A stretch of 64,000 bases of DNA, taken from positions 186,001 through 250,000 of the forward strand of contig NZ_JAFEUU010000005.1 of NCBI RefSeq assembly GCF_017355885.1, read 5' to 3'. A model generated the notes under the pieces. That model made no database searches, was not told where the DNA came from, and saw only the letters and a program-made list of their open reading frames with translations. The position numbers and the translations under genes were made by a program. Shown piece by piece: positions 1 to 64,000 of this stretch; within the stretch, counting starts at the first letter, position 1, and each line of letters begins with the position of its first letter. The DNA comes from Sabulicella rubraurantiaca. GTDB taxonomy: Bacteria > Pseudomonadota > Alphaproteobacteria > Acetobacterales > Acetobacteraceae.

Positions 1-3000
1 AGGAGCGCGATCGCGGTGCTGGCGCAAAGCGTCGGCGGCGGCGGTGGGGCCGGGGGCGACACGGTCGGCGTCGCCATCGGCGTGCAGATCGCGATCGGTG
101 GCAATGGCGGCCTCGGTGGCGATGGCGGCGCGGTTCAGCTGGACCTGACGCGGGGTGTGTTTGCCTCCACCAGCACGCTCGGCGGCGCGGGCGTCTTTGC
201 ACAGAGCATCGGCGGCTCGGGCGGAGCGGGCGGCAGCGCCAGTTCCGAGGGCGTCAGCTTCCTTTCGATGTCCATCGGCGGCGATGCAAAGGGCGGGGGA
301 AGCGGCGGCACGGTAACGCTGAACAACCAGGCGTTGGTCACAAGCTACGGTGACCACGCGGCGGGGGTCCAGGTTCAGAGCATCGGTGGCGGCGGCGGCA
401 AGGGCGGTTCGGCCTTCGCCTTCGCCGCCGGGGTCCTGCCGACCGGCGCAGTGGGGGTCGGTGGGCGCGGCGGCGGCGGCGGGCCGGGCGGGAATGTGTC
501 CGTCACAAATTCCGGCCAGATCACGACCTATGGCCCCGACGCTGCGGGTGTCTTCATCCAGAGCATCGGCGGGGGCGGCGGGAGTGGCGGCGCGGCGGCA
601 GCGCATGCGGTGGATTTCTCGCCCAACAAGGACGTGCCGGCGATCTCCGTATCGGTCGCGATCGGAGGTCAAGGCGGCGCCGGCAACACCGGCGGCGGGG
701 TTCAGCTCAGCAATGCCGGGCTGATCACTACGGCCGGCGATGGCGCGATGGGCGTCATCGCGCAATCGGTCGGCGGTGGCGGCGGCACCGGCGGAGACAG
801 CACGGCAGCCTCCTATTCGAGCGGTAGCCAAGGCTCTGTTTCAATTTCCGTTTCGGCGGCGGTCGGCGGGTCCGGCGGGACCGGCGGCACGGGCGGCGCG
901 GTGACGCTGACGAATTCAGGGCTGGTGGCGACGATGGGGCAGGATGCCTATGGCGTCTTCGCCCAGAGCGTGGGCGGGGGCGGCGGTACGGGCGGCGCAG
1001 GCGACGCGACAGCCTCGTCCGGCAGCGCCAAGTTTAGCTTCAGCACATCGGTCGCGGTGGGCGGGACCGGCGGCACGGGTGGCCATGCCGGCACGGTGGA
1101 TCTGCTGAACAGCGGCGCGGTCACGACGCGCGGCGACGGCGCTGACGGCGTGTTCGCGCAAAGCGTGGGTGGCGGCGGTGGCTCAGCCGGTGGCGGAACG
1201 GCCACAGCCGGCGGCGGCAACTTGTCGGTCTCCGTAGGCGTCGGCGGCAATGGCGGTGCGGGCGGCGACGGCAACACCGCGACGGTCCGCAACACGGGCA
1301 GCATCGTCACGCGCGGCACCGACAGCATCGGGCTTTCCGTGCAGAGCATCGGTGGCGGCGGCGGCAAGGCCGGCAAGGGCGGCGCCACGGCCGGCGGCGT
1401 CACCCCGCTGTCGAACGCACAGGCGTTGTTCAACAACCTGTCCCAGGGGCTTGGCCTCAACCAGCAGGTCCAGAACCTGGGCGACGGCATTCTGCAGATC
1501 GGGCAGATCGGCCAGAAGATCGACGCGACCTTCAATCAGCTGACCGGCATCTTCACGCAGCCACAGGCGGGCGCGGCCGAGAACGGGACCAGCGTGAAGA
1601 TCAACGTCTCCGTCTCCGTCGGGGGCAGTGGCGGCGCCGCTGGCAATGGTGGTGCGGTCAATGCGACCAACACCGGCTCGATCGCCACCTACGGCGCCCA
1701 ATCCGATGGCATCTACGCACAGAGCGTGGGCGGCGGCGGCGGGAGCGCGGGCGGTGCGACCTCGAGCAGCACGGCGAATGACGACACGCCGGTCCAGACC
1801 GCGGTGGGGATCGGGGGCAGCGGTGGCGCGGGCGGGCATGGCGGGATCGTCACGGTCATCAATGGACCGGGCGGCACGATCATGACCCAGGGTGTAGCGG
1901 CCTTCGGCATCTTCGCGCAGAGCATCGGCGGCGGCGGCGGCGAGGGCTCGCTGGCCGGGACGGTCAGCGGCTCACTGAAAAGCCTGTCGGTCGGTATCGG
2001 TGGCAATGGCGGCCAGGGCGGCGATGGCGGCGCAGTGAGCGTGACCACCGGCGACGGCACCAGCGGAAGCACAATCACGACGACCGGCAAGCACGGCATC
2101 GCCATTGTCGCGCAGAGCATTGGCGGCGGCGGTGGCCTCGCGCGGACGATGACGACCGACCAGACCTTCGACCCCTCCAAGATCATCATCAACCCGCAGG
2201 GACGGATCGGGGACGTCCACGGTCTGGACCTGACCATTGGCGGCCAGAACGGCGTGGCTGGAAATGGCGGTCCGGTTCAGGTCACCACGAGCGGACCCAT
2301 CACGACGTCGGGGCTCGATGCCCATGCCATCCTGGCGCAATCGATCGGCGGTGGCGGCGGCCTCGCGGTGGGCGGACGGGTCAACCTTCCGCCGGGCGGG
2401 AACGGCGGGAACGGTGGCGCAAGCGGCAATGGCGGAACCGTCGCCGTAACCCTGCAGGCCGGGACCGTCATCTCCACGAGCGGGCACGGTGCTTTCGGCG
2501 TGCTGGCCCAGAGCATCGGCGGCGGTGGCGGCTTGGCCGGCGATGTCTCCGCGGTGAATCAGTATGTGGTCGGCACCGCGCTCGCGGTCAAAGCCAATGC
2601 GGGCGATGGCGGGACGGTGAGCGTCACCGCGAGCGACGCCCGCATCACGACCACCGGCAATTTCGCCCCCGCCATCTTCGCCCAGAGCATCGGCGGCGGT
2701 GGCGGGCTGGTGAACTACAACATCACCAATGGTTCGGCGACCAACGTCCAGGCGCGCGGCACGGCCGGCGGCAGCGGGAGCGGCGGTCCCGTGACGATCT
2801 CCCTTACAGCCACCGAGGTGGTGGCAGCCGGGTTGGGATCGACCGGGATCCTGGCCCAGAGCGATGGCACCTCGTCCAGCCCGATCCAGATCTCGATCGA
2901 CCAAGCATCGATCGTTCGGGGCGGGCTGCCCGACTCACCAACCCGACAGGCACCTGGCCAGCAGGATGCAGCGGCCATCCGTCTGCTGGGCGGCACGGCG

Positions 3001-4647
3001 AATCGGATCACCAATGCAGGCGTGATCGGCCGGAGCGACTCCAGCGGCATCGCGATCCTCACCGATAGCCCGGGAGGAAATACCTCGGTCACCAATACGG
3101 GGCAGATCCTGGGAGAAATTGTTTATAACGACGGCGCTGGGGGCAGCCTCGACAACCAGGCGGGCGGCGTGGTTTCGGCGCCCACGCGGGTCAATCTCAG
3201 CGGTGGCACCTTCCGCAATGCGGGGACGTTCTTCGTCGGCGGCATGGGCCTGGTCGGCCAGACGACGCTGAACGGCAATCTCGTGCAGGGTCCAACCGGG
3301 CGTCTCGTGCTGGAAACGAACCATGGCACGGGAGCCTCGGATCACTTGTTGGTGCAGGGACGCGCGGAGCTGGCCGGGACCGTCGAGGTGCGTCCCTATC
3401 TGATGGCCAATCGTGCGGTGACGGTGGTGAGCGCGACGGACGGGCTTGAGCTGCGCCCAGGTCTCTCCGCCGCACGCATCCATTTGTTCCGCTTCGATAC
3501 GCAGCAAACCGGCAACAGCCTGCAAGTTCAGCCGGTGGCGGAGTTCCAGATGGCTGCGGCCTCGCTAGGCACCAATCAGCGGCGGGTCGCGGCGCATCTG
3601 CAGGACATCTGGAACAGCGGGGCGAACTTCGATGCCGGCTTCACGGCCCTCGCCGGCGTTCGGGATCGGGGCGCCTACGGACAAGCACTCTCAAGCCTCT
3701 CGGGAGAGACGGTGGGTGCGATTGCGGCCTTCCGCTACCGCACGAGCCATCGCTTTGTCGCCAACATGCTGGACGACTGCCTGACCTACGAGGGGGCGGG
3801 CCGGTCGCTCGATCAAAGCAGCTGTGGCTGGGCGCGCATCTTCGGCAGCTATGCGAGCCAGGGGAGGAGCGACGACTCATCAGGCTACACCACGAGGGCC
3901 TGGACGCTACAGGCTGGTGGCCAACGCCGGGTTGCGCCGGGCTGGGTCGTCGGTGGCTCGATCGCCTATGAGAGCAGCGAGTTTTGGGGCAATCCGGGCC
4001 CCTCCCGAATCACGGGCGACAGCGTGCTGGTGGGGGCCTCGGTCCGTTTCCAGACCGGGCGGCTTCAGATCTCGGGCGCCCTCGACTTCGGCTACGGGAG
4101 CTACAACAGCAGGCGCAGCATTATGGTCGGCAGCTTCGGCGCCTTGGCGAAGGCGTCCCCATCCGCGTGGCACGTGGGGGCTCACGCGCGCTTCGCCTAT
4201 CAGATCCCCTTCGACGGCTGGTACATCCAGCCGCGCCTCGATCTGCGCCTGAGCTACGTGCGTGGCGACAGCTACACAGAGACGGGGGCTGGTCCTTTCA
4301 ACCTGTCAGTTGCCACAAAGGGAGCGGCCACCTTCTCCGCGGTTCCGGCCATCGAGATTGGCGGGCGCATTCGCCTCAGCGACACGGCCGTGCTTCGGCC
4401 ATTCGTGAGCGCGGGTGTCGAGTTCATCGGCGCTCGGGATTGGGCGGCGACGGCCCGGTTCTCGGGCCAGGCTGCGGGTCCAGGGTTCCGGGCAGCCATT
4501 CCGATCCCGGGCGTGCTGGGGCGCTTCACTGCGGGTGTGGAACTTCTGAGCGGCTCGAACTGGGATTTTCGCCTCCAGTACAGCAGCGAGGTCGGCAGTG
4601 GCTATGTGTCGCATATGGGCTTCGGCAGGCTTGCCTACCGGTTCTGA
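1..4647 (+). CDS. Autotransporter adhesin, glycine-rich repeat passenger plus C-terminal beta-barrel (5' end missing)
   Basis: The frame is open from the first base, so the N-terminus and signal peptide lie outside the window; the GTG at 16 is not a convincing start. The first ~940 residues are a passenger built of repeats with the signature (F/L/V)AQS(I/V)GGGGG, typical of long beta-helical autotransporters. A less repetitive stretch follows. From about residue 1270 the sequence changes to an autotransporter barrel: alternating aromatic/polar strands beginning near SSCGWARIFGSY and ending in LAYRF, a terminal aromatic residue as expected for BamA-dependent outer-membrane insertion. It is probably a surface adhesin or biofilm factor; its ligand cannot be read from sequence. 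The downstream gene is on the other strand. Confidence 0.9.
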   Translation, partial: RSAIAVLAQSVGGGGGAGGDTVGVAIGVQIAIGGNGGLGGDGGAVQLDLTRGVFASTSTLGGAGVFAQSIGGSGGAGGSASSEGVSFLSMSIGGDAKGGGSGGTVTLNNQALVTSYGDHAAGVQVQSIGGGGGKGGSAFAFAAGVLPTGAVGVGGRGGGGGPGGNVSVTNSGQITTYGPDAAGVFIQSIGGGGGSGGAAAAHAVDFSPNKDVPAISVSVAIGGQGGAGNTGGGVQLSNAGLITTAGDGAMGVIAQSVGGGGGTGGDSTAASYSSGSQGSVSISVSAAVGGSGGTGGTGGAVTLTNSGLVATMGQDAYGVFAQSVGGGGGTGGAGDATASSGSAKFSFSTSVAVGGTGGTGGHAGTVDLLNSGAVTTRGDGADGVFAQSVGGGGGSAGGGTATAGGGNLSVSVGVGGNGGAGGDGNTATVRNTGSIVTRGTDSIGLSVQSIGGGGGKAGKGGATAGGVTPLSNAQALFNNLSQGLGLNQQVQNLGDGILQIGQIGQKIDATFNQLTGIFTQPQAGAAENGTSVKINVSVSVGGSGGAAGNGGAVNATNTGSIATYGAQSDGIYAQSVGGGGGSAGGATSSSTANDDTPVQTAVGIGGSGGAGGHGGIVTVINGPGGTIMTQGVAAFGIFAQSIGGGGGEGSLAGTVSGSLKSLSVGIGGNGGQGGDGGAVSVTTGDGTSGSTITTTGKHGIAIVAQSIGGGGGLARTMTTDQTFDPSKIIINPQGRIGDVHGLDLTIGGQNGVAGNGGPVQVTTSGPITTSGLDAHAILAQSIGGGGGLAVGGRVNLPPGGNGGNGGASGNGGTVAVTLQAGTVISTSGHGAFGVLAQSIGGGGGLAGDVSAVNQYVVGTALAVKANAGDGGTVSVTASDARITTTGNFAPAIFAQSIGGGGGLVNYNITNGSATNVQARGTAGGSGSGGPVTISLTATEVVAAGLGSTGILAQSDGTSSSPIQISIDQASIVRGGLPDSPTRQAPGQQDAAAIRLLGGTANRITNAGVIGRSDSSGIAILTDSPGGNTSVTNTGQILGEIVYNDGAGGSLDNQAGGVVSAPTRVNLSGGTFRNAGTFFVGGMGLVGQTTLNGNLVQGPTGRLVLETNHGTGASDHLLVQGRAELAGTVEVRPYLMANRAVTVVSATDGLELRPGLSAARIHLFRFDTQQTGNSLQVQPVAEFQMAAASLGTNQRRVAAHLQDIWNSGANFDAGFTALAGVRDRGAYGQALSSLSGETVGAIAAFRYRTSHRFVANMLDDCLTYEGAGRSLDQSSCGWARIFGSYASQGRSDDSSGYTTRAWTLQAGGQRRVAPGWVVGGSIAYESSEFWGNPGPSRITGDSVLVGASVRFQTGRLQISGALDFGYGSYNSRRSIMVGSFGALAKASPSAWHVGAHARFAYQIPFDGWYIQPRLDLRLSYVRGDSYTETGAGPFNLSVATKGAATFSAVPAIEIGGRIRLSDTAVLRPFVSAGVEFIGARDWAATARFSGQAAGPGFRAAIPIPGVLGRFTAGVELLSGSNWDFRLQYSSEVGSGYVSHMGFGRLAYRF
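16..2860 (+). repeat. Tandem glycine-rich passenger repeats of the autotransporter
   Basis: About fourteen copies of a unit of 55-90 codons, each carrying an AQS(I/V)GGGGG core followed by a variable loop and a short beta-rich stretch that usually contains VTxxGxxAxG. The last copy (near 2850) is degenerate (ILAQSDGT). The DNA of the glycine cores is nearly identical between copies, so repeat number could vary by slippage or recombination. Confidence 0.85.
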
Positions 4648-4853
4648 GCGACGGTGATTTCGAGACTCCTGACGCGAGAACGCGGGGTCGCGCTTGATGG
4701 GTTTCCACGACGCTCGCCCCGGAAGTGGCGGTCATCCTCTTCCCGCGCCATGACTTAAGCGTCCGGGCGAACCCGGTCGTGGGACAGCCCTGCGACGGCG
4801 CGCGACCCGCCGGCACGCGTTACGGCGGCGGGGCTGGTTCTAACCCGCCACGA

Positions 4854-5837
4854 TTACTCCACCTTGATCTTCGCCGACCGGATCACCTTGCTCCATCGCT
4901 CCGTCTCGGAGGCGAGATGGGCTCGCAGCGCCGCGGCGTCCCCAGGCCGCATCACGACGCCGCCTTCCTCCGCGCGGCGCGCGATCTCAGGGTCGCGCGT
5001 CGCGGTGTCCAGCGCGGCGCCGAGGCGGCCCAGCACGGGCTCGGGCGTTCCGGGCGGTGCGAAGAGGCCTTGCCAGAAGGTGCCGTGGACTCCTGGCAGG
5101 GATTCCATCGCGGCGGGGATGTCGGGCAGGGTCCGCATGCGCTCGTGCGAGGAAATCGCCAGCACGCGCGCCGTCCCGTCCTGGACCAGCGGCATGGCGT
5201 CGGGGGGTGTGGCCCAGGTGGCGGAGATGCGGCCGCCGCGCAGGTCGATCAGTGCAGCGGCGGCGCCGCGATAGGGGATGTGCTCGAGCCGTATCCCGGC
5301 CTCGCGTGCCAGCATCGTGATCAGCAGGTGGTTGGTCGCGCCGATGCCGGAACTGCCCATCTGGATCTGCCCGGGATGGGCACGGGCATGGGCGACGAAG
5401 CCCGCAAGGTCCCGGATGGGCAGGGCTGCGCGCACGATCAGCAGGAAGGGGCTTTCATAGGCCATGCCCACCGGCGCCAGTTCCTGCCGCGGATCACGTG
5501 GCGGCAGATTAGGCTGCAGCGCCGGGTTGATGGCGAGGCTCGTGGTGCCCATCAGCAGCGTGTACCCATCCGGCCGCGCCTGGGCGACATAGGCGGAGGC
5601 GGTGGAGGTCGCGGCGCCCGGCCGGTTTTCCACCACCAAATTCTGGCCAAGTTCGCGCCCCATGCGCCCAGCGATGATGCGCGTCATCGTGTCGGTCAGG
5701 CCGGCGGATGTGAAGCCGATGACGACCGTGATGGGGCGGTTGGGGTAGTTGTCCTGGGCCGCGGCAGGGCCGGTCGCGGCGAGCGCCGCCCCGGCGCCGA
5801 ACAGGGTGCGCCGCCCGATGCGGCTTCCTTCGACCAC
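4854..5837 (-). CDS. Tripartite tricarboxylate transporter substrate-binding protein (Bug/TctC family)
   Basis: A 327-residue periplasmic binding protein. The reading frame extends further upstream, but the GTG at 5837 follows a strong GAAGGAGA ribosome site and begins VVEGSRIGRRTLFGAGAALAATGPAAAQ, a twin-arginine-like signal with AxA cleavage site. Family marks are YPNRPITVVIGFTSAG near the mature N-terminus, VVENRPGAA, ARPDGYTLL, GIGATNHL and HIPYRGAAAALIDL. Bug proteins capture carboxylates and related small molecules for a TctA/TctB membrane pair; none lies next to this gene, so it is an orphan. Ligand unknown. Confidence 0.9.
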   Translation of the reverse strand: MVEGSRIGRRTLFGAGAALAATGPAAAQDNYPNRPITVVIGFTSAGLTDTMTRIIAGRMGRELGQNLVVENRPGAATSTASAYVAQARPDGYTLLMGTTSLAINPALQPNLPPRDPRQELAPVGMAYESPFLLIVRAALPIRDLAGFVAHARAHPGQIQMGSSGIGATNHLLITMLAREAGIRLEHIPYRGAAAALIDLRGGRISATWATPPDAMPLVQDGTARVLAISSHERMRTLPDIPAAMESLPGVHGTFWQGLFAPPGTPEPVLGRLGAALDTATRDPEIARRAEEGGVVMRPGDAAALRAHLASETERWSKVIRSAKIKVE

Positions 5838-6127
5838 ACGTTTCTCCTTCCTCGAAGCGCAGGGCGCTCGCCCAGTCTGGTTCTCATGTGCAGCGGAACT
5901 CGCTTCGCATGCTCGAGGATGCGCCAGTGGAAGCGCGTAACAATGCAGAGACGCTACGCGCTCACCCGATGCATGAAGTGCTCGACGGATAATCTCAGTC
6001 ACCGTTGTACGTCTGGCTTGCCACCACGGCCCTTCAAAATACGGTGATTCTTAGGCGCCGGTTCAGCTCTGGATTGCTGGCGTCTGTCATGCTGAACCGC
6101 CTCGCGAAGAAGACACGGGAGCGCGCC
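5838..6127. other. Intergenic region without a recognisable gene
   Basis: About 290 bases between two leftward genes. It is less GC-rich than its surroundings and should hold the promoter of the binding-protein gene at 5837. No convincing promoter pair, hairpin or short gene was found. Confidence 0.4.
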
Positions 6128-7714
6128 TCAATCGACCGTGACAGGAACGCGGACAGGAACGACGATTGCTCCTGCCGTCTCCTCCACCACGGTCTTCGCC
6201 AAGCGATGATTGAGCCACGCCGCCACGGATGAGGGGACGAGCGCGCCAAGCACGAAACCCAGCCCACCCAGGATCGTGGTGGACCAGAGACCTGGCGCCG
6301 TTCCGCCCAGTGCGACGATGGCGTTCTGAAACAGGTACCTGTCGGCAAGCGCCATGGCCGCGGCCAGCACCAGACCATCCAGCCAGCGGCCCCTGAAGAA
6401 GCGGAAACGGTTATCGAGGAGGCGCCGGTCGATCAGGAGGCAAAGGCCGATTGTACTGACGATGGCGAAGAGGCTGGCGGCAAGCATCACCTGCAGCGAC
6501 GGGATGCCGAAGCGCGACATGTGCGGCATCACGCCGCTCGTCACCATGAGCCATCCGAAGGCGGCCTGCGTCAGGAACGCACCCAGCGCCACAACGGCAT
6601 AGGAGCCGAGCGGCAGCGTGCGGCGCCTCGGCCAGGCCCAGCGGGTCAGCGCCTTGGGCAGCACGGCCCAGAGCACGATGGTGAGCTGGAGCACGGAAAA
6701 GGCGAGAACGAGCGCCAGCGATGGCGGTGGCCTTCCGGAGTCCGGAATCAGGCCGCTCCACTCCAGCATGGGCCGCAGGTAGAGCAAGGCGACGGTCGCA
6801 GGCATGACGCCCGCCACCACCACGACGGAGCCGAAAGGCAGGTCGAGCGGAGGCGGCGTGGGGAAGCCGAGACTGTCGAGGAAGGCGTCGCGGTCCTGCA
6901 GACGATGGAACATGGAGAGCGCAGCATCGGCGGCGAGGCGGTGATAACGCGCCGCAACAGCCTTCGTTTCCTCCAGCACGAATTCCGAGAGCGCCTCGAG
7001 GCCCGGGTGATCCTCCTCCGCATAGTCGGGCACCGGCGCATCCGCGAGCTCCTCCGCGAGGAGCGTGGCGCGCGCGACCCGACGTAGCAGGCGGAGATGC
7101 TCAAGCCTCGCCTCCTCGATCTCACCGCCCCTGGCGCGAACGAAGGCAGACAGGCCGGGGTCCTTCACGGCTTCGCTGAAGCGCAGGCGCAGCGCGTGCG
7201 TCTCGTCCAACCGTGCCACCACCGCCGGCGGGTAGATCCGGTCCAGAGCTTCGGCTGAAAGGCCGAAAAGCACCATCTCCTGGCGCAGCGCGGCGCGGGT
7301 TTCGTCGTCCGCCCTGCACCCGCCCGCGGCGAGCAGCCGGGTCAGGTGTTCGGTGGAGGCAGGGTAGAGCGCCAGCCTTTGCAGCATTCCCCGTGTCTCG
7401 TCCGCCAGGAGGCGCGTGCCAGGCAGGCGCGGCAGCAGCACGGTGACGAGAAGTGCCGCTGTGAGCGGCAATCCGGTGCGCGCCTCGATTGAGCGGATGT
7501 CGGGGAGGAAGTTCTCCTGGACGAGGCGCGCGCAGATCAGCGCGAAGCCGAAGACGGCCAGCGCCGAAGCAATGTGCAGCGTGACGCCTAGGATGTATCG
7601 CCGAAGCGTGACGCTGTAGCGCAGCGCATCCGGCGGGTGGGGGCGGTGGAAGTTCCAGAACGCCCAGTACCCCACCGTGACGAGGCTGAACCAGAAGGCT
7701 GCGGCCCCCGTCAT
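6128..7714 (-). CDS. Polytopic membrane protein coupled to CHAT protease
   Basis: A 528-residue protein of no family I recognise. The start ATG at 7714 overlaps the stop of the upstream CHAT gene (ATGA), so translation is probably coupled. Two membrane segments lie near the N-terminus (about residues 4-22 and 38-62) and a shorter hydrophobic stretch near 85-100. A soluble, strongly charged helical middle of about 200 residues follows, then six more hydrophobic segments from about 315 to 510. Being co-translated with a caspase-like protease, it may be the membrane target, pore or anchor of that protease; this is inference. No enzymatic motif was seen. Confidence 0.7.
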   Translation of the reverse strand: MTGAAAFWFSLVTVGYWAFWNFHRPHPPDALRYSVTLRRYILGVTLHIASALAVFGFALICARLVQENFLPDIRSIEARTGLPLTAALLVTVLLPRLPGTRLLADETRGMLQRLALYPASTEHLTRLLAAGGCRADDETRAALRQEMVLFGLSAEALDRIYPPAVVARLDETHALRLRFSEAVKDPGLSAFVRARGGEIEEARLEHLRLLRRVARATLLAEELADAPVPDYAEEDHPGLEALSEFVLEETKAVAARYHRLAADAALSMFHRLQDRDAFLDSLGFPTPPPLDLPFGSVVVVAGVMPATVALLYLRPMLEWSGLIPDSGRPPPSLALVLAFSVLQLTIVLWAVLPKALTRWAWPRRRTLPLGSYAVVALGAFLTQAAFGWLMVTSGVMPHMSRFGIPSLQVMLAASLFAIVSTIGLCLLIDRRLLDNRFRFFRGRWLDGLVLAAAMALADRYLFQNAIVALGGTAPGLWSTTILGGLGFVLGALVPSSVAAWLNHRLAKTVVEETAGAIVVPVRVPVTVD

Positions 7715-9159
7715 GCGGGCGGCTCCACCAATGCGAAATCGCCGCCGCTGGTGAAGAGGGCGGGCGTGACCCATTCAGGGAAATCGTCGCTCAGGGCCTG
7801 CCTCGTCTGAGTGAGAGCGCGCTGCACGCTCATCCCCTCGGAGATGGCCTCGTAGAAGTTCCTGCTGAAGGAGAGCGCTGCCGGCTCGCTCACCGGGAAC
7901 TGCATTGCGATCACGGCCGGGATGCCCCGTAGCACAAGCGTGGCTGCCACCGAGGAAAAGGGTTTTCCCTGCGCCGTCGTGCCGCCGGAGCAGCAATTGA
8001 GCACGACGAGCTGCGGCGTCCCGCCGGGCGTTAGCAGGATGTCGGCCAGGCGGTCTGCTGTAACGGGGACGGTCCCTCCGGCGCCGCGAAGCAGGAGGTA
8101 ACCCTCGCCTGCCTCCTCGTCGAACCCGCCATGGCCGATGAAGTGGAACACGCTCCAGCCATCGCCCGGGGCACGTGCCCGCATCATGCGCCGCAGTTCG
8201 GTGAGGGTCCCGCCGAGGCACCATCCCTGCTGGACGGCCGGCGAAACGTCGCGCAGCGCCGTCTGAATCAGGTCGCGCTCGCGGTCCACCTCCAGCGCGT
8301 CATCTGGCGCACCGGGGGTGGTGATGTCGCCGGCGGCGACAAGGCCAAGGATGCGCAGCTCGCGCTTGGGCTGGAGGAGTGTCAGAACGGCATCCACCTC
8401 CCGGCACAGGCTCGCCTCGTTGCCCAGGCAGAGATGGCCACGCCGGCGTGGGTCGAAAGCCAGTTCCCAAGGGATGTGCGCGAGGCTCGGGGCGCGTTCC
8501 ACGTCCAGCATCACCTGGAGGCTCGTATTGGCGTTCAGCGCCTTCTCCAGATTGTCCAGAAAGAACCGGTTGACCTCGGGCGGCATCAGGAACTCGAACA
8601 CATCGTCGCCGAGCTCCTTCAGCATTGCCTTGTCGAAACGGCGATTGCCCGCCTGGAAGACCGTGCCGCGATTGGTGGTCGAGGAGACGGCCAGCACCTC
8701 TTTCAGCCGGGCGAGGCTCGTGATGAACTCTGGCGCGAAGCGGCGGGATTCGCCCTCCCGGATTTCCCTTGCCTCGTTGATTGCCTGGATCTCGAAGCGG
8801 TTCCCTACCTCCAGGACACGCAGGTGGAGCACCTTCTCGGGCGGGCTTGCGAGATGCGGCGGCACCTTGACGCCCATGGCTTCCAGCGCCGCCCGAAGCT
8901 CCGGAGAGCCGCGCCGCGCCCGCAGCGCGGCGAGGAGCAAATCGCGAAGCCGTGACAATCCGCTTGGGTCCAGGTCCATCGCGCTACGCACGGCCGCAGC
9001 AGCCAGTTCCCGCGTGCCGGTATGGATATTGTGCTCTTCCGCGAGGTCCGGCCCGCCATGGTCGCGGATCCCGTCATGCAGATCCTGGGCGGTGCCGAAG
9101 GTGCGCCACAGCGCCTCCGTTGCCTGGGCCTGCAGAGTTGTGTGGCCCAGATCCGGCAT
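7711..9159 (-). CDS. CHAT-domain (caspase-like) protease
   Basis: A 482-residue protein. The N-terminal ~110 residues are helical and unassigned. The C-terminal half is a CHAT domain of the caspase/separase fold, with the family's PWELAFD motif near residue 230, the catalytic histidine in HFIGHGG (His343) and the catalytic cysteine in VLNCCSGG (Cys390 by alignment to LxxC). A conserved tail FxxAxxxGxSVQxALxxxR follows. CHAT proteins act as proteases in programmed cell death and in antiphage systems such as gasdermin- and Craspase-associated ones. The gene starts four bases after a 77-residue gene and its stop overlaps the start of a multi-pass membrane protein, giving a three-gene leftward operon. 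The activating signal is unknown. Confidence 0.88.
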   Translation of the reverse strand: MPDLGHTTLQAQATEALWRTFGTAQDLHDGIRDHGGPDLAEEHNIHTGTRELAAAAVRSAMDLDPSGLSRLRDLLLAALRARRGSPELRAALEAMGVKVPPHLASPPEKVLHLRVLEVGNRFEIQAINEAREIREGESRRFAPEFITSLARLKEVLAVSSTTNRGTVFQAGNRRFDKAMLKELGDDVFEFLMPPEVNRFFLDNLEKALNANTSLQVMLDVERAPSLAHIPWELAFDPRRRGHLCLGNEASLCREVDAVLTLLQPKRELRILGLVAAGDITTPGAPDDALEVDRERDLIQTALRDVSPAVQQGWCLGGTLTELRRMMRARAPGDGWSVFHFIGHGGFDEEAGEGYLLLRGAGGTVPVTADRLADILLTPGGTPQLVVLNCCSGGTTAQGKPFSSVAATLVLRGIPAVIAMQFPVSEPAALSFSRNFYEAISEGMSVQRALTQTRQALSDDFPEWVTPALFTSGGDFALVEPPA

Positions 9160-9162
9160 GGC

Positions 9163-9396
9163 TCACTCACGTCGGCCGTAGAGGTCGAGATCGGCAAAGT
9201 GGGCCGCCGCGTGCGGGACTTGCCGCGAAGAGCGCAGGCCTCGTGGCGGCGGCCCTTCGGTCAGCGTCCCGCCTTGGCCAATAAAGAGGTCGTCTGCGCG
9301 CGATGCGCCAGCGCCCTCGGCCAGCGCCTCATTGGCGGCTGCGTCGGCCAGCATCTGCGCAAGCGAAGGTGGCAGAGAGTGGAGCGGAGTGTCCAT
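9163..9396 (-). CDS. Small hypothetical protein leading the CHAT operon
   Basis: A 77-residue frame with a good ribosome site (GGGGAGGG) before ATG 9396. It ends in TGA four bases before the CHAT start codon. The first ~30 residues (MDTPLHSLPPSLAQMLADAA) form a predicted helix and the rest is proline/arginine-rich. I recognise no family. Its position as first gene of the operon would fit an inhibitor, adaptor or substrate of the CHAT protein, but this is a guess from position only. Confidence 0.5.
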   Translation of the reverse strand: MDTPLHSLPPSLAQMLADAAANEALAEGAGASRADDLFIGQGGTLTEGPPPRGLRSSRQVPHAAAHFADLDLYGRRE

Positions 9397-9540
9397 GACG
9401 CCCTCCCCGCAAGGGTGCGCCCACCGGTGGATTCGCCTTGCGATTGAAGGATGCTAGAGCATAGTTTCCGCTGACTGGAAGAAAAAACTCCCGCCGGGAA
9501 ACAAGAAGCAAAGCCTGTTTCATAGGTCGAGGAGATTGGG
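9397..9540. promoter_or_regulatory. Divergent promoter region between CHAT operon and subtilisin/trypsin operon
   Basis: 144 bases separating the two arms of the protease cluster, locally AT-richer around 9438-9530. A weak rightward promoter candidate is TTGCGA at 9438-9443 with CATAGT at 9460-9465 (16-base spacer). A clear ribosome site GAGGAGA precedes ATG 9541. A shared control region would allow joint regulation of both arms. Confidence 0.4.
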
Positions 9541-12354
9541 ATGGAAGCAGTCCTGGAAGCCCTGCGCCGGCGCATCGAAGCCGTGCCTGCCGAGACCGGA
9601 CAGCGCCGGGATGGGATGCCGCCCTTCGAGCTTCGCTTCGCCCTGGAGGGGCGGAACACGCCTCCCACGCCGGAGGCTGTCGCGGAGGTGCTGGGCTCCC
9701 GGCACTTCGTGCTCCAGCCACTTTTCCCTGCTGGGGGAGACGGCCTGGACCGGTTCGCGCTTCTCGCCTTTCCAGGCGTGGACCGTCGTACCATGCCGCG
9801 CCAGGCCTTGTTCGAGATCGGCTACGCGCTGTGCGACGCGCTCGACCTCATCTCCGCCGAGCCAGACCTCGACTCCGACCATGCGGCCGAGCCCGAGGCG
9901 CCGCCGGCGGGACCGCAGACGGAGGGTATGGAGCTCGCCTTCTGGTGCTGGGTCAACAAGCCGGCGCCGGCTGACCGTGAATGGGCGCTGCGCCGCATGG
10001 GGGTGCACGAGGCGTGGCAGATCGCGCCGGGGCGCGGGCAGGGCGTGCTGATAGCGCAGCCCGACACGGGCGTCGCAGCTCATGCCGAACTCGACGCCGC
10101 GCCTATCCGACTCGACCTGTCCGTGGACGTGGTGGATGGCGAGGGCGAGGCCATTGATCCGCTTCTTGCCTCGCAGGGGAATCCGGGCCACGGCACCGGC
10201 ACGGCCAGCGTGATGATCAGCGGCCCGGGCGGCGAGGTGCATGGCTCGGCGCCCGGCGCGGAGCTCGTGCCGATCCGCTGCATCGAGAGCGTGATCATCG
10301 TGGATGGGACTCCGGTCGCGCGCGCCCTCGGCCATGCGCTACGCATCGGCGCGCAGGTGGTTTCCATGAGCCTGGGCGGCCTGCCCAGCCGCGCCGTCTC
10401 GGCCGCAATCCGCGCGCTGGTGGAGGATGGGTGCATCGTGCTCGCCGCCGCCGGCAATTGCGTCGGCGAGGTGGTGTATCCGGCGCGATACCCACATTGC
10501 ATCGCCGTGGCGGGAACCGATTCCGAGGACCGGCCCTGGCGTGGTTCCTCGCGCGGCTCCGCGGTGGACATCGCCGCGCCCGGGGAGTTGGTGTGGCGCG
10601 CCCTGCGCCGTGCCCCCGATGACCCGTCCACCCATGAGGTGACGGGCGGACAGGGCACGTCCTTCGCGACAGCGCTCTCGGCCGGGGTGGTGGCGCTGTG
10701 GCTTTCGCATCACGGGCGCGATGTGCTGCTGGCCGAGGCGCGGAGGCGTGGCGTCTCTCTCCAGGCGCTGTGCCGCGCCGCCATGCAGGCCACCGCCCAC
10801 GCGCCGCCCGGTTGGGACACAGGCTCCTACGGCCCTGGCATCCTGCGTGCGGACCGGCTGCTGCAATTGGCCCCGCGCGACATCCCGGCAGCCGTCGAGG
10901 CGCCCGAGGAGACCGAGGAGGAGGGCGAGGAGCGCGTGCTGCGCGCGATGACCGAGGCGGCGCCGGGCCTCGACATGCGGCGTTATGGGCTGGAGGCGGC
11001 GAAGCTGCGCCTGGACGCGGCGCGGCTGGCGGCGCGGCCGGGCCCTATGCTCGAGGCGGCGGCCGCACCATCGCCGACCTTGGCGCGCGCCCTGGCCGCG
11101 GCGGAAGGCCGGGTCGAGACGGAATCCCTCGTGGCGCCGGCGTTGGCTGCCCCGCCGCCTCCGGCTCCGCCCGAACGTGGCAAGTCGGCGGCAGCCTATC
11201 TGCGCGTCCTGGGCGGGTCGCTGGCCGGGCGCTCGCTGGAAAGCCCCGCCGCAGCCGTGGACACAGTGCGGCCGGAGGCGGCGCGGCTGGTGCGGTCGCT
11301 GGAGAAGCGCTTCGAGGCCACGGACCGGAACCGCGACGAAGCCCCCGACGGGGAAACCCAGCGCCTGCGCGCGACGGTGCTGGGCGATGCGGAGCGTGTG
11401 CTCTCCGTGGCGCTGCGCGACCCAGACCGGACGCCGATGGACCGTCGTGCCCTGGTCGCGCTGGAAGCGCTGGTGCGGCTGAAGGGACGGCCCTCGCTCA
11501 TTGTGCAGAACGACGCCTTCGACCCGGAGGACCCCGAACTCGACGACAACTGGGTGGAGTTCCTCGCACTGGCCGGGGAACGCATCACGAATTTGATCCG
11601 CGCCACCGGGCGAGTGGAGTTGGATGGGTACAACATGGGCACCGGCTTTGTCGTCGCACCTGGCCTGCTCATGACCAATCGCCACGTGCTGGAGGTGATC
11701 GCCGCCGATCCGACGGGTCGCGACGGATGGGGCTTCCGCGGGGCGGCGGAGGTGGATTTCTCCGCCGAATGGGGCGCGCAGGCCCGACGCGCGTTCCGGA
11801 TCACCGGCGTGCGCTTCGTTGGCCCAGACCCGATCGGCGGGCAGGTGAACCTCCGCAAGCTGGACCTTGCGCTGCTGGAGGTGGAGGAGCGCAACGCGGC
11901 GGGGCAGGCTCTTCCCACGCCGGTCGCGCTGGTCGGCAACGCGTCGGCAGGGGGCGGGCGGCATGACCTCGCGCTGGTGGGACATCCCGGCCGGCCCAGC
12001 GCCCTGCCGCGCCAGGAGGATGGCCGGGTGGACCCGGAGGTGGTGGCCTCGCTCGAGCGCATCTTCCGCTTTCGCTACAACGTGAAGCGGCTGGCGCTGG
12101 GGCAGGTGGACCGCCGGCACGGCACGCTGGCCGGCGACGCGCAGCCGCCCTGGGCCTTCGGCCACGACGCCACGACGCTGGGCGGCAATAGCGGTTCGGC
12201 CCTGGCACTGCAGGGCGATGACGGGGTAGGCGGCATGCCGGTGCTGGGGCTGCACATGGGCGGGCAGTGGATGGAGCAGAACTACGCCCACCTCCTGGCC
12301 GCCGTGCCGGCGCTGCGCGACCCTGGGCTTCCCCTGTCCTGGGTGAATGCCTGA
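9541..12354 (+). CDS. Subtilisin-family (S8) protease fused to a trypsin-like serine protease
   Basis: A 937-residue protein with two complete serine-protease catalytic sets. The subtilisin domain spans about 150-400: Asp175 in IAQPDTG, His217 in GHGTGT, oxyanion Asn306 in AAAGN and Ser374 in GTSFATA. A helical, alanine/arginine-rich linker (about 430-680) follows. The trypsin-like domain at about 690-937 has His715 in MTNRHV, Asp775 in KLDLALL and Ser884 in GGNSGS. The N-terminal 130 residues are unassigned. There is no signal peptide, so it is probably cytoplasmic, unlike most secreted subtilisins. It begins with a GAGGAGA ribosome site. Its stop overlaps the start of the next trypsin gene (TGATG). 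Two proteases in one chain, divergent from a CHAT protease, suggest a proteolytic cascade. Confidence 0.9.
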   Translation: MEAVLEALRRRIEAVPAETGQRRDGMPPFELRFALEGRNTPPTPEAVAEVLGSRHFVLQPLFPAGGDGLDRFALLAFPGVDRRTMPRQALFEIGYALCDALDLISAEPDLDSDHAAEPEAPPAGPQTEGMELAFWCWVNKPAPADREWALRRMGVHEAWQIAPGRGQGVLIAQPDTGVAAHAELDAAPIRLDLSVDVVDGEGEAIDPLLASQGNPGHGTGTASVMISGPGGEVHGSAPGAELVPIRCIESVIIVDGTPVARALGHALRIGAQVVSMSLGGLPSRAVSAAIRALVEDGCIVLAAAGNCVGEVVYPARYPHCIAVAGTDSEDRPWRGSSRGSAVDIAAPGELVWRALRRAPDDPSTHEVTGGQGTSFATALSAGVVALWLSHHGRDVLLAEARRRGVSLQALCRAAMQATAHAPPGWDTGSYGPGILRADRLLQLAPRDIPAAVEAPEETEEEGEERVLRAMTEAAPGLDMRRYGLEAAKLRLDAARLAARPGPMLEAAAAPSPTLARALAAAEGRVETESLVAPALAAPPPPAPPERGKSAAAYLRVLGGSLAGRSLESPAAAVDTVRPEAARLVRSLEKRFEATDRNRDEAPDGETQRLRATVLGDAERVLSVALRDPDRTPMDRRALVALEALVRLKGRPSLIVQNDAFDPEDPELDDNWVEFLALAGERITNLIRATGRVELDGYNMGTGFVVAPGLLMTNRHVLEVIAADPTGRDGWGFRGAAEVDFSAEWGAQARRAFRITGVRFVGPDPIGGQVNLRKLDLALLEVEERNAAGQALPTPVALVGNASAGGGRHDLALVGHPGRPSALPRQEDGRVDPEVVASLERIFRFRYNVKRLALGQVDRRHGTLAGDAQPPWAFGHDATTLGGNSGSALALQGDDGVGGMPVLGLHMGGQWMEQNYAHLLAAVPALRDPGLPLSWVNA

Positions 12355-13472
12355 TGCCGTTGCGCCTGGACGATGCGCAGCGTCCGATGGTGCTGGACGC
12401 GCTGAAGACCGTGGGCGACGCGCGGGCTTTGGCCGATGCGGTATGGCTGCGCACCGGGCTCCGCCTCGACGACGAGATGGAACTGGCGGGCGGACGCAAT
12501 CGCGTCTTCACCGAGGCGATCCAGATCGCTGAGTCGCAGGGTTGGCTGGAGGGGATGCTGCGCGCGGCGATGGCGCGCGCCCCGCAATCTGTCCCGCTGC
12601 GCAATGCAGCAGAGGCGCTGGGCCTGGTGCCCCTGCGCACCGATGCCGCAATCCCTGATCGTCCGGTGGCGGCCGACGACGCGGCCTTGCAGGCGCTGAT
12701 CGCGCGGCGGCGCCCACCCATGCTGATGGCCCGCTTCGCCGAGCGCCTCCAGGCCGTCTCGCGCGCGGTGTGCTGGATCGGGATGCGCGATGGCGGCGGC
12801 GACCCCAATCCGCAATGGGGCTCCGGCTTCCTTGTCGCGCCCGACCTGATCCTGACCAACCAGCATGTCGTGGCGCCGCTGCTGAATGCACAAGCCGAGC
12901 CGGGCGCGGTGCTGTGCCGCTTCGACCGGCTTTCGGTGGGGGCGCCGGAGGGGGAGGCGGTGGGGCTGGCCGAGAGCTGGAAGTTGGCCGTGTCGCCGCC
13001 CGCGCCCTCCGACGCGACGCATGGTGCCCGCGAAGCCGAGGCCGACGAGCTGGATTTCGCCCTGGTGCGGCTCGAGCGGCCTCTGACCCGTCCGGCGCTG
13101 CAAGTCGCGGCGGAGCCCGCGCCGCTGGTCGCGGAGGATTTCGTCTTCGTGGTGCAGCATCCGGCCGAGACCCTCGACGTGGAGGAGGGTGCGCAGCGCA
13201 TCGCCGTGGGCCGTGTCCTGGGCTTCGAGGCCGAGGCGCTGCGGGTGCGGCACGACGCCTCGGCCACGCCGGGCTCCTCCGGATCGCCGGCCCTGACCGC
13301 TGATCTGCAACCCGCCGCCATCCACCAGGGCACGCAGCCGCTGCGCGCCGCGGATGGCAGCCTCGTGGCGCGGGTGCGCGGCTACAACCGCGCCATCCCG
13401 CTGCGTCCCGTCCTGAAGCGGCTGCGCGAGAGCGGCGCGCCGGCCTTCTGGGGTGCGGGCGGTTCCGGCTAG
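12354..13472 (+). CDS. Trypsin-like protease with N-terminal effector-associated domain (EAD1-like)
   Basis: A 372-residue protein whose ATG at 12354 overlaps the previous stop. Residues 1-90 (beginning MPLRLDDAQRPMVLDALKT) resemble effector-associated domain 1, a small helical death-domain-like adaptor found on peptidases and other effectors of bacterial conflict systems; this assignment is from pattern and needs a profile search. The trypsin domain has His171 in LTNQHVV, Asp234 in ELDFALV and Ser309 in PGSSGSP. No signal peptide is seen. It forms a two-gene operon with the subtilisin/trypsin fusion. Its stop codon shares CTAG with the convergent amidohydrolase gene. Confidence 0.85.
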   Translation: MPLRLDDAQRPMVLDALKTVGDARALADAVWLRTGLRLDDEMELAGGRNRVFTEAIQIAESQGWLEGMLRAAMARAPQSVPLRNAAEALGLVPLRTDAAIPDRPVAADDAALQALIARRRPPMLMARFAERLQAVSRAVCWIGMRDGGGDPNPQWGSGFLVAPDLILTNQHVVAPLLNAQAEPGAVLCRFDRLSVGAPEGEAVGLAESWKLAVSPPAPSDATHGAREAEADELDFALVRLERPLTRPALQVAAEPAPLVAEDFVFVVQHPAETLDVEEGAQRIAVGRVLGFEAEALRVRHDASATPGSSGSPALTADLQPAAIHQGTQPLRAADGSLVARVRGYNRAIPLRPVLKRLRESGAPAFWGAGGSG

Positions 13473-14551
13473 ACCGGCTCGGGTAGATCCTCGCAGCCAG
13501 GCGCGTCGCGCAGGCGGTAGACGCGTGTGGCAGTGCCGGAGAACAGGGCAGTGCGCTCCCAGGTGCTGACCCGCTCAGTGAGGCGCTTGAAGGCGTTCCA
13601 CAGCACGCCATAGCTGCACATCCCCTTGTCCACGGGGAAATTGCTTTCGAACATGCAGCGGGATGCGCCGAACGCGTCGATCAGAGTGTGGATGACGGGA
13701 CGCCACGCCTCCGCCAGTGCCGCCGAGCGCGGTGGCTGGTCATGGAGATGGAAGTCGTGGCCGCCCACCTCCATCGCGAGGCCGCCCAGCTTCATCACCG
13801 TGTTTGGCAACTCGGCCAGCGCCAGGACCTCGCATCGCCATTCCTCGAAGCCTTCAGCGGGGCGCCCCGCGAAGGGACCGACGCCCAGCGGGCCACCGCA
13901 GTGATTCACCACCACGGTCAGTTCCGGCACAGTGCGCGCGACGGCGAGGACATACGGCAACTGCGTCTGGTAGGCCCAGACATCGAGAACGAGGCCCTGG
14001 GCCGCGAGGCGTCGCGCGCCCTCGATGAAGCGCGGATCCTCAAGCGGTCCCGGTGGCGGCGAAAGGAGGTTGGAACGCACCTCCGGCGAGGGGTGCCAGG
14101 CGGTGCGGTTGCGCACGCCGCGGAACCGCACCCCGCCTGCGGCCCGATGTGCCTCCAGCAGCGGCGTGACTCGATCGCCCAGGGTCAGGTCCACAAAGCC
14201 GACAATGCCGGCGCAGGCCCGCACGGGACCATAGGTGCCGCTGGCGCTCGCCGCCGCGACGCCGTTCACGAACTCCGTCTCGCCGAGGGAGCGTTCCTCC
14301 TCCGCACCCGAGACGCGATACATGGCGCCGCACTGCACGAAGACGGTCGCGCGCACGTCATGGCCCGACGCCGCGTCGCGCAGGAGGTCGTCGAGCAGGT
14401 AGCGCTCGCCCTCGCGGTCCCAGAGATGATGATGCGGGTCCACGATGGGCAGGGAGGGATCGATTGCGTCTTCCTGAACCTGCGCAAGCCATTCCTCGCG
14501 CACCGCGATCTGGCGCGAGGGGGTGAAGGGGGACTTGGGGGCGGGCGTCAT
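13469..14551 (-). CDS. Amidohydrolase family 2 (TIM-barrel metal-dependent hydrolase)
   Basis: A 360-residue predicted hydrolase. The N-terminal metal motif is PIVDPHHHLWD, and later there are VVNHCGGP and MFESNFPVDK motifs typical of the amidohydrolase_2 superfamily (lactonases, 4-sulfomuconolactonase-like and decarboxylase-like enzymes). ATG 14551 was chosen over an upstream in-frame ATG (14593), because homologues begin close to the metal-binding strand; the ribosome site is weak. Substrate cannot be told. It stands alone, convergent with the protease operon (shared CTAG stop) and divergent from ycjX. Confidence 0.85.
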   Translation of the reverse strand: MTPAPKSPFTPSRQIAVREEWLAQVQEDAIDPSLPIVDPHHHLWDREGERYLLDDLLRDAASGHDVRATVFVQCGAMYRVSGAEEERSLGETEFVNGVAAASASGTYGPVRACAGIVGFVDLTLGDRVTPLLEAHRAAGGVRFRGVRNRTAWHPSPEVRSNLLSPPPGPLEDPRFIEGARRLAAQGLVLDVWAYQTQLPYVLAVARTVPELTVVVNHCGGPLGVGPFAGRPAEGFEEWRCEVLALAELPNTVMKLGGLAMEVGGHDFHLHDQPPRSAALAEAWRPVIHTLIDAFGASRCMFESNFPVDKGMCSYGVLWNAFKRLTERVSTWERTALFSGTATRVYRLRDAPGCEDLPEPV

Positions 14552-14679
14552 GGGCGGAGGATCCCGCCGGCGCGGGCGGCACGCAAGCAGCATCTGCCTG
14601 TGGCATTCGCGAGGACCAGCTTGTCCCAGCGCCGGCGGGACGTTGCCGGGGGAGGAATGCCCGCCTACGCTCCCGCCGG

Positions 14680-16107
14680 ATGGCGAAAGACCTCCGCATC
14701 TGCGTCACCGGGCTGTCCCGCGCGGGAAAGACGGCCTTCATCACAGCGCTGGTGGATGCGCTGTTCCAGGCCGTCCATCGGCCGCAGTCCTTCGCGGCCT
14801 GGCGTGCGGCAGCGGAGGGGCGGCTGCACAGCGCGCGGCTCCTCCCGCCTTCCGGCGCGCTCGGCGCGATGGAGCAGTTCCCCTATCATGAGAACGCGGA
14901 GCGGCTGCGCGACGACCCGCCGCGCTGGCCGGACGCGACGGAGAAGCCCCGCGCCATCACGGTGCAACTGACCGTGGTGGCCGCGCGATCTTGGGCGGCG
15001 CGGCAGGCGGCGCGGGTGATGGGGCAGGGGGCGCGGACGTCGCTTTCCTCCGTCAACGTCACCATTCTCGACTATCCGGGCGAATGGGTGCTGGACGTGC
15101 CGCTGCTGCGCATGTCCTTCGAGCAGTGGTCGGCCGCGACCCTCGCCGCGATGGACACGGAACCGCGGCGCTCCGTGGCGCAAGGCTTCCTCGAGGCGCT
15201 GGACCGCGTGGACCCCGCCGCGCCCTATGACGATCCGCGTGCCAAGGCGGCGCACGAGGCTTATGTCGCCTTTCTGGAAGCCTGCCGCTCACAGCTTCAC
15301 CTGTCGCTGTTGCAGCCAGGGCTTTTCCTGCGGCCGGAGCAGGTGGGCGGTCGCGCCGGCCTGCTGCGGCAGGAGGCATTCCGTTTCTTTCCGCTGCGTC
15401 CCGCCGGGCACGCGGCCGCGAAGGGATCCTTCGCGCAGGTGCTGACGCAGCGCTTCGATACCTTCAAGCGCAACTCAGTCCAGGCCTTCTTCTCCAGCCT
15501 GCGCGGCCCGACAGGGACGCGGCAGGTGGTTCTATTCGACCTGCTCTCCTCGCTGTCGGATGGCGAGCATGCCTACAACGACGCCCGCGCCGCGCTGGCG
15601 CAGATCGCGGAGGTGCTGACGCCGGGGCGGGGCTGGTGGGAATGGCTGCTCGGCCGGCCGGCGCAGAAGGTGCTCTATGCCGTCACCAAGGCGGATCATG
15701 TCCACTCCTCCTTCTGGCCCAACCTCGAGACCCATCTCGGCGACGTGCTGCGGGAGTTGCAGGCGGCGCAGGCCAGCGGCGTGGCGAGCTTCGAGGCGCG
15801 AATGCTGCCGCTGGCTTCCATCGCCTGCACGCGGGACGCCGAGGACCCGAACGGGCGCGAGGCGGTGCGCGGCAATATCCGCGACCAGGAGACTGGGCAG
15901 GTGCGACGCGACCAGGTGCTGGCCTATCCCGCGCCGCCGCCGCGCCGGCCGACGCGCCAGCAATGGGAGGCGCTGCGGCGCGCGGGGGTGACGGGATTCC
16001 GCTTCCCTGAATTCGTGCTCGATCCCCGCATGCTGGAGGACCGGCACGACCTGCCCCACATTCACCTGGACGAGGCGATCGAGTTCCTGCTGGGTGACCA
16101 TGTCTGA
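14680..16107 (+). CDS. ycjX: YcjX-family stress-associated GTPase-like protein (DUF463)
   Basis: A 475-residue protein with a P-loop at the N-terminus (GLSRAGKT, Lys17) and the long conserved YcjX family body: LLPPSG, FPYHENAERL, ITVQLTVVA, ILDYPGEWVLDVPL. YcjX proteins are P-loop NTPases linked to envelope or heat-shock stress (phage-shock-type regulon in enterobacteria); their biochemical role is not settled. The stop overlaps the start of the YcjF-like gene by eight bases, the standard partner, so the two are co-translated. Confidence 0.9.
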   Translation: MAKDLRICVTGLSRAGKTAFITALVDALFQAVHRPQSFAAWRAAAEGRLHSARLLPPSGALGAMEQFPYHENAERLRDDPPRWPDATEKPRAITVQLTVVAARSWAARQAARVMGQGARTSLSSVNVTILDYPGEWVLDVPLLRMSFEQWSAATLAAMDTEPRRSVAQGFLEALDRVDPAAPYDDPRAKAAHEAYVAFLEACRSQLHLSLLQPGLFLRPEQVGGRAGLLRQEAFRFFPLRPAGHAAAKGSFAQVLTQRFDTFKRNSVQAFFSSLRGPTGTRQVVLFDLLSSLSDGEHAYNDARAALAQIAEVLTPGRGWWEWLLGRPAQKVLYAVTKADHVHSSFWPNLETHLGDVLRELQAAQASGVASFEARMLPLASIACTRDAEDPNGREAVRGNIRDQETGQVRRDQVLAYPAPPPRRPTRQQWEALRRAGVTGFRFPEFVLDPRMLEDRHDLPHIHLDEAIEFLLGDHV

Positions 16108-17107
16108 CCACCGCGACCCGCCGCTCTTCCGGCCGAGCCTGACGACCGGCGCCCCGCTACCGGATGCGCCAGCGGGCGACAGGGATCCGGACCTCTTCGC
16201 GCCGGAGATCAGCCAAGGCGCCCCCGAGATGCCGCCGCGCTTGGAAGAGGCGTCGGAGCCGCTGCCCAGCGTCCCGCAAGCCCCGCGAAGCCGCGCTGCG
16301 TGGGTGCTGGCGGTGGGCACCGCCGGCCTCGTGCTCGTGTGGCTGGTGGATTGGTTATGGGCGCTTTCGGCGCAGATGCCGGTGCTGGGCGTTGTGGGAT
16401 GGGCGGCCTTCGCAGTTTTCGTGCTGGGCGCGGGCGGCCTCGCCTGGCGCGAGTGGCGGGCGCTAAAACTGCTCGAGCAGGCAGAGGCGCTGCGCCGCCG
16501 CATCGCCGCGGCCACGACGGCGGAAACGGCGACGCATCTGCTGGCACCGCTGGGACGCGACCTCCTGTCGCGCGGCGTGGCGGCGCCGCGCCTGCTGGAC
16601 GGCTGGAACCGCGCAATCCCCGCCGCCCGCACCGCGTCCGAGGTGGTGCGCGCCTTCGAGGCCGGCCCGCTTTCCGCCGCCGATGCGCGGGCCGAGGCGG
16701 CGGTCGCGCGCGCCGCCGTCACGGCAGGCGGCTTCGTCGCGCTCAGCGGCAATCCGGTAGCGGACATGATCGGCTTCGCGGTCCGGACCATCATGCTGAT
16801 GCGCGAGGTGATGGTGATCTACGGGCTGCGCCCGGGCCGTGTCGCAGAGTTTCGCCTGCTCCGTCGCCTGCTGGTGGAGGGCGCGGTGGTGGGCGCCGCC
16901 GACCTCGCTGGGGATGCGGTGGCCAGCGCGGCGGGGCAGGTGACGGGGCTGGTCGCGGGATCGGCGGCGCAGGGTGCGCTCGCCGCCTATCGCGTCGCGC
17001 GGATTGGCGCGCTGGTGATGGCGGGGTGCCGCCCCGTCCCGTTCGGCCCGGGCAAGGCACCCTCGGTCGCCCGCATCCTGGCCCGGAGCGGCGCGGCGCC
17101 GAAATAG
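16100..17107 (+). CDS. ycjF: YcjF-like inner-membrane protein (DUF697)
   Basis: A 335-residue protein. A proline-rich acidic cytoplasmic N-terminus (~65 residues) is followed by two adjacent transmembrane helices (about 70-93 and 97-119). The DUF697 domain in the C-terminal half includes DMIGFAVRTIMLMREVMVIYGLRPG and an alanine/glycine-rich hydrophobic end. ATG 16100 is used; a GTG two codons earlier (16094) is also possible. Overlap with ycjX is the conserved arrangement of this pair and implies a membrane-bound complex. Confidence 0.87.
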   Translation: MSDHRDPPLFRPSLTTGAPLPDAPAGDRDPDLFAPEISQGAPEMPPRLEEASEPLPSVPQAPRSRAAWVLAVGTAGLVLVWLVDWLWALSAQMPVLGVVGWAAFAVFVLGAGGLAWREWRALKLLEQAEALRRRIAAATTAETATHLLAPLGRDLLSRGVAAPRLLDGWNRAIPAARTASEVVRAFEAGPLSAADARAEAAVARAAVTAGGFVALSGNPVADMIGFAVRTIMLMREVMVIYGLRPGRVAEFRLLRRLLVEGAVVGAADLAGDAVASAAGQVTGLVAGSAAQGALAAYRVARIGALVMAGCRPVPFGPGKAPSVARILARSGAAPK

Positions 17108-17110
17108 GGC

Positions 17111-19390
17111 TCAGCCGGGACGGAGTTCCTGGCGCAGCGTGAGCTCGCGCGGGCGCATTGGCGCCATCTCGCAGCGCGACCACATCGGGTTCTGATCGGC
17201 GTAGTGCGGGCTGCCAGGATGGCCGCTGGCGCCGAGGAAGACGGACCAGCGGCTATTCTCCCATGCGCCCACGTCGAAGGCGTAGCGCGACAGCGCGCCA
17301 TAGGCCGCGCGCGGGCCGAGCGGGGCGACGAGCCCGTTGGCCTGCACCGTGTCGCCATCGCCGCCAATGGCCTCGGCCTGCGGGTCGAGCACCGCGGCAG
17401 CCTCGGGGAATAGGGCGGAGAGGGGGTGAGTGAGGCGGGGGCGATGCATCTCGCCCCAGGAGGTGTCGGGCGGGGTGGCGGCCACCTCCTCCAGCGCGGC
17501 GCGCAGCAGGGTGTTCCATTCCGTGCCGCGCAGCAGCCCCGCGTCATCGGTGCGCAGCAGGGCGGGCATGGCCCACCAGAGCTGCACCAGCGGCGTCGTG
17601 CCGGGCGGCGGCGCCAGGAAAGCATGGCCGGCGAGGCTGCCGAGGCCGCTCGCCTCGGCGAAGCGCCGCACCAGGGAGAGGCGCAGCGCGATGTAGCGCG
17701 GCGCCGCACGCGATCCGGCATCCATCTGCGCGTCCCAGGACAGCAACTGGTCGCGAAGCGCAGCGGCGGTGGGCGTAAGCCCGTCGAGAGTGCGGAGCCG
17801 CGCCTGGATCTCGCGGGCAGGGAGGGAGAAGGTGTCCGCGTGGATGCGAGCGGCGCCCTCGACGCCGCGCAGGGCCGGGTCCTCCAGCAACTCGGTGACG
17901 CGCTTCGCGCGATAGGGCGGGTGGCAGTCGGTGCAAAGATAATCCGGGTGGTCGTCGGGCACCGGCCGATTGTTGGCGGTGGCGAGGAAGCCGGGCGCGG
18001 GGTCCAGCAGGCGTGGCATCTCCTCGAAGGGAATCCAGCCCTGCCATTCATGCGCGTCAGTCCAGCCGGGCACCGGAAGCCAGCCATTTTCGCGCCCGCG
18101 CCGCGGCACGCGCGCGCGCAGCAGCCAGCCGGTGCGGCCCTTCGTGTCGGCGGCTAGGAGGTTGTGGTCGATCAGCCCCCAGCCGCGCGTTGCCTCGTAA
18201 AGGGATTCCACGCTCGTGGCCCGCAGCATGCGCGGCAGGCAGTCGAAGGACAGGTCCGTCTCGTAGAACTGCACGCTCTTCAGCGCCAGGGCGGTTCCGG
18301 CAGCGGGATCACCGCAGATCACCGGGCCATGGCGCGTTTCCACCACCTCCACCTCGCGCGGTGCCTCGCCGCGCATCTCGATGCTCTCGTTGCGGCGGCG
18401 GACGGGCTCCCACCGTCCCTCGAACAGGGAGTGGCGCGCGCCGTCGTCGAAGCGCTCCACGTAGAGGTCGTGGATGTCGGCGAAGGTATGGGTCACGCAG
18501 TAGGCGACGTGGCCGTTCTCGGCGAAATGGGGGAAGCCGGGGACGCCGGGAACGGTGAGGCCCACCATATCCCAGTCCGGACAGGCCAGCCCGCCCTGGG
18601 CATACATGCCCGGAACCTCGAAGACGCGATGCGGGTCGCCGGCCAGGACCGGGCGGCCGGTGTTGGACAGCGCGCCGGACACCACCCAGTTGTTGCTGCC
18701 TCCGCCCGTCGCGTCCGCCTCTGCCTCCTCCAGCAAGGCGGCAACGGCCGGGGCGAGGTCGGACAGGGCGGCGCGCCAGCGCATCGTCTCCTCGCCGGGC
18801 GGCCCGATCACGAGGTCGCCGCCACCATCGTCGTAGCGCAGCTTCGTTACCTCCTCGCCTGCCAGGGGCAGGGCGGCGGCACGCCACAGCTTGAACCAGA
18901 CCGAACCCATCAGCAGGCCGAGGCGGCGCATCACCGCGATGCAGTGCCATCCTTCCCAGGGCTCCGGCATCGCGCCGAGCAGGCGGTATTCCAGCGGCAG
19001 CGCCGCGCCGGATGCGAGGAACGCATTCACCCCGGTGACATAGGCGTCCAGCATCGCCTGCGCTTCCTCGCCCAACGCGGCCGCGTCGCGGCGACAGGCT
19101 TCCGCCATGCCCAGGCGGCGCGACAGCGCGTCGGAGGCGAAGGCGGAGGCGCCGAGCCATTCCGCGGAGCGTCCCAAGGCGCGGCGACGGTTCAGCTCCA
19201 TCTGGAACAGCCGGTCCTGGGCATGAACGAAGCCCTGCGCGAGAAAGGCGTCACGCACCGAGGCGGCGCGGATATGCGGCACACCATGCGCGTCGCGCAC
19301 GACCGTGGCGGGACCGGAAAGACCAGCGACGACCAGGATGCCATCGAGCTTCGGCACCGCGCGGGCCGCTTCTTCGCGCCAATCCTTCAT
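17111..19390 (-). CDS. Penicillin acylase family protein (Ntn hydrolase)
   Basis: A 759-residue Ntn-hydrolase precursor. The alpha segment begins with the family pattern VRDAHGVPHIRAASVRDAFLAQGFVHAQDRLFQMEL. Autocatalytic cleavage should expose Ser232 in GGGSNNWVVSG as the N-terminal nucleophile of the beta chain, followed by GRPVLAGDPHR. Family members cleave amides such as beta-lactams, acyl-homoserine lactones or peptides; specificity cannot be assigned. No clear signal peptide is visible, although many relatives are periplasmic. It is divergent from a peptide-type ABC binding protein, which could supply peptide or amide substrates. Confidence 0.92.
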   Translation of the reverse strand: MKDWREEAARAVPKLDGILVVAGLSGPATVVRDAHGVPHIRAASVRDAFLAQGFVHAQDRLFQMELNRRRALGRSAEWLGASAFASDALSRRLGMAEACRRDAAALGEEAQAMLDAYVTGVNAFLASGAALPLEYRLLGAMPEPWEGWHCIAVMRRLGLLMGSVWFKLWRAAALPLAGEEVTKLRYDDGGGDLVIGPPGEETMRWRAALSDLAPAVAALLEEAEADATGGGSNNWVVSGALSNTGRPVLAGDPHRVFEVPGMYAQGGLACPDWDMVGLTVPGVPGFPHFAENGHVAYCVTHTFADIHDLYVERFDDGARHSLFEGRWEPVRRRNESIEMRGEAPREVEVVETRHGPVICGDPAAGTALALKSVQFYETDLSFDCLPRMLRATSVESLYEATRGWGLIDHNLLAADTKGRTGWLLRARVPRRGRENGWLPVPGWTDAHEWQGWIPFEEMPRLLDPAPGFLATANNRPVPDDHPDYLCTDCHPPYRAKRVTELLEDPALRGVEGAARIHADTFSLPAREIQARLRTLDGLTPTAAALRDQLLSWDAQMDAGSRAAPRYIALRLSLVRRFAEASGLGSLAGHAFLAPPPGTTPLVQLWWAMPALLRTDDAGLLRGTEWNTLLRAALEEVAATPPDTSWGEMHRPRLTHPLSALFPEAAAVLDPQAEAIGGDGDTVQANGLVAPLGPRAAYGALSRYAFDVGAWENSRWSVFLGASGHPGSPHYADQNPMWSRCEMAPMRPRELTLRQELRPG

Positions 19391-19490
19391 TCCCTATCCC
19401 TCGCCACCTGTTTCGCGCAGCATGAACCCGCGCTGGACAGCGCGCCAAGCCGCCCCCTACGCTTTTCGCAACAACAGGGAGGCGAGGTTC

Positions 19491-21050
19491 ATGGAACGAC
19501 CCGCGATCACCCGCCGCGCCGCTCTGGGCGCCGGGCTGGCTTTGCCGTTCTTTCCCGCGGCGCGGGCGCAATCTGCCCCCGTGAACCTCGTCCTGGAAAG
19601 CGAGGTCGTGATCCTCGACCCGCACGCCACCACGGCGGCGATCACGCGGACCTTCGCCTATCACGTCTTCGACACGCTCTTCTCCATGGACGGGAAGGGC
19701 ATGATCCGGCCGCAGATGGTGGAGGCCTGGGAAAGCTCCGCCGATGGGCTGCGCTGGGATTTCCGCCTGCGCCCCAATCTGCGCTTCCACGACAACACCC
19801 CCGTCACGGCGCGCGACGTGATGGCGAGCCTGGATCGCTGGGCACCGCGCGACAGCCTGGGCCGCATGCTCTGGGCAGTGAAGGCCGAGCTCCAGGCGGT
19901 GGATGACCGCGCCTTCCGCCTGACCTTGACGCGACCCTTCCCCATGGTGCTGGACGTTCTGGGCAAGCCCAACGCCCCCCTGCCGGTGATCCTGCCCGAG
20001 CGCCTGGCGCGCATCCCGGTGGAGCAGCGCATCCGCGAGCCGGTCGGCTCCGGCCCGTTCCGCTTCCGCCAGGCGGATTGGCGCCCGGGCAACGTGATGA
20101 TCCTGGAGCGCTTCGAGGGCTATGTCCCACGAGACGAACCGGCGGATTTCCTGGCGGGTGGGCGGCGCGTCCATCTGCCCGCCATCGCGCTGCGCGTCAT
20201 GCCCGACCCGGCCACCGGCGCGACAGCGCTGATCGCGGGCGAGGTAGACTACATGCAGTACCTGCCCTTCGATCTGCTGCCGCGGCTGGAGCGGGCGCGG
20301 GGCGTGCGGCTGGCGGCCTTTGGCGGCATCCACCAGTTCCAGGGCAATTTCCGCATCAACCACGCCGCCGCGCCGATGGACGACCCCGCGATCCGTCGCG
20401 TGCTGTGGCGCTGCGCCGACCAGGCCGCGACCATGACTGCCATCGGCATCCCGGAACGCTTCCGCGCGCCCTCCTGCCCATCCTTCTTCCTGTGCGACGC
20501 GCCGCTCGACAGCCGTGCGGGCGCCGAGATGATGGGCTTCGACCCGGAAGAGGCGAAGCGGATGCTGCAGGCAACGAATTATCGCGGGCAGAAGCTGGCC
20601 TTCCTCACCACGGCCGGCGGCATCAGCCAGACCGCCGCGCAGGTGATGATCCAAAATATGCAGCGCGGCGGCTTCGACGCTGAGGAGCAGGTAATGGATT
20701 GGGGCACGCTGCTGGCGCGGCGTGCGCGGCGCGAGGGCTGGCACATCTTCGCCGTCTACGCGAATGGGACGGACATGTTCTCGCCGCTCACGAATTTCTA
20801 TGTCTCCAACACGTGCGCCGATTATCCGGGCTGGGATTGCGACCGCGACATCGAGCGATTGCTGCGCGAGTTCGCCAATGCCGGTGACGCGAATGAGCGC
20901 AAGCGGCTGGCGGAGGAGATCCAGCGCCTCGCGGCGCGGCACGTGCCGAGCGTGATGTGGGGCCAGTTCACCATTCCCGCCGGGATCCGCGACAGGCTGC
21001 GCGACGTGCCGCAGGCCGCCTATCCAATGTTCTGGGACGCGCGGATTTGA
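19491..21050 (+). CDS. ABC transporter substrate-binding protein, family 5 (peptide/nickel type)
   Basis: A 519-residue periplasmic protein. ATG 19491 follows AGGGAGG; the longer upstream frame is discarded. The signal has a twin-arginine motif (TRRAALGAG) and AxA site. Family 5 features are LRPNLRFHDNTPVTARDVMASLDRW and VLPVILPERL-like segments around residues 90-180, and a long two-lobed body. It probably binds peptides or another bulky solute. No permease or ATPase genes follow; the aminotransferase gene starts inside its stop codon (TTGA), so the two are translationally coupled. Confidence 0.9.
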   Translation: MERPAITRRAALGAGLALPFFPAARAQSAPVNLVLESEVVILDPHATTAAITRTFAYHVFDTLFSMDGKGMIRPQMVEAWESSADGLRWDFRLRPNLRFHDNTPVTARDVMASLDRWAPRDSLGRMLWAVKAELQAVDDRAFRLTLTRPFPMVLDVLGKPNAPLPVILPERLARIPVEQRIREPVGSGPFRFRQADWRPGNVMILERFEGYVPRDEPADFLAGGRRVHLPAIALRVMPDPATGATALIAGEVDYMQYLPFDLLPRLERARGVRLAAFGGIHQFQGNFRINHAAAPMDDPAIRRVLWRCADQAATMTAIGIPERFRAPSCPSFFLCDAPLDSRAGAEMMGFDPEEAKRMLQATNYRGQKLAFLTTAGGISQTAAQVMIQNMQRGGFDAEEQVMDWGTLLARRARREGWHIFAVYANGTDMFSPLTNFYVSNTCADYPGWDCDRDIERLLREFANAGDANERKRLAEEIQRLAARHVPSVMWGQFTIPAGIRDRLRDVPQAAYPMFWDARI

Positions 21051-22258
21051 GCGCGGATGCCGCGCTGCGCGCCCGCGCGGCGCGGGTGGTGCCAGGCGGC
21101 ATGTGGGGCCACCTGCACGCCGATCGGATGCCAGAGGGCTACCCGCAATTCTTCATGCGGGGCGAAGGCGGGCATGTCTGGGATGCGGATGGGAACCGCT
21201 ACGTGGACCTGATGTGCGCCTGGGGGCCGGTGATCCTCGGCCACCGTGATTCGGCGGTGGAGCATGCGGCGTCGCGCCAGGCGGCACTGGGCGACTGCCT
21301 GAACGGCCCGGCGCCGGTGATGGTGGACCTCGCAGAGCGCTTGGTGGACCGGATCGCGCACGCCGACTGGGCGATCTTCTGCAAGAACGGCACGGATGCG
21401 ACCACCGCCTGCGTGACCATCGCCCGGGCCGCGACAGGGCGCCGGGCCATCTTGGTGGCGGAGGGCTCGTATCACGGCGCCATGCCCTGGTGCACGCCGG
21501 TGCCGGCCGGCACGACGGCGGAGGACCGGGCGCACCAGCACCGCTTCCGCTACAACGACGTCGCCAGCCTGGAGGCGGCGGCCGACGCGGCCGGGCCGGA
21601 CTTGGCTGGGATCATCGTCACCGCCTTCCGCCACGACAATGTCGTGGACCAGGAACTGCCCGAGCCCGGCTTCGCCCGCGCCGTACGCGCGGTCTGCGAC
21701 CGGCGCAGCGCGGCGCTGATCGTGGATGACGTGCGCGCGGGGTTCCGCCTGCATCCGGGCGGAAGCTGGGAAACGGTCGGGGTGCGGCCGGACCTGTCGG
21801 CCTATTCCAAGGCGCTGGGCAACGGCCATGCCATCGCCGCCGTGGCCGGGGGGGATGCGTTGCGCGATGCCGCCGCCCGGGTCTTCGTCACCGGCTCCTT
21901 CTGGTGCGCCGCCGTGCCCATGGCCGCGGCGCTGGCGGTGCTGGAGGAGTTGGAGCGGCGCGACGTGGTGCCCTGGCTGGAGCATCTGGGCACGCGGCTG
22001 CGGCAAGGCCTCGCGGAGCGAGCCGCTGCCTTCGGCGTCGGGCTGCGGCAATCCGGGCCGGTTTCCATGCCGCTCTTCCTGTTCGACGGCGATGTGGATT
22101 TCGCGCAGGGCCGCGCTTTCTGCGCCGCTGCGCTGCGGGCTGGGGCCTATCTGCACCCACGCCACAACATGTTCCTTTGCGCCGCGCACACGGAGGCGGA
22201 CATGGACGCCGTGCTGCGTGCGGCGGAAGCCGGCTTCGCGGCGCTGCGTCCTTCCTAG
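21047..22258 (+). CDS. Class III aminotransferase, glutamate-1-semialdehyde aminomutase-like
   Basis: A PLP enzyme of 403 residues if it starts at TTG 21047, overlapping the previous stop as TTGA. The reading frame extends upstream, but that part overlaps the binding protein. An ATG further in at MWGHL would be too late for the RARAARVVPGG motif. Family marks: DADGNRYVDLMCAWGPVILGH, CKNGTDATTACVTIAR, VEGSYHGAMPW-like (AEGSYHGAMPW), LIVDDVRAGFRL and PLP-lysine Lys255 in YSKALGNG. It is a likely catabolic aminotransferase acting on an imported amine, rather than HemL itself. The stop shares CTAG with the convergent small gene. Confidence 0.88.
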   Translation: MSADAALRARAARVVPGGMWGHLHADRMPEGYPQFFMRGEGGHVWDADGNRYVDLMCAWGPVILGHRDSAVEHAASRQAALGDCLNGPAPVMVDLAERLVDRIAHADWAIFCKNGTDATTACVTIARAATGRRAILVAEGSYHGAMPWCTPVPAGTTAEDRAHQHRFRYNDVASLEAAADAAGPDLAGIIVTAFRHDNVVDQELPEPGFARAVRAVCDRRSAALIVDDVRAGFRLHPGGSWETVGVRPDLSAYSKALGNGHAIAAVAGGDALRDAAARVFVTGSFWCAAVPMAAALAVLEELERRDVVPWLEHLGTRLRQGLAERAAAFGVGLRQSGPVSMPLFLFDGDVDFAQGRAFCAAALRAGAYLHPRHNMFLCAAHTEADMDAVLRAAEAGFAALRPS

Positions 22259-22542
22259 GACTCGGTGCGGCCCAGAAAGCGGCGCGCGGCGAGCGCGTCA
22301 ATCAGCGGATAGGTGGTGAACTCCGCCGGGATCATGTCCGCCCATTCCGTCAGGCGGCGATGCAGCGTCTCATGGTCTGGCACGTCGAACAGCACCACGG
22401 CGCCGCGCCCGACGCGGGCATGGACGGAGCGGGCCTCACCCGATTCCAGCAGGGGCTCGATCCAGCGCCAGAATTCCTGTCGCTGGCCGGTCACTTGGCT
22501 CGGGCGCTCGGGACGCGGCTCGCTGATGACGAGAAACAGCAT
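22255..22542 (-). CDS. Muconolactone delta-isomerase-like small protein
   Basis: A 95-residue protein of the size and pattern of the muconolactone isomerase family (ferredoxin-like fold): N-terminal MLFLVI, central RVGRGAVVLFDVPDHETLHRRLTEW and FTTYPL near the end. No catechol-pathway genes are adjacent, so the reaction need not be muconolactone isomerisation; the fold is also used by small stress or quorum-related proteins. It starts 14 bases downstream of the stop of the upstream hybrid kinase on the same strand. Confidence 0.65.
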   Translation of the reverse strand: MLFLVISEPRPERPSQVTGQRQEFWRWIEPLLESGEARSVHARVGRGAVVLFDVPDHETLHRRLTEWADMIPAEFTTYPLIDALAARRFLGRTES

Positions 22543-22556
22543 GATGATCCCTTCGG

Positions 22557-25088
22557 TCAGGCGGATGGATCGCGCTGGGTCACCCGACGCAGGATGCGGG
22601 AGAGCTCTGCGGCGGCATAGGGCTTCTGCAGCAACTCGAAGCCATGGCTGCCTTCCTCGGCCAGCACTTCGCTGTAGCCGGAGGTGAGCACGACGGGCAG
22701 GCCCGGATGACGGCGGCGGATCTCCTCGCCCAGCTCGATCCCGCTCATCCCCGGCATCACGACATCGGAGAACACCGCGTCGAACCGGCCATGGCCGGAC
22801 AGAAGGTTGAGAGCCTCCCTGGCATCCGTCGCCCAGACGGTTTCGTAGCCGAGGTCCCGCAGGACCTGGGTGGAGATCTCCCCAACCTGGAGGTTGTCCT
22901 CGACGACGAGGACGCGGCGGCCGTCCCCGCCTTCGCGCGGCTCTGCCTCGGTGGCCGGCGGCACCTCCGGCTGCGCCGGCTCCTGCTGCACCCTGGGCAG
23001 GAGGAGGGTGAAGGTGGCGCCCTGTCCTGGCTGGCTTTCGACGGAGACGTCGCCGCCGGATTGCTTGGCGAAGCCATAGACCTGGGAGAGGCCGAGGCCG
23101 GTGCCCTTGCCCACTTCCTTGGTGGTGAAGAAGGGCTCGAAGATCTGCGACAGCTTGTCGGGCGGGATGCCATGCCCCGTATCGGCGATGGAGATGGCGA
23201 CGTATTCAATCGGCCCCTGCCGCCGCTCGACCTGCACGGTCAGCGTGCCTTCGCCGTCCATCGCGTCGCGGGCATTCGCGGCCATGTTGACCAGGGCCGT
23301 TTCGAACTGGCTGACATCCGCTTCGACGTGGCAGTCCGTGCAGGCGATCCGGGCGACGACGCGTATCCGGGCGCCAGCGACCGTGCCGAGCATGTCGGCG
23401 ATGTCGCGCATCCGCTCCGCCACATCGAACACCTCCGGCCGCAACGCCTGACGCCGCGCGAAGGCGAGGAGCTGGCCGGTCAGCCTCGCGGCACGGTCCA
23501 CCGTCTCTGCCACCGCCTCGACGTAGCGGCGGCGGCGCTCCTCGGGCAGATCGGAACGGCGCAGCAAATCCGCGGAGGACCGGATGATAGTCAGCAAATT
23601 GTTGAAGTCATGCGCCACGCCGCCGGTCAGCTGGCCGACCGCCTCCAGCTTCTGTGCCTGGCGCAGCGCGTCCTGCGCGTGCTTCAGCTCCGTGATGTCG
23701 CGCCCCTCGGCGAGCAGCCAGGTCGCCTCGCCGCTCGTGCTGAAGACGGGCTTCATAGAGAAGTCCACGACGGCGCGCGTCTCACCGTGGCCACGCATCT
23801 CGTGCTCCTCGCGCACCGTCTCGCCTGCGGCCGCGCGGCGCACCGCATTCCGGATCGCGCCCTGCAGTGCGGGGTTCTCCCGCATTGGCGCAGCGAGCCA
23901 GAAGGGACGCCCCACGATCTCGTCCGGGGTGATGCGGCTCCATTCGAGGGCGGTGCGGTTGACCTCAGTGACCGTGCCGTCACGCGTCAGCAGCGCCATG
24001 AATTGCAGCGCGGAGTCGAAGAGGCCGCGGAAGCGGCGGTCGGTCTCGGCCAGTTCAGCCGTGCGCTCGGCGACGCGGCGTTCCAGCATCTCGTTTAGCT
24101 CGCGCAGCCTCTCCTCGGCGCGGGCCCGCTCGACGGCGGCCCAGGTGCGGTCCGCTACTTCGCTGACGAGCTCCGCGTCGTGCTCCGTCCATGGCCGCGC
24201 GGTGCGGGCATGAACGTAGAGGGCCGCCCTGAGCCGGCCGCCCTTCAGGAGCGATGCGGTGATGACGGCGCGCGTGTCGATGGCGTCGAAGGCGGCGAGG
24301 CTTTCCGGCGCGTTAGTGCGCGGATCGCGCTCCGCGTCCGAGATCAGGAGGGGGATGCCGGCGCGCAGCGCGGCAAGGACCTCCGGCCCGAAACCCGCGA
24401 GGTCGTGCGTCCCCTCGCGCGAGGGGACGGTTCCGTCGGTCCAGTTGCGCTCGGTGGTGAAGTAGCGTTCCGTCTCCTCCACCTCGCCATAGCCGACGCG
24501 ATTGGCATTCAGTTGCTCGCCGAGCCCGGCCTGCGCCGTCTCGATCACCGCGCGGGGATCGGACAGGCCGCGCAACCGGTCGCTGAGTTCGAGCAGGAAG
24601 CGACCACGCCGCTCCGCCAGGACGCGGGCGGTCGTCTCGTTGCCCTGGTTGAGGATGCCAGCGACCGTCCCATCCTCGCCGCGGATGGGGGTGAAGCTGT
24701 AGTTCCAGTAGGTGTCGCGACGGACGCCGCCCCTGACCAGTGGCAGCATCTGGTCATAGGTGGAGAAGCCTTCGCCCGACCGGAGAACGCACGCGAATTG
24801 CGGGGCCAGCACTTCCCATATGTCGGACCAGACCTCGGCCGCCGGACGGCCGAGCGCCCAGGGGTGGCGGTCCTCGGGAATGGGCATCCAGGCGTCGTTG
24901 TAGAGGAGGCGCAGCTCCGGCCCCCAGTAGATCGCCATCGGGAAGGACGAGTTCAGGCAGATCGAAAGGGCGGAGCGGAGGGATTGCGGCCAGGCTTCCG
25001 TGGGGCCCAGCGGCGTGGAGGCCCAGTCATGGGCACGGATCAGCGCGCCCATCTCGCCCCCGCCTGACAGGTATCCCGAAGCGGTCAT
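22557..25088 (-). CDS. Hybrid sensor histidine kinase (PAS-GAF-PAS-HisKA-HATPase-REC)
   Basis: An 843-residue soluble sensor without membrane segments. Order: PAS-like sensor (about 15-160), GAF domain (about 170-325), coiled coil, second PAS (about 365-480), HisKA with H-box [11 protein letters not shown], HATPase with [15 protein letters not shown] and [11 protein letters not shown], then a receiver domain with phosphoacceptor in [12 protein letters not shown] and TSGY plus KPYAA. The stand-alone C-terminal receiver suggests a phosphorelay; no response regulator with an output domain lies nearby. It is divergent from a second kinase with an almost identical C-terminal half. Confidence 0.93.
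22620..23690 (-). repeat. Inverted near-identical kinase/receiver segment (partner at about 26230-27330, + strand)
   Basis: The HisKA-HATPase-REC halves of the two divergent kinases match closely in DNA, including synonymous sites. For example the run from the GTGLGL motif through VESQPGQG differs at only a few bases. The sensor halves are unrelated. The arms are in opposite orientation, about 2.5 kb apart. Confidence 0.75.
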
Positions 25089-25409
25089 GCTCCGTGCCCG
25101 GAGATGAGGGTGCCTGGGCCGGGGGATGCCTTGCCGTTTCCGCTCAACAACTCATCCACCCCGAAAACCCAATCAAGATGCGGAACACCGCCGGAGGGGC
25201 CGCGTCGCAGGAGGCATTTTCGTGCGAACGTTCCTGCCAGCGAAGCGCACGGCCACGTGCCGCGGGGATGGCCGCATCCTGGAGCAGACCCCGATCCATT
25301 CCAAGAATGGCACAACCGCCTATTCCTCCGACGGTTGCGGTCACGGGATACTTGTCTGGGAATTCTCTTTTCTTTGACATTGCCGCAACCCCATGGGAGG
25401 AGTGCGCCG
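25089..25409. other. Divergent intergenic region between the two hybrid kinases
   Basis: 321 bases with no gene. It should hold both promoters. A GGAAC at 25182-25186 and CGTC at 25203-25206, spaced by 16, weakly resemble an EcfG general-stress promoter for the rightward kinase, but lie 200 bases from its start. An AT-richer patch at 25355-25385 is nearer. GGGAGGAG precedes ATG 25410. No palindrome was convincing. Confidence 0.4.
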
Positions 25410-27353
25410 ATGGCCGCAGACATGACCTTGGACGCCCCCAGCCCGCGGCAGGTCAGCGAGGAGCTCCGACTGCTGACCGATGCGCTGCCGGTGCTCGTTT
25501 CCTATCTCGAAGCGCATGACGGCGAAGTTCACTACGCCTTCGTCAACAAGATCTATGAAAGCTGGTTCCCCCACCGGCGTGAAGAAATTCTGAGCCGGCG
25601 GGTCCGCGACGTGGTGGGGGAAGCGGCCTTCGCGAAGGTGGAGCACTGGGTCCGGCGCGCCCTGGCGGGCGAGCGTCTCTTTTTCGAGCAGTTCATGCCC
25701 TATGCCGAAGGCCGGCACCGGCACGTCCAGGTCGAGTACGTGCCGCGCCGTGCCGAGGATGGCCGCGTCGTGGGGATCTATGCGCTGATGCAGGATGTCT
25801 CGGAAGCGCGGCGTGCCGAGGCGGTCCTGCGCGACCTGAACGAGACGCTGGAACGCCGTGTCGCGGAGCATGCGGCGGAGCGGGACCGGGCATGGCGCAA
25901 TTCGCGCGACCTCCTCGTCGTGGTGGATGTGGAGGGCGTGTTCCGGGCGGCGAACCCGGCTTGGGAGACGATCCTGGGCCACCGGCCGGAGGAGGTGGTC
26001 GGCCGCAACTTCATGGACTTCATCTGGCCCGAGGACGCGGCGCTGACCCGCGCCGGGCTGGACCAGGCCGTGGCGGCGAGCAACCTCACCAATTTCGAGA
26101 ACCGCTACACGCACAAGGATGGGACGCCGCGCTGGATCTCCTGGCACACTTCGGTGGAGGGCAGGCTGGTCTACGCCTATGGCCGCGACATCACCGCAGA
26201 GAAGATGCAGCAGGAGGCGCTGAGGCAGGCGGAGGAGAAGCTGCGCCAGGCGCAGAAGCTGGAAGCCGTCGGGCAACTGACAGGTGGCGTGGCGCACGAT
26301 TTCAACAACCTGCTCACCATCATCGGCGCCTCGGTGGAGTTCCTGCGCCGGCCCAACCTGCCCGAGGAGCGGCGCGAGCGCTACCTGAACGCGATTGCGG
26401 AGACGACGGACCGGGCCGCGAGGCTGACTGGCCAGCTCCTCGCCTTCGCACGGCGCCAGGCGTTGCGGCCGGAGGTGTTCGACGTGGCGGAGCGGATGCG
26501 CGATATCGCCGACATGATGCGCACCATCGTGGGATCGCGCATCGCCATCGAGACCGACTTCGCCGACACGCCCTGTTTCATCGAGGCCGATACCAGCCAG
26601 TTCGAGACGGCGGTGGTCAACATGGTGATGAATGCGCGCGATGCCATGGACGGCGAAGGCACGCTGACCGTACGGGTTCGCCCCGCACCGGACCGCCCGC
26701 GCTGTGCCGGTGAGTACGTCGAGGTGGCGCTGAGCGACACCGGCGCCGGCATTCCGCCCGACAAGTTGTCACAGATCTTCGAACCCTTCTTCACCACCAA
26801 GGAAGTCGGTAAGGGCACCGGCCTCGGCCTCTCCCAGGTCTATGGCTTCGCCAAGCAATCTGGGGGCGACGTCTCCGTCGAAAGCCAGCCAGGACAGGGC
26901 ACCACCTTCACCCTCCTCCTGCCCAGGGTCGCGAGCCCGGAACCCGTGGACTCGTCCGGACGCGGTGGCGAGACGGTGATGGAGGACGGGCGCGGCCGGC
27001 GCATCCTCGTCGTCGAGGACAATGCGGATGTCGGGACCTTCTCGACGCAGCTGTTGCAGGACCTGGGCTACGAGACGGTCTGGGCCGCCAATGGGAGCGA
27101 TGCGCTGCGCCACCTCTCGGAGGGCCGGTTCGATGCGGTGTTTTCCGATGTCGTGATGCCCGGCATGAGCGGAATCGAGCTGGGTCTGGAGATCCGCCGC
27201 CGCCATCCCGGCCTGCCTGTCGTGCTCACTTCCGGCTACAGCCATGTTCTCGCTTCCGAGGGAAGGCATGGCTTCGAGCTGCTGCAGAAGCCCTATGCCG
27301 CTGCGCAGCTCTCCCGCGTCCTGCGTGAGGCGACGACTCGCAAGGGCGGCTGA
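25410..27353 (+). CDS. Hybrid sensor histidine kinase (PAS-PAS-HisKA-HATPase-REC)
   Basis: 647 residues from ATG 25410, which has GGGAGGAG upstream; the upstream extension of the frame is intergenic. Two PAS domains occupy about 10-145 ([25 protein letters not shown]) and 165-275 ([18 protein letters not shown]). HisKA with [11 protein letters not shown], HATPase ([26 protein letters not shown]) and a receiver ([22 protein letters not shown]) follow. No membrane segments, so it senses a cytoplasmic signal. The catalytic half is nearly the same as that of the divergent kinase, so the two may share a phosphorelay partner. Confidence 0.93.
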
Positions 27354-27430
27354 GCGGCGCGTTGTGCTCCGGCGCGCCCGCATGCAAGCATTGGGCCGAG
27401 AAAGCCGATGAAGGCGCCTGGAGGGAACCC

Positions 27431-28264
27431 ATGCACGTCACCCGCCGCGATATCCTGACGTCGCCCGCGACGCGGGGCGCTGCTCCGCTGCTGGCCTTGG
27501 CGGCCATCGCGCCGGGCGCGGCTCGCGCGCAATACGCGCCGCGTGAGGTGGCTTCCATCCTGGCGCCGAGCGGGACGCTGCGGGTCGCCATCAACTACGG
27601 CAACCCGGTGCTGGCGCAGCGGGACCCCGCGACTGGCACGCCGCACGGAATCTCGGCGGATCTGGCGCATGAGATTGGCCGCCGGCTCGGCCTGCCCATC
27701 CAGTTCATCACCTACGATGCGGCTGGGCGTGTGACCGATGCGGGGCGGCAGGGGGCGTGGGATCTGTGCTTCCTCGCCATCGATCCGGTGCGCGCGCAGG
27801 GCATCCGCTTCACCGCGCCCTATGTCGTGATCGAAGGCACCTACCTCGTCGCCGAGGGGTCGCCGGTGCGCAGCATCGAGGATGTGGACCGCCCCGGAAC
27901 GCGCATCTCGGTGGGGCGCGGCAGCGCCTATGACCTCTACCTGACGCGCGAATTGCGGCAGGCGCAGCTGGTCCGCGTCGGCACCTCGAACGAGGCGGTG
28001 GAGGTGTTCCGGCGCGACGGGCTGGAGGTCGCGGCCGGGGTGAAGCAGCCCCTGATCGACTATGCCGCCGCAAACCCGGGATTTCGTGTCATCCCCGGGC
28101 GCTTCATGGTGATCGAGCAGGCGGTCGGCATTCCGCAGGAGCGCGAGGCGGCGCTGCCATGGCTACGCGCCTTCGTGGAAGAGATGAAGGCCTCCGGCTT
28201 CATCGCCCGCGGCTTGGAAGCAAGCGGCCAGAGAAGCGCATCGGTGGCCCCGCCCGCCTCCTGA
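27431..28264 (+). CDS. ABC transporter substrate-binding protein, family 3 (amino-acid type)
   Basis: 277 residues from ATG 27431 (ribosome site TGGAGGG). Signal peptide MHVTRRDIL... with AxA-type end at ARAQ. The body matches family 3: SGTLRVAINYGNPVLAQRD, GISADLAHEIGRRLGLPIQFI, FTAPYVVIEGTYLV and IPGRFMVIEQAVGIPQER. It probably binds an amino acid or small organic ion. No permease genes follow. A hairpin lies 49 bases after the stop. Confidence 0.87.
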   Translation: MHVTRRDILTSPATRGAAPLLALAAIAPGAARAQYAPREVASILAPSGTLRVAINYGNPVLAQRDPATGTPHGISADLAHEIGRRLGLPIQFITYDAAGRVTDAGRQGAWDLCFLAIDPVRAQGIRFTAPYVVIEGTYLVAEGSPVRSIEDVDRPGTRISVGRGSAYDLYLTRELRQAQLVRVGTSNEAVEVFRRDGLEVAAGVKQPLIDYAAANPGFRVIPGRFMVIEQAVGIPQEREAALPWLRAFVEEMKASGFIARGLEASGQRSASVAPPAS

Positions 28265-28312
28265 AGGGAGCCGGCCCGCGGGGGCCTGCCCGGCTGACTG
28301 CCACGCGCCGCG

Positions 28313-28334
28313 AATCGGCGGAAATCCGCCGATT
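28313..28334 (+). terminator. Terminator-like hairpin after the binding-protein gene
   Basis: A perfect 9-base stem (AATCGGCGG / CCGCCGATT) with an AAAT loop, followed by a short T-containing stretch (TGCCTTGC). The weak T-run makes it an imperfect intrinsic terminator; it could instead be a regulatory palindrome for the helicase gene downstream. Confidence 0.45.
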
Positions 28335-28409
28335 TGCCTTGCATCGCGCCTCCGCGCTCGCCATGTACGGAACAGGAACGAACGCTCGCCGGGACGCGGA
28401 GGCCTATCC

Positions 28410-30773
28410 TTGCCAGACCAGGGTGACACGACGTGTATGTCGCGCGCGCCCCGGCTGGCCGGACGTGGCTTCATCGGGCGCGTCCATGTCGAGGCGGTGC
28501 TTCATGCCTCCGCCGATGAGCGCTTCCACCTCCTTCGTGTTTCGGGCGAGGCGCTGCGGGGTCTTGGCGTAGGAGCCCTCCCGCTGCGCTGCCGCCATGG
28601 CGCCGGTTCCGGTGTCGCGCCGGGCATGGCGCTGGATGTCGAGGGGAGCTTTGTCGAGGGTCGGGACCGCATGCTGCTGCACGCCGAGGTGGTGCGGCGC
28701 GTGCCAGTGGAAGAGACGTTCGGGCTGGAGGCCTGGCTACGCTCCGCAGGCATAGAAGGGGTGGGGCGGCGCCGGGCTGCCAGCATCGCCGCCGCGCTCG
28801 GCCCGGGATGGCAGGAAGGGATGCGCGATCCGCGCCGGCTTGCCGCGGTCAAGGGCATCTCCTGCGCGGTGGCGGAGCGGATCAGCACCCATTGGCAGGA
28901 GGATCTGCGCCGGAACGAGGCGCAGGCGCGGCTGCTCGGCATCGGGCTCTCCCCCTCGCAGGCCCGTGCCTTCGCCGCCCGCCATGGCGGGGCCGAGGCG
29001 CTTCGCGTCCTTGAGGAAGACCCCTGGCGCGCCTGCCGCGACGTGGCGGGCATCGGATTCGAGACCGCGGACCGCATGGCCCGCGCGTTGGGCTTCGCCG
29101 TGGACGACCCGCGCCGCCTCGGCGCCGGATGCGTCGCAGCCGCGGAGGCGGCGTTGGGGGCCTCGGGCGGCACCCGCATCAGCGAGATGGATCTGGTCGC
29201 CGAGGCATCGCGTCTGCTCGCCGTCGCGCCGGAGGTGGTGGCAGAGGCCCTGCAGGACGTGCTGGACCTGCCCGGCCCGCCGCTCGGCGTGTGTCCGGAA
29301 ACGGGGCATATCGGGTTGCGGCGGCTGGAGGAGCGGGAGTTGCAGGTGGCGCGCCACCTCCGGCGCCTGGCACGCGGGACAGGGCTGATGGCGCGGGAGG
29401 CGGCAGAGGCGGAGATCGCCCGCGCCGAGGCCGAGACGGGCATTCGCCTGGACCGCGATGCCGGGCAGTTTGACGCCGCCGCCTCCGCCCTGTCACACGG
29501 CGTCTCAGTCATCACCGGTGGTCCGGGCACGGGCAAGACAACGGTGTTGCGCGTCATCGTCCGCGCCGTGGTCAACGCGCTGCGCCTTCCCCCCGACCAT
29601 TATGGCATCACCCTCGCGGCGCCGACCGGGCGCGCCGCACGGCAGCTGCGCGACGCCACGGGGCGGCGTGCGGCGACGCTGCACCAGGCGCTGCGCCTCG
29701 GCATGGGGCGGGGCGGGCGCGTCTATCACGCCGACAATCCACTGCCTTCCGACTTCGTCATCGTGGACGAGACATCCATGCTGGATCTGGAGATGGCGGA
29801 TCGCCTCCTCCGGGCCGTGGCGAGCGGCGCGTCGCTGCTGCTGGTGGGGGATGCGGACCAGCTCCCCCCGGTCGGCCCCGGGCAAGTCCTGCGCGACGTG
29901 ATCGAGAGCGGCGCGGTGCCAGTGACCCGCCTTACCCGCGTGCGCCGCACGGCCGAGGGGGTGGAGATCCCTCTTGCCACCGCCCGCATCCGCGAGGGGC
30001 TGCATCCGGTGCCCGAGGGCCGGACCTTGCTGGGGGTGCACCTGATCGAGACCGCGGATGGACGCGTCGTCGAGCGGGTGCGGCAGCTGATGGAGGGGCG
30101 CATCGCCACGCTGGGCCTCGACCCGGCGACGGAGGTGCAGATCCTGGCCGCGCGGCGCCACGGTTCCTGTGGTGTGGTCGCCCTGAACGAGGCGGTGAAG
30201 CGCATCCTGGTCCCGGATCGTGCCGGGGAACTGACGGTGGGCGGCACGGGTTTCGCGCCGGGCGACCGCGTCATGGCGATCCGCAACGATCCGCGCGTCG
30301 ATGTGAGCAATGGCGACATCGGCACGGTGGAGGCGGTGTCGGAGGGGGGTGTCTCCGTCCTTTTCCCAGGCCGGCCCGACGCCGTGTTCTTCCTGCGCGA
30401 GGAAGCGGAACACCTGATCCACGCCCGCGCGGCGACCATCCACAAGAGCCAGGGCTCGGAGTTCGAGGGCGTCGTCGTGGTAGCGGCGGAGGAGCATGGG
30501 CGGATGCTCGACCGCAACCTGCTCTACACGGCCGTCTCGCGGGCGCGGAAGGCAGTGGTGATCGTGGGGCCGCGTTCCGCCGTGCTACGCGCGGTGGGGA
30601 CCGAAGGCGCGACCCGGAACACCGGGCTGCGGCGATTGCTTCAACTCGAGGCGCGGGAACTGGAACAGCACCATCGATTTCTGCTGCCCGCCTCCCCATC
30701 TCTGGCATGGCGCCGCGCCGGAAAGGACGCGCCGAGTATTCCTTCCTCCAATGTAAGGCTTGAGGGGATCTGA
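28410..30773 (+). CDS. recD2: RecD2-type ATP-dependent DNA helicase
   Basis: 787 residues from TTG 28410, which has GGAGG at proper spacing; ATG 28437 is the alternative and loses nine residues. The N-terminal OB-like part and helix-hairpin-helix repeats (VGRRRAASIAAALG; VAGIGFETADRMARALGF) are characteristic of RecD2 rather than RecBCD RecD. SF1B motifs: Walker A GGPGTGKTT (Lys376), APTGRAARQL, Walker B VIVDETSMLD, GDADQLPPVG and C-terminal THIHKSQGSEFEGV-like (ATIHKSQGSEFEGV) and YTAVSRARKAV. It is a 5'-3' helicase acting in repair without RecB/RecC. It is the first rightward gene of the repair island. Confidence 0.92.
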   Translation: MPDQGDTTCMSRAPRLAGRGFIGRVHVEAVLHASADERFHLLRVSGEALRGLGVGALPLRCRHGAGSGVAPGMALDVEGSFVEGRDRMLLHAEVVRRVPVEETFGLEAWLRSAGIEGVGRRRAASIAAALGPGWQEGMRDPRRLAAVKGISCAVAERISTHWQEDLRRNEAQARLLGIGLSPSQARAFAARHGGAEALRVLEEDPWRACRDVAGIGFETADRMARALGFAVDDPRRLGAGCVAAAEAALGASGGTRISEMDLVAEASRLLAVAPEVVAEALQDVLDLPGPPLGVCPETGHIGLRRLEERELQVARHLRRLARGTGLMAREAAEAEIARAEAETGIRLDRDAGQFDAAASALSHGVSVITGGPGTGKTTVLRVIVRAVVNALRLPPDHYGITLAAPTGRAARQLRDATGRRAATLHQALRLGMGRGGRVYHADNPLPSDFVIVDETSMLDLEMADRLLRAVASGASLLLVGDADQLPPVGPGQVLRDVIESGAVPVTRLTRVRRTAEGVEIPLATARIREGLHPVPEGRTLLGVHLIETADGRVVERVRQLMEGRIATLGLDPATEVQILAARRHGSCGVVALNEAVKRILVPDRAGELTVGGTGFAPGDRVMAIRNDPRVDVSNGDIGTVEAVSEGGVSVLFPGRPDAVFFLREEAEHLIHARAATIHKSQGSEFEGVVVVAAEEHGRMLDRNLLYTAVSRARKAVVIVGPRSAVLRAVGTEGATRNTGLRRLLQLEARELEQHHRFLLPASPSLAWRRAGKDAPSIPSSNVRLEGI

Positions 30774-30897
30774 GGACTTTCGGAGATCCGGTTCCTGGCT
30801 GCCAGCAACTTGGTGGCGAAGGTGGAATGCTTGGGAATGTCTTGAAGAAATTCGCTGTTTTCCCGGGCGGAACGGCACATTTCCCCTTGAAAAAACG

Positions 30898-30912
30898 GAA
30901 CAGAAATAGAAC
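30898..30912 (+). promoter_or_regulatory. SOS box (LexA site), GAAC-N7-GAAC
   Basis: A perfect GAAC-AGAAATA-GAAC direct repeat, the reverse complement of the alphaproteobacterial LexA consensus GTTC-N7-GTTC. It lies 106 bases upstream of the Rad52-like gene in a 244-base gap that is much more AT-rich than its surroundings; TTGAAA just upstream (30888-30893) is a possible -35. It predicts SOS induction of the repair operon from 31018 to 35715. Confidence 0.75.
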
Positions 30913-31017
30913 ATAGATCATGCCAGCCGTGGCGCGGCCGGTGCGCTCCCGCTTCGGGGAAGCGCCGCCAAGCGCCCTCGTGGCGCTGGCGGAAGCACGC
31001 AAGAGAGGAAGGCCCCC

Positions 31018-31818
31018 GTGCCCATCGATCCCAAGGCCGACACGATGCTCCTCTGGTCTCGCGAGGAGCCGACCGACCCGAAATACACCAAGCCCTTCAC
31101 CCGTTCCGGCGGCTTCCGCGGCACGGCCATCAACGCGACCTATGTCCGCAAGCGTCTGACCCATGCCTTCGGCCCGGTCGGCCTGGGCTGGGGCGTGGAG
31201 GTGCTGGCGGATGACGTGGTGCCCGGCGCGCCGGTCATCGACGGTTCCGGCCGCGTCCTGGGCCAGGAGAGCGTGCAGCGCATGCGCATCCGCTTCTGGT
31301 ACCACCCCGCCGGCTGCCGGCAGGGCGAAGATGGCGCGCTGGTGCCTGTCGGCCCGCGCGCCCAGTCCGAGCAGGTCGGGCAGACCACCTACGTCTCCTG
31401 GCGCCGCGGCAAGAACGGCGAGGCCGGTCGCTTCGAGACCGACGAGGAGGCGTGGAAGAAGTCGCTGACCGACGCGCTGACCAAGGCGGCGTCCGAGGTC
31501 GGGATCGGCGCCGACGTCCATCTCGGCCGCTTCGACGACGTGAAGTATGTCGAGGCCCGCAACCAGGATGCGGAGGCCGAGCAGGTCGCTGCCGAGGGCG
31601 CGGCGCGCATGGGTGACCTGCAGGAGGCCCGCGACAACGCGACCGGCCTGCTGGAGCGGCTGGAAGCCGTGACGGATGGCGAGGGCTACAACAGCGCGAT
31701 GGCGGCGGCGCTCAAGCTGCGCCCGTCCCTGCTGCGCCTGGGCCTGCGCGAGGAAATCGACGCCCTGCGGGCGGCGATGGAGAAGGCAAAGCGCCGCGTC
31801 GCCAAGGCCGCGGCCTGA
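31018..31818 (+). CDS. Rad52-like single-strand annealing protein candidate
   Basis: 266 residues from GTG 31018 with AGAGAGGAAGG upstream. The N-terminal domain has the pattern FTRSGGFRGTAINATYVRKRLTHAFGPVGLGWGVEV, then GQTTYVSWRR and a conserved helix EEAWKKSLTDALTKAASEVGIGADVHLGRFDD. This pattern is known to me from phage and plasmid proteins of the Rad52/Rad22 type (beta-sheet core then a lysine-rich helix that binds ssDNA). The last ~70 residues are an alanine-rich helical tail. A role in annealing ssDNA during break repair is inferred. It begins a tightly spaced five-gene operon and lies downstream of an SOS box. A structure-based search is needed because Rad52 homologues diverge strongly. 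Confidence 0.6.
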   Translation: MPIDPKADTMLLWSREEPTDPKYTKPFTRSGGFRGTAINATYVRKRLTHAFGPVGLGWGVEVLADDVVPGAPVIDGSGRVLGQESVQRMRIRFWYHPAGCRQGEDGALVPVGPRAQSEQVGQTTYVSWRRGKNGEAGRFETDEEAWKKSLTDALTKAASEVGIGADVHLGRFDDVKYVEARNQDAEAEQVAAEGAARMGDLQEARDNATGLLERLEAVTDGEGYNSAMAAALKLRPSLLRLGLREEIDALRAAMEKAKRRVAKAAA

Positions 31819-31829
31819 GGAAGCAGACC

Positions 31830-32450
31830 ATGGACCAGATGTCCCGCACCCAGGACCTCACCTTCGCGCCGGATCGCCCGGTGCTGGTGAAGCCCCTGCG
31901 CGCCAGCCGCGAAGCCGTCGAGGCGGCGGCGGACGCGCTGGGCGCGCGGCTGGGCTTCGCGCCGGGGGAAAAGCTGGAGGAGGCGGTCGCGCGCCTTGGC
32001 GGCCGCATCCACCGTGGCGGGCCAAATCTCTGGTTCCGCAACCAGCGCCTGTCCTTCCTCGCCGATGCGCCGGACCGCTTCGAACTGCACCTGCTGGGCA
32101 TCGCGACGCCGGCCCGCGCGCGGCTCGACCTTGCGCATGAGCTGGGGCACTTCGTGCTGCACGATCTGGCGCTGCGACGCGAGCATGGTGAGGGCATCCG
32201 CACGGCCGCCCCATCCATGGTCAGCCCGCACGACGCGGAGGGGCAGCGCGCCGATCTGGAGGCCTTCTGGTTCGCGCATCAGATCCTCATGCCCGCGGCT
32301 GCGTTCCGCGAGGCCTGGGCCGATGGTGCGCGTGACATCTCGGCAGAGGACCGGCTGCACCGCATGGCCACGCGCTTCGGCGTGCCGATGCGGAGCGCGG
32401 AGGTGCGCGCCGAGTTCCTGGGCCTGGAGACGAGCCAGCAGGCCGCCTAG
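31830..32450 (+). CDS. ImmA/IrrE family metallopeptidase
   Basis: 206 residues, GAGGAAG ribosome site. The zinc motif HELGH (His103, Glu104, His107) is in DLAHELGHFVLHD, preceded by a strand-rich region (LWFRNQRLSFLADAPDRFELHLLGIATPARAR) and followed by a helix with EAFWFAHQILMPAAAF, the usual third part of the ImmA/IrrE (DUF955) fold. Family members cleave XRE-family repressors: IrrE cuts DdrO in Deinococcus, ImmA cuts ImmR in ICEBs1. An XRE protein is encoded at the end of this locus on the opposite strand, a natural candidate substrate. Confidence 0.88.
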   Translation: MDQMSRTQDLTFAPDRPVLVKPLRASREAVEAAADALGARLGFAPGEKLEEAVARLGGRIHRGGPNLWFRNQRLSFLADAPDRFELHLLGIATPARARLDLAHELGHFVLHDLALRREHGEGIRTAAPSMVSPHDAEGQRADLEAFWFAHQILMPAAAFREAWADGARDISAEDRLHRMATRFGVPMRSAEVRAEFLGLETSQQAA

Positions 32451-32480
32451 AGTCAGGTTCCGCCATACGGGAGTTCACCC

Positions 32481-32798
32481 ATGCCCGGTCCGCGAAGCAA
32501 GCCCGAAGCCGAGGACGGCCACGCCGCGCGCCTGGCCGCGCTGGCCGACCGGCTGCGCCGCGCCCAGGCGGCGGAGATCCGCCTGGACGAGAAGCTGCGC
32601 CAGCTGCAGGCCGAGCAGGAGGAAAATCGCCGCCGCGCCCGCGAGGAGTTCGGCACGGACGATCCCGACGAGTTACGCCACATCGCCGAGGCGCGGCGGG
32701 CCGAGGCAGACTCCATGCTGCGCGAGCTTGAGGCCGCGCTTGACGCCGCGGAGGAAGCGATCGCCCAGGCCACACCCGACGGGGCGGCGCCGCGCTGA
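32481..32798 (+). CDS. Small coiled-coil protein coupled to the Rad50-like gene
   Basis: 105 residues, ribosome site GGGAG, stop overlapping the next start (TGATG). Apart from short ends, the chain is one long amphipathic helix (about residues 14-97), rich in Glu, Arg and Ala with heptad-like hydrophobic spacing (LAALADRLRRAQAAEIRLDE). No cysteine is present. Its tight coupling to an SbcC-like ATPase whose N-terminal coil is short suggests it could supply part of the missing antiparallel coiled-coil strand. That is inference. Confidence 0.7.
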   Translation: MPGPRSKPEAEDGHAARLAALADRLRRAQAAEIRLDEKLRQLQAEQEENRRRAREEFGTDDPDELRHIAEARRAEADSMLRELEAALDAAEEAIAQATPDGAAPR

Positions 32799-34717
32799 TG
32801 CGCGCCGGCCAGGCCGAGCCCCTGCTGCGCCGCCTCGACGAGGTCCGGCGCGGCTTCGCTGTCCTCGAAGGGCGGCGCGATGCCGTCGCGCGCCGTGCCG
32901 CGACGCTGCGCGAGAAGGTCGCCGCCGCCAAGGGGCGGCTCGAAGCCAAGCCCGAGGTGGATGCGCTGCTGGAGGAGATGCAGGAGGCGGGGCATCGCCG
33001 CACCCTCGGCTCCTACGAGGCGATGCTCTCGGCCATCGCGCAGGATGTGCTGGGGCCGGGCATCGCCATCCGCCTTTCCCTGAGCACGGAACGCGGCCTG
33101 CCGAGCCTGGATATCGAGGCGGAGCAGGATGGGGCGCGCTGCTCCGTGCTGGATGGCTGTGGCGGTTCGCTGAACAACGTGGTCAGCGCCGGGCTGCGCG
33201 CTATTGCCACCATGAAGTCAGGGCTGCGGCCCTTCCTGGCGCTGGACGAGGCCGATTGCTGGATCCGCCCCGGCCGCGTCCATCTCTTCTGCCACGTGCT
33301 GCGCCGCCTGTCCGAACGCATCGGCATGCAGACGCTCGCCGTGAGCCACCATGACGTGTCGAGCCTGGGCGGCGCCATCGCCATCGTCGGGCTGGAGGCG
33401 CGGCGGGATGGCGTCGCGGCGGTCGTCCAGGCCGAGGGTCCGGCCTGGCCGGACGAAGCGACGCGCGGCATCCGTTCCATCCGCCTGGTGAATTTCGGCT
33501 CCATCCGCGACGCCACGATCCCGCTTGGCCCAGGCGTCACCGCCATCACGGGCGAGAACAACATCGGCAAGAGCCGCTTCATCCGCGCGCTGCGCTGCGT
33601 CTTCTATGGTGGGCCGGAAGGCGGGGACGGCGACATCCGCCACGGTCAGAAGCAAGCGGAGGTGGAGATCGCGCTGGAGCATGGGCGGCGCCTGCTCTGG
33701 TCGCGCCGGCCGGGCCGCAATCCGGTGACGCTGTGGACGCTGTTCGAGCGCGACGGCAGCGTGGCGGAGTGGAAGGGGGGCGCCTGCCGCACGGGCGGAC
33801 GCCTGCCGCCAGATTGGCTACGCGAGGCGCTGGGCTTCGGCCGCGTGGATGAGATGGACTTGCAGGTGTCACGTCAGGCAGCCCCGGTCTTCCTGCTGGG
33901 GGAGACGCCGTCGCGGCGCGCCTCCATCCTCTCTCTGGGGCGGGAGAGCGGCTATTTGCGTGGCATGATCGAGCGTCACCGGCAGAATTGCGGTGAGGAT
34001 TCCGCGCTGGTCCGCCAGGGCGAGGCGGAGCTTGCGGCGCTGGAGCGCGAGGCGGCGCTGTTGGATGCCGTTCTGTCGAGCCGACCGGATCTGGGTTCAC
34101 TGCGGCAAATCGCGGAAGGCGCCGACGCCCTGGCGCGCGAAGCCGATGCCATCGCCGCGAAGGCGGAAGCGACGGAGGCGCGCGAGGGGGAGATTTCCGC
34201 CGCCAGCGCCGCGCTGGGCAGCATGGTGGAACACCTGCGCACGGCGGAAGCCAAGCCTGCGGGCGCCGGCGCGGCGCTGGCCGCCGCCAAAACGGCGCAG
34301 GGCCTCTCCGCACGGATCGCCCTCGCCACGAAGGGCGAAGCGTCGCTTTCCGCAGCCGTGGCGGCCTGCGCGCTGTTGCCGGCCGACGCGCCCGCGCTTC
34401 CCGACGCAGCTTCGGCCCTTGCAGCCGAGGCGGCGCTGCGGCGCGCGGAGGCGCGGATGCTGGGCATCGAGCAGGCGCGGGTCGCGCTGCGACCGCTTCC
34501 GCCTACCTTGCCCGTTCCGCCCAATGCAAAGGGCGCCGAGGCGATGGCGGCGCTGCTGACGCAGGGAATGGAGGAAGCACACGCCACGGGAGTGGCGCTG
34601 CGCGAGGCCGCTTCTGCCGTCGCCACGCTGGAACGGGAACGCGAAGAGGCGCTGGCGGAGATGGATGTGTGCCCTGTCTGCGGCGGCGGATTGCTGGCCA
34701 TGGCGGGGGCGGCATGA
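32798..34717 (+). CDS. SbcC/Rad50-like ATPase with circularly permuted lobes
   Basis: 639 residues. Order of motifs: short coiled coil (1-65); signature-like GCGGSLNNVVSAGL (120-133); Walker B FLALDEAD (146-153); H-loop AVSHHD (181-186); then Walker A GENNIGKS (252-259) in IRLVNFGSIRDATIPLGPGVTAITGE; Q-loop region DLQVSRQAAPVFLLGE (about 354-369); a long coiled coil (about 400-620); and a zinc-hook CPVC (625-628) near the C-terminus. Normal Rad50/SbcC runs Walker A, coil, CPVC hook, coil, signature, Walker B. Here the C-lobe comes first and the N-lobe second, as if the chain were opened at the hook. The start overlaps the small coiled-coil gene and the stop overlaps the Mre11-like gene (ATGA), so all are co-translated. 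It should work with that nuclease on DNA ends. Confidence 0.85.
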   Translation: MRAGQAEPLLRRLDEVRRGFAVLEGRRDAVARRAATLREKVAAAKGRLEAKPEVDALLEEMQEAGHRRTLGSYEAMLSAIAQDVLGPGIAIRLSLSTERGLPSLDIEAEQDGARCSVLDGCGGSLNNVVSAGLRAIATMKSGLRPFLALDEADCWIRPGRVHLFCHVLRRLSERIGMQTLAVSHHDVSSLGGAIAIVGLEARRDGVAAVVQAEGPAWPDEATRGIRSIRLVNFGSIRDATIPLGPGVTAITGENNIGKSRFIRALRCVFYGGPEGGDGDIRHGQKQAEVEIALEHGRRLLWSRRPGRNPVTLWTLFERDGSVAEWKGGACRTGGRLPPDWLREALGFGRVDEMDLQVSRQAAPVFLLGETPSRRASILSLGRESGYLRGMIERHRQNCGEDSALVRQGEAELAALEREAALLDAVLSSRPDLGSLRQIAEGADALAREADAIAAKAEATEAREGEISAASAALGSMVEHLRTAEAKPAGAGAALAAAKTAQGLSARIALATKGEASLSAAVAACALLPADAPALPDAASALAAEAALRRAEARMLGIEQARVALRPLPPTLPVPPNAKGAEAMAALLTQGMEEAHATGVALREAASAVATLEREREEALAEMDVCPVCGGGLLAMAGAA

Positions 34718-35715
34718 GCGGCTTTCCTGTCGTCCCCGCGCGCGGCGTGCTGTTCATCGGCGACGTGCATCTCTGGTCGCGGCGGCCCGGGCGGCGGCTG
34801 GATGAGGATTTCGCGGCCTGCGTTCTGGAGAAGCTGCGCTTCGCGCTGGACGCCGCGTCGTCGCGCGACCTCCTGCCCGTTTTCCTCGGCGACATGTTCC
34901 ACGCGGCGCGCGAGGCGGATGACGGGCTGAAGGCGCGGCTGCTGCGCCTGCTGCTGGCGCAGCCGCGCCGGGCCTGGAGCAATGTCGGCAACCACGACGT
35001 CTCGGGGCTTGCGCTGGCGGAGAGCGACAGCCTGTCGCTGCTGCTCGCGGCGGGGGCGCTGCATGCAGTGCCGCAGGGTGGCGCCGGCGTCATCGTGGAA
35101 GGCGAGGGGAGGCGCGTTGGTATCGGCTTCACGCCGCATGGGGTGGAAATCCCGGATTGTGTCGCTGGGGCCTTTGGCGATGCGGCGCCGGATGCGACGG
35201 TCTGGGTCACGCATCACGATCTGGCCTTCAACGGGCGCTATCCGGGCAGCACGGCGCTGAAGCCGATTGCGGGCTGTCGCCTCGCGCTCAACGGGCACAT
35301 GCATGTCGGATGCGCTCCGGTGGAAATGGGCGAGACCACCTGGATGAACCCGGGCGCGCTGACGCGCATCAGCGTCACCGAGGCCGTGCATGCGCCTTGC
35401 GTCTGGGAGTTGCGCTTCAGCGATTGGGGACTGCGGCGCATCGAGGTACCGCATCGGCGCGATGTCTTCGACCTGACGGGACGGCTGGTGCAGCCGGAGG
35501 CGCCGCGCCGCGACGCGGAAGAGGGCGATGCCTTCGACAGCGCCTTCGCCGCGCTGCTGGAAAGCAGCATGATGGATCCGGTGGCGGCGGATGACGGCGC
35601 CTTCCTGCGCGAGATGATTGAGGCGCGGCTTGCGGCGGGCGACGTGTCCCCCACGGCGCGGCGCATCGTGCTCGGGCTGCTGGAGGATGCGGCGGGGCGC
35701 GGCGCCTCGGGCTAG
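34714..35715 (+). CDS. Mre11/SbcD-like metallophosphoesterase
   Basis: 333 residues from ATG 34714, overlapping the Rad50-like stop. All calcineurin-like phosphoesterase motifs are present: GDVH (Asp17, His19), GD at 59-60, GNHD (92-95), THHD (His167, His168) and GHMH (194-197). A C-terminal extension of about 90 residues (from about 240) could be the cap or ATPase-binding region, as in Mre11/SbcD. Together with the neighbouring permuted Rad50-like ATPase it should form a DNA-end nuclease. The stop shares CTAG with the convergent XRE gene. Confidence 0.87.
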   Translation: MSGFPVVPARGVLFIGDVHLWSRRPGRRLDEDFAACVLEKLRFALDAASSRDLLPVFLGDMFHAAREADDGLKARLLRLLLAQPRRAWSNVGNHDVSGLALAESDSLSLLLAAGALHAVPQGGAGVIVEGEGRRVGIGFTPHGVEIPDCVAGAFGDAAPDATVWVTHHDLAFNGRYPGSTALKPIAGCRLALNGHMHVGCAPVEMGETTWMNPGALTRISVTEAVHAPCVWELRFSDWGLRRIEVPHRRDVFDLTGRLVQPEAPRRDAEEGDAFDSAFAALLESSMMDPVAADDGAFLREMIEARLAAGDVSPTARRIVLGLLEDAAGRGASG

Positions 35716-36500
35716 GCGTCGTTGTCGGCGTGCTGCGGGCGGGTGCCGCGTGCGATGCCGACCTCGCCCGGGCGCAGCGCCTCGAAAGGCATGGCGAGCA
35801 GGGCCAGGTCGCGCGGAAGGAAGCCCAGCATCTCGCCGGTTCGGGCGTCCAGCGCCGTTAGCCGCGACAGCGGGCCCAGCGCGTCCATATCCAGCGCCGC
35901 CATGATCCCCTGGTTGCGGCAGGCTTCGAGTTCCTCACCCTCCTCCGTGTCCTCGATGTCGGAGTCATCGGGCTCAGGGGTGAAGAGCAGGGGGAGCGGG
36001 TCTTCCGCGAGGTGGACCAGCGCCTGGCCGGGCGGAAGGCCGCCATGCGGCGCGGCATCGCTGGCCGTGCCGGAAAGGAGGCGCCACAGGCTGACCTGAT
36101 CGGGGCGCAGCGCGACCTCGTGCGTCGCGCTTGCGAAGACGAGGAAGCGGCCCTCCTCGGCTGGGACGCGCAGCGTGTCACGCACGCGGTCCAGTTCCGG
36201 CGGCGCCAGGATGATGCGCATGGCGGCACCGCCGCGCAGGGAAAGGCTGAGCGTCCAGACGCGCCCGGTAGCATCGGCAGCCTGGGGCTGTCGTGGCACG
36301 CCGATTTCGGGAGGAGAGGGAAAAACCTCGTCCAGCGCGCGGCCGAGCGAGGCGGCGATGCGCATGGCGAGGCCGATGCGCGGTGCCTGTGCGCCGCACT
36401 CGATACGCTGGATCTGCTGCTGGCTGGTGCGTGCACGGCTTGCGAGGTCGCGCTGGCTCCATCCCAGTCGCTTACGCCATGCCTGCACCCGGTTCGCCAT
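35712..36500 (-). CDS. XRE-family transcriptional regulator with large C-terminal domain
   Basis: 262 residues from ATG 36500 (GGGAGGATTC ribosome site; an ATG five codons upstream is less well placed). Helix-turn-helix at residues 1-60: VQAWRKRLGWSQRDLASRARTSQQQIQRIE. The remaining ~190 residues are unassigned, with an acidic run (DDSDIEDTEEGEELE) in the middle that looks flexible. A perfect inverted repeat lies just upstream of the gene, consistent with autoregulation. Because an ImmA/IrrE protease is encoded in the facing operon, this protein may be a repressor inactivated by cleavage, with the acidic linker a plausible cut region. Confidence 0.82.
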   Translation of the reverse strand: MANRVQAWRKRLGWSQRDLASRARTSQQQIQRIECGAQAPRIGLAMRIAASLGRALDEVFPSPPEIGVPRQPQAADATGRVWTLSLSLRGGAAMRIILAPPELDRVRDTLRVPAEEGRFLVFASATHEVALRPDQVSLWRLLSGTASDAAPHGGLPPGQALVHLAEDPLPLLFTPEPDDSDIEDTEEGEELEACRNQGIMAALDMDALGPLSRLTALDARTGEMLGFLPRDLALLAMPFEALRPGEVGIARGTRPQHADNDA

Positions 36501-36510
36501 GAATCCTCCC

Positions 36511-36526
36511 GACACGAATCCGTGTC
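36511..36526. promoter_or_regulatory. Inverted repeat, candidate XRE operator
   Basis: A perfect GACACG-AATC-CGTGTC palindrome located 11 bases upstream of the XRE start codon, in the leader of that gene. Position and symmetry fit an autoregulatory operator. No second copy was found by eye in front of the repair operon at 31 kb. Confidence 0.5.
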
Positions 36527-36563
36527 AGTCGGCGGTTACCATGGTCGAATCCCGTTTCGCAAG

Positions 36564-36585
36564 AAAAGCGCCCGAAGGCGCTTTT
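36564..36585 (-). terminator. Intrinsic terminator after ssb
   Basis: A perfect 9-base stem AAAAGCGCC / GGCGCTTTT with a four-base loop. Read on the minus strand the loop is TTCG, a very stable tetraloop, and the stem ends in TTTTC. It lies about 30 bases after the ssb stop and before the XRE gene on the same strand, separating the two transcripts. Confidence 0.75.
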
Positions 36586-36614
36586 CCCGTGCGTGTCGTG
36601 CTGCGCGTGCCGCG

Positions 36615-37106
36615 TCAGAAAGGCACGTCATCCGCCGCGTCCCACGCGCCGCGTGGTGCGCGGCGCGATGCCGCGGCGCGTGCGCGCGGCTTGGCGGCTG
36701 GTGCCGACTCGACCGGAGAAGGCGCCTCCTCTTCCACCTCGCGCGATTCGTCCGCGTTGCCGCGCCCCCCGACGAGGGTGAGTTCGCCGCGGAAGTTCCG
36801 CAGCACGATCTCGGTGGTGTAGCGCTCCTGGCCGGACTGGTCCTGCCACTTGCGCGTCTCGAGCTGGCCCTCGAGGTAGACCTCGCTGCCCTTGCGCAGA
36901 TACCGCTCGGCAATCTCGCCCAGCTTCTCGTTGAAGATCGCCACCGAGTGCCATTCGGTGCGCTCCTGCTGCTGGCCCTCGCGGTCCTTGTAGCGCTCCG
37001 ACGTCGCCACTCGCAGGTTCACCACCTTGCCGCCATTCTGGAAGTTCCGAACCTCGGGGTCCTTCCCGAGACGACCCAGAATCAGCGCTTTGTTCATACC
37101 CGCCAT
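36615..37106 (-). CDS. ssb: Single-stranded DNA-binding protein
   Basis: 163 residues with an OB-fold (about 1-110: [66 protein letters not shown]), a short Pro/Ala/Arg-rich linker and the partner-binding tip DDVPF. A GAGCGAG ribosome site precedes ATG 37106. The short linker and the repair-gene setting suggest a dedicated, inducible SSB in addition to the housekeeping copy. A LexA-type box lies about 90 bases upstream and a strong terminator follows. Confidence 0.95.
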
Positions 37107-37196
37107 GGGGCTCGCTCCTTCGCCTGGCCGCGGCCCTCATGGGAGGATTCCCTGTCCGCTGCCGACTTCGTTCTTAGCACGCGGCGGCATGTATTG

Positions 37197-37211
37197 GAAC
37201 AAAAAAAGAAC
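37197..37211. promoter_or_regulatory. SOS box (LexA site), GAAC-N7-GAAC
   Basis: A perfect GAAC-AAAAAAA-GAAC direct repeat in the divergent region between ssb (start 37106, minus) and a small rightward gene (37266). It is the second copy of the alphaproteobacterial LexA consensus in the island, with an A-tract spacer in otherwise very GC-rich DNA. It should control ssb and perhaps also the small gene. Confidence 0.75.
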
Positions 37212-37265
37212 AAATCTCCACCGACTGCTAGGCAGCTTGGCCCCGGCCCGCCGCGTTTCCACTCC

Positions 37266-37433
37266 ATGAGCGACACGGACAAGGACCGGCCCAAGAAGGC
37301 CGAAGAGGAAACCCTAGAGGAACGCGCGGCGGAACTGGAAAAACGCCGCGTCGGCCCTGAGAGCGAGGAGCGCAAGTCGCCGGGCGGTCCGCGCTCCCGC
37401 CTCTCGGACGAGATCGAGCCGTCCGGGACCTGA
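37266..37433 (+). CDS. Small charged hypothetical protein
   Basis: 55 residues starting MSDTDKDRPKKAEEETLEE and ending in EIEPSGT. Very rich in Glu, Lys and Arg, with a central helix and a disordered end. Third codon positions are strongly G/C as in real genes here, but no clear ribosome site is seen. It lies downstream of the SOS box and 6 bases before the convergent RND pump stop. Function unknown. Confidence 0.45.
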   Translation: MSDTDKDRPKKAEEETLEERAAELEKRRVGPESEERKSPGGPRSRLSDEIEPSGT

Positions 37434-37439
37434 ACCGCT

Positions 37440-40400
37440 TCAGGCTTGCGAAGGCCGGAGGAAGCGCAGGCGCCGCGCTGTCCACTGGCCGAAATCGTCC
37501 ACCACCACATAGACAGCCGGCACCACGACGAGGCTCAGCAGTGTCGAGGTGACGAGGCCGCCAATCACCACCAGCGCCATGGGCGCGCGGAACTCCGCAT
37601 CGGCACCAATGCCGGCGGCGATATGCGCCATGCCCGCCGTCATCGCGATGGTGGTCATGATAATCGGCCGGGCGCGCTTGCGCGCCGCCTCGATCAACGC
37701 TGCCTCGCGCAGCAGCCCCGCCCGTCGCGCCTCGATCGCGTATTCGACGAGGAGGATGGAGTTCTTGGCGACGATGCCCATGAGCATCAGCACACCGATC
37801 ACCGCCGAGACGCCCAGCGCCTTCTGCGCCAGCAGCAGCGCCATCAGGGCCCCGCCCAGCGAGAGGGGCAGGGCCGACATGATGGTGAGCGGCTGGAGAA
37901 ACCCGCCGAAGAGCAGCACGAGGACGAGGTAGATCAGCAGCACGCCGGTCGCGAGCGCCATGACGAAGCCGCTGAACAGCTCGGTCATGATCTCCTTGTC
38001 GCCCGTCTCGCGCTCGCGCACGCCGGGGGGGAGGTTCCGCATGATCGGCAGCTGAGCGATGCGCGCCGTTGCCTCGCCCAGCGGCATGCCGTTCAGCTCC
38101 GCCTCCACCGTCGCCTGGCGGACACGGTCCAGCCGATCGATCTGGGCCGGGCCAGCGCCGTGGCGGATTTCCGCAACCGCATCGAGCGGGATGGGCATGT
38201 CGGCACGACCGGCGACGCGCAGGGCGCGCAAGGAGTCGAGGTCGTTGCGCGCCTCCTCGTCCAGCATCACGCGGATCGGGATCTGCCGGTCGGGCAGGTT
38301 GAAGCGGGCGAGGTTCTGGTCCGTGTCGCCAATCGTCGCGATGCGCGCCGTCAGGCCGATGGCGGTGGGCGAGACACCCAGCTCCGCCGCACGCGCCTCG
38401 CGCGGGACGATCTGGAGCTCCGGCCGCTCCAGGCTGGCGACGGAGCGCGCACCGGCGAGGCCGGGCACGGTCCGCATCTGTTGCTCCAGCTCGCGCGCCG
38501 CGGCGGCGAGCGTCGCCGCATCGTTGCCGATGAGGGTGATGCTGGCCTTGGCGCCGCTCATCCCATCCGCGCCGAAGCGCACCCGCGCGCCGGGGATGGC
38601 CTCCAGCTGCGGGCGCAGCTCCGCCTCGAATTGCTGCTGGCTCAGCCGTCGCTCCGCGCGCGGGCGCAGGGTGATGATGAGGTTGGCGTTGCGCGGATCG
38701 CCTTGCATGGTGGTGGAGCCCATGCCGGGGCCGCCCACCATGCTCGCCGTGCCGAGCGAGGCGAAGACGGATTCTACCTCCGGCCGTTCGCGTAGGATGC
38801 GCGTGGCCTCGGCCACGGCGCGGTCCGTATCGGCCAGCGTGGCACCCGGGGCGAGCTCCATGGCCAGCGCCGAGCGGCCGCGATCGGCCGCGGGCACGAA
38901 ATCCTGTGGGATCATCGGCACAAGCGCGACCGAAAGGACGAAGAAGGCTGTGGCGCCGCCGAGGGTCAGCCAGCGATGGCGCAGGGACCAGCGCAGCAAC
39001 GCTATGTAGCGCCGCCCGGCCCAGCCATCGCCCACTTCCTCCGAACGGTGGTCGTTGCGGACGCGAAGCAGGTAGGCGCCCATCAGCGGCGTCAGCAGCC
39101 GCGCGACGATGAGGGAGAAGGTGACGGCCGCCGCGACCGTCAGGCCGAACTGGCGGAAGAACTGGCCCGGAATGCCGGGCATGAAGGCGACAGGCACGAA
39201 GACCGCGAGGATGGTTGCCGTCGTCGCCACCACGGCGAGGCCGATCTCGGCCGAGGCGTCCAGCGCCGCGCGGAACGGGCCGCGCTCCGGCCGCTCCTTC
39301 AGGTGGCGGACAATGTTCTCGATCTCGACGATCGCGTCGTCCACCAGCACGCCCACCACCAGCGTCAGCGCCAGCAGGGTGATGTTGGACAGGGCGTAGC
39401 CGAGCCAGGACATGATGAAGAAAGTCGGGATGAGGGAGAGCGGCATCGCGACGCAGGCGATGACCGTCGCGCGCCAGTCGCGCAGGAAGATCCAGACCAC
39501 GACCACGGCCAGCGCCATGCCGGCCAGCAGCGCCTCCACAGCGGCGTGGTAGCCTGCCTCCACGAAGGCGACGGTGGAGGTGACGCGCTGGATGCGCACG
39601 CCCGGGTGCTGCTGTTCCAGGAGGGCGGCGCGGGCCGCCACCTCCCGCGCTACGCGCACCTCCGAGCTGTCGCGGGTCCGCAGCACCTCGAAGGCAACGA
39701 CGGGCTGGCCGTCCAACCGAGCGGCGGTGCGGATCTCGGCCGTCGCATCCGACACCTCGGCAAGGTCGCCGAGGCGCGCGGTGCGGCCACCAGGGAGGAT
39801 GATGGGCCGTGCGCGCAGCGCCTCCACCGAGACAGCGGAGCCGAGGGTGCGGATGCTCTGCTCGCTCTCGCCGAGCGTGCCGCGCCCGCCGGGCAGGTTG
39901 ATGTTGCCGGCGCGAAGCTGGTCGTTCACCTGCGCGGCGGTGATGCCGAGCGCCAACAGCCGGTCGGGCCGCAGGGCGGTGCGGACCTCCCGCTCCACCC
40001 CGCCGACGCGGTTCACCTGGCCGACGCCGCGCACGGAAAGCAGCGATTTCGCCACCGTGTCCTGCACGAACCAGGACAGCTCGGCCGGAGACATGTGCGG
40101 GGCGGAGACGGTGTAGGTGACGATGGCGCCTCCCGTGATCTCGACGCGCGACACGATGGGGTCGCGGATGGCGGCCGGCAGGTCGGCGCGGATCTGCGCC
40201 ACCTTGTCGCGCACGTCATTCGCCGCGCGGTCAGGGCTCTTGCCCAGCGCGAACTCGATGATCGTGATGGACATGCTGTCCTGCACGACGGAGTTGATGC
40301 GCTTCACGTCGCCCAGTCCGGAGACGGCATCCTCGACGCGGCGCGTCACCTGGGTTTCCAGTTCCGATGGGGCGGCGCCGGGCTGCATGATGGTGACGAC

Positions 40401-40559
40401 CACGGCGGGCAGGTCGAGATCCGGCGTGTTGTTCACCCGGAGGCCCGGAAAGGCGAAGATGCCTGCCACCGTCATCAGCAGGAACAGCACGATGGTGGAG
40501 ATCGGATTGCGGATCGCCCATCCTGAGATGTTGGAGTGGTCGAGTTGGCGTTCGCTCAT
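37440..40559 (-). CDS. RND efflux transporter, inner-membrane pump (HAE1/AcrB-like)
   Basis: 1039 residues, full length for the family. N-terminal FSSxxIRNPISTIVLFLLMTVAG-like helix (AIRNPISTIVLFLLM), two large periplasmic loops and twelve expected membrane helices. The proton-relay aspartates are in helix 4 (VGVLVDDAIVEIENI), and the family motif FVPVAFMPGIPGQFFRQFGLTVAAAV is present. It exports drugs, solvents or similar compounds by proton antiport. It lies 11 bases after the adaptor gene in one operon; no outer-membrane channel gene is present, so a TolC-type protein from elsewhere is presumably used. Probably repressed by the divergent TetR protein. Confidence 0.95.
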   Translation of the reverse strand: MSERQLDHSNISGWAIRNPISTIVLFLLMTVAGIFAFPGLRVNNTPDLDLPAVVVTIMQPGAAPSELETQVTRRVEDAVSGLGDVKRINSVVQDSMSITIIEFALGKSPDRAANDVRDKVAQIRADLPAAIRDPIVSRVEITGGAIVTYTVSAPHMSPAELSWFVQDTVAKSLLSVRGVGQVNRVGGVEREVRTALRPDRLLALGITAAQVNDQLRAGNINLPGGRGTLGESEQSIRTLGSAVSVEALRARPIILPGGRTARLGDLAEVSDATAEIRTAARLDGQPVVAFEVLRTRDSSEVRVAREVAARAALLEQQHPGVRIQRVTSTVAFVEAGYHAAVEALLAGMALAVVVVWIFLRDWRATVIACVAMPLSLIPTFFIMSWLGYALSNITLLALTLVVGVLVDDAIVEIENIVRHLKERPERGPFRAALDASAEIGLAVVATTATILAVFVPVAFMPGIPGQFFRQFGLTVAAAVTFSLIVARLLTPLMGAYLLRVRNDHRSEEVGDGWAGRRYIALLRWSLRHRWLTLGGATAFFVLSVALVPMIPQDFVPAADRGRSALAMELAPGATLADTDRAVAEATRILRERPEVESVFASLGTASMVGGPGMGSTTMQGDPRNANLIITLRPRAERRLSQQQFEAELRPQLEAIPGARVRFGADGMSGAKASITLIGNDAATLAAAARELEQQMRTVPGLAGARSVASLERPELQIVPREARAAELGVSPTAIGLTARIATIGDTDQNLARFNLPDRQIPIRVMLDEEARNDLDSLRALRVAGRADMPIPLDAVAEIRHGAGPAQIDRLDRVRQATVEAELNGMPLGEATARIAQLPIMRNLPPGVRERETGDKEIMTELFSGFVMALATGVLLIYLVLVLLFGGFLQPLTIMSALPLSLGGALMALLLAQKALGVSAVIGVLMLMGIVAKNSILLVEYAIEARRAGLLREAALIEAARKRARPIIMTTIAMTAGMAHIAAGIGADAEFRAPMALVVIGGLVTSTLLSLVVVPAVYVVVDDFGQWTARRLRFLRPSQA

Positions 40560-40570
40560 CGGGAACCCCC

Positions 40571-41764
40571 TCAGCGCCCCGCCGACGCGGCCTGCCGCGC
40601 GTGCGGCTCAGGCGCGACCCGGACCCGGTCGCCATCAGCCAGGAAGCCGGCGCCCTGCGTGACCACCCGCTCACCCTCGTTCAGCCCTTGCCGGACCTCG
40701 ACCAGCCCCTCGCGGCGCTGGCCCGTCTCGACCACGCGCTGCGACGCGTTCGCGCTGTTCTCGGCCAGGACGAAGGCCACGGCCCGGCCGCCGCGGAACA
40801 CCACCGCCTCCTGCGGGACCACGAGGGCGGGGGCGCTGCCGGCGCCGATCTCCGCGCGGGCGAACTGCCCGGCGCGCAGCCCGGCATCAGGCGGCAGCAC
40901 GACATGGACGGTGCCGAGGCGCGTCGTTCCCTCCACGGTCGGGAAGATGGCGCGGACGCGGCCGGCGACCTCGCGCTCGCCATGGAGGACGCGGACCTCC
41001 TGGCCCGGCTGGACGCGGCCGAGCTCAAGCTCCGGCACGCGGGCTTCGAGTTCAAGGCGGTCGTCGCGGATCAGGCGGAACATCTCCTGGCCCGGCTGCA
41101 CCACGGCGCCCAGCAGGACGGAGCGGCGCGAGACGGTGCCGTTGGTCGGGGCGGCGATGCGGGTCTGGGCGAGGCGGGAGGCGGCCTCGTCGCGCCGGGC
41201 GCGGGCGGCGGCGAGGCGCGCCTCGGCTTGGCGGGTCACGGACTGCCGCTGTTCCAGCGTGGCGCGTGCGACGGATTCGGAGCGGGCGAGGTCGGCGGCG
41301 CGGCGCTGCTCGGCTTCGGCGATGCGGAGCGCGGCTTCAGCCTCGGACACTGCCGCCTCGGCCTGGGCCAGCAGGGCCTCGGGCACGGAGGGGTCGAGCC
41401 GGACCAGGACCTGCCCGGCCCGGACGCGGTCGCCGGGCTCGAAGCCTGCCTCGATCACGCGCAGCCCGCCGGTCTCTACGCCGACCACGAGCTCCTGCCA
41501 CGCGGCCACGGATCCGTCGCCGATCACCGGGCGCAGCAGGGAGCGGCGCTCGACCGGACGCACGGCAACGGTGAGGGCAGCGGGGGCCTCGGCCAGGGGG
41601 GAGGGGGCGGGAGCCTCGGCGAGGCGGTGCGACCAGCCCCACCATCCGCCAGCACCCAGCACCGCCAGGGCGGGGAGCCAGAGCCATGCGCGCCGTCGCC
41701 GTGGCAGGGCCGGGACCTGGACCTCGGCGGGGCTGGGGCGTTCAGGGAGGTTGTGGTCGGGCAT
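40571..41764 (-). CDS. RND efflux periplasmic adaptor (membrane fusion protein)
   Basis: 397 residues. Proline-rich cytoplasmic start, one membrane anchor (about 26-45: WLWLPALAVLGAGGWWGW), then the lipoyl half-motif GGLRVIEAGFEPGDRVRAGQVLVRLD, an alpha-hairpin (AEAAVSEAEAALRIAEAEQRRAADLARSES), second lipoyl half TRIAAPTNGTVSRRSVLLGAVVQPGQ and beta-barrel. It joins the inner-membrane pump to an outer-membrane channel. First gene of the leftward operon, divergent from tetR. Confidence 0.93.
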   Translation of the reverse strand: MPDHNLPERPSPAEVQVPALPRRRRAWLWLPALAVLGAGGWWGWSHRLAEAPAPSPLAEAPAALTVAVRPVERRSLLRPVIGDGSVAAWQELVVGVETGGLRVIEAGFEPGDRVRAGQVLVRLDPSVPEALLAQAEAAVSEAEAALRIAEAEQRRAADLARSESVARATLEQRQSVTRQAEARLAAARARRDEAASRLAQTRIAAPTNGTVSRRSVLLGAVVQPGQEMFRLIRDDRLELEARVPELELGRVQPGQEVRVLHGEREVAGRVRAIFPTVEGTTRLGTVHVVLPPDAGLRAGQFARAEIGAGSAPALVVPQEAVVFRGGRAVAFVLAENSANASQRVVETGQRREGLVEVRQGLNEGERVVTQGAGFLADGDRVRVAPEPHARQAASAGR

Positions 41765-41822
41765 GGCTCTCTTCGCGCGGAAGGGGGCTTGGCTCCGGCC
41801 TCCGCATTCCCCATCTTGGCGT

Positions 41823-41842
41823 TATTGACCCAATCGTCAATA
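41823..41842. promoter_or_regulatory. TetR operator and divergent promoter
   Basis: A perfect palindrome TATTGAC-CCAATC-GTCAATA (7-6-7). Each arm contains a TTGAC -35-like element, one for each direction, so a bound TetR dimer would cover both promoters. It is 19 bases upstream of the tetR start and about 59 bases upstream of the adaptor gene. Confidence 0.75.
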
Positions 41843-41861
41843 GAGGAGATGCCCCCCGACG

Positions 41862-42587
41862 ATGTCGCAAGCCAAGGTCTCTTCCCGCCGGCGGCTTCCG
41901 CCCGAGGCGCGGCAGCCGCAGTTGCTGGACGCCGCCTTCGAGGAGTTCGCCACGCATGGCTATGCCGGAGCGAAGATGACTGGGGTGGCACAGCGCGCAG
42001 GCGTCGCGAAGGGCCTCGTCTATCACTACTACCCCTCCAAGGAGGCGCTGTTCCGCGCGGTGATGCAGGCCTGTCTGGAGCCGGTCTTCGCCGAGGCGGA
42101 GCGCGAGGCGACGGGCGAGGACGTGCCGGCTACCGTCATGCTGGAGCGCCTGCTCGACCTCGCCTACTCGGAGCGGGAGGGGCATGAGCGGCAGTGCATC
42201 CTGTTCCGCCTCATCATCGCCGAGGGTCCGCGCTTCCCCGAGATCATGGCCTGGTACGAGGAAGCGGTGTTCCGCCGCGCCGTGGCCATCGCCCGTGCCG
42301 TCCTGCGGCACGGTGCCCGCCGTGGCGAGTTCGATCCCGTTCTCGCCGGGCAGGAGGGCATGGCCGAGGTGCTGCTGGCCCCTGCGATCATGAGCGAGGT
42401 GTGGCGCATGATGCTGGGCGACGAACGCGCGCCGTCGCGCGCGGGGATGCATGCGGCGCAGGCGGCGCTGCTGGCCCGTGCCCTCGCGCCGGGCGGGATG
42501 GACGCGAAGCGCAACGGGCGGGATGCTGGCGGCGAAGAGGGGAACGCCGCATGCCACGCTACTCGCCGCGCGACTTCCGCGCGCTGA
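41862..42587 (+). CDS. TetR family repressor of the RND pump
   Basis: 241 residues. TetR helix-turn-helix at about 16-62 (LLDAAFEEFATHGYAGAKMTGVAQRAGVAKGLVYHYYPSKEALFRAV); the C-terminal ligand domain is like those of AcrR-type regulators, followed by a poorly conserved Gly/Arg-rich tail that overlaps the amidase gene by 37 bases. A palindrome precedes it. It most likely represses the divergent pump operon and itself, released by a pump substrate. Confidence 0.9.
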   Translation: MSQAKVSSRRRLPPEARQPQLLDAAFEEFATHGYAGAKMTGVAQRAGVAKGLVYHYYPSKEALFRAVMQACLEPVFAEAEREATGEDVPATVMLERLLDLAYSEREGHERQCILFRLIIAEGPRFPEIMAWYEEAVFRRAVAIARAVLRHGARRGEFDPVLAGQEGMAEVLLAPAIMSEVWRMMLGDERAPSRAGMHAAQAALLARALAPGGMDAKRNGRDAGGEEGNAACHATRRATSAR

Positions 42588-43942
42588 CCTTCCACGATGC
42601 CGTTGCAGGATTCCGCGACGGCAAGGACACGCCCCGCGACTACCTGGAACGCTGCCTGGAGGCGATCGCGTCGCGCGAGCCCGAGGTGCGGGCCTGGGTT
42701 CGCTTGAACGAGGCGGGCGCGCGTGAAGCGGCGGATGCGAGCACGCAGCGCTGGAAGGCGGGCCGGCCCCTCTCGCCGGTGGATGGAATGCCCATCGGCA
42801 TCAAGGATTTGCTCGAAACCCGCGACATGCCGACCGAGATGGGCTGCGAGGCGCTGAAGGGGAACTTCCCGAAGCGCGACAACGCCGCCGTCTGGGCGCT
42901 GCGCGAGGCTGGCGCGGTGGTGCTGGGCAAGACCGTGACCGCTGAGCTCGGCGGATCGCATCCCGGTCCGACGCGCCACCCCTTCGATTTGGCGCGGACG
43001 CCGGGCGGTTCATCCTCCGGCTCGGCGGCTGCCGTCGCGGCGCGGATGGTGCCGGCGGCGATCGGCACGCAGGTCGCGGGCTCGATCATCCGGCCGGCCG
43101 CCTATTGCGGCAACTGGGCGCTGAAGCCGAGCCAGGGCGCGATCAGCCGCGGCGAGCGGCAGGCCACCAGCATGAGCACGCACGGCGTCCATGCCGGCTC
43201 CGCCGAGGATATGTGGCAGGTGGCGATCGAGATCGCCCAGCGCGCGGGCGGCGATCCGGGGCGCGTGGCGCTGCGTGGCCCCGACACGCCGCCGGTGCCG
43301 CGCCGCCCGGCGACCCTTGCGCTGATGGAGGGCGAGGCCTGGCCCCGCTTGGATGCGGCGAGCCGCGCTGTCTTCGAAACGCTGGTGGAGCGGCTGCGCG
43401 AGGCGCAGGTGACGGTGCTGCGCGCGAGCGACCACCCGGCGCTAGCCGCCTTCGAGCGTCTGCTGCATGGCGTGCAGGAGATGTGCAACAGCATCACCGG
43501 CTGGGAGAATCACTGGGCGCTGCGTGCCCTCATCATGAACCATCCCGATGGGGTGAGTGCGCGGACGAAGGCGACGGTGAAGGCGGCGGAGCAGCTGGGG
43601 CCGCAAGGCTACGAGGCGCTGCTTGAGAAGCGCGAGGCGCTGCGCGAGGCGTGGCGCGCTCTGGGACCGATGGCGGAGGCGATCATCGCCCCGGCCTCAC
43701 CCGGCCCGGCGCCGCTCTGGTCCGGCGACGTGCCGGGAGAGCCCTTGGAGCCGCGCCCGACCGGCGACACGGTGTTCAACACGGTCAGTTCTGCGCTGGG
43801 CGCCCCGGTGGTGACGGCGCCGCTGATGGCGGTGGGCGGGATGCCTTTCGGCGTGCAGGTGGTCGGCCCCATGGGGGGCGACGCAGCGGTGACCGCCATC
43901 GCCCGCTGGATGGGCGAGGCGGTCGAACCCGTGGAAGGGTAA
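42551..43942 (+). CDS. Amidase (amidase signature family)
   Basis: 463 residues from ATG 42551 (GAGGGGAA ribosome site); the frame runs far upstream inside tetR and that part is discarded. The Ser-cisSer-Lys triad is visible: Lys in GIKDLLET, Ser in the GGSSSGSAAAVAA loop, and nucleophile Ser in GTQVAGSIIRPAAYCG. It hydrolyses an unknown amide, cytoplasmic by lack of a signal. It starts inside the tetR gene, so it may be co-transcribed with it, and it is convergent with a Bug-type binding protein. Confidence 0.9.
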   Translation: MPRYSPRDFRALTFHDAVAGFRDGKDTPRDYLERCLEAIASREPEVRAWVRLNEAGAREAADASTQRWKAGRPLSPVDGMPIGIKDLLETRDMPTEMGCEALKGNFPKRDNAAVWALREAGAVVLGKTVTAELGGSHPGPTRHPFDLARTPGGSSSGSAAAVAARMVPAAIGTQVAGSIIRPAAYCGNWALKPSQGAISRGERQATSMSTHGVHAGSAEDMWQVAIEIAQRAGGDPGRVALRGPDTPPVPRRPATLALMEGEAWPRLDAASRAVFETLVERLREAQVTVLRASDHPALAAFERLLHGVQEMCNSITGWENHWALRALIMNHPDGVSARTKATVKAAEQLGPQGYEALLEKREALREAWRALGPMAEAIIAPASPGPAPLWSGDVPGEPLEPRPTGDTVFNTVSSALGAPVVTAPLMAVGGMPFGVQVVGPMGGDAAVTAIARWMGEAVEPVEG

Positions 43943-43946
43943 GGCC

Positions 43947-44918
43947 TTACTGCGGCTCGATCCCGGCGGCGCGCACCACCGTCGCCCAGCGATCCACCTC
44001 CGCGCGCACCATCTCGCGCAGCGCCTCCGGCCCCTGTCGGTCCCGTGCGGCGGGGATGGAGCCCAGATCCTCGATGCGGCGGCGGATGGTGGGGTCGGCG
44101 AGGGCGGCGCGCAGCGCCTGGTCCAGCCGCTCCACCACCGGCGCGGGGGTGCCGCGCGGGGCGAAGACCGCGTTCCATCCCTGGAAGATGTAGTCGGGCA
44201 CGCCCGCCTCGCGGGCGGAGGGGACGTTCGGCGCGTTTGGATTGCGCTCGGCGGCGGCGGTGAGCAGGCCGCGCATCGTACCCGACTGGATCTGCGGCAC
44301 GGCGGCGGGGGCCAGCAGGCAGGCGCTGTCCACCTGCTGCGCCACCACGTCGTTCAGCGCGGGGCCCTCGCCGCGATAGGGGATGTTGTTCATCCGCACC
44401 CCCGTTAGATGCGCGAAGAGCGCGCAGGCGAGGTGGTTGGTCGAGCCGATGCCGGCATGACCGTTGGAGACGCGGCCCGGATTCTCTCGCACATGGGCGA
44501 GGAACTCCTGCATCGTGTTCACCGGCAGCCCGTTCCGCACCACGAAGAAAAGCGGCGTGCCGGCGATCAGCCCGATGGGCTGCAACTCGCGAGGGTCATA
44601 CTGGATGGAGCGGTAGATGGACGGTGCTGCCGAGTGGCTGCCGAGGCTGCCGACCGTCAGGGTATAGCCGTCCGGCGCGGCCTGGGCGCCCCGCGCCCCG
44701 CCAATCGTTCCGCCTGCGCCTGAGACGTTCTCCACCATCACGCGCTGGTTTAGCGTGCGCGCCATGTGGTCGGCCACGATGCGCGCCAGCACGTCGGTGG
44801 CGCCGCCAGGGGCGAAGACCACCAGCATGGTGATGGCGCGGTTGGGGAAATCCTGCGCGCGTGCGCCGGGAGCGCACGCCAGCAGGGCCACCAGCACGGC
44901 GGCGAAAAGACGCTTCAT
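43947..44918 (-). CDS. Tripartite tricarboxylate transporter substrate-binding protein (Bug/TctC family)
   Basis: 323 residues from ATG 44918 (GGGAGGACTGGG upstream). Classic signal peptide MKRLFAAVLVALLACAPGARAQ. Family marks: FPNRAITMLVVFAPGGATDVLAR, VMVENVSGAGG, AAPDGYTLTVGSLGSH, GIGSTNHLACALF, NIPYRGEGPALNDVV. No TctA/TctB genes adjoin. Divergent from an IclR regulator, which may control it and the amidase or ThDP genes nearby. Ligand unknown. Confidence 0.92.
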   Translation of the reverse strand: MKRLFAAVLVALLACAPGARAQDFPNRAITMLVVFAPGGATDVLARIVADHMARTLNQRVMVENVSGAGGTIGGARGAQAAPDGYTLTVGSLGSHSAAPSIYRSIQYDPRELQPIGLIAGTPLFFVVRNGLPVNTMQEFLAHVRENPGRVSNGHAGIGSTNHLACALFAHLTGVRMNNIPYRGEGPALNDVVAQQVDSACLLAPAAVPQIQSGTMRGLLTAAAERNPNAPNVPSAREAGVPDYIFQGWNAVFAPRGTPAPVVERLDQALRAALADPTIRRRIEDLGSIPAARDRQGPEALREMVRAEVDRWATVVRAAGIEPQ

Positions 44919-44994
44919 CCCAGTCCTCCCGATTCTCGTAGTCCTTGGCGCAGGGCCAAAAGCTCGCGCGTTTCGAAGAGCGAACCGCCTTTCG

Positions 44995-45024
44995 CATGGC
45001 GAGGTCAAGTGTATATCATGGCGA
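44995..45024. promoter_or_regulatory. Direct repeat CATGGCGA, possible IclR site
   Basis: Two copies of CATGGCGA at 44995-45002 and 45017-45024, spaced 22 bases (two helical turns), in the divergent region between the binding-protein gene and iclR, flanking an AT-rich GTATATC element. A possible operator for the IclR protein; weakly supported. Confidence 0.3.
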
Positions 45025-45054
45025 AATGCGATTCATGCCGAAGCTGAGCACGCC

Positions 45055-45840
45055 ATGACCGACGGGAAGGATCCCTACCTCCTCGCCTCGCTTCATCGGG
45101 GACTGGAAGTCATCGACTGCTTCGCGCGCCGGCAATCCTGGTCTCTGGCGGAGCTTTCGTCGGCGCTGGGCCAGAACAAGGCGACGGTCTTCCGCGTGCT
45201 GCATACGCTGGAGCAGTTCGGCTATCTGACGAAGGATCCCGCCACGGGGCATTACTCGCTGGGGCTGCGTTTCCACGCGTTGGGCGCGGCGGCGGTGCGG
45301 CACGAGCAGCTGCGCTGGCAGGCCCTGCCGCCGCTGCAGGATCTCGCGGAAGCGACGGGCGAGACGGTGCATGTCGGCATCCTGCACGACGGCGTCGCGG
45401 TGACGGTGCAGATCGTCGAGGGCACGCACGCGGTGCGGATGCATTCGGTGGTGGGCAAGCGCAGCCCCGCCCATGCCAGCGCGCTGGGCAAGGTGCTGCT
45501 GGCCTTCCTGCCGGATGCGGAGGTGGAGGCCGCGATCGCCGCGCACGGCCTGAAGCGCTTCACCGCCGCGACCCTCACCACGCCCGGCGCGCTGCGCGAG
45601 GCGCTGCATCGCATCCGCCAGGACGGCTTCGCCCAGGACGAGGAGGAACAGGAGGTGGGGCTGCGCTGCATCGCCGTGCCCATCACCGATCACACCGGCC
45701 GGCCCACTGCCGCGCTCGCTATCTCGGCCCCTGCCTCGCGCATGGACGGGGCGCGCGTCGCCGCGCTTGTGCCGCAGGTGAAGGCCAGCGCCTCGCGCAT
45801 CTCGCGCATGCTCGGCAGCCCTACGATGGCCGCCGCCTGA
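45055..45840 (+). CDS. IclR family transcriptional regulator
   Basis: 261 residues from ATG 45055. Winged helix at about 8-70 (LASLHRGLEVIDCFARRQSWSLAELSSALGQNKATVFRVLHTLEQFGYLTKD) and a C-terminal IclR effector domain (ETVHVGILHDGVAVTVQIVEG, SPAHASALGKVLLA, GLRCIAVPITDHTGRPTAALAISAP). IclR proteins sense aromatic or organic acid intermediates. It is 26 bases upstream of a ThDP enzyme gene on the same strand and divergent from a Bug protein, so both are likely targets. Confidence 0.93.
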   Translation: MTDGKDPYLLASLHRGLEVIDCFARRQSWSLAELSSALGQNKATVFRVLHTLEQFGYLTKDPATGHYSLGLRFHALGAAAVRHEQLRWQALPPLQDLAEATGETVHVGILHDGVAVTVQIVEGTHAVRMHSVVGKRSPAHASALGKVLLAFLPDAEVEAAIAAHGLKRFTAATLTTPGALREALHRIRQDGFAQDEEEQEVGLRCIAVPITDHTGRPTAALAISAPASRMDGARVAALVPQVKASASRISRMLGSPTMAAA

Positions 45841-45866
45841 ACAAGCTTATTCGGGAGGAAACGACA

Positions 45867-47675
45867 ATGGACGGAAGCAACCGCCAGGCGCTGATGAACG
45901 GCGCCGACATCATTGTGGACCATCTGGTGAAGCAGAAGGTCCCCTACCTGTTCGGTCTGTGCGGCCACGGCATCACCGGCTTCATGGATGCGGCCTTCAA
46001 GTCACAGAACCGCATCAGGACGGTCTCAACCCATCACGAGCAGACGGCGGGCCACATGGCCGACGCCTATTACAAGGTGCGCGGGGAGCCGGTGGCGACC
46101 TTCACCTCCTGCGGGCCGGGCTCGGCCAATATCGTCATGGCGCTGGCCGCGGCGATGATGGATTCCTCCGCCTTCCTGGCAATCACCGGCAATGTGCCGA
46201 CGGGGCAGTTCAACCGTGGACCGTTCCAGGAGACGGGGCGGCATTTCCAGGGCGACTTCCCCTCCGTGGTGCGGCCCTACGTCAAGCGCTCCTTCCAGCC
46301 GACGCGGGCGGACATGGTGCCGCTGGCGGTCACCCAGGCCTGGGATCTGCTGACATCGGGCCGGCCGGGGCCGGTGAATCTCGACGTGCCGCTCAACGTC
46401 TTCGTCGAGGAGACGAGCGTGCGGGCCGAGGGCACGGCGACGCCGGTCATCAACGGGACGCCGGGCAATCCGAAGGCGCTCTCAGCGGCGTTGGATGTGC
46501 TGCTGGCGGCGAGGCAGCCGGTCATCATCGCGGGGCAGGGCGTGCTGCTGGGCAAGGCGAGCGAGGCACTGGTGGCCTTCGCGGAGCGCACGCGCATCCC
46601 GGTCGTCACCAGCCCAAACGGCAAGGGCGCGATCCCCGACCGGCACGCGCTGGCCTTCGGCGCCATCGGCCGCAATGGCGCCTATGCGGCGAATGACGCC
46701 ACCAAGAATGCCGACGTGATCCTCGCCATCGGCTTCTCCTTCGATGATCGCGCGACCAGCGCCTGGCTCGATGGCTACACGCTGTCCGTGCCGCCTTCGC
46801 GCCTCATCCAGATCGACATCGACCCCTCGGAGATCGGCCGCAACTATCCGGCGGAGTTCGGCATCCTCGGCGACGCGAAGGCCAGCCTGGAGATGCTGGT
46901 CGAGATGGCAGAAGGGCGCATCGTAGGCGGGCGCGACAGCATGGCGCCTTGGCTGGGGCGGCTGGAGAAGGGGCGGGCGGTATGGCGCGAATACCAGTCC
47001 GGCCTCGCGGAAAGCGACCAGATGCCGCTGCGGCCCGAGCGGCTGATGCGCGCTCTTTCGCGCGCCGTGCCGGAGGATGCGGTGGTCGCTTCCGACGTCG
47101 GGGTGCACCACAACTGGATCATCCAGCTGATGGACACGCTGCGCCCGCGCCACCTGATCCATTCCTGGGGCTTCGCGGCGATGGGCTTCGCGACCTCCGG
47201 CATCCTGGGCGCGAAACTGGCGGCGCCGGACCGGCCCTGCGTGGCGGTGGTCGGAGACGGCTCCTTCCTGATGACGCCGCACGCTATGGCGACGGCGGTG
47301 GAATACGACATTCCCGTGGTTTGGGTGGTGTGGAACAACCACGGCTATGGCTCGATCCGCGACATCCAGCACGGCATGTTCGGCGGTCGGGAACTGGCGA
47401 CGGCCTTCGAGATCCAGCGCACCGGAGAGTCCTACAGCCCGGATTTCGCGATGATGGCGAAGTCCTTCGGTGTGCCGTCGCACCGCGTGACCCACGCGGG
47501 AGAGGTGGAGGACGCGATTCAGACGGCCATCAAGGCCAACCGACCCTACCTGGTGGAAGTGCCGGTGGACCGCGACATCCGGCCGATCGGCACGGGGTCG
47601 TGGGACCTGCCGCCGCTGCCGCCGCCGGAGCCGAACTTCCTGAAGGCGCTGGCGGCGCGCGGGCTGAGCATCTAG
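45867..47675 (+). CDS. ThDP-dependent enzyme, acetolactate synthase-like (large subunit type)
   Basis: 602 residues with a strong GGGAGGAAAC ribosome site. Three-domain ThDP fold: PYR domain with activating Glu58 in HHEQTAGHMADAY, central Rossmann-like domain (about 190-330), PP domain with GDGSFLMTP...NNHGYGS cofactor motif. No regulatory subunit (IlvN/IlvH) gene is near, so a catabolic carboligase or decarboxylase such as glyoxylate carboligase- or sulfoacetaldehyde-type is more likely than valine synthesis. Probably controlled by the preceding IclR. The stop shares CTAG with the convergent amidohydrolase. Confidence 0.88.
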   Translation: MDGSNRQALMNGADIIVDHLVKQKVPYLFGLCGHGITGFMDAAFKSQNRIRTVSTHHEQTAGHMADAYYKVRGEPVATFTSCGPGSANIVMALAAAMMDSSAFLAITGNVPTGQFNRGPFQETGRHFQGDFPSVVRPYVKRSFQPTRADMVPLAVTQAWDLLTSGRPGPVNLDVPLNVFVEETSVRAEGTATPVINGTPGNPKALSAALDVLLAARQPVIIAGQGVLLGKASEALVAFAERTRIPVVTSPNGKGAIPDRHALAFGAIGRNGAYAANDATKNADVILAIGFSFDDRATSAWLDGYTLSVPPSRLIQIDIDPSEIGRNYPAEFGILGDAKASLEMLVEMAEGRIVGGRDSMAPWLGRLEKGRAVWREYQSGLAESDQMPLRPERLMRALSRAVPEDAVVASDVGVHHNWIIQLMDTLRPRHLIHSWGFAAMGFATSGILGAKLAAPDRPCVAVVGDGSFLMTPHAMATAVEYDIPVVWVVWNNHGYGSIRDIQHGMFGGRELATAFEIQRTGESYSPDFAMMAKSFGVPSHRVTHAGEVEDAIQTAIKANRPYLVEVPVDRDIRPIGTGSWDLPPLPPPEPNFLKALAARGLSI

Positions 47676-48565
47676 CCGAAGCCGTAGAGCCGCGCGGGAT
47701 TGTCGCGCAGGATGGCGTCGCGCTGCGCGCCATCCGGCACCCATTCCGCCAGCAGGTCCAGCAGCGCGCCGTCATTCGGCATGGCGCGGTACTGCGCGAC
47801 GTGGGGCCAGTCGCTGCCCCACAGGATGCGCTCCGGCGCGGCCTTCACCACGCGATGCGCCATCTCCGTGACGTCCGCATAGGGCAGGGTGGATTCGGCG
47901 GAGATGCGGTAAGGGCCGGTCAGCTTCACCCAGAACAGCCCGTCCTGCAGCATCGCCAGGAACTCGCGGAAGCCGGGATGCCCGGCGCCGCCGCGCGCGA
48001 CCTTGGTGTACCCCGCATGGCCGATCGTGACGGGCACCCGCACCGACTGCGCCAGCTCGCGCAGCGTGGCCGGGTCCTCCTCCACATGCACCAGCAGCTC
48101 GACGTGCCAGCCCAGGGGACGGATGCGGTCCGCCACGCCGCCTAGCGCTGCGAGCGAGCGAAAGGGCATGCCGCCCTTGTCCACGAGGTTCACGCGGATG
48201 CCGCGTGCGCCCTTTGCGTGCATGGCTTCAAGCTCGTGCTGCGTCACATCCTCGCCGACTGCGACGATGGCTCGCAGCCGGTCGGGATGGGCAGCGGCGG
48301 CGTCCAGAACGGCACGGTTGTCCGTGCCGTGGACGCTGGCCTGCACCACCACGCCGCGCGAGAGTCCCAGCGCGTCGTGCAGGGCGAGGAGCCGGTCCAC
48401 GCCATTATCCGGCGGGGTGTAGCCTCGCGTGGCTTGGTAGGGGTATCGCGCGGCGTCGAAGACATGGGCATGCGTGTCGCAGGCGCCTTCAGGCACGCGC
48501 AGCCTGGGACGGTGCGGCGAAGGGTCGGGGCCCAGGCAGGCGGGAATCTCGTCATCCGGCGTCAT
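47672..48565 (-). CDS. Amidohydrolase family 2 (2-pyrone-4,6-dicarboxylate lactonase-like)
   Basis: 297 residues from ATG 48565 (GGGAGGGAC upstream; the long upstream frame is a shadow of the lipoprotein gene). Motifs: ACDTHAHVFD near residue 30, GIRVNLVDKGG, TIGHAGYTK and WGSDWPHVAQY near 250, matching TIM-barrel lactonases of the PDC hydrolase type. It may open a lactone in an aromatic or sugar-acid pathway. The substrate is inferred only from fold. Confidence 0.87.
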   Translation of the reverse strand: MTPDDEIPACLGPDPSPHRPRLRVPEGACDTHAHVFDAARYPYQATRGYTPPDNGVDRLLALHDALGLSRGVVVQASVHGTDNRAVLDAAAAHPDRLRAIVAVGEDVTQHELEAMHAKGARGIRVNLVDKGGMPFRSLAALGGVADRIRPLGWHVELLVHVEEDPATLRELAQSVRVPVTIGHAGYTKVARGGAGHPGFREFLAMLQDGLFWVKLTGPYRISAESTLPYADVTEMAHRVVKAAPERILWGSDWPHVAQYRAMPNDGALLDLLAEWVPDGAQRDAILRDNPARLYGFG

Positions 48566-48670
48566 TTCGTCCCTCCCTTCGCTTGCTGCGCGCGAGGGTG
48601 CTTCGGGCGCGGCGGGACGGCAAGCACCGCGCGGCTTTCCGGGCGCCGCGCGATCCGTGAGAATGGGCCC

Positions 48671-49615
48671 ATGCGACGGATCATGAATTTGCGCGCCGTC
48701 CTGGCGATCTGCCTGCTCTCGGGGCTGCTGGCGGGCTGCGCGGGTGCGCGCGACACGCCGGGGCGCGCTCTCTCCGATCGGCTTTGCGCGCCGCGCACCG
48801 CCGCACCCTGGACTCCAGAGGAGCAGGCGCCCTTCCTCCCGCGCGCGGAGTTCGACCGCGTGGCCACGCGCATGGAGCGGCTCGGGCTTTCCCGTCGCGG
48901 CGTGGAGGTGGCGGAGGTGATCGGCGCACTGCCCGCGCTGGAACGGCTGGAGGCGGCACGCGGCGAGGATTCGCGCTTCCGGGCGCGGCAGGCGGTGGTG
49001 AATCGCGTCCTCCTCGCCTCGCTCGACGTGGCGGGGCTGATGGCGGAGCTGGATTGCGAGGAGGAGCGCAGCGACCAGTTGCGGGAGAGGCTGCAGCGCG
49101 TCGAGGCGCGGCGGGCGAGGCGGCTCAACCTCGCTTCCATCATGATCGGCGCGGCGACGGCGGTGGCGACGGGTGGGCTTTCCCTGGCGGGGGCGGGAAC
49201 GGCGGGCGACATCGTCGGCATCGTGGGCGGCTCGGCGGGGGCAGCGACGGCAGGCTCCGTGCTGTTCGGCGCGCCTTCCGGCGAGTTCCGCACCGAGCGC
49301 AACCTGCTGCGCGAGGTCTGGGAGCCGCCGCCGCGTCCCGCCTTCATCCCACCTGCCGCATGGCGCCACCTGACCCGCCCAGGCGATGACGGGCGATCCA
49401 TCGCCGAGCGCCTTGTCGCGGAATGGCGGGCGGATGAACGCCTTTCCGGCCCGCAGCGTGAGGCGCGGATGCGCCTGCTGCTCGGTGGTGGCGGAGCCTA
49501 CACGGTGGAGGAGTTGGAGCTGCGCGAAGGCAGCCTGGACCTGCTGGAGGCGAGCGTGGCGCTGATGAACCAGGATCTACGCCTGCTGCTCGGCGAGTTG
49601 CTGGCACGGAACTGA
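48671..49615 (+). CDS. Predicted lipoprotein of unknown function
   Basis: 314 residues from ATG 48671 (ATG 48683 also possible). Signal with lipobox LLAGC near residue 20, so lipid-anchored. A helical charged middle (LERLEAARGEDSRFRARQAVV; EEERSDQLRERLQRVEARRARR) is followed by a glycine/alanine-rich hydrophobic stretch (about 158-200, SIMIGAATAVATGGLSLAGAGTAGDIVGIVGG) that could insert in a membrane, then a soluble C-terminus. I recognise no family. Confidence 0.8.
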   Translation: MRRIMNLRAVLAICLLSGLLAGCAGARDTPGRALSDRLCAPRTAAPWTPEEQAPFLPRAEFDRVATRMERLGLSRRGVEVAEVIGALPALERLEAARGEDSRFRARQAVVNRVLLASLDVAGLMAELDCEEERSDQLRERLQRVEARRARRLNLASIMIGAATAVATGGLSLAGAGTAGDIVGIVGGSAGAATAGSVLFGAPSGEFRTERNLLREVWEPPPRPAFIPPAAWRHLTRPGDDGRSIAERLVAEWRADERLSGPQREARMRLLLGGGGAYTVEELELREGSLDLLEASVALMNQDLRLLLGELLARN

Positions 49616-49640
49616 GGCGGGGTACGCGGCCGGTCGGTGA

Positions 49641-49663
49641 TGTGTTATACGATATATCACACA
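49641..49663. promoter_or_regulatory. Imperfect palindrome, candidate GntR/FCD operator
   Basis: A 23-base imperfect palindrome with arms TGTGTTATA and TATATCACACA, 22 bases upstream of the ThDP gene start. Eight of nine outer positions pair. It contains GATATATCA (49651-49659), which recurs upstream of the third ThDP gene at 61472-61480. The GntR-family protein encoded just downstream is a natural candidate to bind it. Confidence 0.5.
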
Positions 49664-49685
49664 CTGAACGAACCGAGGAAACGCG

Positions 49686-51398
49686 ATGCCCGTTCCGCCC
49701 CTGCTGACCGAACCCGTGCCTGCGCCAGACGCCATCGCTTCCGTGCTGCAGGAGGCGGGCATCGACATGGTGTTCGGCATCTCGGGCGGGCATACGGGCA
49801 CCGTCTTCGCCGCGCTGTCGCGCTGCCAGAACGCCATCCGCACCGTGCTGGTGCGTGAGGAGTCACTCGCGGGCGTGATGGCCGAGGTCTATGGGCGTCT
49901 GACCGGGCGACCGGGGGTAGTGCTGGGGCAGGGGCCCTGGGTGCTGGGCAACGGGCTGATCGGCACGATCGAAGCATTCCTGTCCAGCACGCCCATGCTG
50001 CTGCTGACCGATTTCAGCGACACGCCGCCTTATTCGCTGCACGGCCCCTATCAGTCCGGCACGGGCGACTATGGTTCCTGGGATGCGCGGCGGGCCTTTG
50101 GCGGCGTCACCAAGCAGGTCTTCTCGGCGCTGGAGCCGGGCCAGGCGGTGCAGGCGACGCAGCTGGCGATCAAGCACGCGACGGCGGGGCAGCCCGGGCC
50201 GGTCGCGGTGCTGCTTTCCATCGCCGCCCTTTCGGGGCAGGTGGGGCCAGAAACGCGGCCGCGCCTCTACCCCACCTCGCATTACCTGCCGCCCCGGGCG
50301 GGCGGCGCGCCGGAGGCGGCGCTACACGAGGCTGCGCGAGCTATCGCGGCGGCGCAGCGGCCAGTGATCGTCGCCGGGAACGGCGTGCGGATCGCCCGCG
50401 GCTTCGCCCCGCTGCAGGACCTAGCAGAGCGGCTGGGCTGCCCGGTGGTGACGACGCCCTCGGGCAAGGGCGTGCTGGCGGAGACGCATCCGCTCGCGCT
50501 CGGCGTCTTCGGCACCTACGGCACGGCGGCGGCCAATGCCTGCGCGGCGGAAGCCGATCTCGTGCTGGTGGTGGGATCGAAGCTGACGGCATCCGACACG
50601 GCACGGGAGAACACGGCGCTGCTCGACCCCGGGCGGCAGGTCTTCGTGCAGGTGGATGTGGAACCGCGCAACGCCGCCTGGACCTTTCCGGCGGAGCACC
50701 AGCTTCTGGGTGATGCCGGGGTGGTGATGCAGCAGCTCTGCGGCGCCCTGCCCGAGCGGGACCGCGCGGCGGGCGAGGCGCGGGTGGCGGCGCACCGCGC
50801 GGCGCACGGGTATTTCGATGGGCCTGGCTACGCGGCAGCGGACGCGCCGGTTCATCCGCAGCGCATCATCGGCGCGCTGCACAAGGTTCTGCCCGAGGAT
50901 GCACTGATCACCTGCGACGCGGGCGAGAATCGCATCTTCATGATGCATCTGTTCCAGACCCGCGCCCCCGGCACCTTCATCCAGGCGGCGGGGGCGGGGC
51001 CGATGGGCTTCGCCATCCCGGCCGCGCTGGCGGCGAAGCTGGTGCATCCGGATCGCGTCGTGGTGGCGGTGTGCGGCGATGGCGGCTTCGCCATGACCAT
51101 GAACGGGCTGATGACCGCCATCGAGCACGACCTGCCCATCGTCGTGATCGTGTTCAACAACAGCGCCCTGGGCTGGTCGCTCCATTCGCGCGGACCCTTC
51201 GCGGCGGAGTTCAAGGATTTCGATCATGCCGCCATCGCTTCGGCGATGGGCTGCGCCGGGTTCCGCGTCGAGCGGCCGGAGGAGCTGGAGCCGGCCCTGG
51301 AGGCGGCGCTGGCGGCGGGGCGCCCAGCGGTGGTGGATGTGCGGACCTCGCTCGCCACCTCCTACATCGACATGACCTCGCCGCTTGCGAAGGGCTGA
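49686..51398 (+). CDS. ThDP-dependent enzyme, acetolactate synthase/benzoylformate decarboxylase-like
   Basis: 570 residues, CGAGGAAAC ribosome site. PYR-domain activating Glu59 in VREESLAGVMAEVYG; PP-domain motif GDGGFAMTMNGLMTAIEHDLPIVVIVFNNSALG. The residue after the glutamate differs from the biosynthetic acetolactate synthases (Ser in place of Gln). Likely a catabolic 2-oxoacid decarboxylase or carboligase. It is followed after 20 bases by a GntR regulator and preceded by a palindrome. Confidence 0.88.
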   Translation: MPVPPLLTEPVPAPDAIASVLQEAGIDMVFGISGGHTGTVFAALSRCQNAIRTVLVREESLAGVMAEVYGRLTGRPGVVLGQGPWVLGNGLIGTIEAFLSSTPMLLLTDFSDTPPYSLHGPYQSGTGDYGSWDARRAFGGVTKQVFSALEPGQAVQATQLAIKHATAGQPGPVAVLLSIAALSGQVGPETRPRLYPTSHYLPPRAGGAPEAALHEAARAIAAAQRPVIVAGNGVRIARGFAPLQDLAERLGCPVVTTPSGKGVLAETHPLALGVFGTYGTAAANACAAEADLVLVVGSKLTASDTARENTALLDPGRQVFVQVDVEPRNAAWTFPAEHQLLGDAGVVMQQLCGALPERDRAAGEARVAAHRAAHGYFDGPGYAAADAPVHPQRIIGALHKVLPEDALITCDAGENRIFMMHLFQTRAPGTFIQAAGAGPMGFAIPAALAAKLVHPDRVVVAVCGDGGFAMTMNGLMTAIEHDLPIVVIVFNNSALGWSLHSRGPFAAEFKDFDHAAIASAMGCAGFRVERPEELEPALEAALAAGRPAVVDVRTSLATSYIDMTSPLAKG

Positions 51399-51418
51399 AG
51401 GGGACGGCACATGGCGCC

Positions 51419-52177
51419 ATGGCTCGCATCATCCCGACGACGCGAAGAAGCCGCGTGAGCGCCGCGAAACCGGCGCCGCGGGCGCTCGACCCCATCGGCC
51501 GGCGCAACCTTGGCACGCTCGCCTATGAGAAGCTGCGCAAGGCGCTGACCACGGGCGAGTTGCGCCCCGGAGAGAGGCTGAACGGGCGCGACCTCGCCAT
51601 GCGACTCGGAACGAGCCTGACGCCGGTGCGCGAGGCACTGCTGCAGCTCACCGCCGAGGGCGCGCTGGAGATGCAGGCCGGGCGCTACTTCACCGTGCCC
51701 ATGCTGACGCGCGCCGCCTATCTGGAGCTGCGCGAGCTTCGCATGGCGATGGAAGGGATGGGGGCGGAGCGCGCTGCGGAGCGGATCACGCAGTCTGGCC
51801 TCAACCGGCTGGCGCAGGTGCATGAGAAGTTGATGCAGGCCAAGGCGAAGGAAGACTTCACTGCCGCGCTGCGCTGGAACGAGGAGTTCCACCTGCTTCT
51901 CGCCGGAGCGGCGGGAATGCCGCGCCTGCTGAAGCTGGTGGAGGGGCTGTGGTCGCAGAGCGGACCCTTCCTCAACTACCTCTTCGACAGCGCCGGAGCG
52001 ACGGTGCCCGACCCGCACCCGCATGTCCTGGTCCTCAAGGCGCTGCGCGAGCGGGACGGGGTGGCGGCGGCGACGGCCATCCGGCGGGACATCCTGGAAG
52101 GCGGCGCGAAGCTCTTGCCGCACCTCGCGGAACAGCCGGACGAGGCTCAGGGCGCAGTGGGCCGGTCCCGCCCCTAG
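51419..52177 (+). CDS. GntR family regulator, FCD-type
   Basis: 252 residues from ATG 51419. An Arg-rich N-terminal extension, winged helix at about 28-95 (LAYEKLRKALTTGELRPGERLNGRDLAMRLGTSLTPVREALLQLTAEGALEM) and an all-helical FCD ligand domain. Such regulators respond to carboxylates. It is downstream of the ThDP gene in a likely operon and may bind the palindrome at 49641. A GTG at 51457 is an alternative start. The stop shares CTAG with the convergent peptidase gene. Confidence 0.88.
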   Translation: MARIIPTTRRSRVSAAKPAPRALDPIGRRNLGTLAYEKLRKALTTGELRPGERLNGRDLAMRLGTSLTPVREALLQLTAEGALEMQAGRYFTVPMLTRAAYLELRELRMAMEGMGAERAAERITQSGLNRLAQVHEKLMQAKAKEDFTAALRWNEEFHLLLAGAAGMPRLLKLVEGLWSQSGPFLNYLFDSAGATVPDPHPHVLVLKALRERDGVAAATAIRRDILEGGAKLLPHLAEQPDEAQGAVGRSRP

Positions 52178-53292
52178 CCCCGCGTGGGAGGCAGAGGAGC
52201 CGCCTCGTCGGGGTCATGGTCCGCGCGGAGATTCTGCTCGGGCTCGGCGGAACCGGATGTGGCTTCCGGTCCAGGCGAAGCTTCGACCGATGGCAGCGGG
52301 CCAGGGTCCCGCCCGCCGGCAAAGCGCACCAGCGAGGCCACGCGGTCCTCGATGGGCGGGTGGGTGGCGAACCAGCCCGCGCCGCGCGACAGCGCCGCGT
52401 CGTGCAGGAACAAGGCGCGCACCTGGTCCGGGATCTTCGGCATTTCGGGACGCTGTGCGACCTTTCGCAGGGCGGAGATCATCGCATCCGCGTCCTGCGT
52501 CATCTCCACCGCGCCGGCATCCGCCAGGTATTCGCGGTTCCGGGACAGCGCCATCCGCAGCACGACGGCGAGCAGATGCGCGAGCGCCGCGATCACGACG
52601 GCAATCGCGATCAGCGCCAGCGCAGCACCCCCGCCCTTTCCGCCGCGGGAGGATGAGGAGCGCTGCTTCCGGTCCCCGTCGCGCCCCCAATCCAGCAGGC
52701 GCAGGGCGCGCCACACCGGGTCCGTCACCAGGGTGATGACGCCAACGAAGACCGCGGCGATCACGCCGAGCCGGGCATCGCCATTGCGGATATGGCTGAG
52801 CTCATGCGCAAGGACGGCCGAAAGCTCGCGGTCATCCAGGGCCTGCATCAATCCGCGTGTCACGGTCACCGAGGCCTGCTGGCGGGTCAGCCCCGCCGCA
52901 TAGGCGTTGCGCGCCTCAGTCTCGATGATGGCAAGGCGCGGCATGGGCATGCCACGGCTGATGCAGAGCGCCTCGGTCAGTCGCCACAGACGGGGTTCCT
53001 GCCTTGCATCCGTGATACGCCGCGCCCCGGTGATGAGGTCCAGGATACGCGTATGCGCGAACCAGGCGATGGCGAACCAGAGAAGCGCCAGCACCAGGGC
53101 AGCCGGGATGACGGCGGGCAGGAGCGTGGCCGCGCGGCGCAACCCTTCGGTCACGGTCGGCGCTTCGCTGGCCGCGAGCAGCAGCGCGAGGGCATAGCCC
53201 ATCGCCGTCAGCAGGACCGGAAAGCCCGCCAGCAGGAGGATGGAGCGGAGCGCCGTGTTCCAGGCATGGGTGCGGAGCCCGAATGTCTGCAT
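52174..53292 (-). CDS. M48 family membrane zinc metallopeptidase (HtpX-like)
   Basis: 372 residues. Membrane segments at about 15-40 and 60-80, active site HELSH (His163, Glu164, His167) in SAVLAHELSHIRNGDARLG, further membrane segments after it (about 176-195 and 228-250), and third zinc ligand in NREYLADAGAVEMT. HtpX-type proteases degrade misfolded inner-membrane proteins. The gene follows lemA by 18 bases; LemA-M48 pairs are a common conserved arrangement. A Pro/Glu-rich tail ends the protein. Confidence 0.92.
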   Translation of the reverse strand: MQTFGLRTHAWNTALRSILLLAGFPVLLTAMGYALALLLAASEAPTVTEGLRRAATLLPAVIPAALVLALLWFAIAWFAHTRILDLITGARRITDARQEPRLWRLTEALCISRGMPMPRLAIIETEARNAYAAGLTRQQASVTVTRGLMQALDDRELSAVLAHELSHIRNGDARLGVIAAVFVGVITLVTDPVWRALRLLDWGRDGDRKQRSSSSRGGKGGGAALALIAIAVVIAALAHLLAVVLRMALSRNREYLADAGAVEMTQDADAMISALRKVAQRPEMPKIPDQVRALFLHDAALSRGAGWFATHPPIEDRVASLVRFAGGRDPGPLPSVEASPGPEATSGSAEPEQNLRADHDPDEAAPLPPTRG

Positions 53293-53310
53293 GGCCGTTC
53301 TGGCCCTAGG

Positions 53311-53868
53311 CTAGAACTTCACCTGCGGCGGCGCCTGAACGGCGGCGCGCTCCGTCGCGCTCAGTTCGAAGAAGTTGCTTGGCGTGAAGCCAAAGCTCCG
53401 GGCGAAGAACACCGCCGGAATGGAGCCGATGGCGCCGTTCATCTCCGCGACGGCGTTGTTGAAGAAGCGCCTTGCCGCCGCGATCTTGGATTCCAGTGCG
53501 GAAAGCTCCTCCTGAAGGGAAAGGAAGTTCTGGTTTGCCTTCAGCTCGGGGTAGGCCTCGGAGAGCGCGAAGAGCCGGCCCAGCGCGGAACCAAGCTGGC
53601 CCTCCGCCGCAGCCGTCTGTTCGGGCCCATGGGCGCTGACCGCGGCATTGCGGGCCCGGATGACGTCGTCGAGCGTGCCGCGCTCATGCCCGGCATAGCC
53701 TTTCACGGTCTCCACGAGGTTGGGAACCAGGTCATGCCGCTGCTTGAGCTGGACCTCGATGTCGGCCCAGGCCTGGGCCACACTTTGCTGCAGCGCGACC
53801 AGACGGTTGTAGATCATGACAAGCCAAAGCAGCAGCAATACGGCAAGGCCCAGCAGCACCCATTCCAT
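53311..53868 (-). CDS. lemA: LemA family protein
   Basis: 185 residues. One N-terminal membrane anchor (about 3-24) followed by the LemA helical bundle: YNRLVALQQSVAQAWADIEVQLKQRHDLVPNLVETVKGYAGHE, then LFALSEAYPELKANQNFLSLQEEL and RRFFNNAVAEMNGAIGSIPAVFFARSFGF. The molecular role is not established. First gene of a two-gene operon with the M48 peptidase. Confidence 0.95.
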   Translation of the reverse strand: MEWVLLGLAVLLLLWLVMIYNRLVALQQSVAQAWADIEVQLKQRHDLVPNLVETVKGYAGHERGTLDDVIRARNAAVSAHGPEQTAAAEGQLGSALGRLFALSEAYPELKANQNFLSLQEELSALESKIAAARRFFNNAVAEMNGAIGSIPAVFFARSFGFTPSNFFELSATERAAVQAPPQVKF

Positions 53869-53957
53869 CGCGTGTTCTTCTCCCGTGGTGGGTGCAGGAT
53901 AGACGGAGCTCGGCGCGGCTGTCTCCCGCTGTCGGGGGAGGCTAAGGGGCGCCCGGC

Positions 53958-55460
53958 CTAGCTTCCCCCGTCCTGCACCACTGCCGGGCGGCGGCGCATC
54001 ACCATGCCGCTGAGCAGGATCAGCGCCGCGGCGGCGAGGAAGCCGAGCGCGATGGGGTGGTTCACCACCTCCGTCACATCGCCATCGGCGATCAGCAGCG
54101 CCTGGCGCAGCGAGCGCTCCAGCGTGGGGCCGAGGACATAGGCCAGCACCAGTGGCCCAAGGTCGAACCCGCCACGGCGCAGCGCGAAGCCGACGAAGCC
54201 GAACACGACGGCCATCAGCACGTCGAAATGGTTCAGCCCCACGCTCCAGGTGCCGATGGCGCAGATCAGCAGGATGGCAGTGGCCATGTAGCGGCGCGGC
54301 ACCTCCAGCGCGCGGACGAAGAGCCCGACGAAGGGCAGGTTCAGCACCAGCAGGATGAAGTTGCCGAAATACATGGAGGCGATGACGCCCCAGTAGAGTT
54401 CCGGCTGGCGCTCCAGGATCATCGGCCCCGGCTGCACGCCATGCACCAGGAGCGCGCCGAGCAGCAGCGCCGTCACCGCATTGGCCGGGATGCCCAGGGT
54501 CAGAAGCGGGATGAAGGCGCCCGCCGTGCCGCTGTTGTTGGCGCTTTCCGGCCCGGCAACGCCCTCGATGGCGCCCTTGCCGAACTCATCGGGGTGGCGG
54601 GTGAGGCGCTTCTCGACCGCATAGGACAGGAAGGAGGCGAGCACGGCGCCACCGCCCGGCAGCAGACCGACGAAGAAGCCCAGCACGGAGCCGCGCGCGA
54701 TGGGGGCGGCGCTGCGCTTCCATTCCTCGCGGTTCGGCATGAAGCCGAGCATCGTCGAGGGCGGGCGCAGGATCTCCGGCTTTGCGTCCTTGGAGAGTGC
54801 AAGGAAAAGCAGCTCCGACAAGCCGAATAGGCCAAGGGCGAGGGGTGCAATGTTGACCCCGTCCACCAGAGCCGGCACGCCGAAGGTGAAGCGCGGCGTA
54901 CCGCTGATTGGGTCCAACCCCACGAGGCCCAGGAACAGTCCAAGGAAGGCCATCAGCGCCGCCTTGGCGATGCCGGAGGCAGCGAAAAAGGCGATGAGCG
55001 AGAGCCCAGCCAGCATCAGCGCCGCGTATTCCCAGGGCCCGAAGGCGATGACGATCTCGGCCAGGGGCGGGGAAAGCAGCATGACGCCCAGGATGCCGAA
55101 GGTGCCGGCGATGAAGCTGCCGATGGCGGCGATGCCCAGCGCGGCGCCCGCGCGGCCGCGCTTCGCCATGGCGTGGCCGTCGATGCAGGTGACGACGGAG
55201 GAGGCCTCGCCGGGAATGCGCATCAGGACCGAGGTGATGGTCCCGCCATAGGCGACGCCGTAATAGATGCCCGCCAGCAGGATGATCGCCCCCGTGGGGT
55301 CGAGCTTCAGCGAGATGGGCAGCAGCAGCGCGATGGTGGTGGCAGGGCCGAGGCCTGGCAGCACCCCGACCAGCGTGCCGAGCACGGCGCCCAGAATGCA
55401 GAGCGTGACGTTCTGCACCGTCATCAGCACGGCGAAGCCGTGCAGGAGACCTTCCATCAT
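53958..55460 (-). CDS. tctA: Tripartite tricarboxylate transporter large permease TctA
   Basis: 500 residues from ATG 55460, seven bases after the tctB stop; the upstream frame overlaps tctB and is discarded. About eleven to twelve membrane helices. The TctA signature [72 protein letters not shown] lies near residues 25-95 (partly quoted motif: [13 protein letters not shown]), with the repeated [19 protein letters not shown] in the second half. Last gene of the leftward transport and catabolic operon. Confidence 0.95.
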
Positions 55461-55467
55461 GGCGGTG

Positions 55468-55950
55468 TCAGCCCAGCCGGACGAGGCCGAGCGGCGCCAG
55501 CAGGCGCTCCACCGGGCCGGGCGGGAAGGGCACGCCGAGCGCCGTACCGAAGACCAGCGTGACGGCAATGACGAGGGTGAAGGACCAGAACAGGGCAAGG
55601 CCCCAACCCGCCCCCTCGGCCACGCGCAGGACCAGGAGTGTGGCGAGGAAGCCGGTCACGCCGAAGCCCAGATAGGGGAGCGCGAGCCCCACCCCGACCA
55701 TCGCACCCGCATAGCCGAGGAAGCCGCGCGACCGCAGCGGCGAGGCGTTGCCGCCCTCCGGCTCTCCTGTTCCGGGGGCGACGAGGACGCCGATCGCCGC
55801 GACGGCAATCAGCGCGGCGAGGATCTGCGGCAGGAGGCCCGGCCCCGGACCGTCGAATTGCGACCATGCTGGCAGGCGCGCCGCCTCCCACCCCGCGAGG
55901 GCGGCGAAGGCGAGGGAAGCGATCGCGACGAGCCGGGCGTTCCAGGCCAT
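55468..55950 (-). CDS. tctB: Tripartite tricarboxylate transporter small permease TctB
   Basis: 160 residues with four predicted membrane helices (about 7-20, 43-60, 78-110 as two, 120-142). Low sequence conservation is usual for TctB, but size, topology and position between tctC and tctA identify it. The start overlaps the stop of the preceding tctC gene (ATGA). Confidence 0.88.
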   Translation of the reverse strand: MAWNARLVAIASLAFAALAGWEAARLPAWSQFDGPGPGLLPQILAALIAVAAIGVLVAPGTGEPEGGNASPLRSRGFLGYAGAMVGVGLALPYLGFGVTGFLATLLVLRVAEGAGWGLALFWSFTLVIAVTLVFGTALGVPFPPGPVERLLAPLGLVRLG

Positions 55951-56909
55951 CAGCGCCTCGCGAGTCCCGCCTCGCGAAGCTGCTCGCCGAAGCGGGCATG
56001 GCCCTCGCGGATCGCGCGCTCGAAGCCCGGCCCGTCCATCACCGCCGGCACCATGCCGAAACGGCCGAGCGCCGCCTCCAGCGCCGGGGATTCAGCGGCG
56101 CGGCGGAAGGCGTCGGACAGGGTGGCGAGGCGGTCTGCCGGCGTGGCGCGCGGGGCGATGAAGCCCAGAAGGCTTTCGATCGTCACGTCGAAGCCGGCTT
56201 CCCGCAGCGTGGCAATGTCCGGGAATTCCTTCCATCGTGCCGGAGAGGACGCGGCCAGGAGGCGCATCCGGCCGGACTGGATGGCCGGAAGCATCTCCGG
56301 CGGCGTCTGCGATGTGGCTTCCACATGGCCGCCCAGCACCGCCGTCACAGCCTCGGCCCCCGACTGGAAGGGGATGAAGTGGAAGCGCGTGCCGTATTTC
56401 CGGTTCAGCTCGAACATGCCGAGGTTGTTGGGCGGGCCGGTGGCGCTGAAGGTGATGCGCCGTGCCTTGGCGGCGTTGATGAGGTCCTGGATGGAGGAAT
56501 AGGGACCATCTGCCTTTACGCCGATGCCGTAGAGGAAGCGCGCCGCGCCGGAGAGATAGGCGAAGCTGTCGAGGTTGTAGGCAACTTCCATCATGTGCGG
56601 CGCGATGGCGAGGCCGGACATTGCGGCGCTGCCGAGCGTGTGCCCGTCCGGCCGCGACTGCGCGAGCTGGATCAGCGACGCTGTTCCCTGGCCGCCGACG
56701 CGGTTCACGATCTGGATGGGAACGCCGAGCGTCTTTTCGGCCTCCGCCGCTACGGCGCGCACCGAAACGTCCGTGGAGCCGCCGGCGCCGAAGGGAACGA
56801 GGATGGTGATCTCGCGATCCGGCCAGCGCGCGCCCTGCGCGTGGAGGGAGGGCGCGGCCAGCAGCGTGCCGCCGCCGGTCGCTAGGATGAGGTGGCGGCG
56901 CTTCACCAT
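55950..56909 (-). CDS. tctC: TctC/Bug substrate-binding protein, second of tandem pair
   Basis: 319 residues from ATG 56909, which has AGGAGA three bases upstream; ATG 56927, overlapping the previous stop, is the alternative. Signal MVKRRHLILATGGGTLLAAPSLHAQ. Family marks: WPDREITILVPFGAGGSTDVSVR, QIVNRVGGQGTA, SRPDGHTLGSA, GPPNNLGMFELN, HFIPFQSGAEAVTAVLGGHV. It is closely similar to the gene upstream, so the two arose by tandem duplication. With TctB and TctA it should form a complete transporter. Confidence 0.92.
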   Translation of the reverse strand: MVKRRHLILATGGGTLLAAPSLHAQGARWPDREITILVPFGAGGSTDVSVRAVAAEAEKTLGVPIQIVNRVGGQGTASLIQLAQSRPDGHTLGSAAMSGLAIAPHMMEVAYNLDSFAYLSGAARFLYGIGVKADGPYSSIQDLINAAKARRITFSATGPPNNLGMFELNRKYGTRFHFIPFQSGAEAVTAVLGGHVEATSQTPPEMLPAIQSGRMRLLAASSPARWKEFPDIATLREAGFDVTIESLLGFIAPRATPADRLATLSDAFRRAAESPALEAALGRFGMVPAVMDGPGFERAIREGHARFGEQLREAGLARR

Positions 56910-56923
56910 CGTCTCCTGTCCGC

Positions 56924-57877
56924 TCATCGCCGCGCCAGCCCGTTCTCGCGCAGATGCGGGCCGAACTCCGCGAAGGCACGGCGCTGCATCGCCTCGAAAT
57001 CCGCGGAGGGGACAGGGGCGGGGACCATGCCGAAGCGGCTCACCGTCTCGCCCACGCCGGTGGAGCGTGCGGCCTGCAGCAGCGCGGAGTTCAGCCGCTC
57101 CAGCCGGTCCTGCGGAATGCCCTTCGGCCCGACGAGGCCGAGCACGCTGTCCACCGCGAGGTCCACGCCCTGCTCGCGCAAGGTCTGCACGTCCGGATAC
57201 TCCTTCCAGCGGACGTCGCTGGCCGAGGCGATGAGGCGCAACCTTCCGGATTTCAGCGCGGGCAGCATCTCCGGTGGGTTCTGCGCCACGAAATCCACGT
57301 GGCGGCCGATGGCGGCCGTCACCGCCTCGGCGCCACCGGGGAAGGGGACAAAGCCGAAGCGGGTGTTGAGCTTCTTGTTCAGTTCGAACATGCCCACGTT
57401 TTGCGGCGCGCCAGCGGCCGCGAAGGTGACGCGGCGCTGCCGCCCCTGCGCGATGAGGTCCTGTGCGGTGCGGATCGGGCTCTCGGCCGGGACTGCGATT
57501 CCATAGAGGTACCGGGCATAGCCGGGCAGGAAGGTGAAGCTGTCCAGCGTGTAGGGGAGGTCCAGCACGTGCGGCAGGATCGCCAGCGCGGCCATGCCTG
57601 CCGTCGCCAGCGTGTGCCCATCCGGCCGCATCGTGGCGACCTGGGCCGGGGCGCTGGTGCCCTGTCCGCCCGTGCGGTTCACGATCTGCACCGGCACGCC
57701 CAGGATCTTCTCGGCCTCGCCAGCGAGGGCACGGGTGCAGACATCGGTGGAGCCGCCGGCGCCATAGGCGACGAGGATGGTGATTTCGCGATCCGGCCAG
57801 GCGGCGCCCTGTGCACGCACGGCCGGCGCGGCGAGGATCGTGGCCCCTGATGCGAGGATGGCTTGCCGTCGGTTCAT
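56924..57877 (-). CDS. tctC: TctC/Bug substrate-binding protein, first of tandem pair
   Basis: 317 residues from ATG 57877 (GGGAGGGAAC upstream). Signal MNRRQAILASGATILAAPAVRAQ. Parallel motifs to its neighbour: WPDREITILVAYGAGGSTDVCTR, QIVNRTGGQGTS, MRPDGHTLATA, GAPQNVGMFELN, GFVPFPGGAEAVTAAIGRHV. The pair probably binds related but distinct ligands for one TctBA channel. It is 31 bases after the SDR gene, in the same operon. Confidence 0.92.
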   Translation of the reverse strand: MNRRQAILASGATILAAPAVRAQGAAWPDREITILVAYGAGGSTDVCTRALAGEAEKILGVPVQIVNRTGGQGTSAPAQVATMRPDGHTLATAGMAALAILPHVLDLPYTLDSFTFLPGYARYLYGIAVPAESPIRTAQDLIAQGRQRRVTFAAAGAPQNVGMFELNKKLNTRFGFVPFPGGAEAVTAAIGRHVDFVAQNPPEMLPALKSGRLRLIASASDVRWKEYPDVQTLREQGVDLAVDSVLGLVGPKGIPQDRLERLNSALLQAARSTGVGETVSRFGMVPAPVPSADFEAMQRRAFAEFGPHLRENGLARR

Positions 57878-57908
57878 TGTCGTTCCCTCCCTTTGTCGTG
57901 CGCCCGGC

Positions 57909-58667
57909 TCAGGGCATGTAGCTGCCGCCGCCCACGTCGATCGTCGCGCCATTCAGGTAGGAAGCGGCATCGGAGGCGAGGAAGCCCGCGACCTCCGCCA
58001 CCTCCTCCGGTGTTCCCATGCGGCCGAGCGGGATGTTGGCCAGGAAGGCCTCGTTCATGCCAGCGGCGGCGCCCTGGGCCATCGGTGTCTCGATGCGGCC
58101 GGGGGCGATGCAGTTCACTGTGACGCCGCGCGGGCCAAGCTGCGTCGCGAGGGAGCGCGCGAGACCGGTGAGGCCGGTCTTGGAGGCGGCGTAATGCGCG
58201 CCGGCCACCATGCTCTTGGCGCGCGCCGCCTGGCTCGTGATCATCACCACGCGGCCCCAGCCCCGCGACACCAGCGCCGGGATGGCGGCCTGGGTGACGA
58301 GGAAGGCGCCGGTCAGGTTCACCTCCAGCACGCGGCGCCATTCGGCGACGGGCATCTCCACCACCGGAAGCGGCTTGCCGCCATGCTTGGGCGAGATGCC
58401 GGCATTGTTCACCACGATGGCGAGGCGCGACCAGTCCGCGCCCAGCGCCTGGGGCAGGGCGCCCACAGCAGCCTCGTCCGACACGTCGAGAGGCAGGGCG
58501 CGGGCGTCGTGGCCTTCCGCGCGTAGGGCGGCAGCGGTCGTCTCCTCGTCGCCGGTCACGTCGGTGAGTAGGACGGGGTGGCCGCGCTGCGCCAGGTGGC
58601 GGGCGATGGCGGCGCCGATGCCGCGCCCCGCGCCGGTGACGAGGGCTAGGCGTTCGCGTTCGCTCAT
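57909..58667 (-). CDS. Short-chain dehydrogenase/reductase
   Basis: 252 residues from ATG 58667, overlapping the stop of the dehydrogenase gene (ATGA). NAD(P) motif TGAGRGIGAAIA at about 11-22, NNAGIS, active-site Ser in MITSQAARAKS, YxxxK as YAASK, and C-terminal GGGSYMP with the usual SDR end. Asp in LLTDVTG after strand two favours NAD. It likely oxidises a hydroxy or sugar-acid substrate brought in by the downstream TctCBA system. Confidence 0.92.
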   Translation of the reverse strand: MSERERLALVTGAGRGIGAAIARHLAQRGHPVLLTDVTGDEETTAAALRAEGHDARALPLDVSDEAAVGALPQALGADWSRLAIVVNNAGISPKHGGKPLPVVEMPVAEWRRVLEVNLTGAFLVTQAAIPALVSRGWGRVVMITSQAARAKSMVAGAHYAASKTGLTGLARSLATQLGPRGVTVNCIAPGRIETPMAQGAAAGMNEAFLANIPLGRMGTPEEVAEVAGFLASDAASYLNGATIDVGGGSYMP

Positions 58668-59695
58668 GGTTGCAGCATCACCTTGGACGCGGCGCGCTGG
58701 CGCGCCAGTTCGAACCCTTCGACGCCGCGCTCCAGCGGCAGGCGGTGGGTGATCATCGGGCGGAAGGCTTCCGGGTCGCGCGACAGCAGGGCCAGCACGC
58801 GGTCCCAGGTGCGGCGCGCGGCGCCGTGCGAGGCGCGAAGCTGGTGGCGCATCCGCACGAAATCCGTGAGCGGCAGGGTAAGCGAGGAGGCATGGATGCC
58901 CACCGCGACCAGCACGCCGTCTTTGCGCAGCACGGAAAGGCCTTCGTTCACGGTGGAGGGGATGCCCGTCGCCTCCAGCACCACGTCCACTGGTTGCCCG
59001 CCGTTCAGCGCCAGCACCTGATCGCGCAGCGGGGCTTCCGCCACGTCCACGAGGTGCGTGAAGCCGAGGGCGCGCAGCACCTCGAAGCGCGGCGCGTCGG
59101 CACGGCCGGAGACGATGACGCGCGCCGCCCCCGCGAAGCGCGCCATGAGGGCGAGGGCTTGGCCGATCGTGCCCGGCCCCATCACCAGCACCGTGTCGCC
59201 CAGCCCGACCCCCGCCGTCAGCACGCCCTCGCAGCCCACGGCGAGTGGTTCGGCAAGCGCGCCCACCTCGGTGTCCACGTTGTCGGGGAGGGTGATGCAG
59301 TTGACCGCCGGGACGCGGACATGGGAGGCGAAGCCTCCATCCACGGTCAGCCCCACGGTCCTGCGGTTGGTGCAGCCGCGCGGGTCGTTGCGGCGGCAGG
59401 CGGGGCAGGTGCCGCAGGGGATGCCGGGCATCACGGCGACTCGCTGCCCCGACTGTATCTCCACACCGGGGCCGACGGCAGCAACATGGCCGGCGAATTC
59501 GTGACCCATGGTGACCGGCAAATGCGGCTCCATGAAGCCGTAGCCATCCGTCCACTCATAGGCGTGCACGTCGCTGCCGCAGATGCCGACATTCTCGACG
59601 CGCACTAGAACCTCTCCGGCCGCCGGGGCGGGGAGGGTGGAAACGGGCTCCAGCCCCAGCCCGAAGCCGGGGCGCGACTTCCGCAGTGTCTGCAT
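58664..59695 (-). CDS. Zinc-dependent medium-chain alcohol/polyol dehydrogenase
   Basis: 343 residues. Catalytic zinc ligands Cys in GICGSDVH and His-Glu in TMGHEFAGHV; structural zinc cysteines in CGTCPACRRNDPRGC; NAD domain motif VMGPGTIGQALA. It resembles L-idonate/galactitol/threonine-type dehydrogenases. The ATG comes two bases after the stop of the upstream ThDP gene, and its own stop overlaps the SDR start, so three catabolic genes are translated as a block. Confidence 0.92.
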   Translation of the reverse strand: MQTLRKSRPGFGLGLEPVSTLPAPAAGEVLVRVENVGICGSDVHAYEWTDGYGFMEPHLPVTMGHEFAGHVAAVGPGVEIQSGQRVAVMPGIPCGTCPACRRNDPRGCTNRRTVGLTVDGGFASHVRVPAVNCITLPDNVDTEVGALAEPLAVGCEGVLTAGVGLGDTVLVMGPGTIGQALALMARFAGAARVIVSGRADAPRFEVLRALGFTHLVDVAEAPLRDQVLALNGGQPVDVVLEATGIPSTVNEGLSVLRKDGVLVAVGIHASSLTLPLTDFVRMRHQLRASHGAARRTWDRVLALLSRDPEAFRPMITHRLPLERGVEGFELARQRAASKVMLQP

Positions 59696-59697
59696 AC

Positions 59698-61431
59698 TCA
59701 GTAGGGCTCGTCGAAATGGCCGGCGTAGTAGTTGATCGGCGGCCGCGCATCGGGGTCGGAAACGACGTCGATCAGCATCGGGCGGCGGGCGGAGAAGGCC
59801 TCGTCCAGCGCGGCCCCGATCTCAGACGCCTCGGTGACGCGGAGCGAGGCGACGCCGCAGCCCTTGGCGATCAACGAGTGGTCCACCTCGGTGAAGTCCA
59901 CCGCATCCGTGTGTTCGCCGAACTTCACCTGTTCGGCGTGCTTCTGGTAGCCGAGGATGCCATTGTTCAGCACGATCAGCGTCACCGGCAGCTCGTGCCG
60001 GCGCAGCATCTCCAGCTCCGCCCAGGAATGGCCGAAGCCGCCATCGCCGGCGAGGCAGATGACGCGGCGGTCGGGGGCGGCCACTTGCGCGCCGATGGCG
60101 AGAGGCAGGCCCCAGCCCAGCCCGGCGATGCCGCGCGGCGTCAGGAAGCGCTGCCCGGCGCGGCGAGCGGTGAGGAACTGCCCGACCCACATGGAGGAGT
60201 AGCTGGCATCGCCGACGACGATCTCCTCGCCGGTCATGCGGCGATCCAGCTCGGCCATGATGCGCTCGGGGCGGACGCGGCGGCCTTCGCGGGTTGAGAC
60301 GTCCTGGATGCGGCGGCGCCAGTCGGAAACCGCCTCGGCGATCTCGCCCGCGATGGAATCGCGCGCCGACTTGCGGGCGGAAAGGTCGCGCTTCGCCAGG
60401 GCGGCGCGCAGGGCTTCGAGCGTCAGCCGCGCATCGCCGACGAGGCGGAGCGCCTCGTAGTTGCGGCCGATCTCCTGGGGGTCGGGGTCGATGTGGATGA
60501 AGCGCGTCCCCTCGGGGAACATCGTCCAGTTGTCGGTGCCGTTGGCGTTAGTGCGGGTGCCGACCAGCAGCACCACGTCCGAGCGCTCCACCATGGCGCG
60601 CATCCTGTGGCTGCGCGCGCCGGGCGACATGACATAGCCGATGATGCCCAGGGTCAGTGGATGATTCTCGTCCGCCGCACCCTTGCCCATGACGGTGGTG
60701 CCCACCGGCAGATGCGCCTCCTGCTGGAGCGCGGCGAGGGCGGCAGAGGCGTCGGAAAGGTGGACGCCGCCGCCAGCCAGCACCAGCGGCGCCTTCGCCT
60801 TGGCGAGGAGGTCCGCCGCCTGCTCGATCAGCGCCGGATCGGGCAGGGAGCGATCGAGCGGATAGATCCCGAGGCTGGCGCGGCGCGGACTGGGCGGCGC
60901 GGCGTTGTCGGTCAGCAGATCGGCCGGAACGAGCAGCACGGCCGGGCCGGGGCGGCCCGAGGCGGCGGCGGTGAAGGCCATGTCCACGTAATCTTCCAGC
61001 CGGTCGGCGCGGTCGATGCGCCGGACCCATTTCGCCACCGCGTCGAACATGCGGATGTGGTCGAGTTCCTGGAAAGCGTTCTTGTCCGCTTGGTTCCGGT
61101 TCACCTCCTGAACCAGCGCCACCACGGGGACGGAGGCCTTCAGCGCCTCGGCCAGGGGGGCGACGAGCAGGGCGGCGGCTGGGCCGTTCTGGGCGGTGAC
61201 GACGCCGACGCGGCCGCTGATGCGCGCATAGCCGTCGGCCATGATGCCGCCCATGTTCTCCTGCCGGTACATGGCCTGGCGGATGCCTGCCTGGGGCGCG
61301 GCAAGGTGGAAGGCGGAGGGCAGGCTCTGGCCGAAGGTCACCGTCACGCCGTGACGTGCGAAGGCCTCGGCGAGGCGCATCGCGACGGTCGCGTTGTGGA
61401 CGACGGCGCGCGGCGTTGCGCTATCCGGCAT
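59698..61431 (-). CDS. ThDP-dependent enzyme, acetolactate synthase-like, first gene of tct operon
   Basis: 577 residues, GGGAGAAC ribosome site. PYR-domain Glu58 in YRQENMGGIMADGYARISG, central domain with VLLVGTRTNANGTDNW, and PP-domain GDGGFGHSWAELEMLRRHELPVTLIVLNNGILG. First of a seven-gene leftward operon (ThDP enzyme, zinc dehydrogenase, SDR, two TctC, TctB, TctA). It could cleave or decarboxylate the product of the dehydrogenases. The exact reaction cannot be given. Confidence 0.9.
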   Translation of the reverse strand: MPDSATPRAVVHNATVAMRLAEAFARHGVTVTFGQSLPSAFHLAAPQAGIRQAMYRQENMGGIMADGYARISGRVGVVTAQNGPAAALLVAPLAEALKASVPVVALVQEVNRNQADKNAFQELDHIRMFDAVAKWVRRIDRADRLEDYVDMAFTAAASGRPGPAVLLVPADLLTDNAAPPSPRRASLGIYPLDRSLPDPALIEQAADLLAKAKAPLVLAGGGVHLSDASAALAALQQEAHLPVGTTVMGKGAADENHPLTLGIIGYVMSPGARSHRMRAMVERSDVVLLVGTRTNANGTDNWTMFPEGTRFIHIDPDPQEIGRNYEALRLVGDARLTLEALRAALAKRDLSARKSARDSIAGEIAEAVSDWRRRIQDVSTREGRRVRPERIMAELDRRMTGEEIVVGDASYSSMWVGQFLTARRAGQRFLTPRGIAGLGWGLPLAIGAQVAAPDRRVICLAGDGGFGHSWAELEMLRRHELPVTLIVLNNGILGYQKHAEQVKFGEHTDAVDFTEVDHSLIAKGCGVASLRVTEASEIGAALDEAFSARRPMLIDVVSDPDARPPINYYAGHFDEPY

Positions 61432-61463
61432 CGGACGTTCTCCCTGCCCAAAGGGGCGTTATG

Positions 61464-61480
61464 TGATGTTGGATATATCA
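61464..61480. promoter_or_regulatory. Semi-palindromic site upstream of the third ThDP gene
   Basis: TGATGT-TGGAT-ATATCA, about 33 bases upstream of the ThDP start on the minus strand. It contains the same GATATATCA as the palindrome at 49641. Probable operator for a GntR/FCD-type protein. Confidence 0.4.
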
Positions 61481-61529
61481 AGGCCGGGGGAACGCGCGGT
61501 GTCAACCCGCGGCCGGCCCGCCGTGCTTG

Positions 61530-63698
61530 CTACGCGGCGTGGCGCAGCAACTCGGTGAGGGCTTCCTCCACCTCCTCCGTGCCCGCGAAGGCGGCACGTT
61601 CCAGCACCTTGGAGATGGAGGGCGAAGCCTCGCCACCTGTTACGCGCTGGATGGGCTGATCGAGCCAGTCGAAGAGGCGGCGCTGCATCTCGTCGGCCAG
61701 CCACGCGCCGTAGGAGGTGCCGCGCGCACCCTGCTCGACGAGGAGGACGTTGTTGGTGCGACGGACGCTCTCGCTGATCGTGTCCCAGTCGAGGCTGGCG
61801 CGGTCCAGCCAGCGAAGGTCGATCACGTCCACGTCGGCATCGAGCTTCTCGGCGGCTTCCAGCACGCGATGCACCATGGAGAGATAGGTGATGACCGTGG
61901 CGCGGCGCCCCTTGCGGCGCAGAGCGGCGCGGCCGGGCGGGAGGAGGTAGTCCATCTCCGCCGGGGCGGGCATGGTGCGGTTGTAGAGATCCACGTGCTC
62001 AAGCACGAGCACTGGGTCGTCGCAGGCCAGGGCCGCGTTCATCAGACCGACATAGTCCACCGGGTCAGAAGGGGCGACGATGCGCCATCCTGGCGCGGTG
62101 GCGAAGATGCCGGCCGGGTCCATGGAATGCTGCGAGCCGTAGCCGGTGCCCATGGCCACCTTGGTGCGCAGGACCAGAGGAACCGCCATGTCCCCGCCGA
62201 ACATGTGGCGCGCCTTGCCGACCTGGTTGAACACCTGGTCCGCGGCGACCCACATGAAGTCCGGGTACATGAACTCCACCACCGGGCGGAAGCGCCCATC
62301 CATCGCCACGCCGCCCGCGAGGCCGAAGAAGGCGTTCTCGCTGATCGGCGTGCCGAGGACGCGGCCGGGGAAACGCTCGGCGAGGCCGCGCGTGGCGCCG
62401 TTGGTGCCGCCCTTCAGCCGGTGCACATCCTCGCCCAGCACGACGATGCGGCTGTCCTGCTCCATGCGGCGAGTCATCACGTCGGCCACCACGTCCACGA
62501 AGCGGCGCTCGGTCAGCGGGCCGGGGGGTGCATCGCCCAGCACGGGCTTGCCGCGCAGCTCCGATAGGTCGCCGCGGACGCCCACGTCGCGGAATGCGCG
62601 GTCGGGCCAGAGGGTGGAGCGAATGCGGCGCGCATTGCCATCCGGCTCCGTCAGCTCAGCGACGATGCCGGCATGCGTCTCCATCGCGCGGCGGCGGAGC
62701 GCCGAAACCTCGTCATCGGTGATAAGGCCGCGCCGGGTCATCTCGCGCGCCACGCGGTCCAGCGGGTCGCGGGCGCGCCACTGCGCCTCTTCTTCCTTGG
62801 AGCGATAGCCGAAGGCGCTGCCGGGGAGCGGGCCGTTCTGGTGGAAGAAGCGATAGACCTCGGCCTCGATCAGCGCGGGACCATGGCCGGCGCGGGCATG
62901 GGCGAGGGCGCGGTCCATCGCCAGCATCACCGCCACCGGGTCCATGCCGTCCACGCGCCAGGAGGGGATGGCGAAGCCGGGGCCGCGTGCGGAAAGCCGT
63001 GGCTCGGCGGTGGATTCCTCGACGGTGGTGGAAACGGCGTAGCGATTGTTCTCCACGAAGAAGACCAGCGGCAGCTTCCACGCGGCGGCGAGGTTCATCG
63101 TCTCCAGCACGGAGCCGATGTTCATCGCGCCGTCACCGAAGAAGGTGACAGCGACGTCCTGGGTGCCGGCGTGGCGATGCGCCCAGGCAGCGCCAGCCGC
63201 AAGCGGCACGCCGCCGCCGACGATGGCGTTGGTGCCCAGCACCCCTGCCTCAGCCCAGCGAAGATGCATGGAGCCGCCGCGGCCGCGGCAGAAACCGGGG
63301 GCGAGGCCCATGATCTCCGCCATCGCGCCGTGCAGCGTGTGGCGGATCATCCCGTCGAAGGGTGCGTCGGGGTCGAGGGGTTGCGAGGCGGAGACGTGGT
63401 TCAGCGCCTTGGCAAGGAAATGGTGGTGGCCGCGATGCGACCCGTTCACGTGGTCGGTGGAGCGGAGGGGCAGGATCGCGCCGACCGCTCCGCCTTCCTG
63501 GCCGATGGAGGAATGGGCGGGGCCATACACCAGCCCCTCGCCGGCCAACTCCAGCACCGCCTCCTCGAAGGCGCGAATGAGGTGGAGGGAGGTGAGCATC
63601 CGGCGCAGCGCCTCTGGCGGGACCGCATCCCAGTCGTCCTGGGTGGCACGCAGCGCGACCCAGGGCGCGGTGTGGGCGAGGGGGGTCTCTTCAGCCAT
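61530..63698 (-). CDS. Fused alpha-beta E1 component of a 2-oxoacid/acetoin-type dehydrogenase
   Basis: 722 residues from ATG 63698 (AGGAA upstream). Alpha part (about 25-340): GPAHSSIGQEGGAVGA, HRGHHHFLAKAL, ThDP motif GDGAMNIGSVLETMNLAAAWKLPLVFFVENN, then HARAGHGPALIEAEVYRFF. Beta part (about 395-722): GEDVHRLKGGTNGATRGLAERFPGRVLGTPISENAFFGLAGGVAMDGRFRPVVEFMY, with the C-terminal domain DVIDLRWLDRASLDWDTISESV. Alpha and beta are usually separate genes; here they form one chain. No E2 or E3 gene is inside the window. It could act with E2/E3 from elsewhere or as a non-oxidative ThDP enzyme. Confidence 0.9.
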   Translation of the reverse strand: MAEETPLAHTAPWVALRATQDDWDAVPPEALRRMLTSLHLIRAFEEAVLELAGEGLVYGPAHSSIGQEGGAVGAILPLRSTDHVNGSHRGHHHFLAKALNHVSASQPLDPDAPFDGMIRHTLHGAMAEIMGLAPGFCRGRGGSMHLRWAEAGVLGTNAIVGGGVPLAAGAAWAHRHAGTQDVAVTFFGDGAMNIGSVLETMNLAAAWKLPLVFFVENNRYAVSTTVEESTAEPRLSARGPGFAIPSWRVDGMDPVAVMLAMDRALAHARAGHGPALIEAEVYRFFHQNGPLPGSAFGYRSKEEEAQWRARDPLDRVAREMTRRGLITDDEVSALRRRAMETHAGIVAELTEPDGNARRIRSTLWPDRAFRDVGVRGDLSELRGKPVLGDAPPGPLTERRFVDVVADVMTRRMEQDSRIVVLGEDVHRLKGGTNGATRGLAERFPGRVLGTPISENAFFGLAGGVAMDGRFRPVVEFMYPDFMWVAADQVFNQVGKARHMFGGDMAVPLVLRTKVAMGTGYGSQHSMDPAGIFATAPGWRIVAPSDPVDYVGLMNAALACDDPVLVLEHVDLYNRTMPAPAEMDYLLPPGRAALRRKGRRATVITYLSMVHRVLEAAEKLDADVDVIDLRWLDRASLDWDTISESVRRTNNVLLVEQGARGTSYGAWLADEMQRRLFDWLDQPIQRVTGGEASPSISKVLERAAFAGTEEVEEALTELLRHAA

Positions 63699-63743
63699 GG
63701 CGTCGTTCCTGGGCCTTCCTCCGACGCATCGGCTTTGACAGTG

Positions 63744-63807
63744 ATTGTATCCAATGACAAGCGTTTTGGTCGCTTTCGGCGCTGCAGACGGCTCCATCGT
63801 ATCCAAT
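63744..63807. promoter_or_regulatory. Two GTATCCAAT-containing boxes, candidate GntR operators
   Basis: ATTGTATCCAAT at 63744-63755 (arms ATTG/CAAT) and ATCGTATCCAAT at 63796-63807, spaced 52 bases, in the divergent region between the E1 gene and a GntR gene. TTGACA at 63735-63740 is a possible -35. The symmetry resembles GntR/FCD half-sites. Confidence 0.45.
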
Positions 63808-63863
63808 CGCCTTGCCTTTCGGGCTTGGCCCATGCCATGAACCTCCGGAGGACGGAGGGCGCG

Positions 63864-64000
63864 ATGCGTGTGGAATCGCTGGTCGGGCGGCGCGTGGCGG
63901 CTTCGCTGCGCGAGGCGATCCTGAGCGGGGCCATGGAGCCGGGCGCCCGCATCCGCCAGGAGGAACTGGCCGAGCGCTTCGGCAGCAGCCGCATCCCAGT
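63864..64000 (+). CDS. GntR family regulator (3' end cut by window)
   Basis: The frame from ATG 63864 (GGAGGACGGAGGG upstream) runs to the window edge, 45 codons. It reads as the start of a GntR winged helix: VAASLREAILSGAMEPGARIRQEELAERFGSSRIPV. It is divergent from the fused E1 gene and probably controls it through the two boxes in between. The ligand-binding domain is not visible. Confidence 0.85.
   Translation, partial: MRVESLVGRRVAASLREAILSGAMEPGARIRQEELAERFGSSRIP

Follow-up and report, generated by a model that had tools for sequence, protein, structure and literature searches.

The window, a 64,000-nucleotide stretch of the Sabulicella rubraurantiaca genome, encodes a cassette that, as judged from sequence, very probably has as its core a permuted Rad50 working with a relative of Mre11. 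The complex is homologous to Mre11–Rad50 but lacks three of its structural features, namely the lobe order, the apical hook, and the signature serine. Two observations go beyond a first-pass annotation of the same DNA: the cassette has a fourth conserved part, a short coil gene, and the operons that carry the ATPase as one fused gene or as two split genes are related by a cyclic shift.

Gene layout and motif order

The ATPase gene is one intact frame of 639 codons that runs from ATG to TGA with no internal stops (Table 1), and it accounts for the single match to this ATPase in its own genome. In canonical Rad50 and SbcC, Walker A is followed by a coil, the CPVC motif of the hook, a second coil, the signature, and Walker B. 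In the translation of the window gene, the order is signature-like motif, Walker B, H-loop, Walker A, Q-loop (with Q360 as the conserved residue), arm, and CPVC. The coordinates and motif order given in the first-pass annotation were exact when the translation was read again. An LSGGQ/E-type signature is a feature of Mre11–Rad50 (SbcCD). What had been annotated as a signature-like motif retains the GG but is not LSGGQ-like, since the serine before the GG is replaced. With the window included, 50 of the 51 fused proteins show the pattern, and 49 of these have another residue in place of the serine, so that ATP-driven head closure may differ; the serine is kept in some split phage C-halves (e.g., L080–L083 and L085).

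The coil and ATPase genes overlap by TGATG, and the ATPase and nuclease genes by ATGA. The coil gene lies directly 5' of the C-lobe in the fused and in most split cassettes. At E < 1e-8, the coil profile found 55 of 3928 plus-strand ORFs, 11 of which had been used to train it; 54 lie within 450 bases of the start of a C-lobe ORF, and the other, in L093, lies just before a C-half. Against the PDB, this profile gave no significant match (best E 0.023), so the arm role that we propose for the coil rests on gene position.

Table 1. Features of the cassette and its neighbors, in window coordinates.
Feature	Position	Strand	Size or residues	Basis
RecD2-like helicase	28410..30773	+		
Phage-type recombination protein, PHROG 7838, labelled exonuclease	31018..31818	+		
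IrrE/CapP-like metallopeptidase	31830..32450	+		
Short coiled-coil protein, motif FGTDDPDEL; proposed descending-arm segment	32481..32798	+	105 aa	
Circularly permuted Rad50-like ATPase (C-lobe :: N-lobe :: arm :: CPVC)	32798..34717	+	639 aa	
Rad50 C-lobe: short coil (helices 6–49, 51–85), signature-like motif, Walker B, H-loop	32798..33436	+	1–213	profile
Signature-like CGGSLNN, without the serine of LSGGE	33158..33178	+	121–127	
Walker B FLALDE	33233..33250	+	146–151	
H-loop SHHD	33344..33355	+	183–186	
C-lobe/N-lobe linker	33416..33475	+	about 207–226	
Rad50 N-lobe with Walker A and Q-loop	33470..33949	+	225–384	profile
Walker A GENNIGKS	33551..33574	+	252–259	
Ascending arm, 5 predicted helices separated by breaks; low confidence within 486–534	33950..34660	+	385–621	AlphaFold2
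Half zinc hook CPVC, C-terminal	34670..34681	+	625–628	
Mre11/SbcD-like phosphoesterase	34714..35715	+	333 aa	profile, fold
CapH-like HTH repressor	35712..36515	-		

Identity of the two lobes

Searches with the single sequence readily placed the N-lobe, with Pfam AAA_23 matching at residues 227–294 (E 2e-11) and the Rad50 N-terminal and related NCBIfam models at 225–301. Matches to the C-lobe were weak (PHROG 15167, E 0.0027; SMC chain 5xns over residues 30–211, E 5e-4). Pfam gave no match to the window C-lobe; over the 19 C-lobe members, it found SMC_N in 6 and SbcC_Walker_B in 1. No Rad50 or SbcC model of NCBIfam reached its full-length cut-off on the window ATPase: the best Rad50 equivalog scored 30.1 bits against a cut-off of 847, over the N-lobe only, and sbcc (TIGR00618) was absent among the 11 families listed.

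The two halves were then profiled separately. The C-lobe profile, built on an alignment of those 19 sequences (13 fused, 6 split), had Rad50 chains as its best matches (3qkr_B, E 2e-10; 1ii8_B, 6.8e-10; 1f2t_B, 5.2e-9), which bears out the proposal that residues 1–215 form a Rad50/SMC C-lobe. Rad50 also ranked on top for the N-lobe profile, built on 11 sequences (5 fused, 6 split), with 3aux_A at E 5.8e-15 and 1f2t_A at 8.7e-12. Hence, a Rad50 C-lobe at about residues 1–213 precedes an N-lobe at about 225–384, in swapped order. The proposal that the protein was opened at the hook and rejoined through the head agrees with these lobe positions and with the hook motif, which is C-terminal in every homologue read.

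A single-chain AlphaFold2 model of the ATPase, made with 30 rows and carrying no inter-domain error estimate, has a mean pLDDT of 77 and a pTM of 0.54. Foldseek against the PDB matched this model to Rad50 entries, with both lobes found as separate chains of 1f2u (A/C and B/D); such alignments are collinear, and a permuted head cannot appear whole in them.

Conservation and distribution of the fused form

Including the window, 51 fused proteins were collected, 49 of them distinct (L006 equals L045, and L013 equals L055), from Alpha-, Beta-, and Gammaproteobacteria. The search for homologues of the same order gave a uniform picture: the C-lobe precedes the N-lobe in 51 of 51, with Walker B before Walker A in each (47 by pattern, four by reading). 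Every protein has exactly one CxxC, with 10 to 61 residues following its first cysteine. In every one of the 51 loci, the ATPase is preceded by a coil-type gene, which scores E < 1e-4 in 50 of them and 0.0065 in L009. The ATPase is followed by an Mre11-type gene at a threshold of E < 0.01, with several weak matches among the gammaproteobacterial loci. Across a 29-row comparison of the ATPase, which includes six gammaproteobacterial plasmids with a degenerate nuclease, the Walker A G and K, D150, E151, H184, Q360, and both hook cysteines are invariant.

Using the window protein as tblastn query, we found 21 matches in 72,556 plasmid records, all of which cross the C-to-N junction; 11 of these loci (L002–L012) were examined in detail. 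The genome scan yielded 42 loci, comprising 38 fused and four split or partial ones (L051–L054). The fused ones are distributed over Microvirga (33) and Roseococcus, Arenibaculum, Variovorax, Novimethylophilus, and Agitococcus (1 each), and one of them (L037) lies on the chromosome of Microvirga sp. VF16, whose record is complete. The nearest relative found of the window ATPase is that of Roseococcus sp. MDT2-1-1 (L013), with 88% identity. Carriage is sparse: the fused form occurs in two of 397 sampled Pseudomonadota genomes (its own and G180; two further matches cover the Walker A region only), in one of the 150 genomes sampled from the family (its own), and in two of 21 genomes of the genus. 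For the fused protein, neither tblastn in 50,697 phage records nor a search of viral contigs gave any direct phage relative.

Split cassettes in bacteria and phages

Three bacterial loci, from a Fimbriimonadaceae MAG (L051), an unclassified bacterium (L052), and a further MAG (L054), carry consecutive genes for an N-half, an Mre11-like protein, a coil, and a C-half. Their N-half ends in a CPTCG motif, and their coil has a YGTxDxAEL-type motif. L054 and L051 are 97% identical in the C-half and 86% in the N-half. Within the phylum of L051, the split C-half is strong in 3 of 251 genomes, the other 39 matching at E 1.4e-8 or weaker. The gene order of Microcystis phage Mvi-JY20 is likewise N, nuclease, coil, C; this phage and 18 further viral loci with N, nuclease, and C in that order bear out the first-pass suggestion that some phages carry split halves.

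Scanning viral contigs with profiles of the split N- and C-halves gave 38 loci, and the viral set (L056–L096) comprises 41 loci, three of them from phage records. The following counts are not independent, since several loci represent the same element: L057 and L058 belong to a single record, L064 is seemingly the same phage, and L091 and L092 resemble each other. N-half, nuclease, and C-half occur together in 19 of the 41 loci, in this order in all 19, with a coil (E < 0.01) in 16. Within the stretch read, 11 loci have N-half and nuclease only, apart from a coil in two of them, and two have coil and C-half only. Eight loci (L068–L070, L073, L074, L077, L095, and L096) fall outside the split type. 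For the split N-halves, 33 ORFs were listed, and in each the last CxxC starts 7 to 34 residues before the C-terminus. The same scans listed seven ORFs of canonical type, in which this distance is 277 to 351 residues; the search therefore did not presuppose a terminal hook.

Two viral cassettes stand apart. L079, on an AT-rich viral contig, is a second C-then-N fusion of 660 aa that ends in CTKC. In Bacillus phage vB_BboS-125, the order is N, AP2 gene, coil, C, followed by an Mre11-like frame that is unlisted in its record, so that the nuclease comes last, unlike in other split cassettes. Phages were reached by split-half queries only; no phage record was matched by the L051 C-half or by the L079 fusion, and no viral contig by the L056 C-half.

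Origin of the permuted gene

The split operon (N, nuclease, coil, C) and the fused operon (coil, C::N, nuclease) differ by a cyclic shift. The split operon runs collinear with canonical Rad50, apart from the nuclease gene that follows the hook. Fission first and fusion later is the simpler reading, because later splitting of a fused gene would give C before N, which was never seen. For the fusion itself, the C-half gene of a split cassette would have been placed ahead of the N-half gene and then joined to it, a scenario to which we assign about an even chance; no intermediate with adjacent unfused C and then N genes was seen among the loci read. The split cassettes and the cyclic relation of the operons thus support the first-pass guess that split halves were fused in the order C-half, N-half. 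As the likely precursor, the split genes, is extant in phages and bacteria, the route from one gene to three and on to a permuted fusion is testable.

Unrooted trees were calculated on the two lobes set side by side. With all 43 rows, the backbone was without resolution. In a 40-row tree, which leaves out three long-branch rows (L056, L079, and L096), 21 proteobacterial fusions form one side of a branch with support 99/98. When L079, itself a long branch, was restored, its joining the proteobacterial fusions was weakly rejected (AU p 0.044), which makes a second origin of this viral fusion likely, albeit not firm.

The window cassette was probably acquired from a phage-like source. A flanking RND gene has relatives of 70–74% in five of the nine searched non-carrier genomes of the genus, and the upstream gene is a member of a large paralogous family; no exact empty site was established among those nine genomes.

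Nuclease partner and predicted function

The neighbor annotated as Mre11-like, whose gene overlaps the ATPase stop, is an Mre11 relative by both profile and fold. A profile of 26 sequences finds Mre11 and SbcD (4hd0_A, E 6.3e-11), and the first matches of the predicted model (pLDDT 86, pTM 0.76) are Mre11 structures. All metal-ligand positions of the window nuclease are filled (D17, H19, D60, N93, H94, D95, H167, H195, and H197). The ligands are likewise intact in Roseococcus, Microvirga, Arenibaculum, Variovorax, Novimethylophilus (with N to S at 93), Agitococcus (a gammaproteobacterial MAG), Acidiphilium, Rhizobium, and the split forms compared, position 93 varying in two viral rows.

In a comparison of 12 nucleases, six were intact (window, L003, L006, L008, L051, and L046, the last with N93 to S). 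The other six (L004, L005, and L009–L012), all from gammaproteobacterial plasmids, have lost several ligands, the most degenerate of them aligning unsurely. In these six plasmids the nuclease looks dead, which implies that end-cutting is not the function everywhere, and this clade has likely shifted to a non-nuclease role.

In both carrier genomes, a recombination module lies by the cassette, consisting of the RecD2-like helicase, the phage recombination protein (PHROG 7838, which we take to be a Rad52-like annealase), the CapP-like peptidase, the CapH-like repressor, and a second SSB. Of 33 Microvirga loci, 22 have a RecD2-like helicase close to the cassette, as have 8 of the 41 viral loci. 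Model searches of the window's own genome gave no SbcD match, and SbcC scored 22 bits, below its cut-off; the SbcC and SbcD models match 14 of 14 and 13 of 14 control genomes, exceed the cut-off in only 1 and 8 of these, and do not see divergent forms, the window cassette itself being missed. The filled ligands, the recombination genes, and the lack of an SbcD match in the own genome therefore favor DNA-end processing for recombination, together with the RecD2-like helicase, the phage recombination protein, and the extra SSB, as the likely job of the complex. DNA damage may induce the cassette by way of the CapP/CapH-like pair.

Alternatively, the complex could primarily be an SMC-like device for tethering or partitioning large replicons, with the nuclease secondary. 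Its presence on 21 of the 72,556 plasmid records would fit such a role, as would the finding that several ligands are lost in six of six gammaproteobacterial plasmid nucleases examined while the ATPase residues stay invariant. We nevertheless consider such a primary role unlikely, given the intact ligands in the window, the relatives named above, and the split forms compared, the chromosomal cassette of Microvirga sp. VF16 (L037), and the recombination genes that neighbor the cassette.

Proposed architecture of the complex

For the end-processing complex, we propose an architecture in which each of the following steps seems to us about as probable as its opposite. The two covalently tied lobes of one chain would fold as one ABC head, and two such heads would close on ATP and DNA over an Mre11 dimer. 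This dimer would be held via the nuclease C-terminal helices, which are proposed to bind the base of the Rad50 arm. At the far end, two terminal CPxC half hooks would share one zinc ion, joining the arms. The coil protein would be the missing descending strand, lying along the ascending arm and stacked on C-lobe helices 6–85. With the coil as a separate descending strand, we infer a Rad50 arm of two chains that is able to open at its tip.

The lobes could instead be domain-swapped: a short linker would hold the two lobes of one chain apart, and the C-lobe of one chain would pair with the N-lobe of another. Two chains would then make up each head, which would lock two heads as one unit. The linker of the window protein is short (about 15–20 residues), the lobes of Rad50 can do without a covalent link (1f2t A and B are separate PDB chains), and neither the single-chain model, with its pTM of 0.54, nor the collinear Foldseek alignments give intra-chain packing. 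On the other hand, the linker is clearly longer in L003 and L046, as befits a passive tether. The N- and C-termini of canonical Rad50 lie close together on the head, which also counts against a swap, and we regard it as quite unlikely.

An anti-phage or anti-plasmid defence complex is less probable still. The N-lobe does resemble the ATPases AriA, GajA, and LmuB, and CapP/CapH-like genes adjoin. However, the best 25 of 45 PADLOC matches cover the Walker A region only (within residues 223–304), like many such ABC ATPases, the PADLOC models give no nuclease match at E 0.01, and phage genomes themselves carry split relatives. Finally, an assembly or frameshift artefact joining two genes can be dismissed with near certainty, as the junction recurs in 49 distinct proteins from independent assemblies that include complete chromosome and plasmid records, and a fusion present in relatives is not a sequencing error.

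We tentatively propose, with slightly less than even confidence, a separate Mre11–Rad50 lineage. In this lineage, the arm would first have been cut at the hook into three proteins (N-half with the terminal hook, coil, and C-half), in phages and bacteria, and later rejoined through the head one or more times in Proteobacteria and possibly a second time in a phage; gammaproteobacterial plasmids would carry a nuclease-free DNA tether. Since the hook and the returning strand belong to separate chains, the tip of the arm could come apart and provide an entry gate for DNA, which the closed canonical Rad50 lacks.

Relation to known systems

Like SbcCD/Mre11–Rad50, the window system has both Rad50 lobes, a CPxC motif, and an adjacent Mre11-type nuclease with metal ligands. 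Unlike in SbcCD, the lobe order is reversed, with the C-lobe ahead of the N-lobe, and the CxxC is near the C-terminus rather than apical between two strands of one chain. The arm strand of this 639-aa protein does not return in the same chain, a separate coil gene being present, and the signature serine is absent. The split phage SbcC-type genes, exemplified by gp32 ("exonuclease") and gp35 ("ATPase") of vB_BboS-125, are homologous, with an N-half ending in CPxC, a C-half, a coil, and an Mre11-like frame; they differ from the window cassette in encoding two ATPase proteins, with the N gene first. In PHROG, the halves of the window protein hit families 16465 (labelled exonuclease) and 15167 (labelled ATPase).

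If a permuted Rad50 works with a free hook end and a separate arm strand, the closed hairpin is dispensable, which raises the question of what purpose the continuous arm and apical hook of Rad50 serve. The system would then be a natural test case for gate models of SMC-like machines. The cassette also gives an annotation to large-plasmid genes labelled AAA family ATPase, hypothetical protein, or metallophosphoesterase, and to short phage genes.

The literature searched, with partial coverage, yielded neither a natural circular permutation of a Rad50 or SMC head nor any description of a permuted or split Rad50 (passages of PMC7824862 and PMC12153180 included). Mre11/Rad50 fusion proteins have been described for Mimivirus R555 and relatives, and also for plasmids and a phage, in the part of PMC3175470 (2011) available to us, which describes no Rad50 permutation. 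As portrayed there, they share with the window a gene fusion within the Mre11–Rad50 system; unlike in the window, the nuclease is joined to the ATPase. According to the same excerpt, one P-loop segment was not observed in protein A7KV18 of Bacillus phage 0305phi8-36 (PMC3175470). This protein was the top fold match in BFVD.

Genes adjoining the cassette

The cassette is flanked by genes encoding a CapP-like peptidase and a CapH-like repressor, which suggests that it is under DNA-damage control. A second SSB gene adjoins it, and the two genomes of the genus that carry the cassette (G000 and G002) have two SSB matches each. Among the 19 noncarrier genomes of the genus, 17 have a single SSB match, one has two, of which one is a fragment, and one, an incomplete genome, has none.

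Features flanking the cassette and features of homologous loci
Feature	Location	Strand	Remark
CapP-like peptidase	window 31830-32450	+	flanks cassette
CapH-like repressor	window 35712-36515	-	flanks cassette
Second SSB gene	window 36615-37106	-	adjoins cassette
C-then-N Rad50 fusion	L079:3516-5498		viral contig; CTKC at end
Mre11-like open frame, 326 aa	L125:8232-9212		Bacillus phage vB_BboS-125

Homologous loci

The split cassette of L054, from a metagenome-assembled genome labeled Methanoregulaceae, shares 97% identity in its C-half and 86% in its N-half with the Fimbriimonadaceae cassette; hence, probably either the contig is mis-binned or the cassette is mobile. The viral fusion in L079 apparently arose independently of the other fusions, and no Mre11-like gene was found in the 11 kb of this contig that were examined. 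The Mre11-like frame of vB_BboS-125 is missing from the gene list of the phage record. In six gammaproteobacterial plasmids (L004, L005, and L009–L012), the permuted ATPase is kept despite the loss of several metal ligands from its Mre11-like partner.
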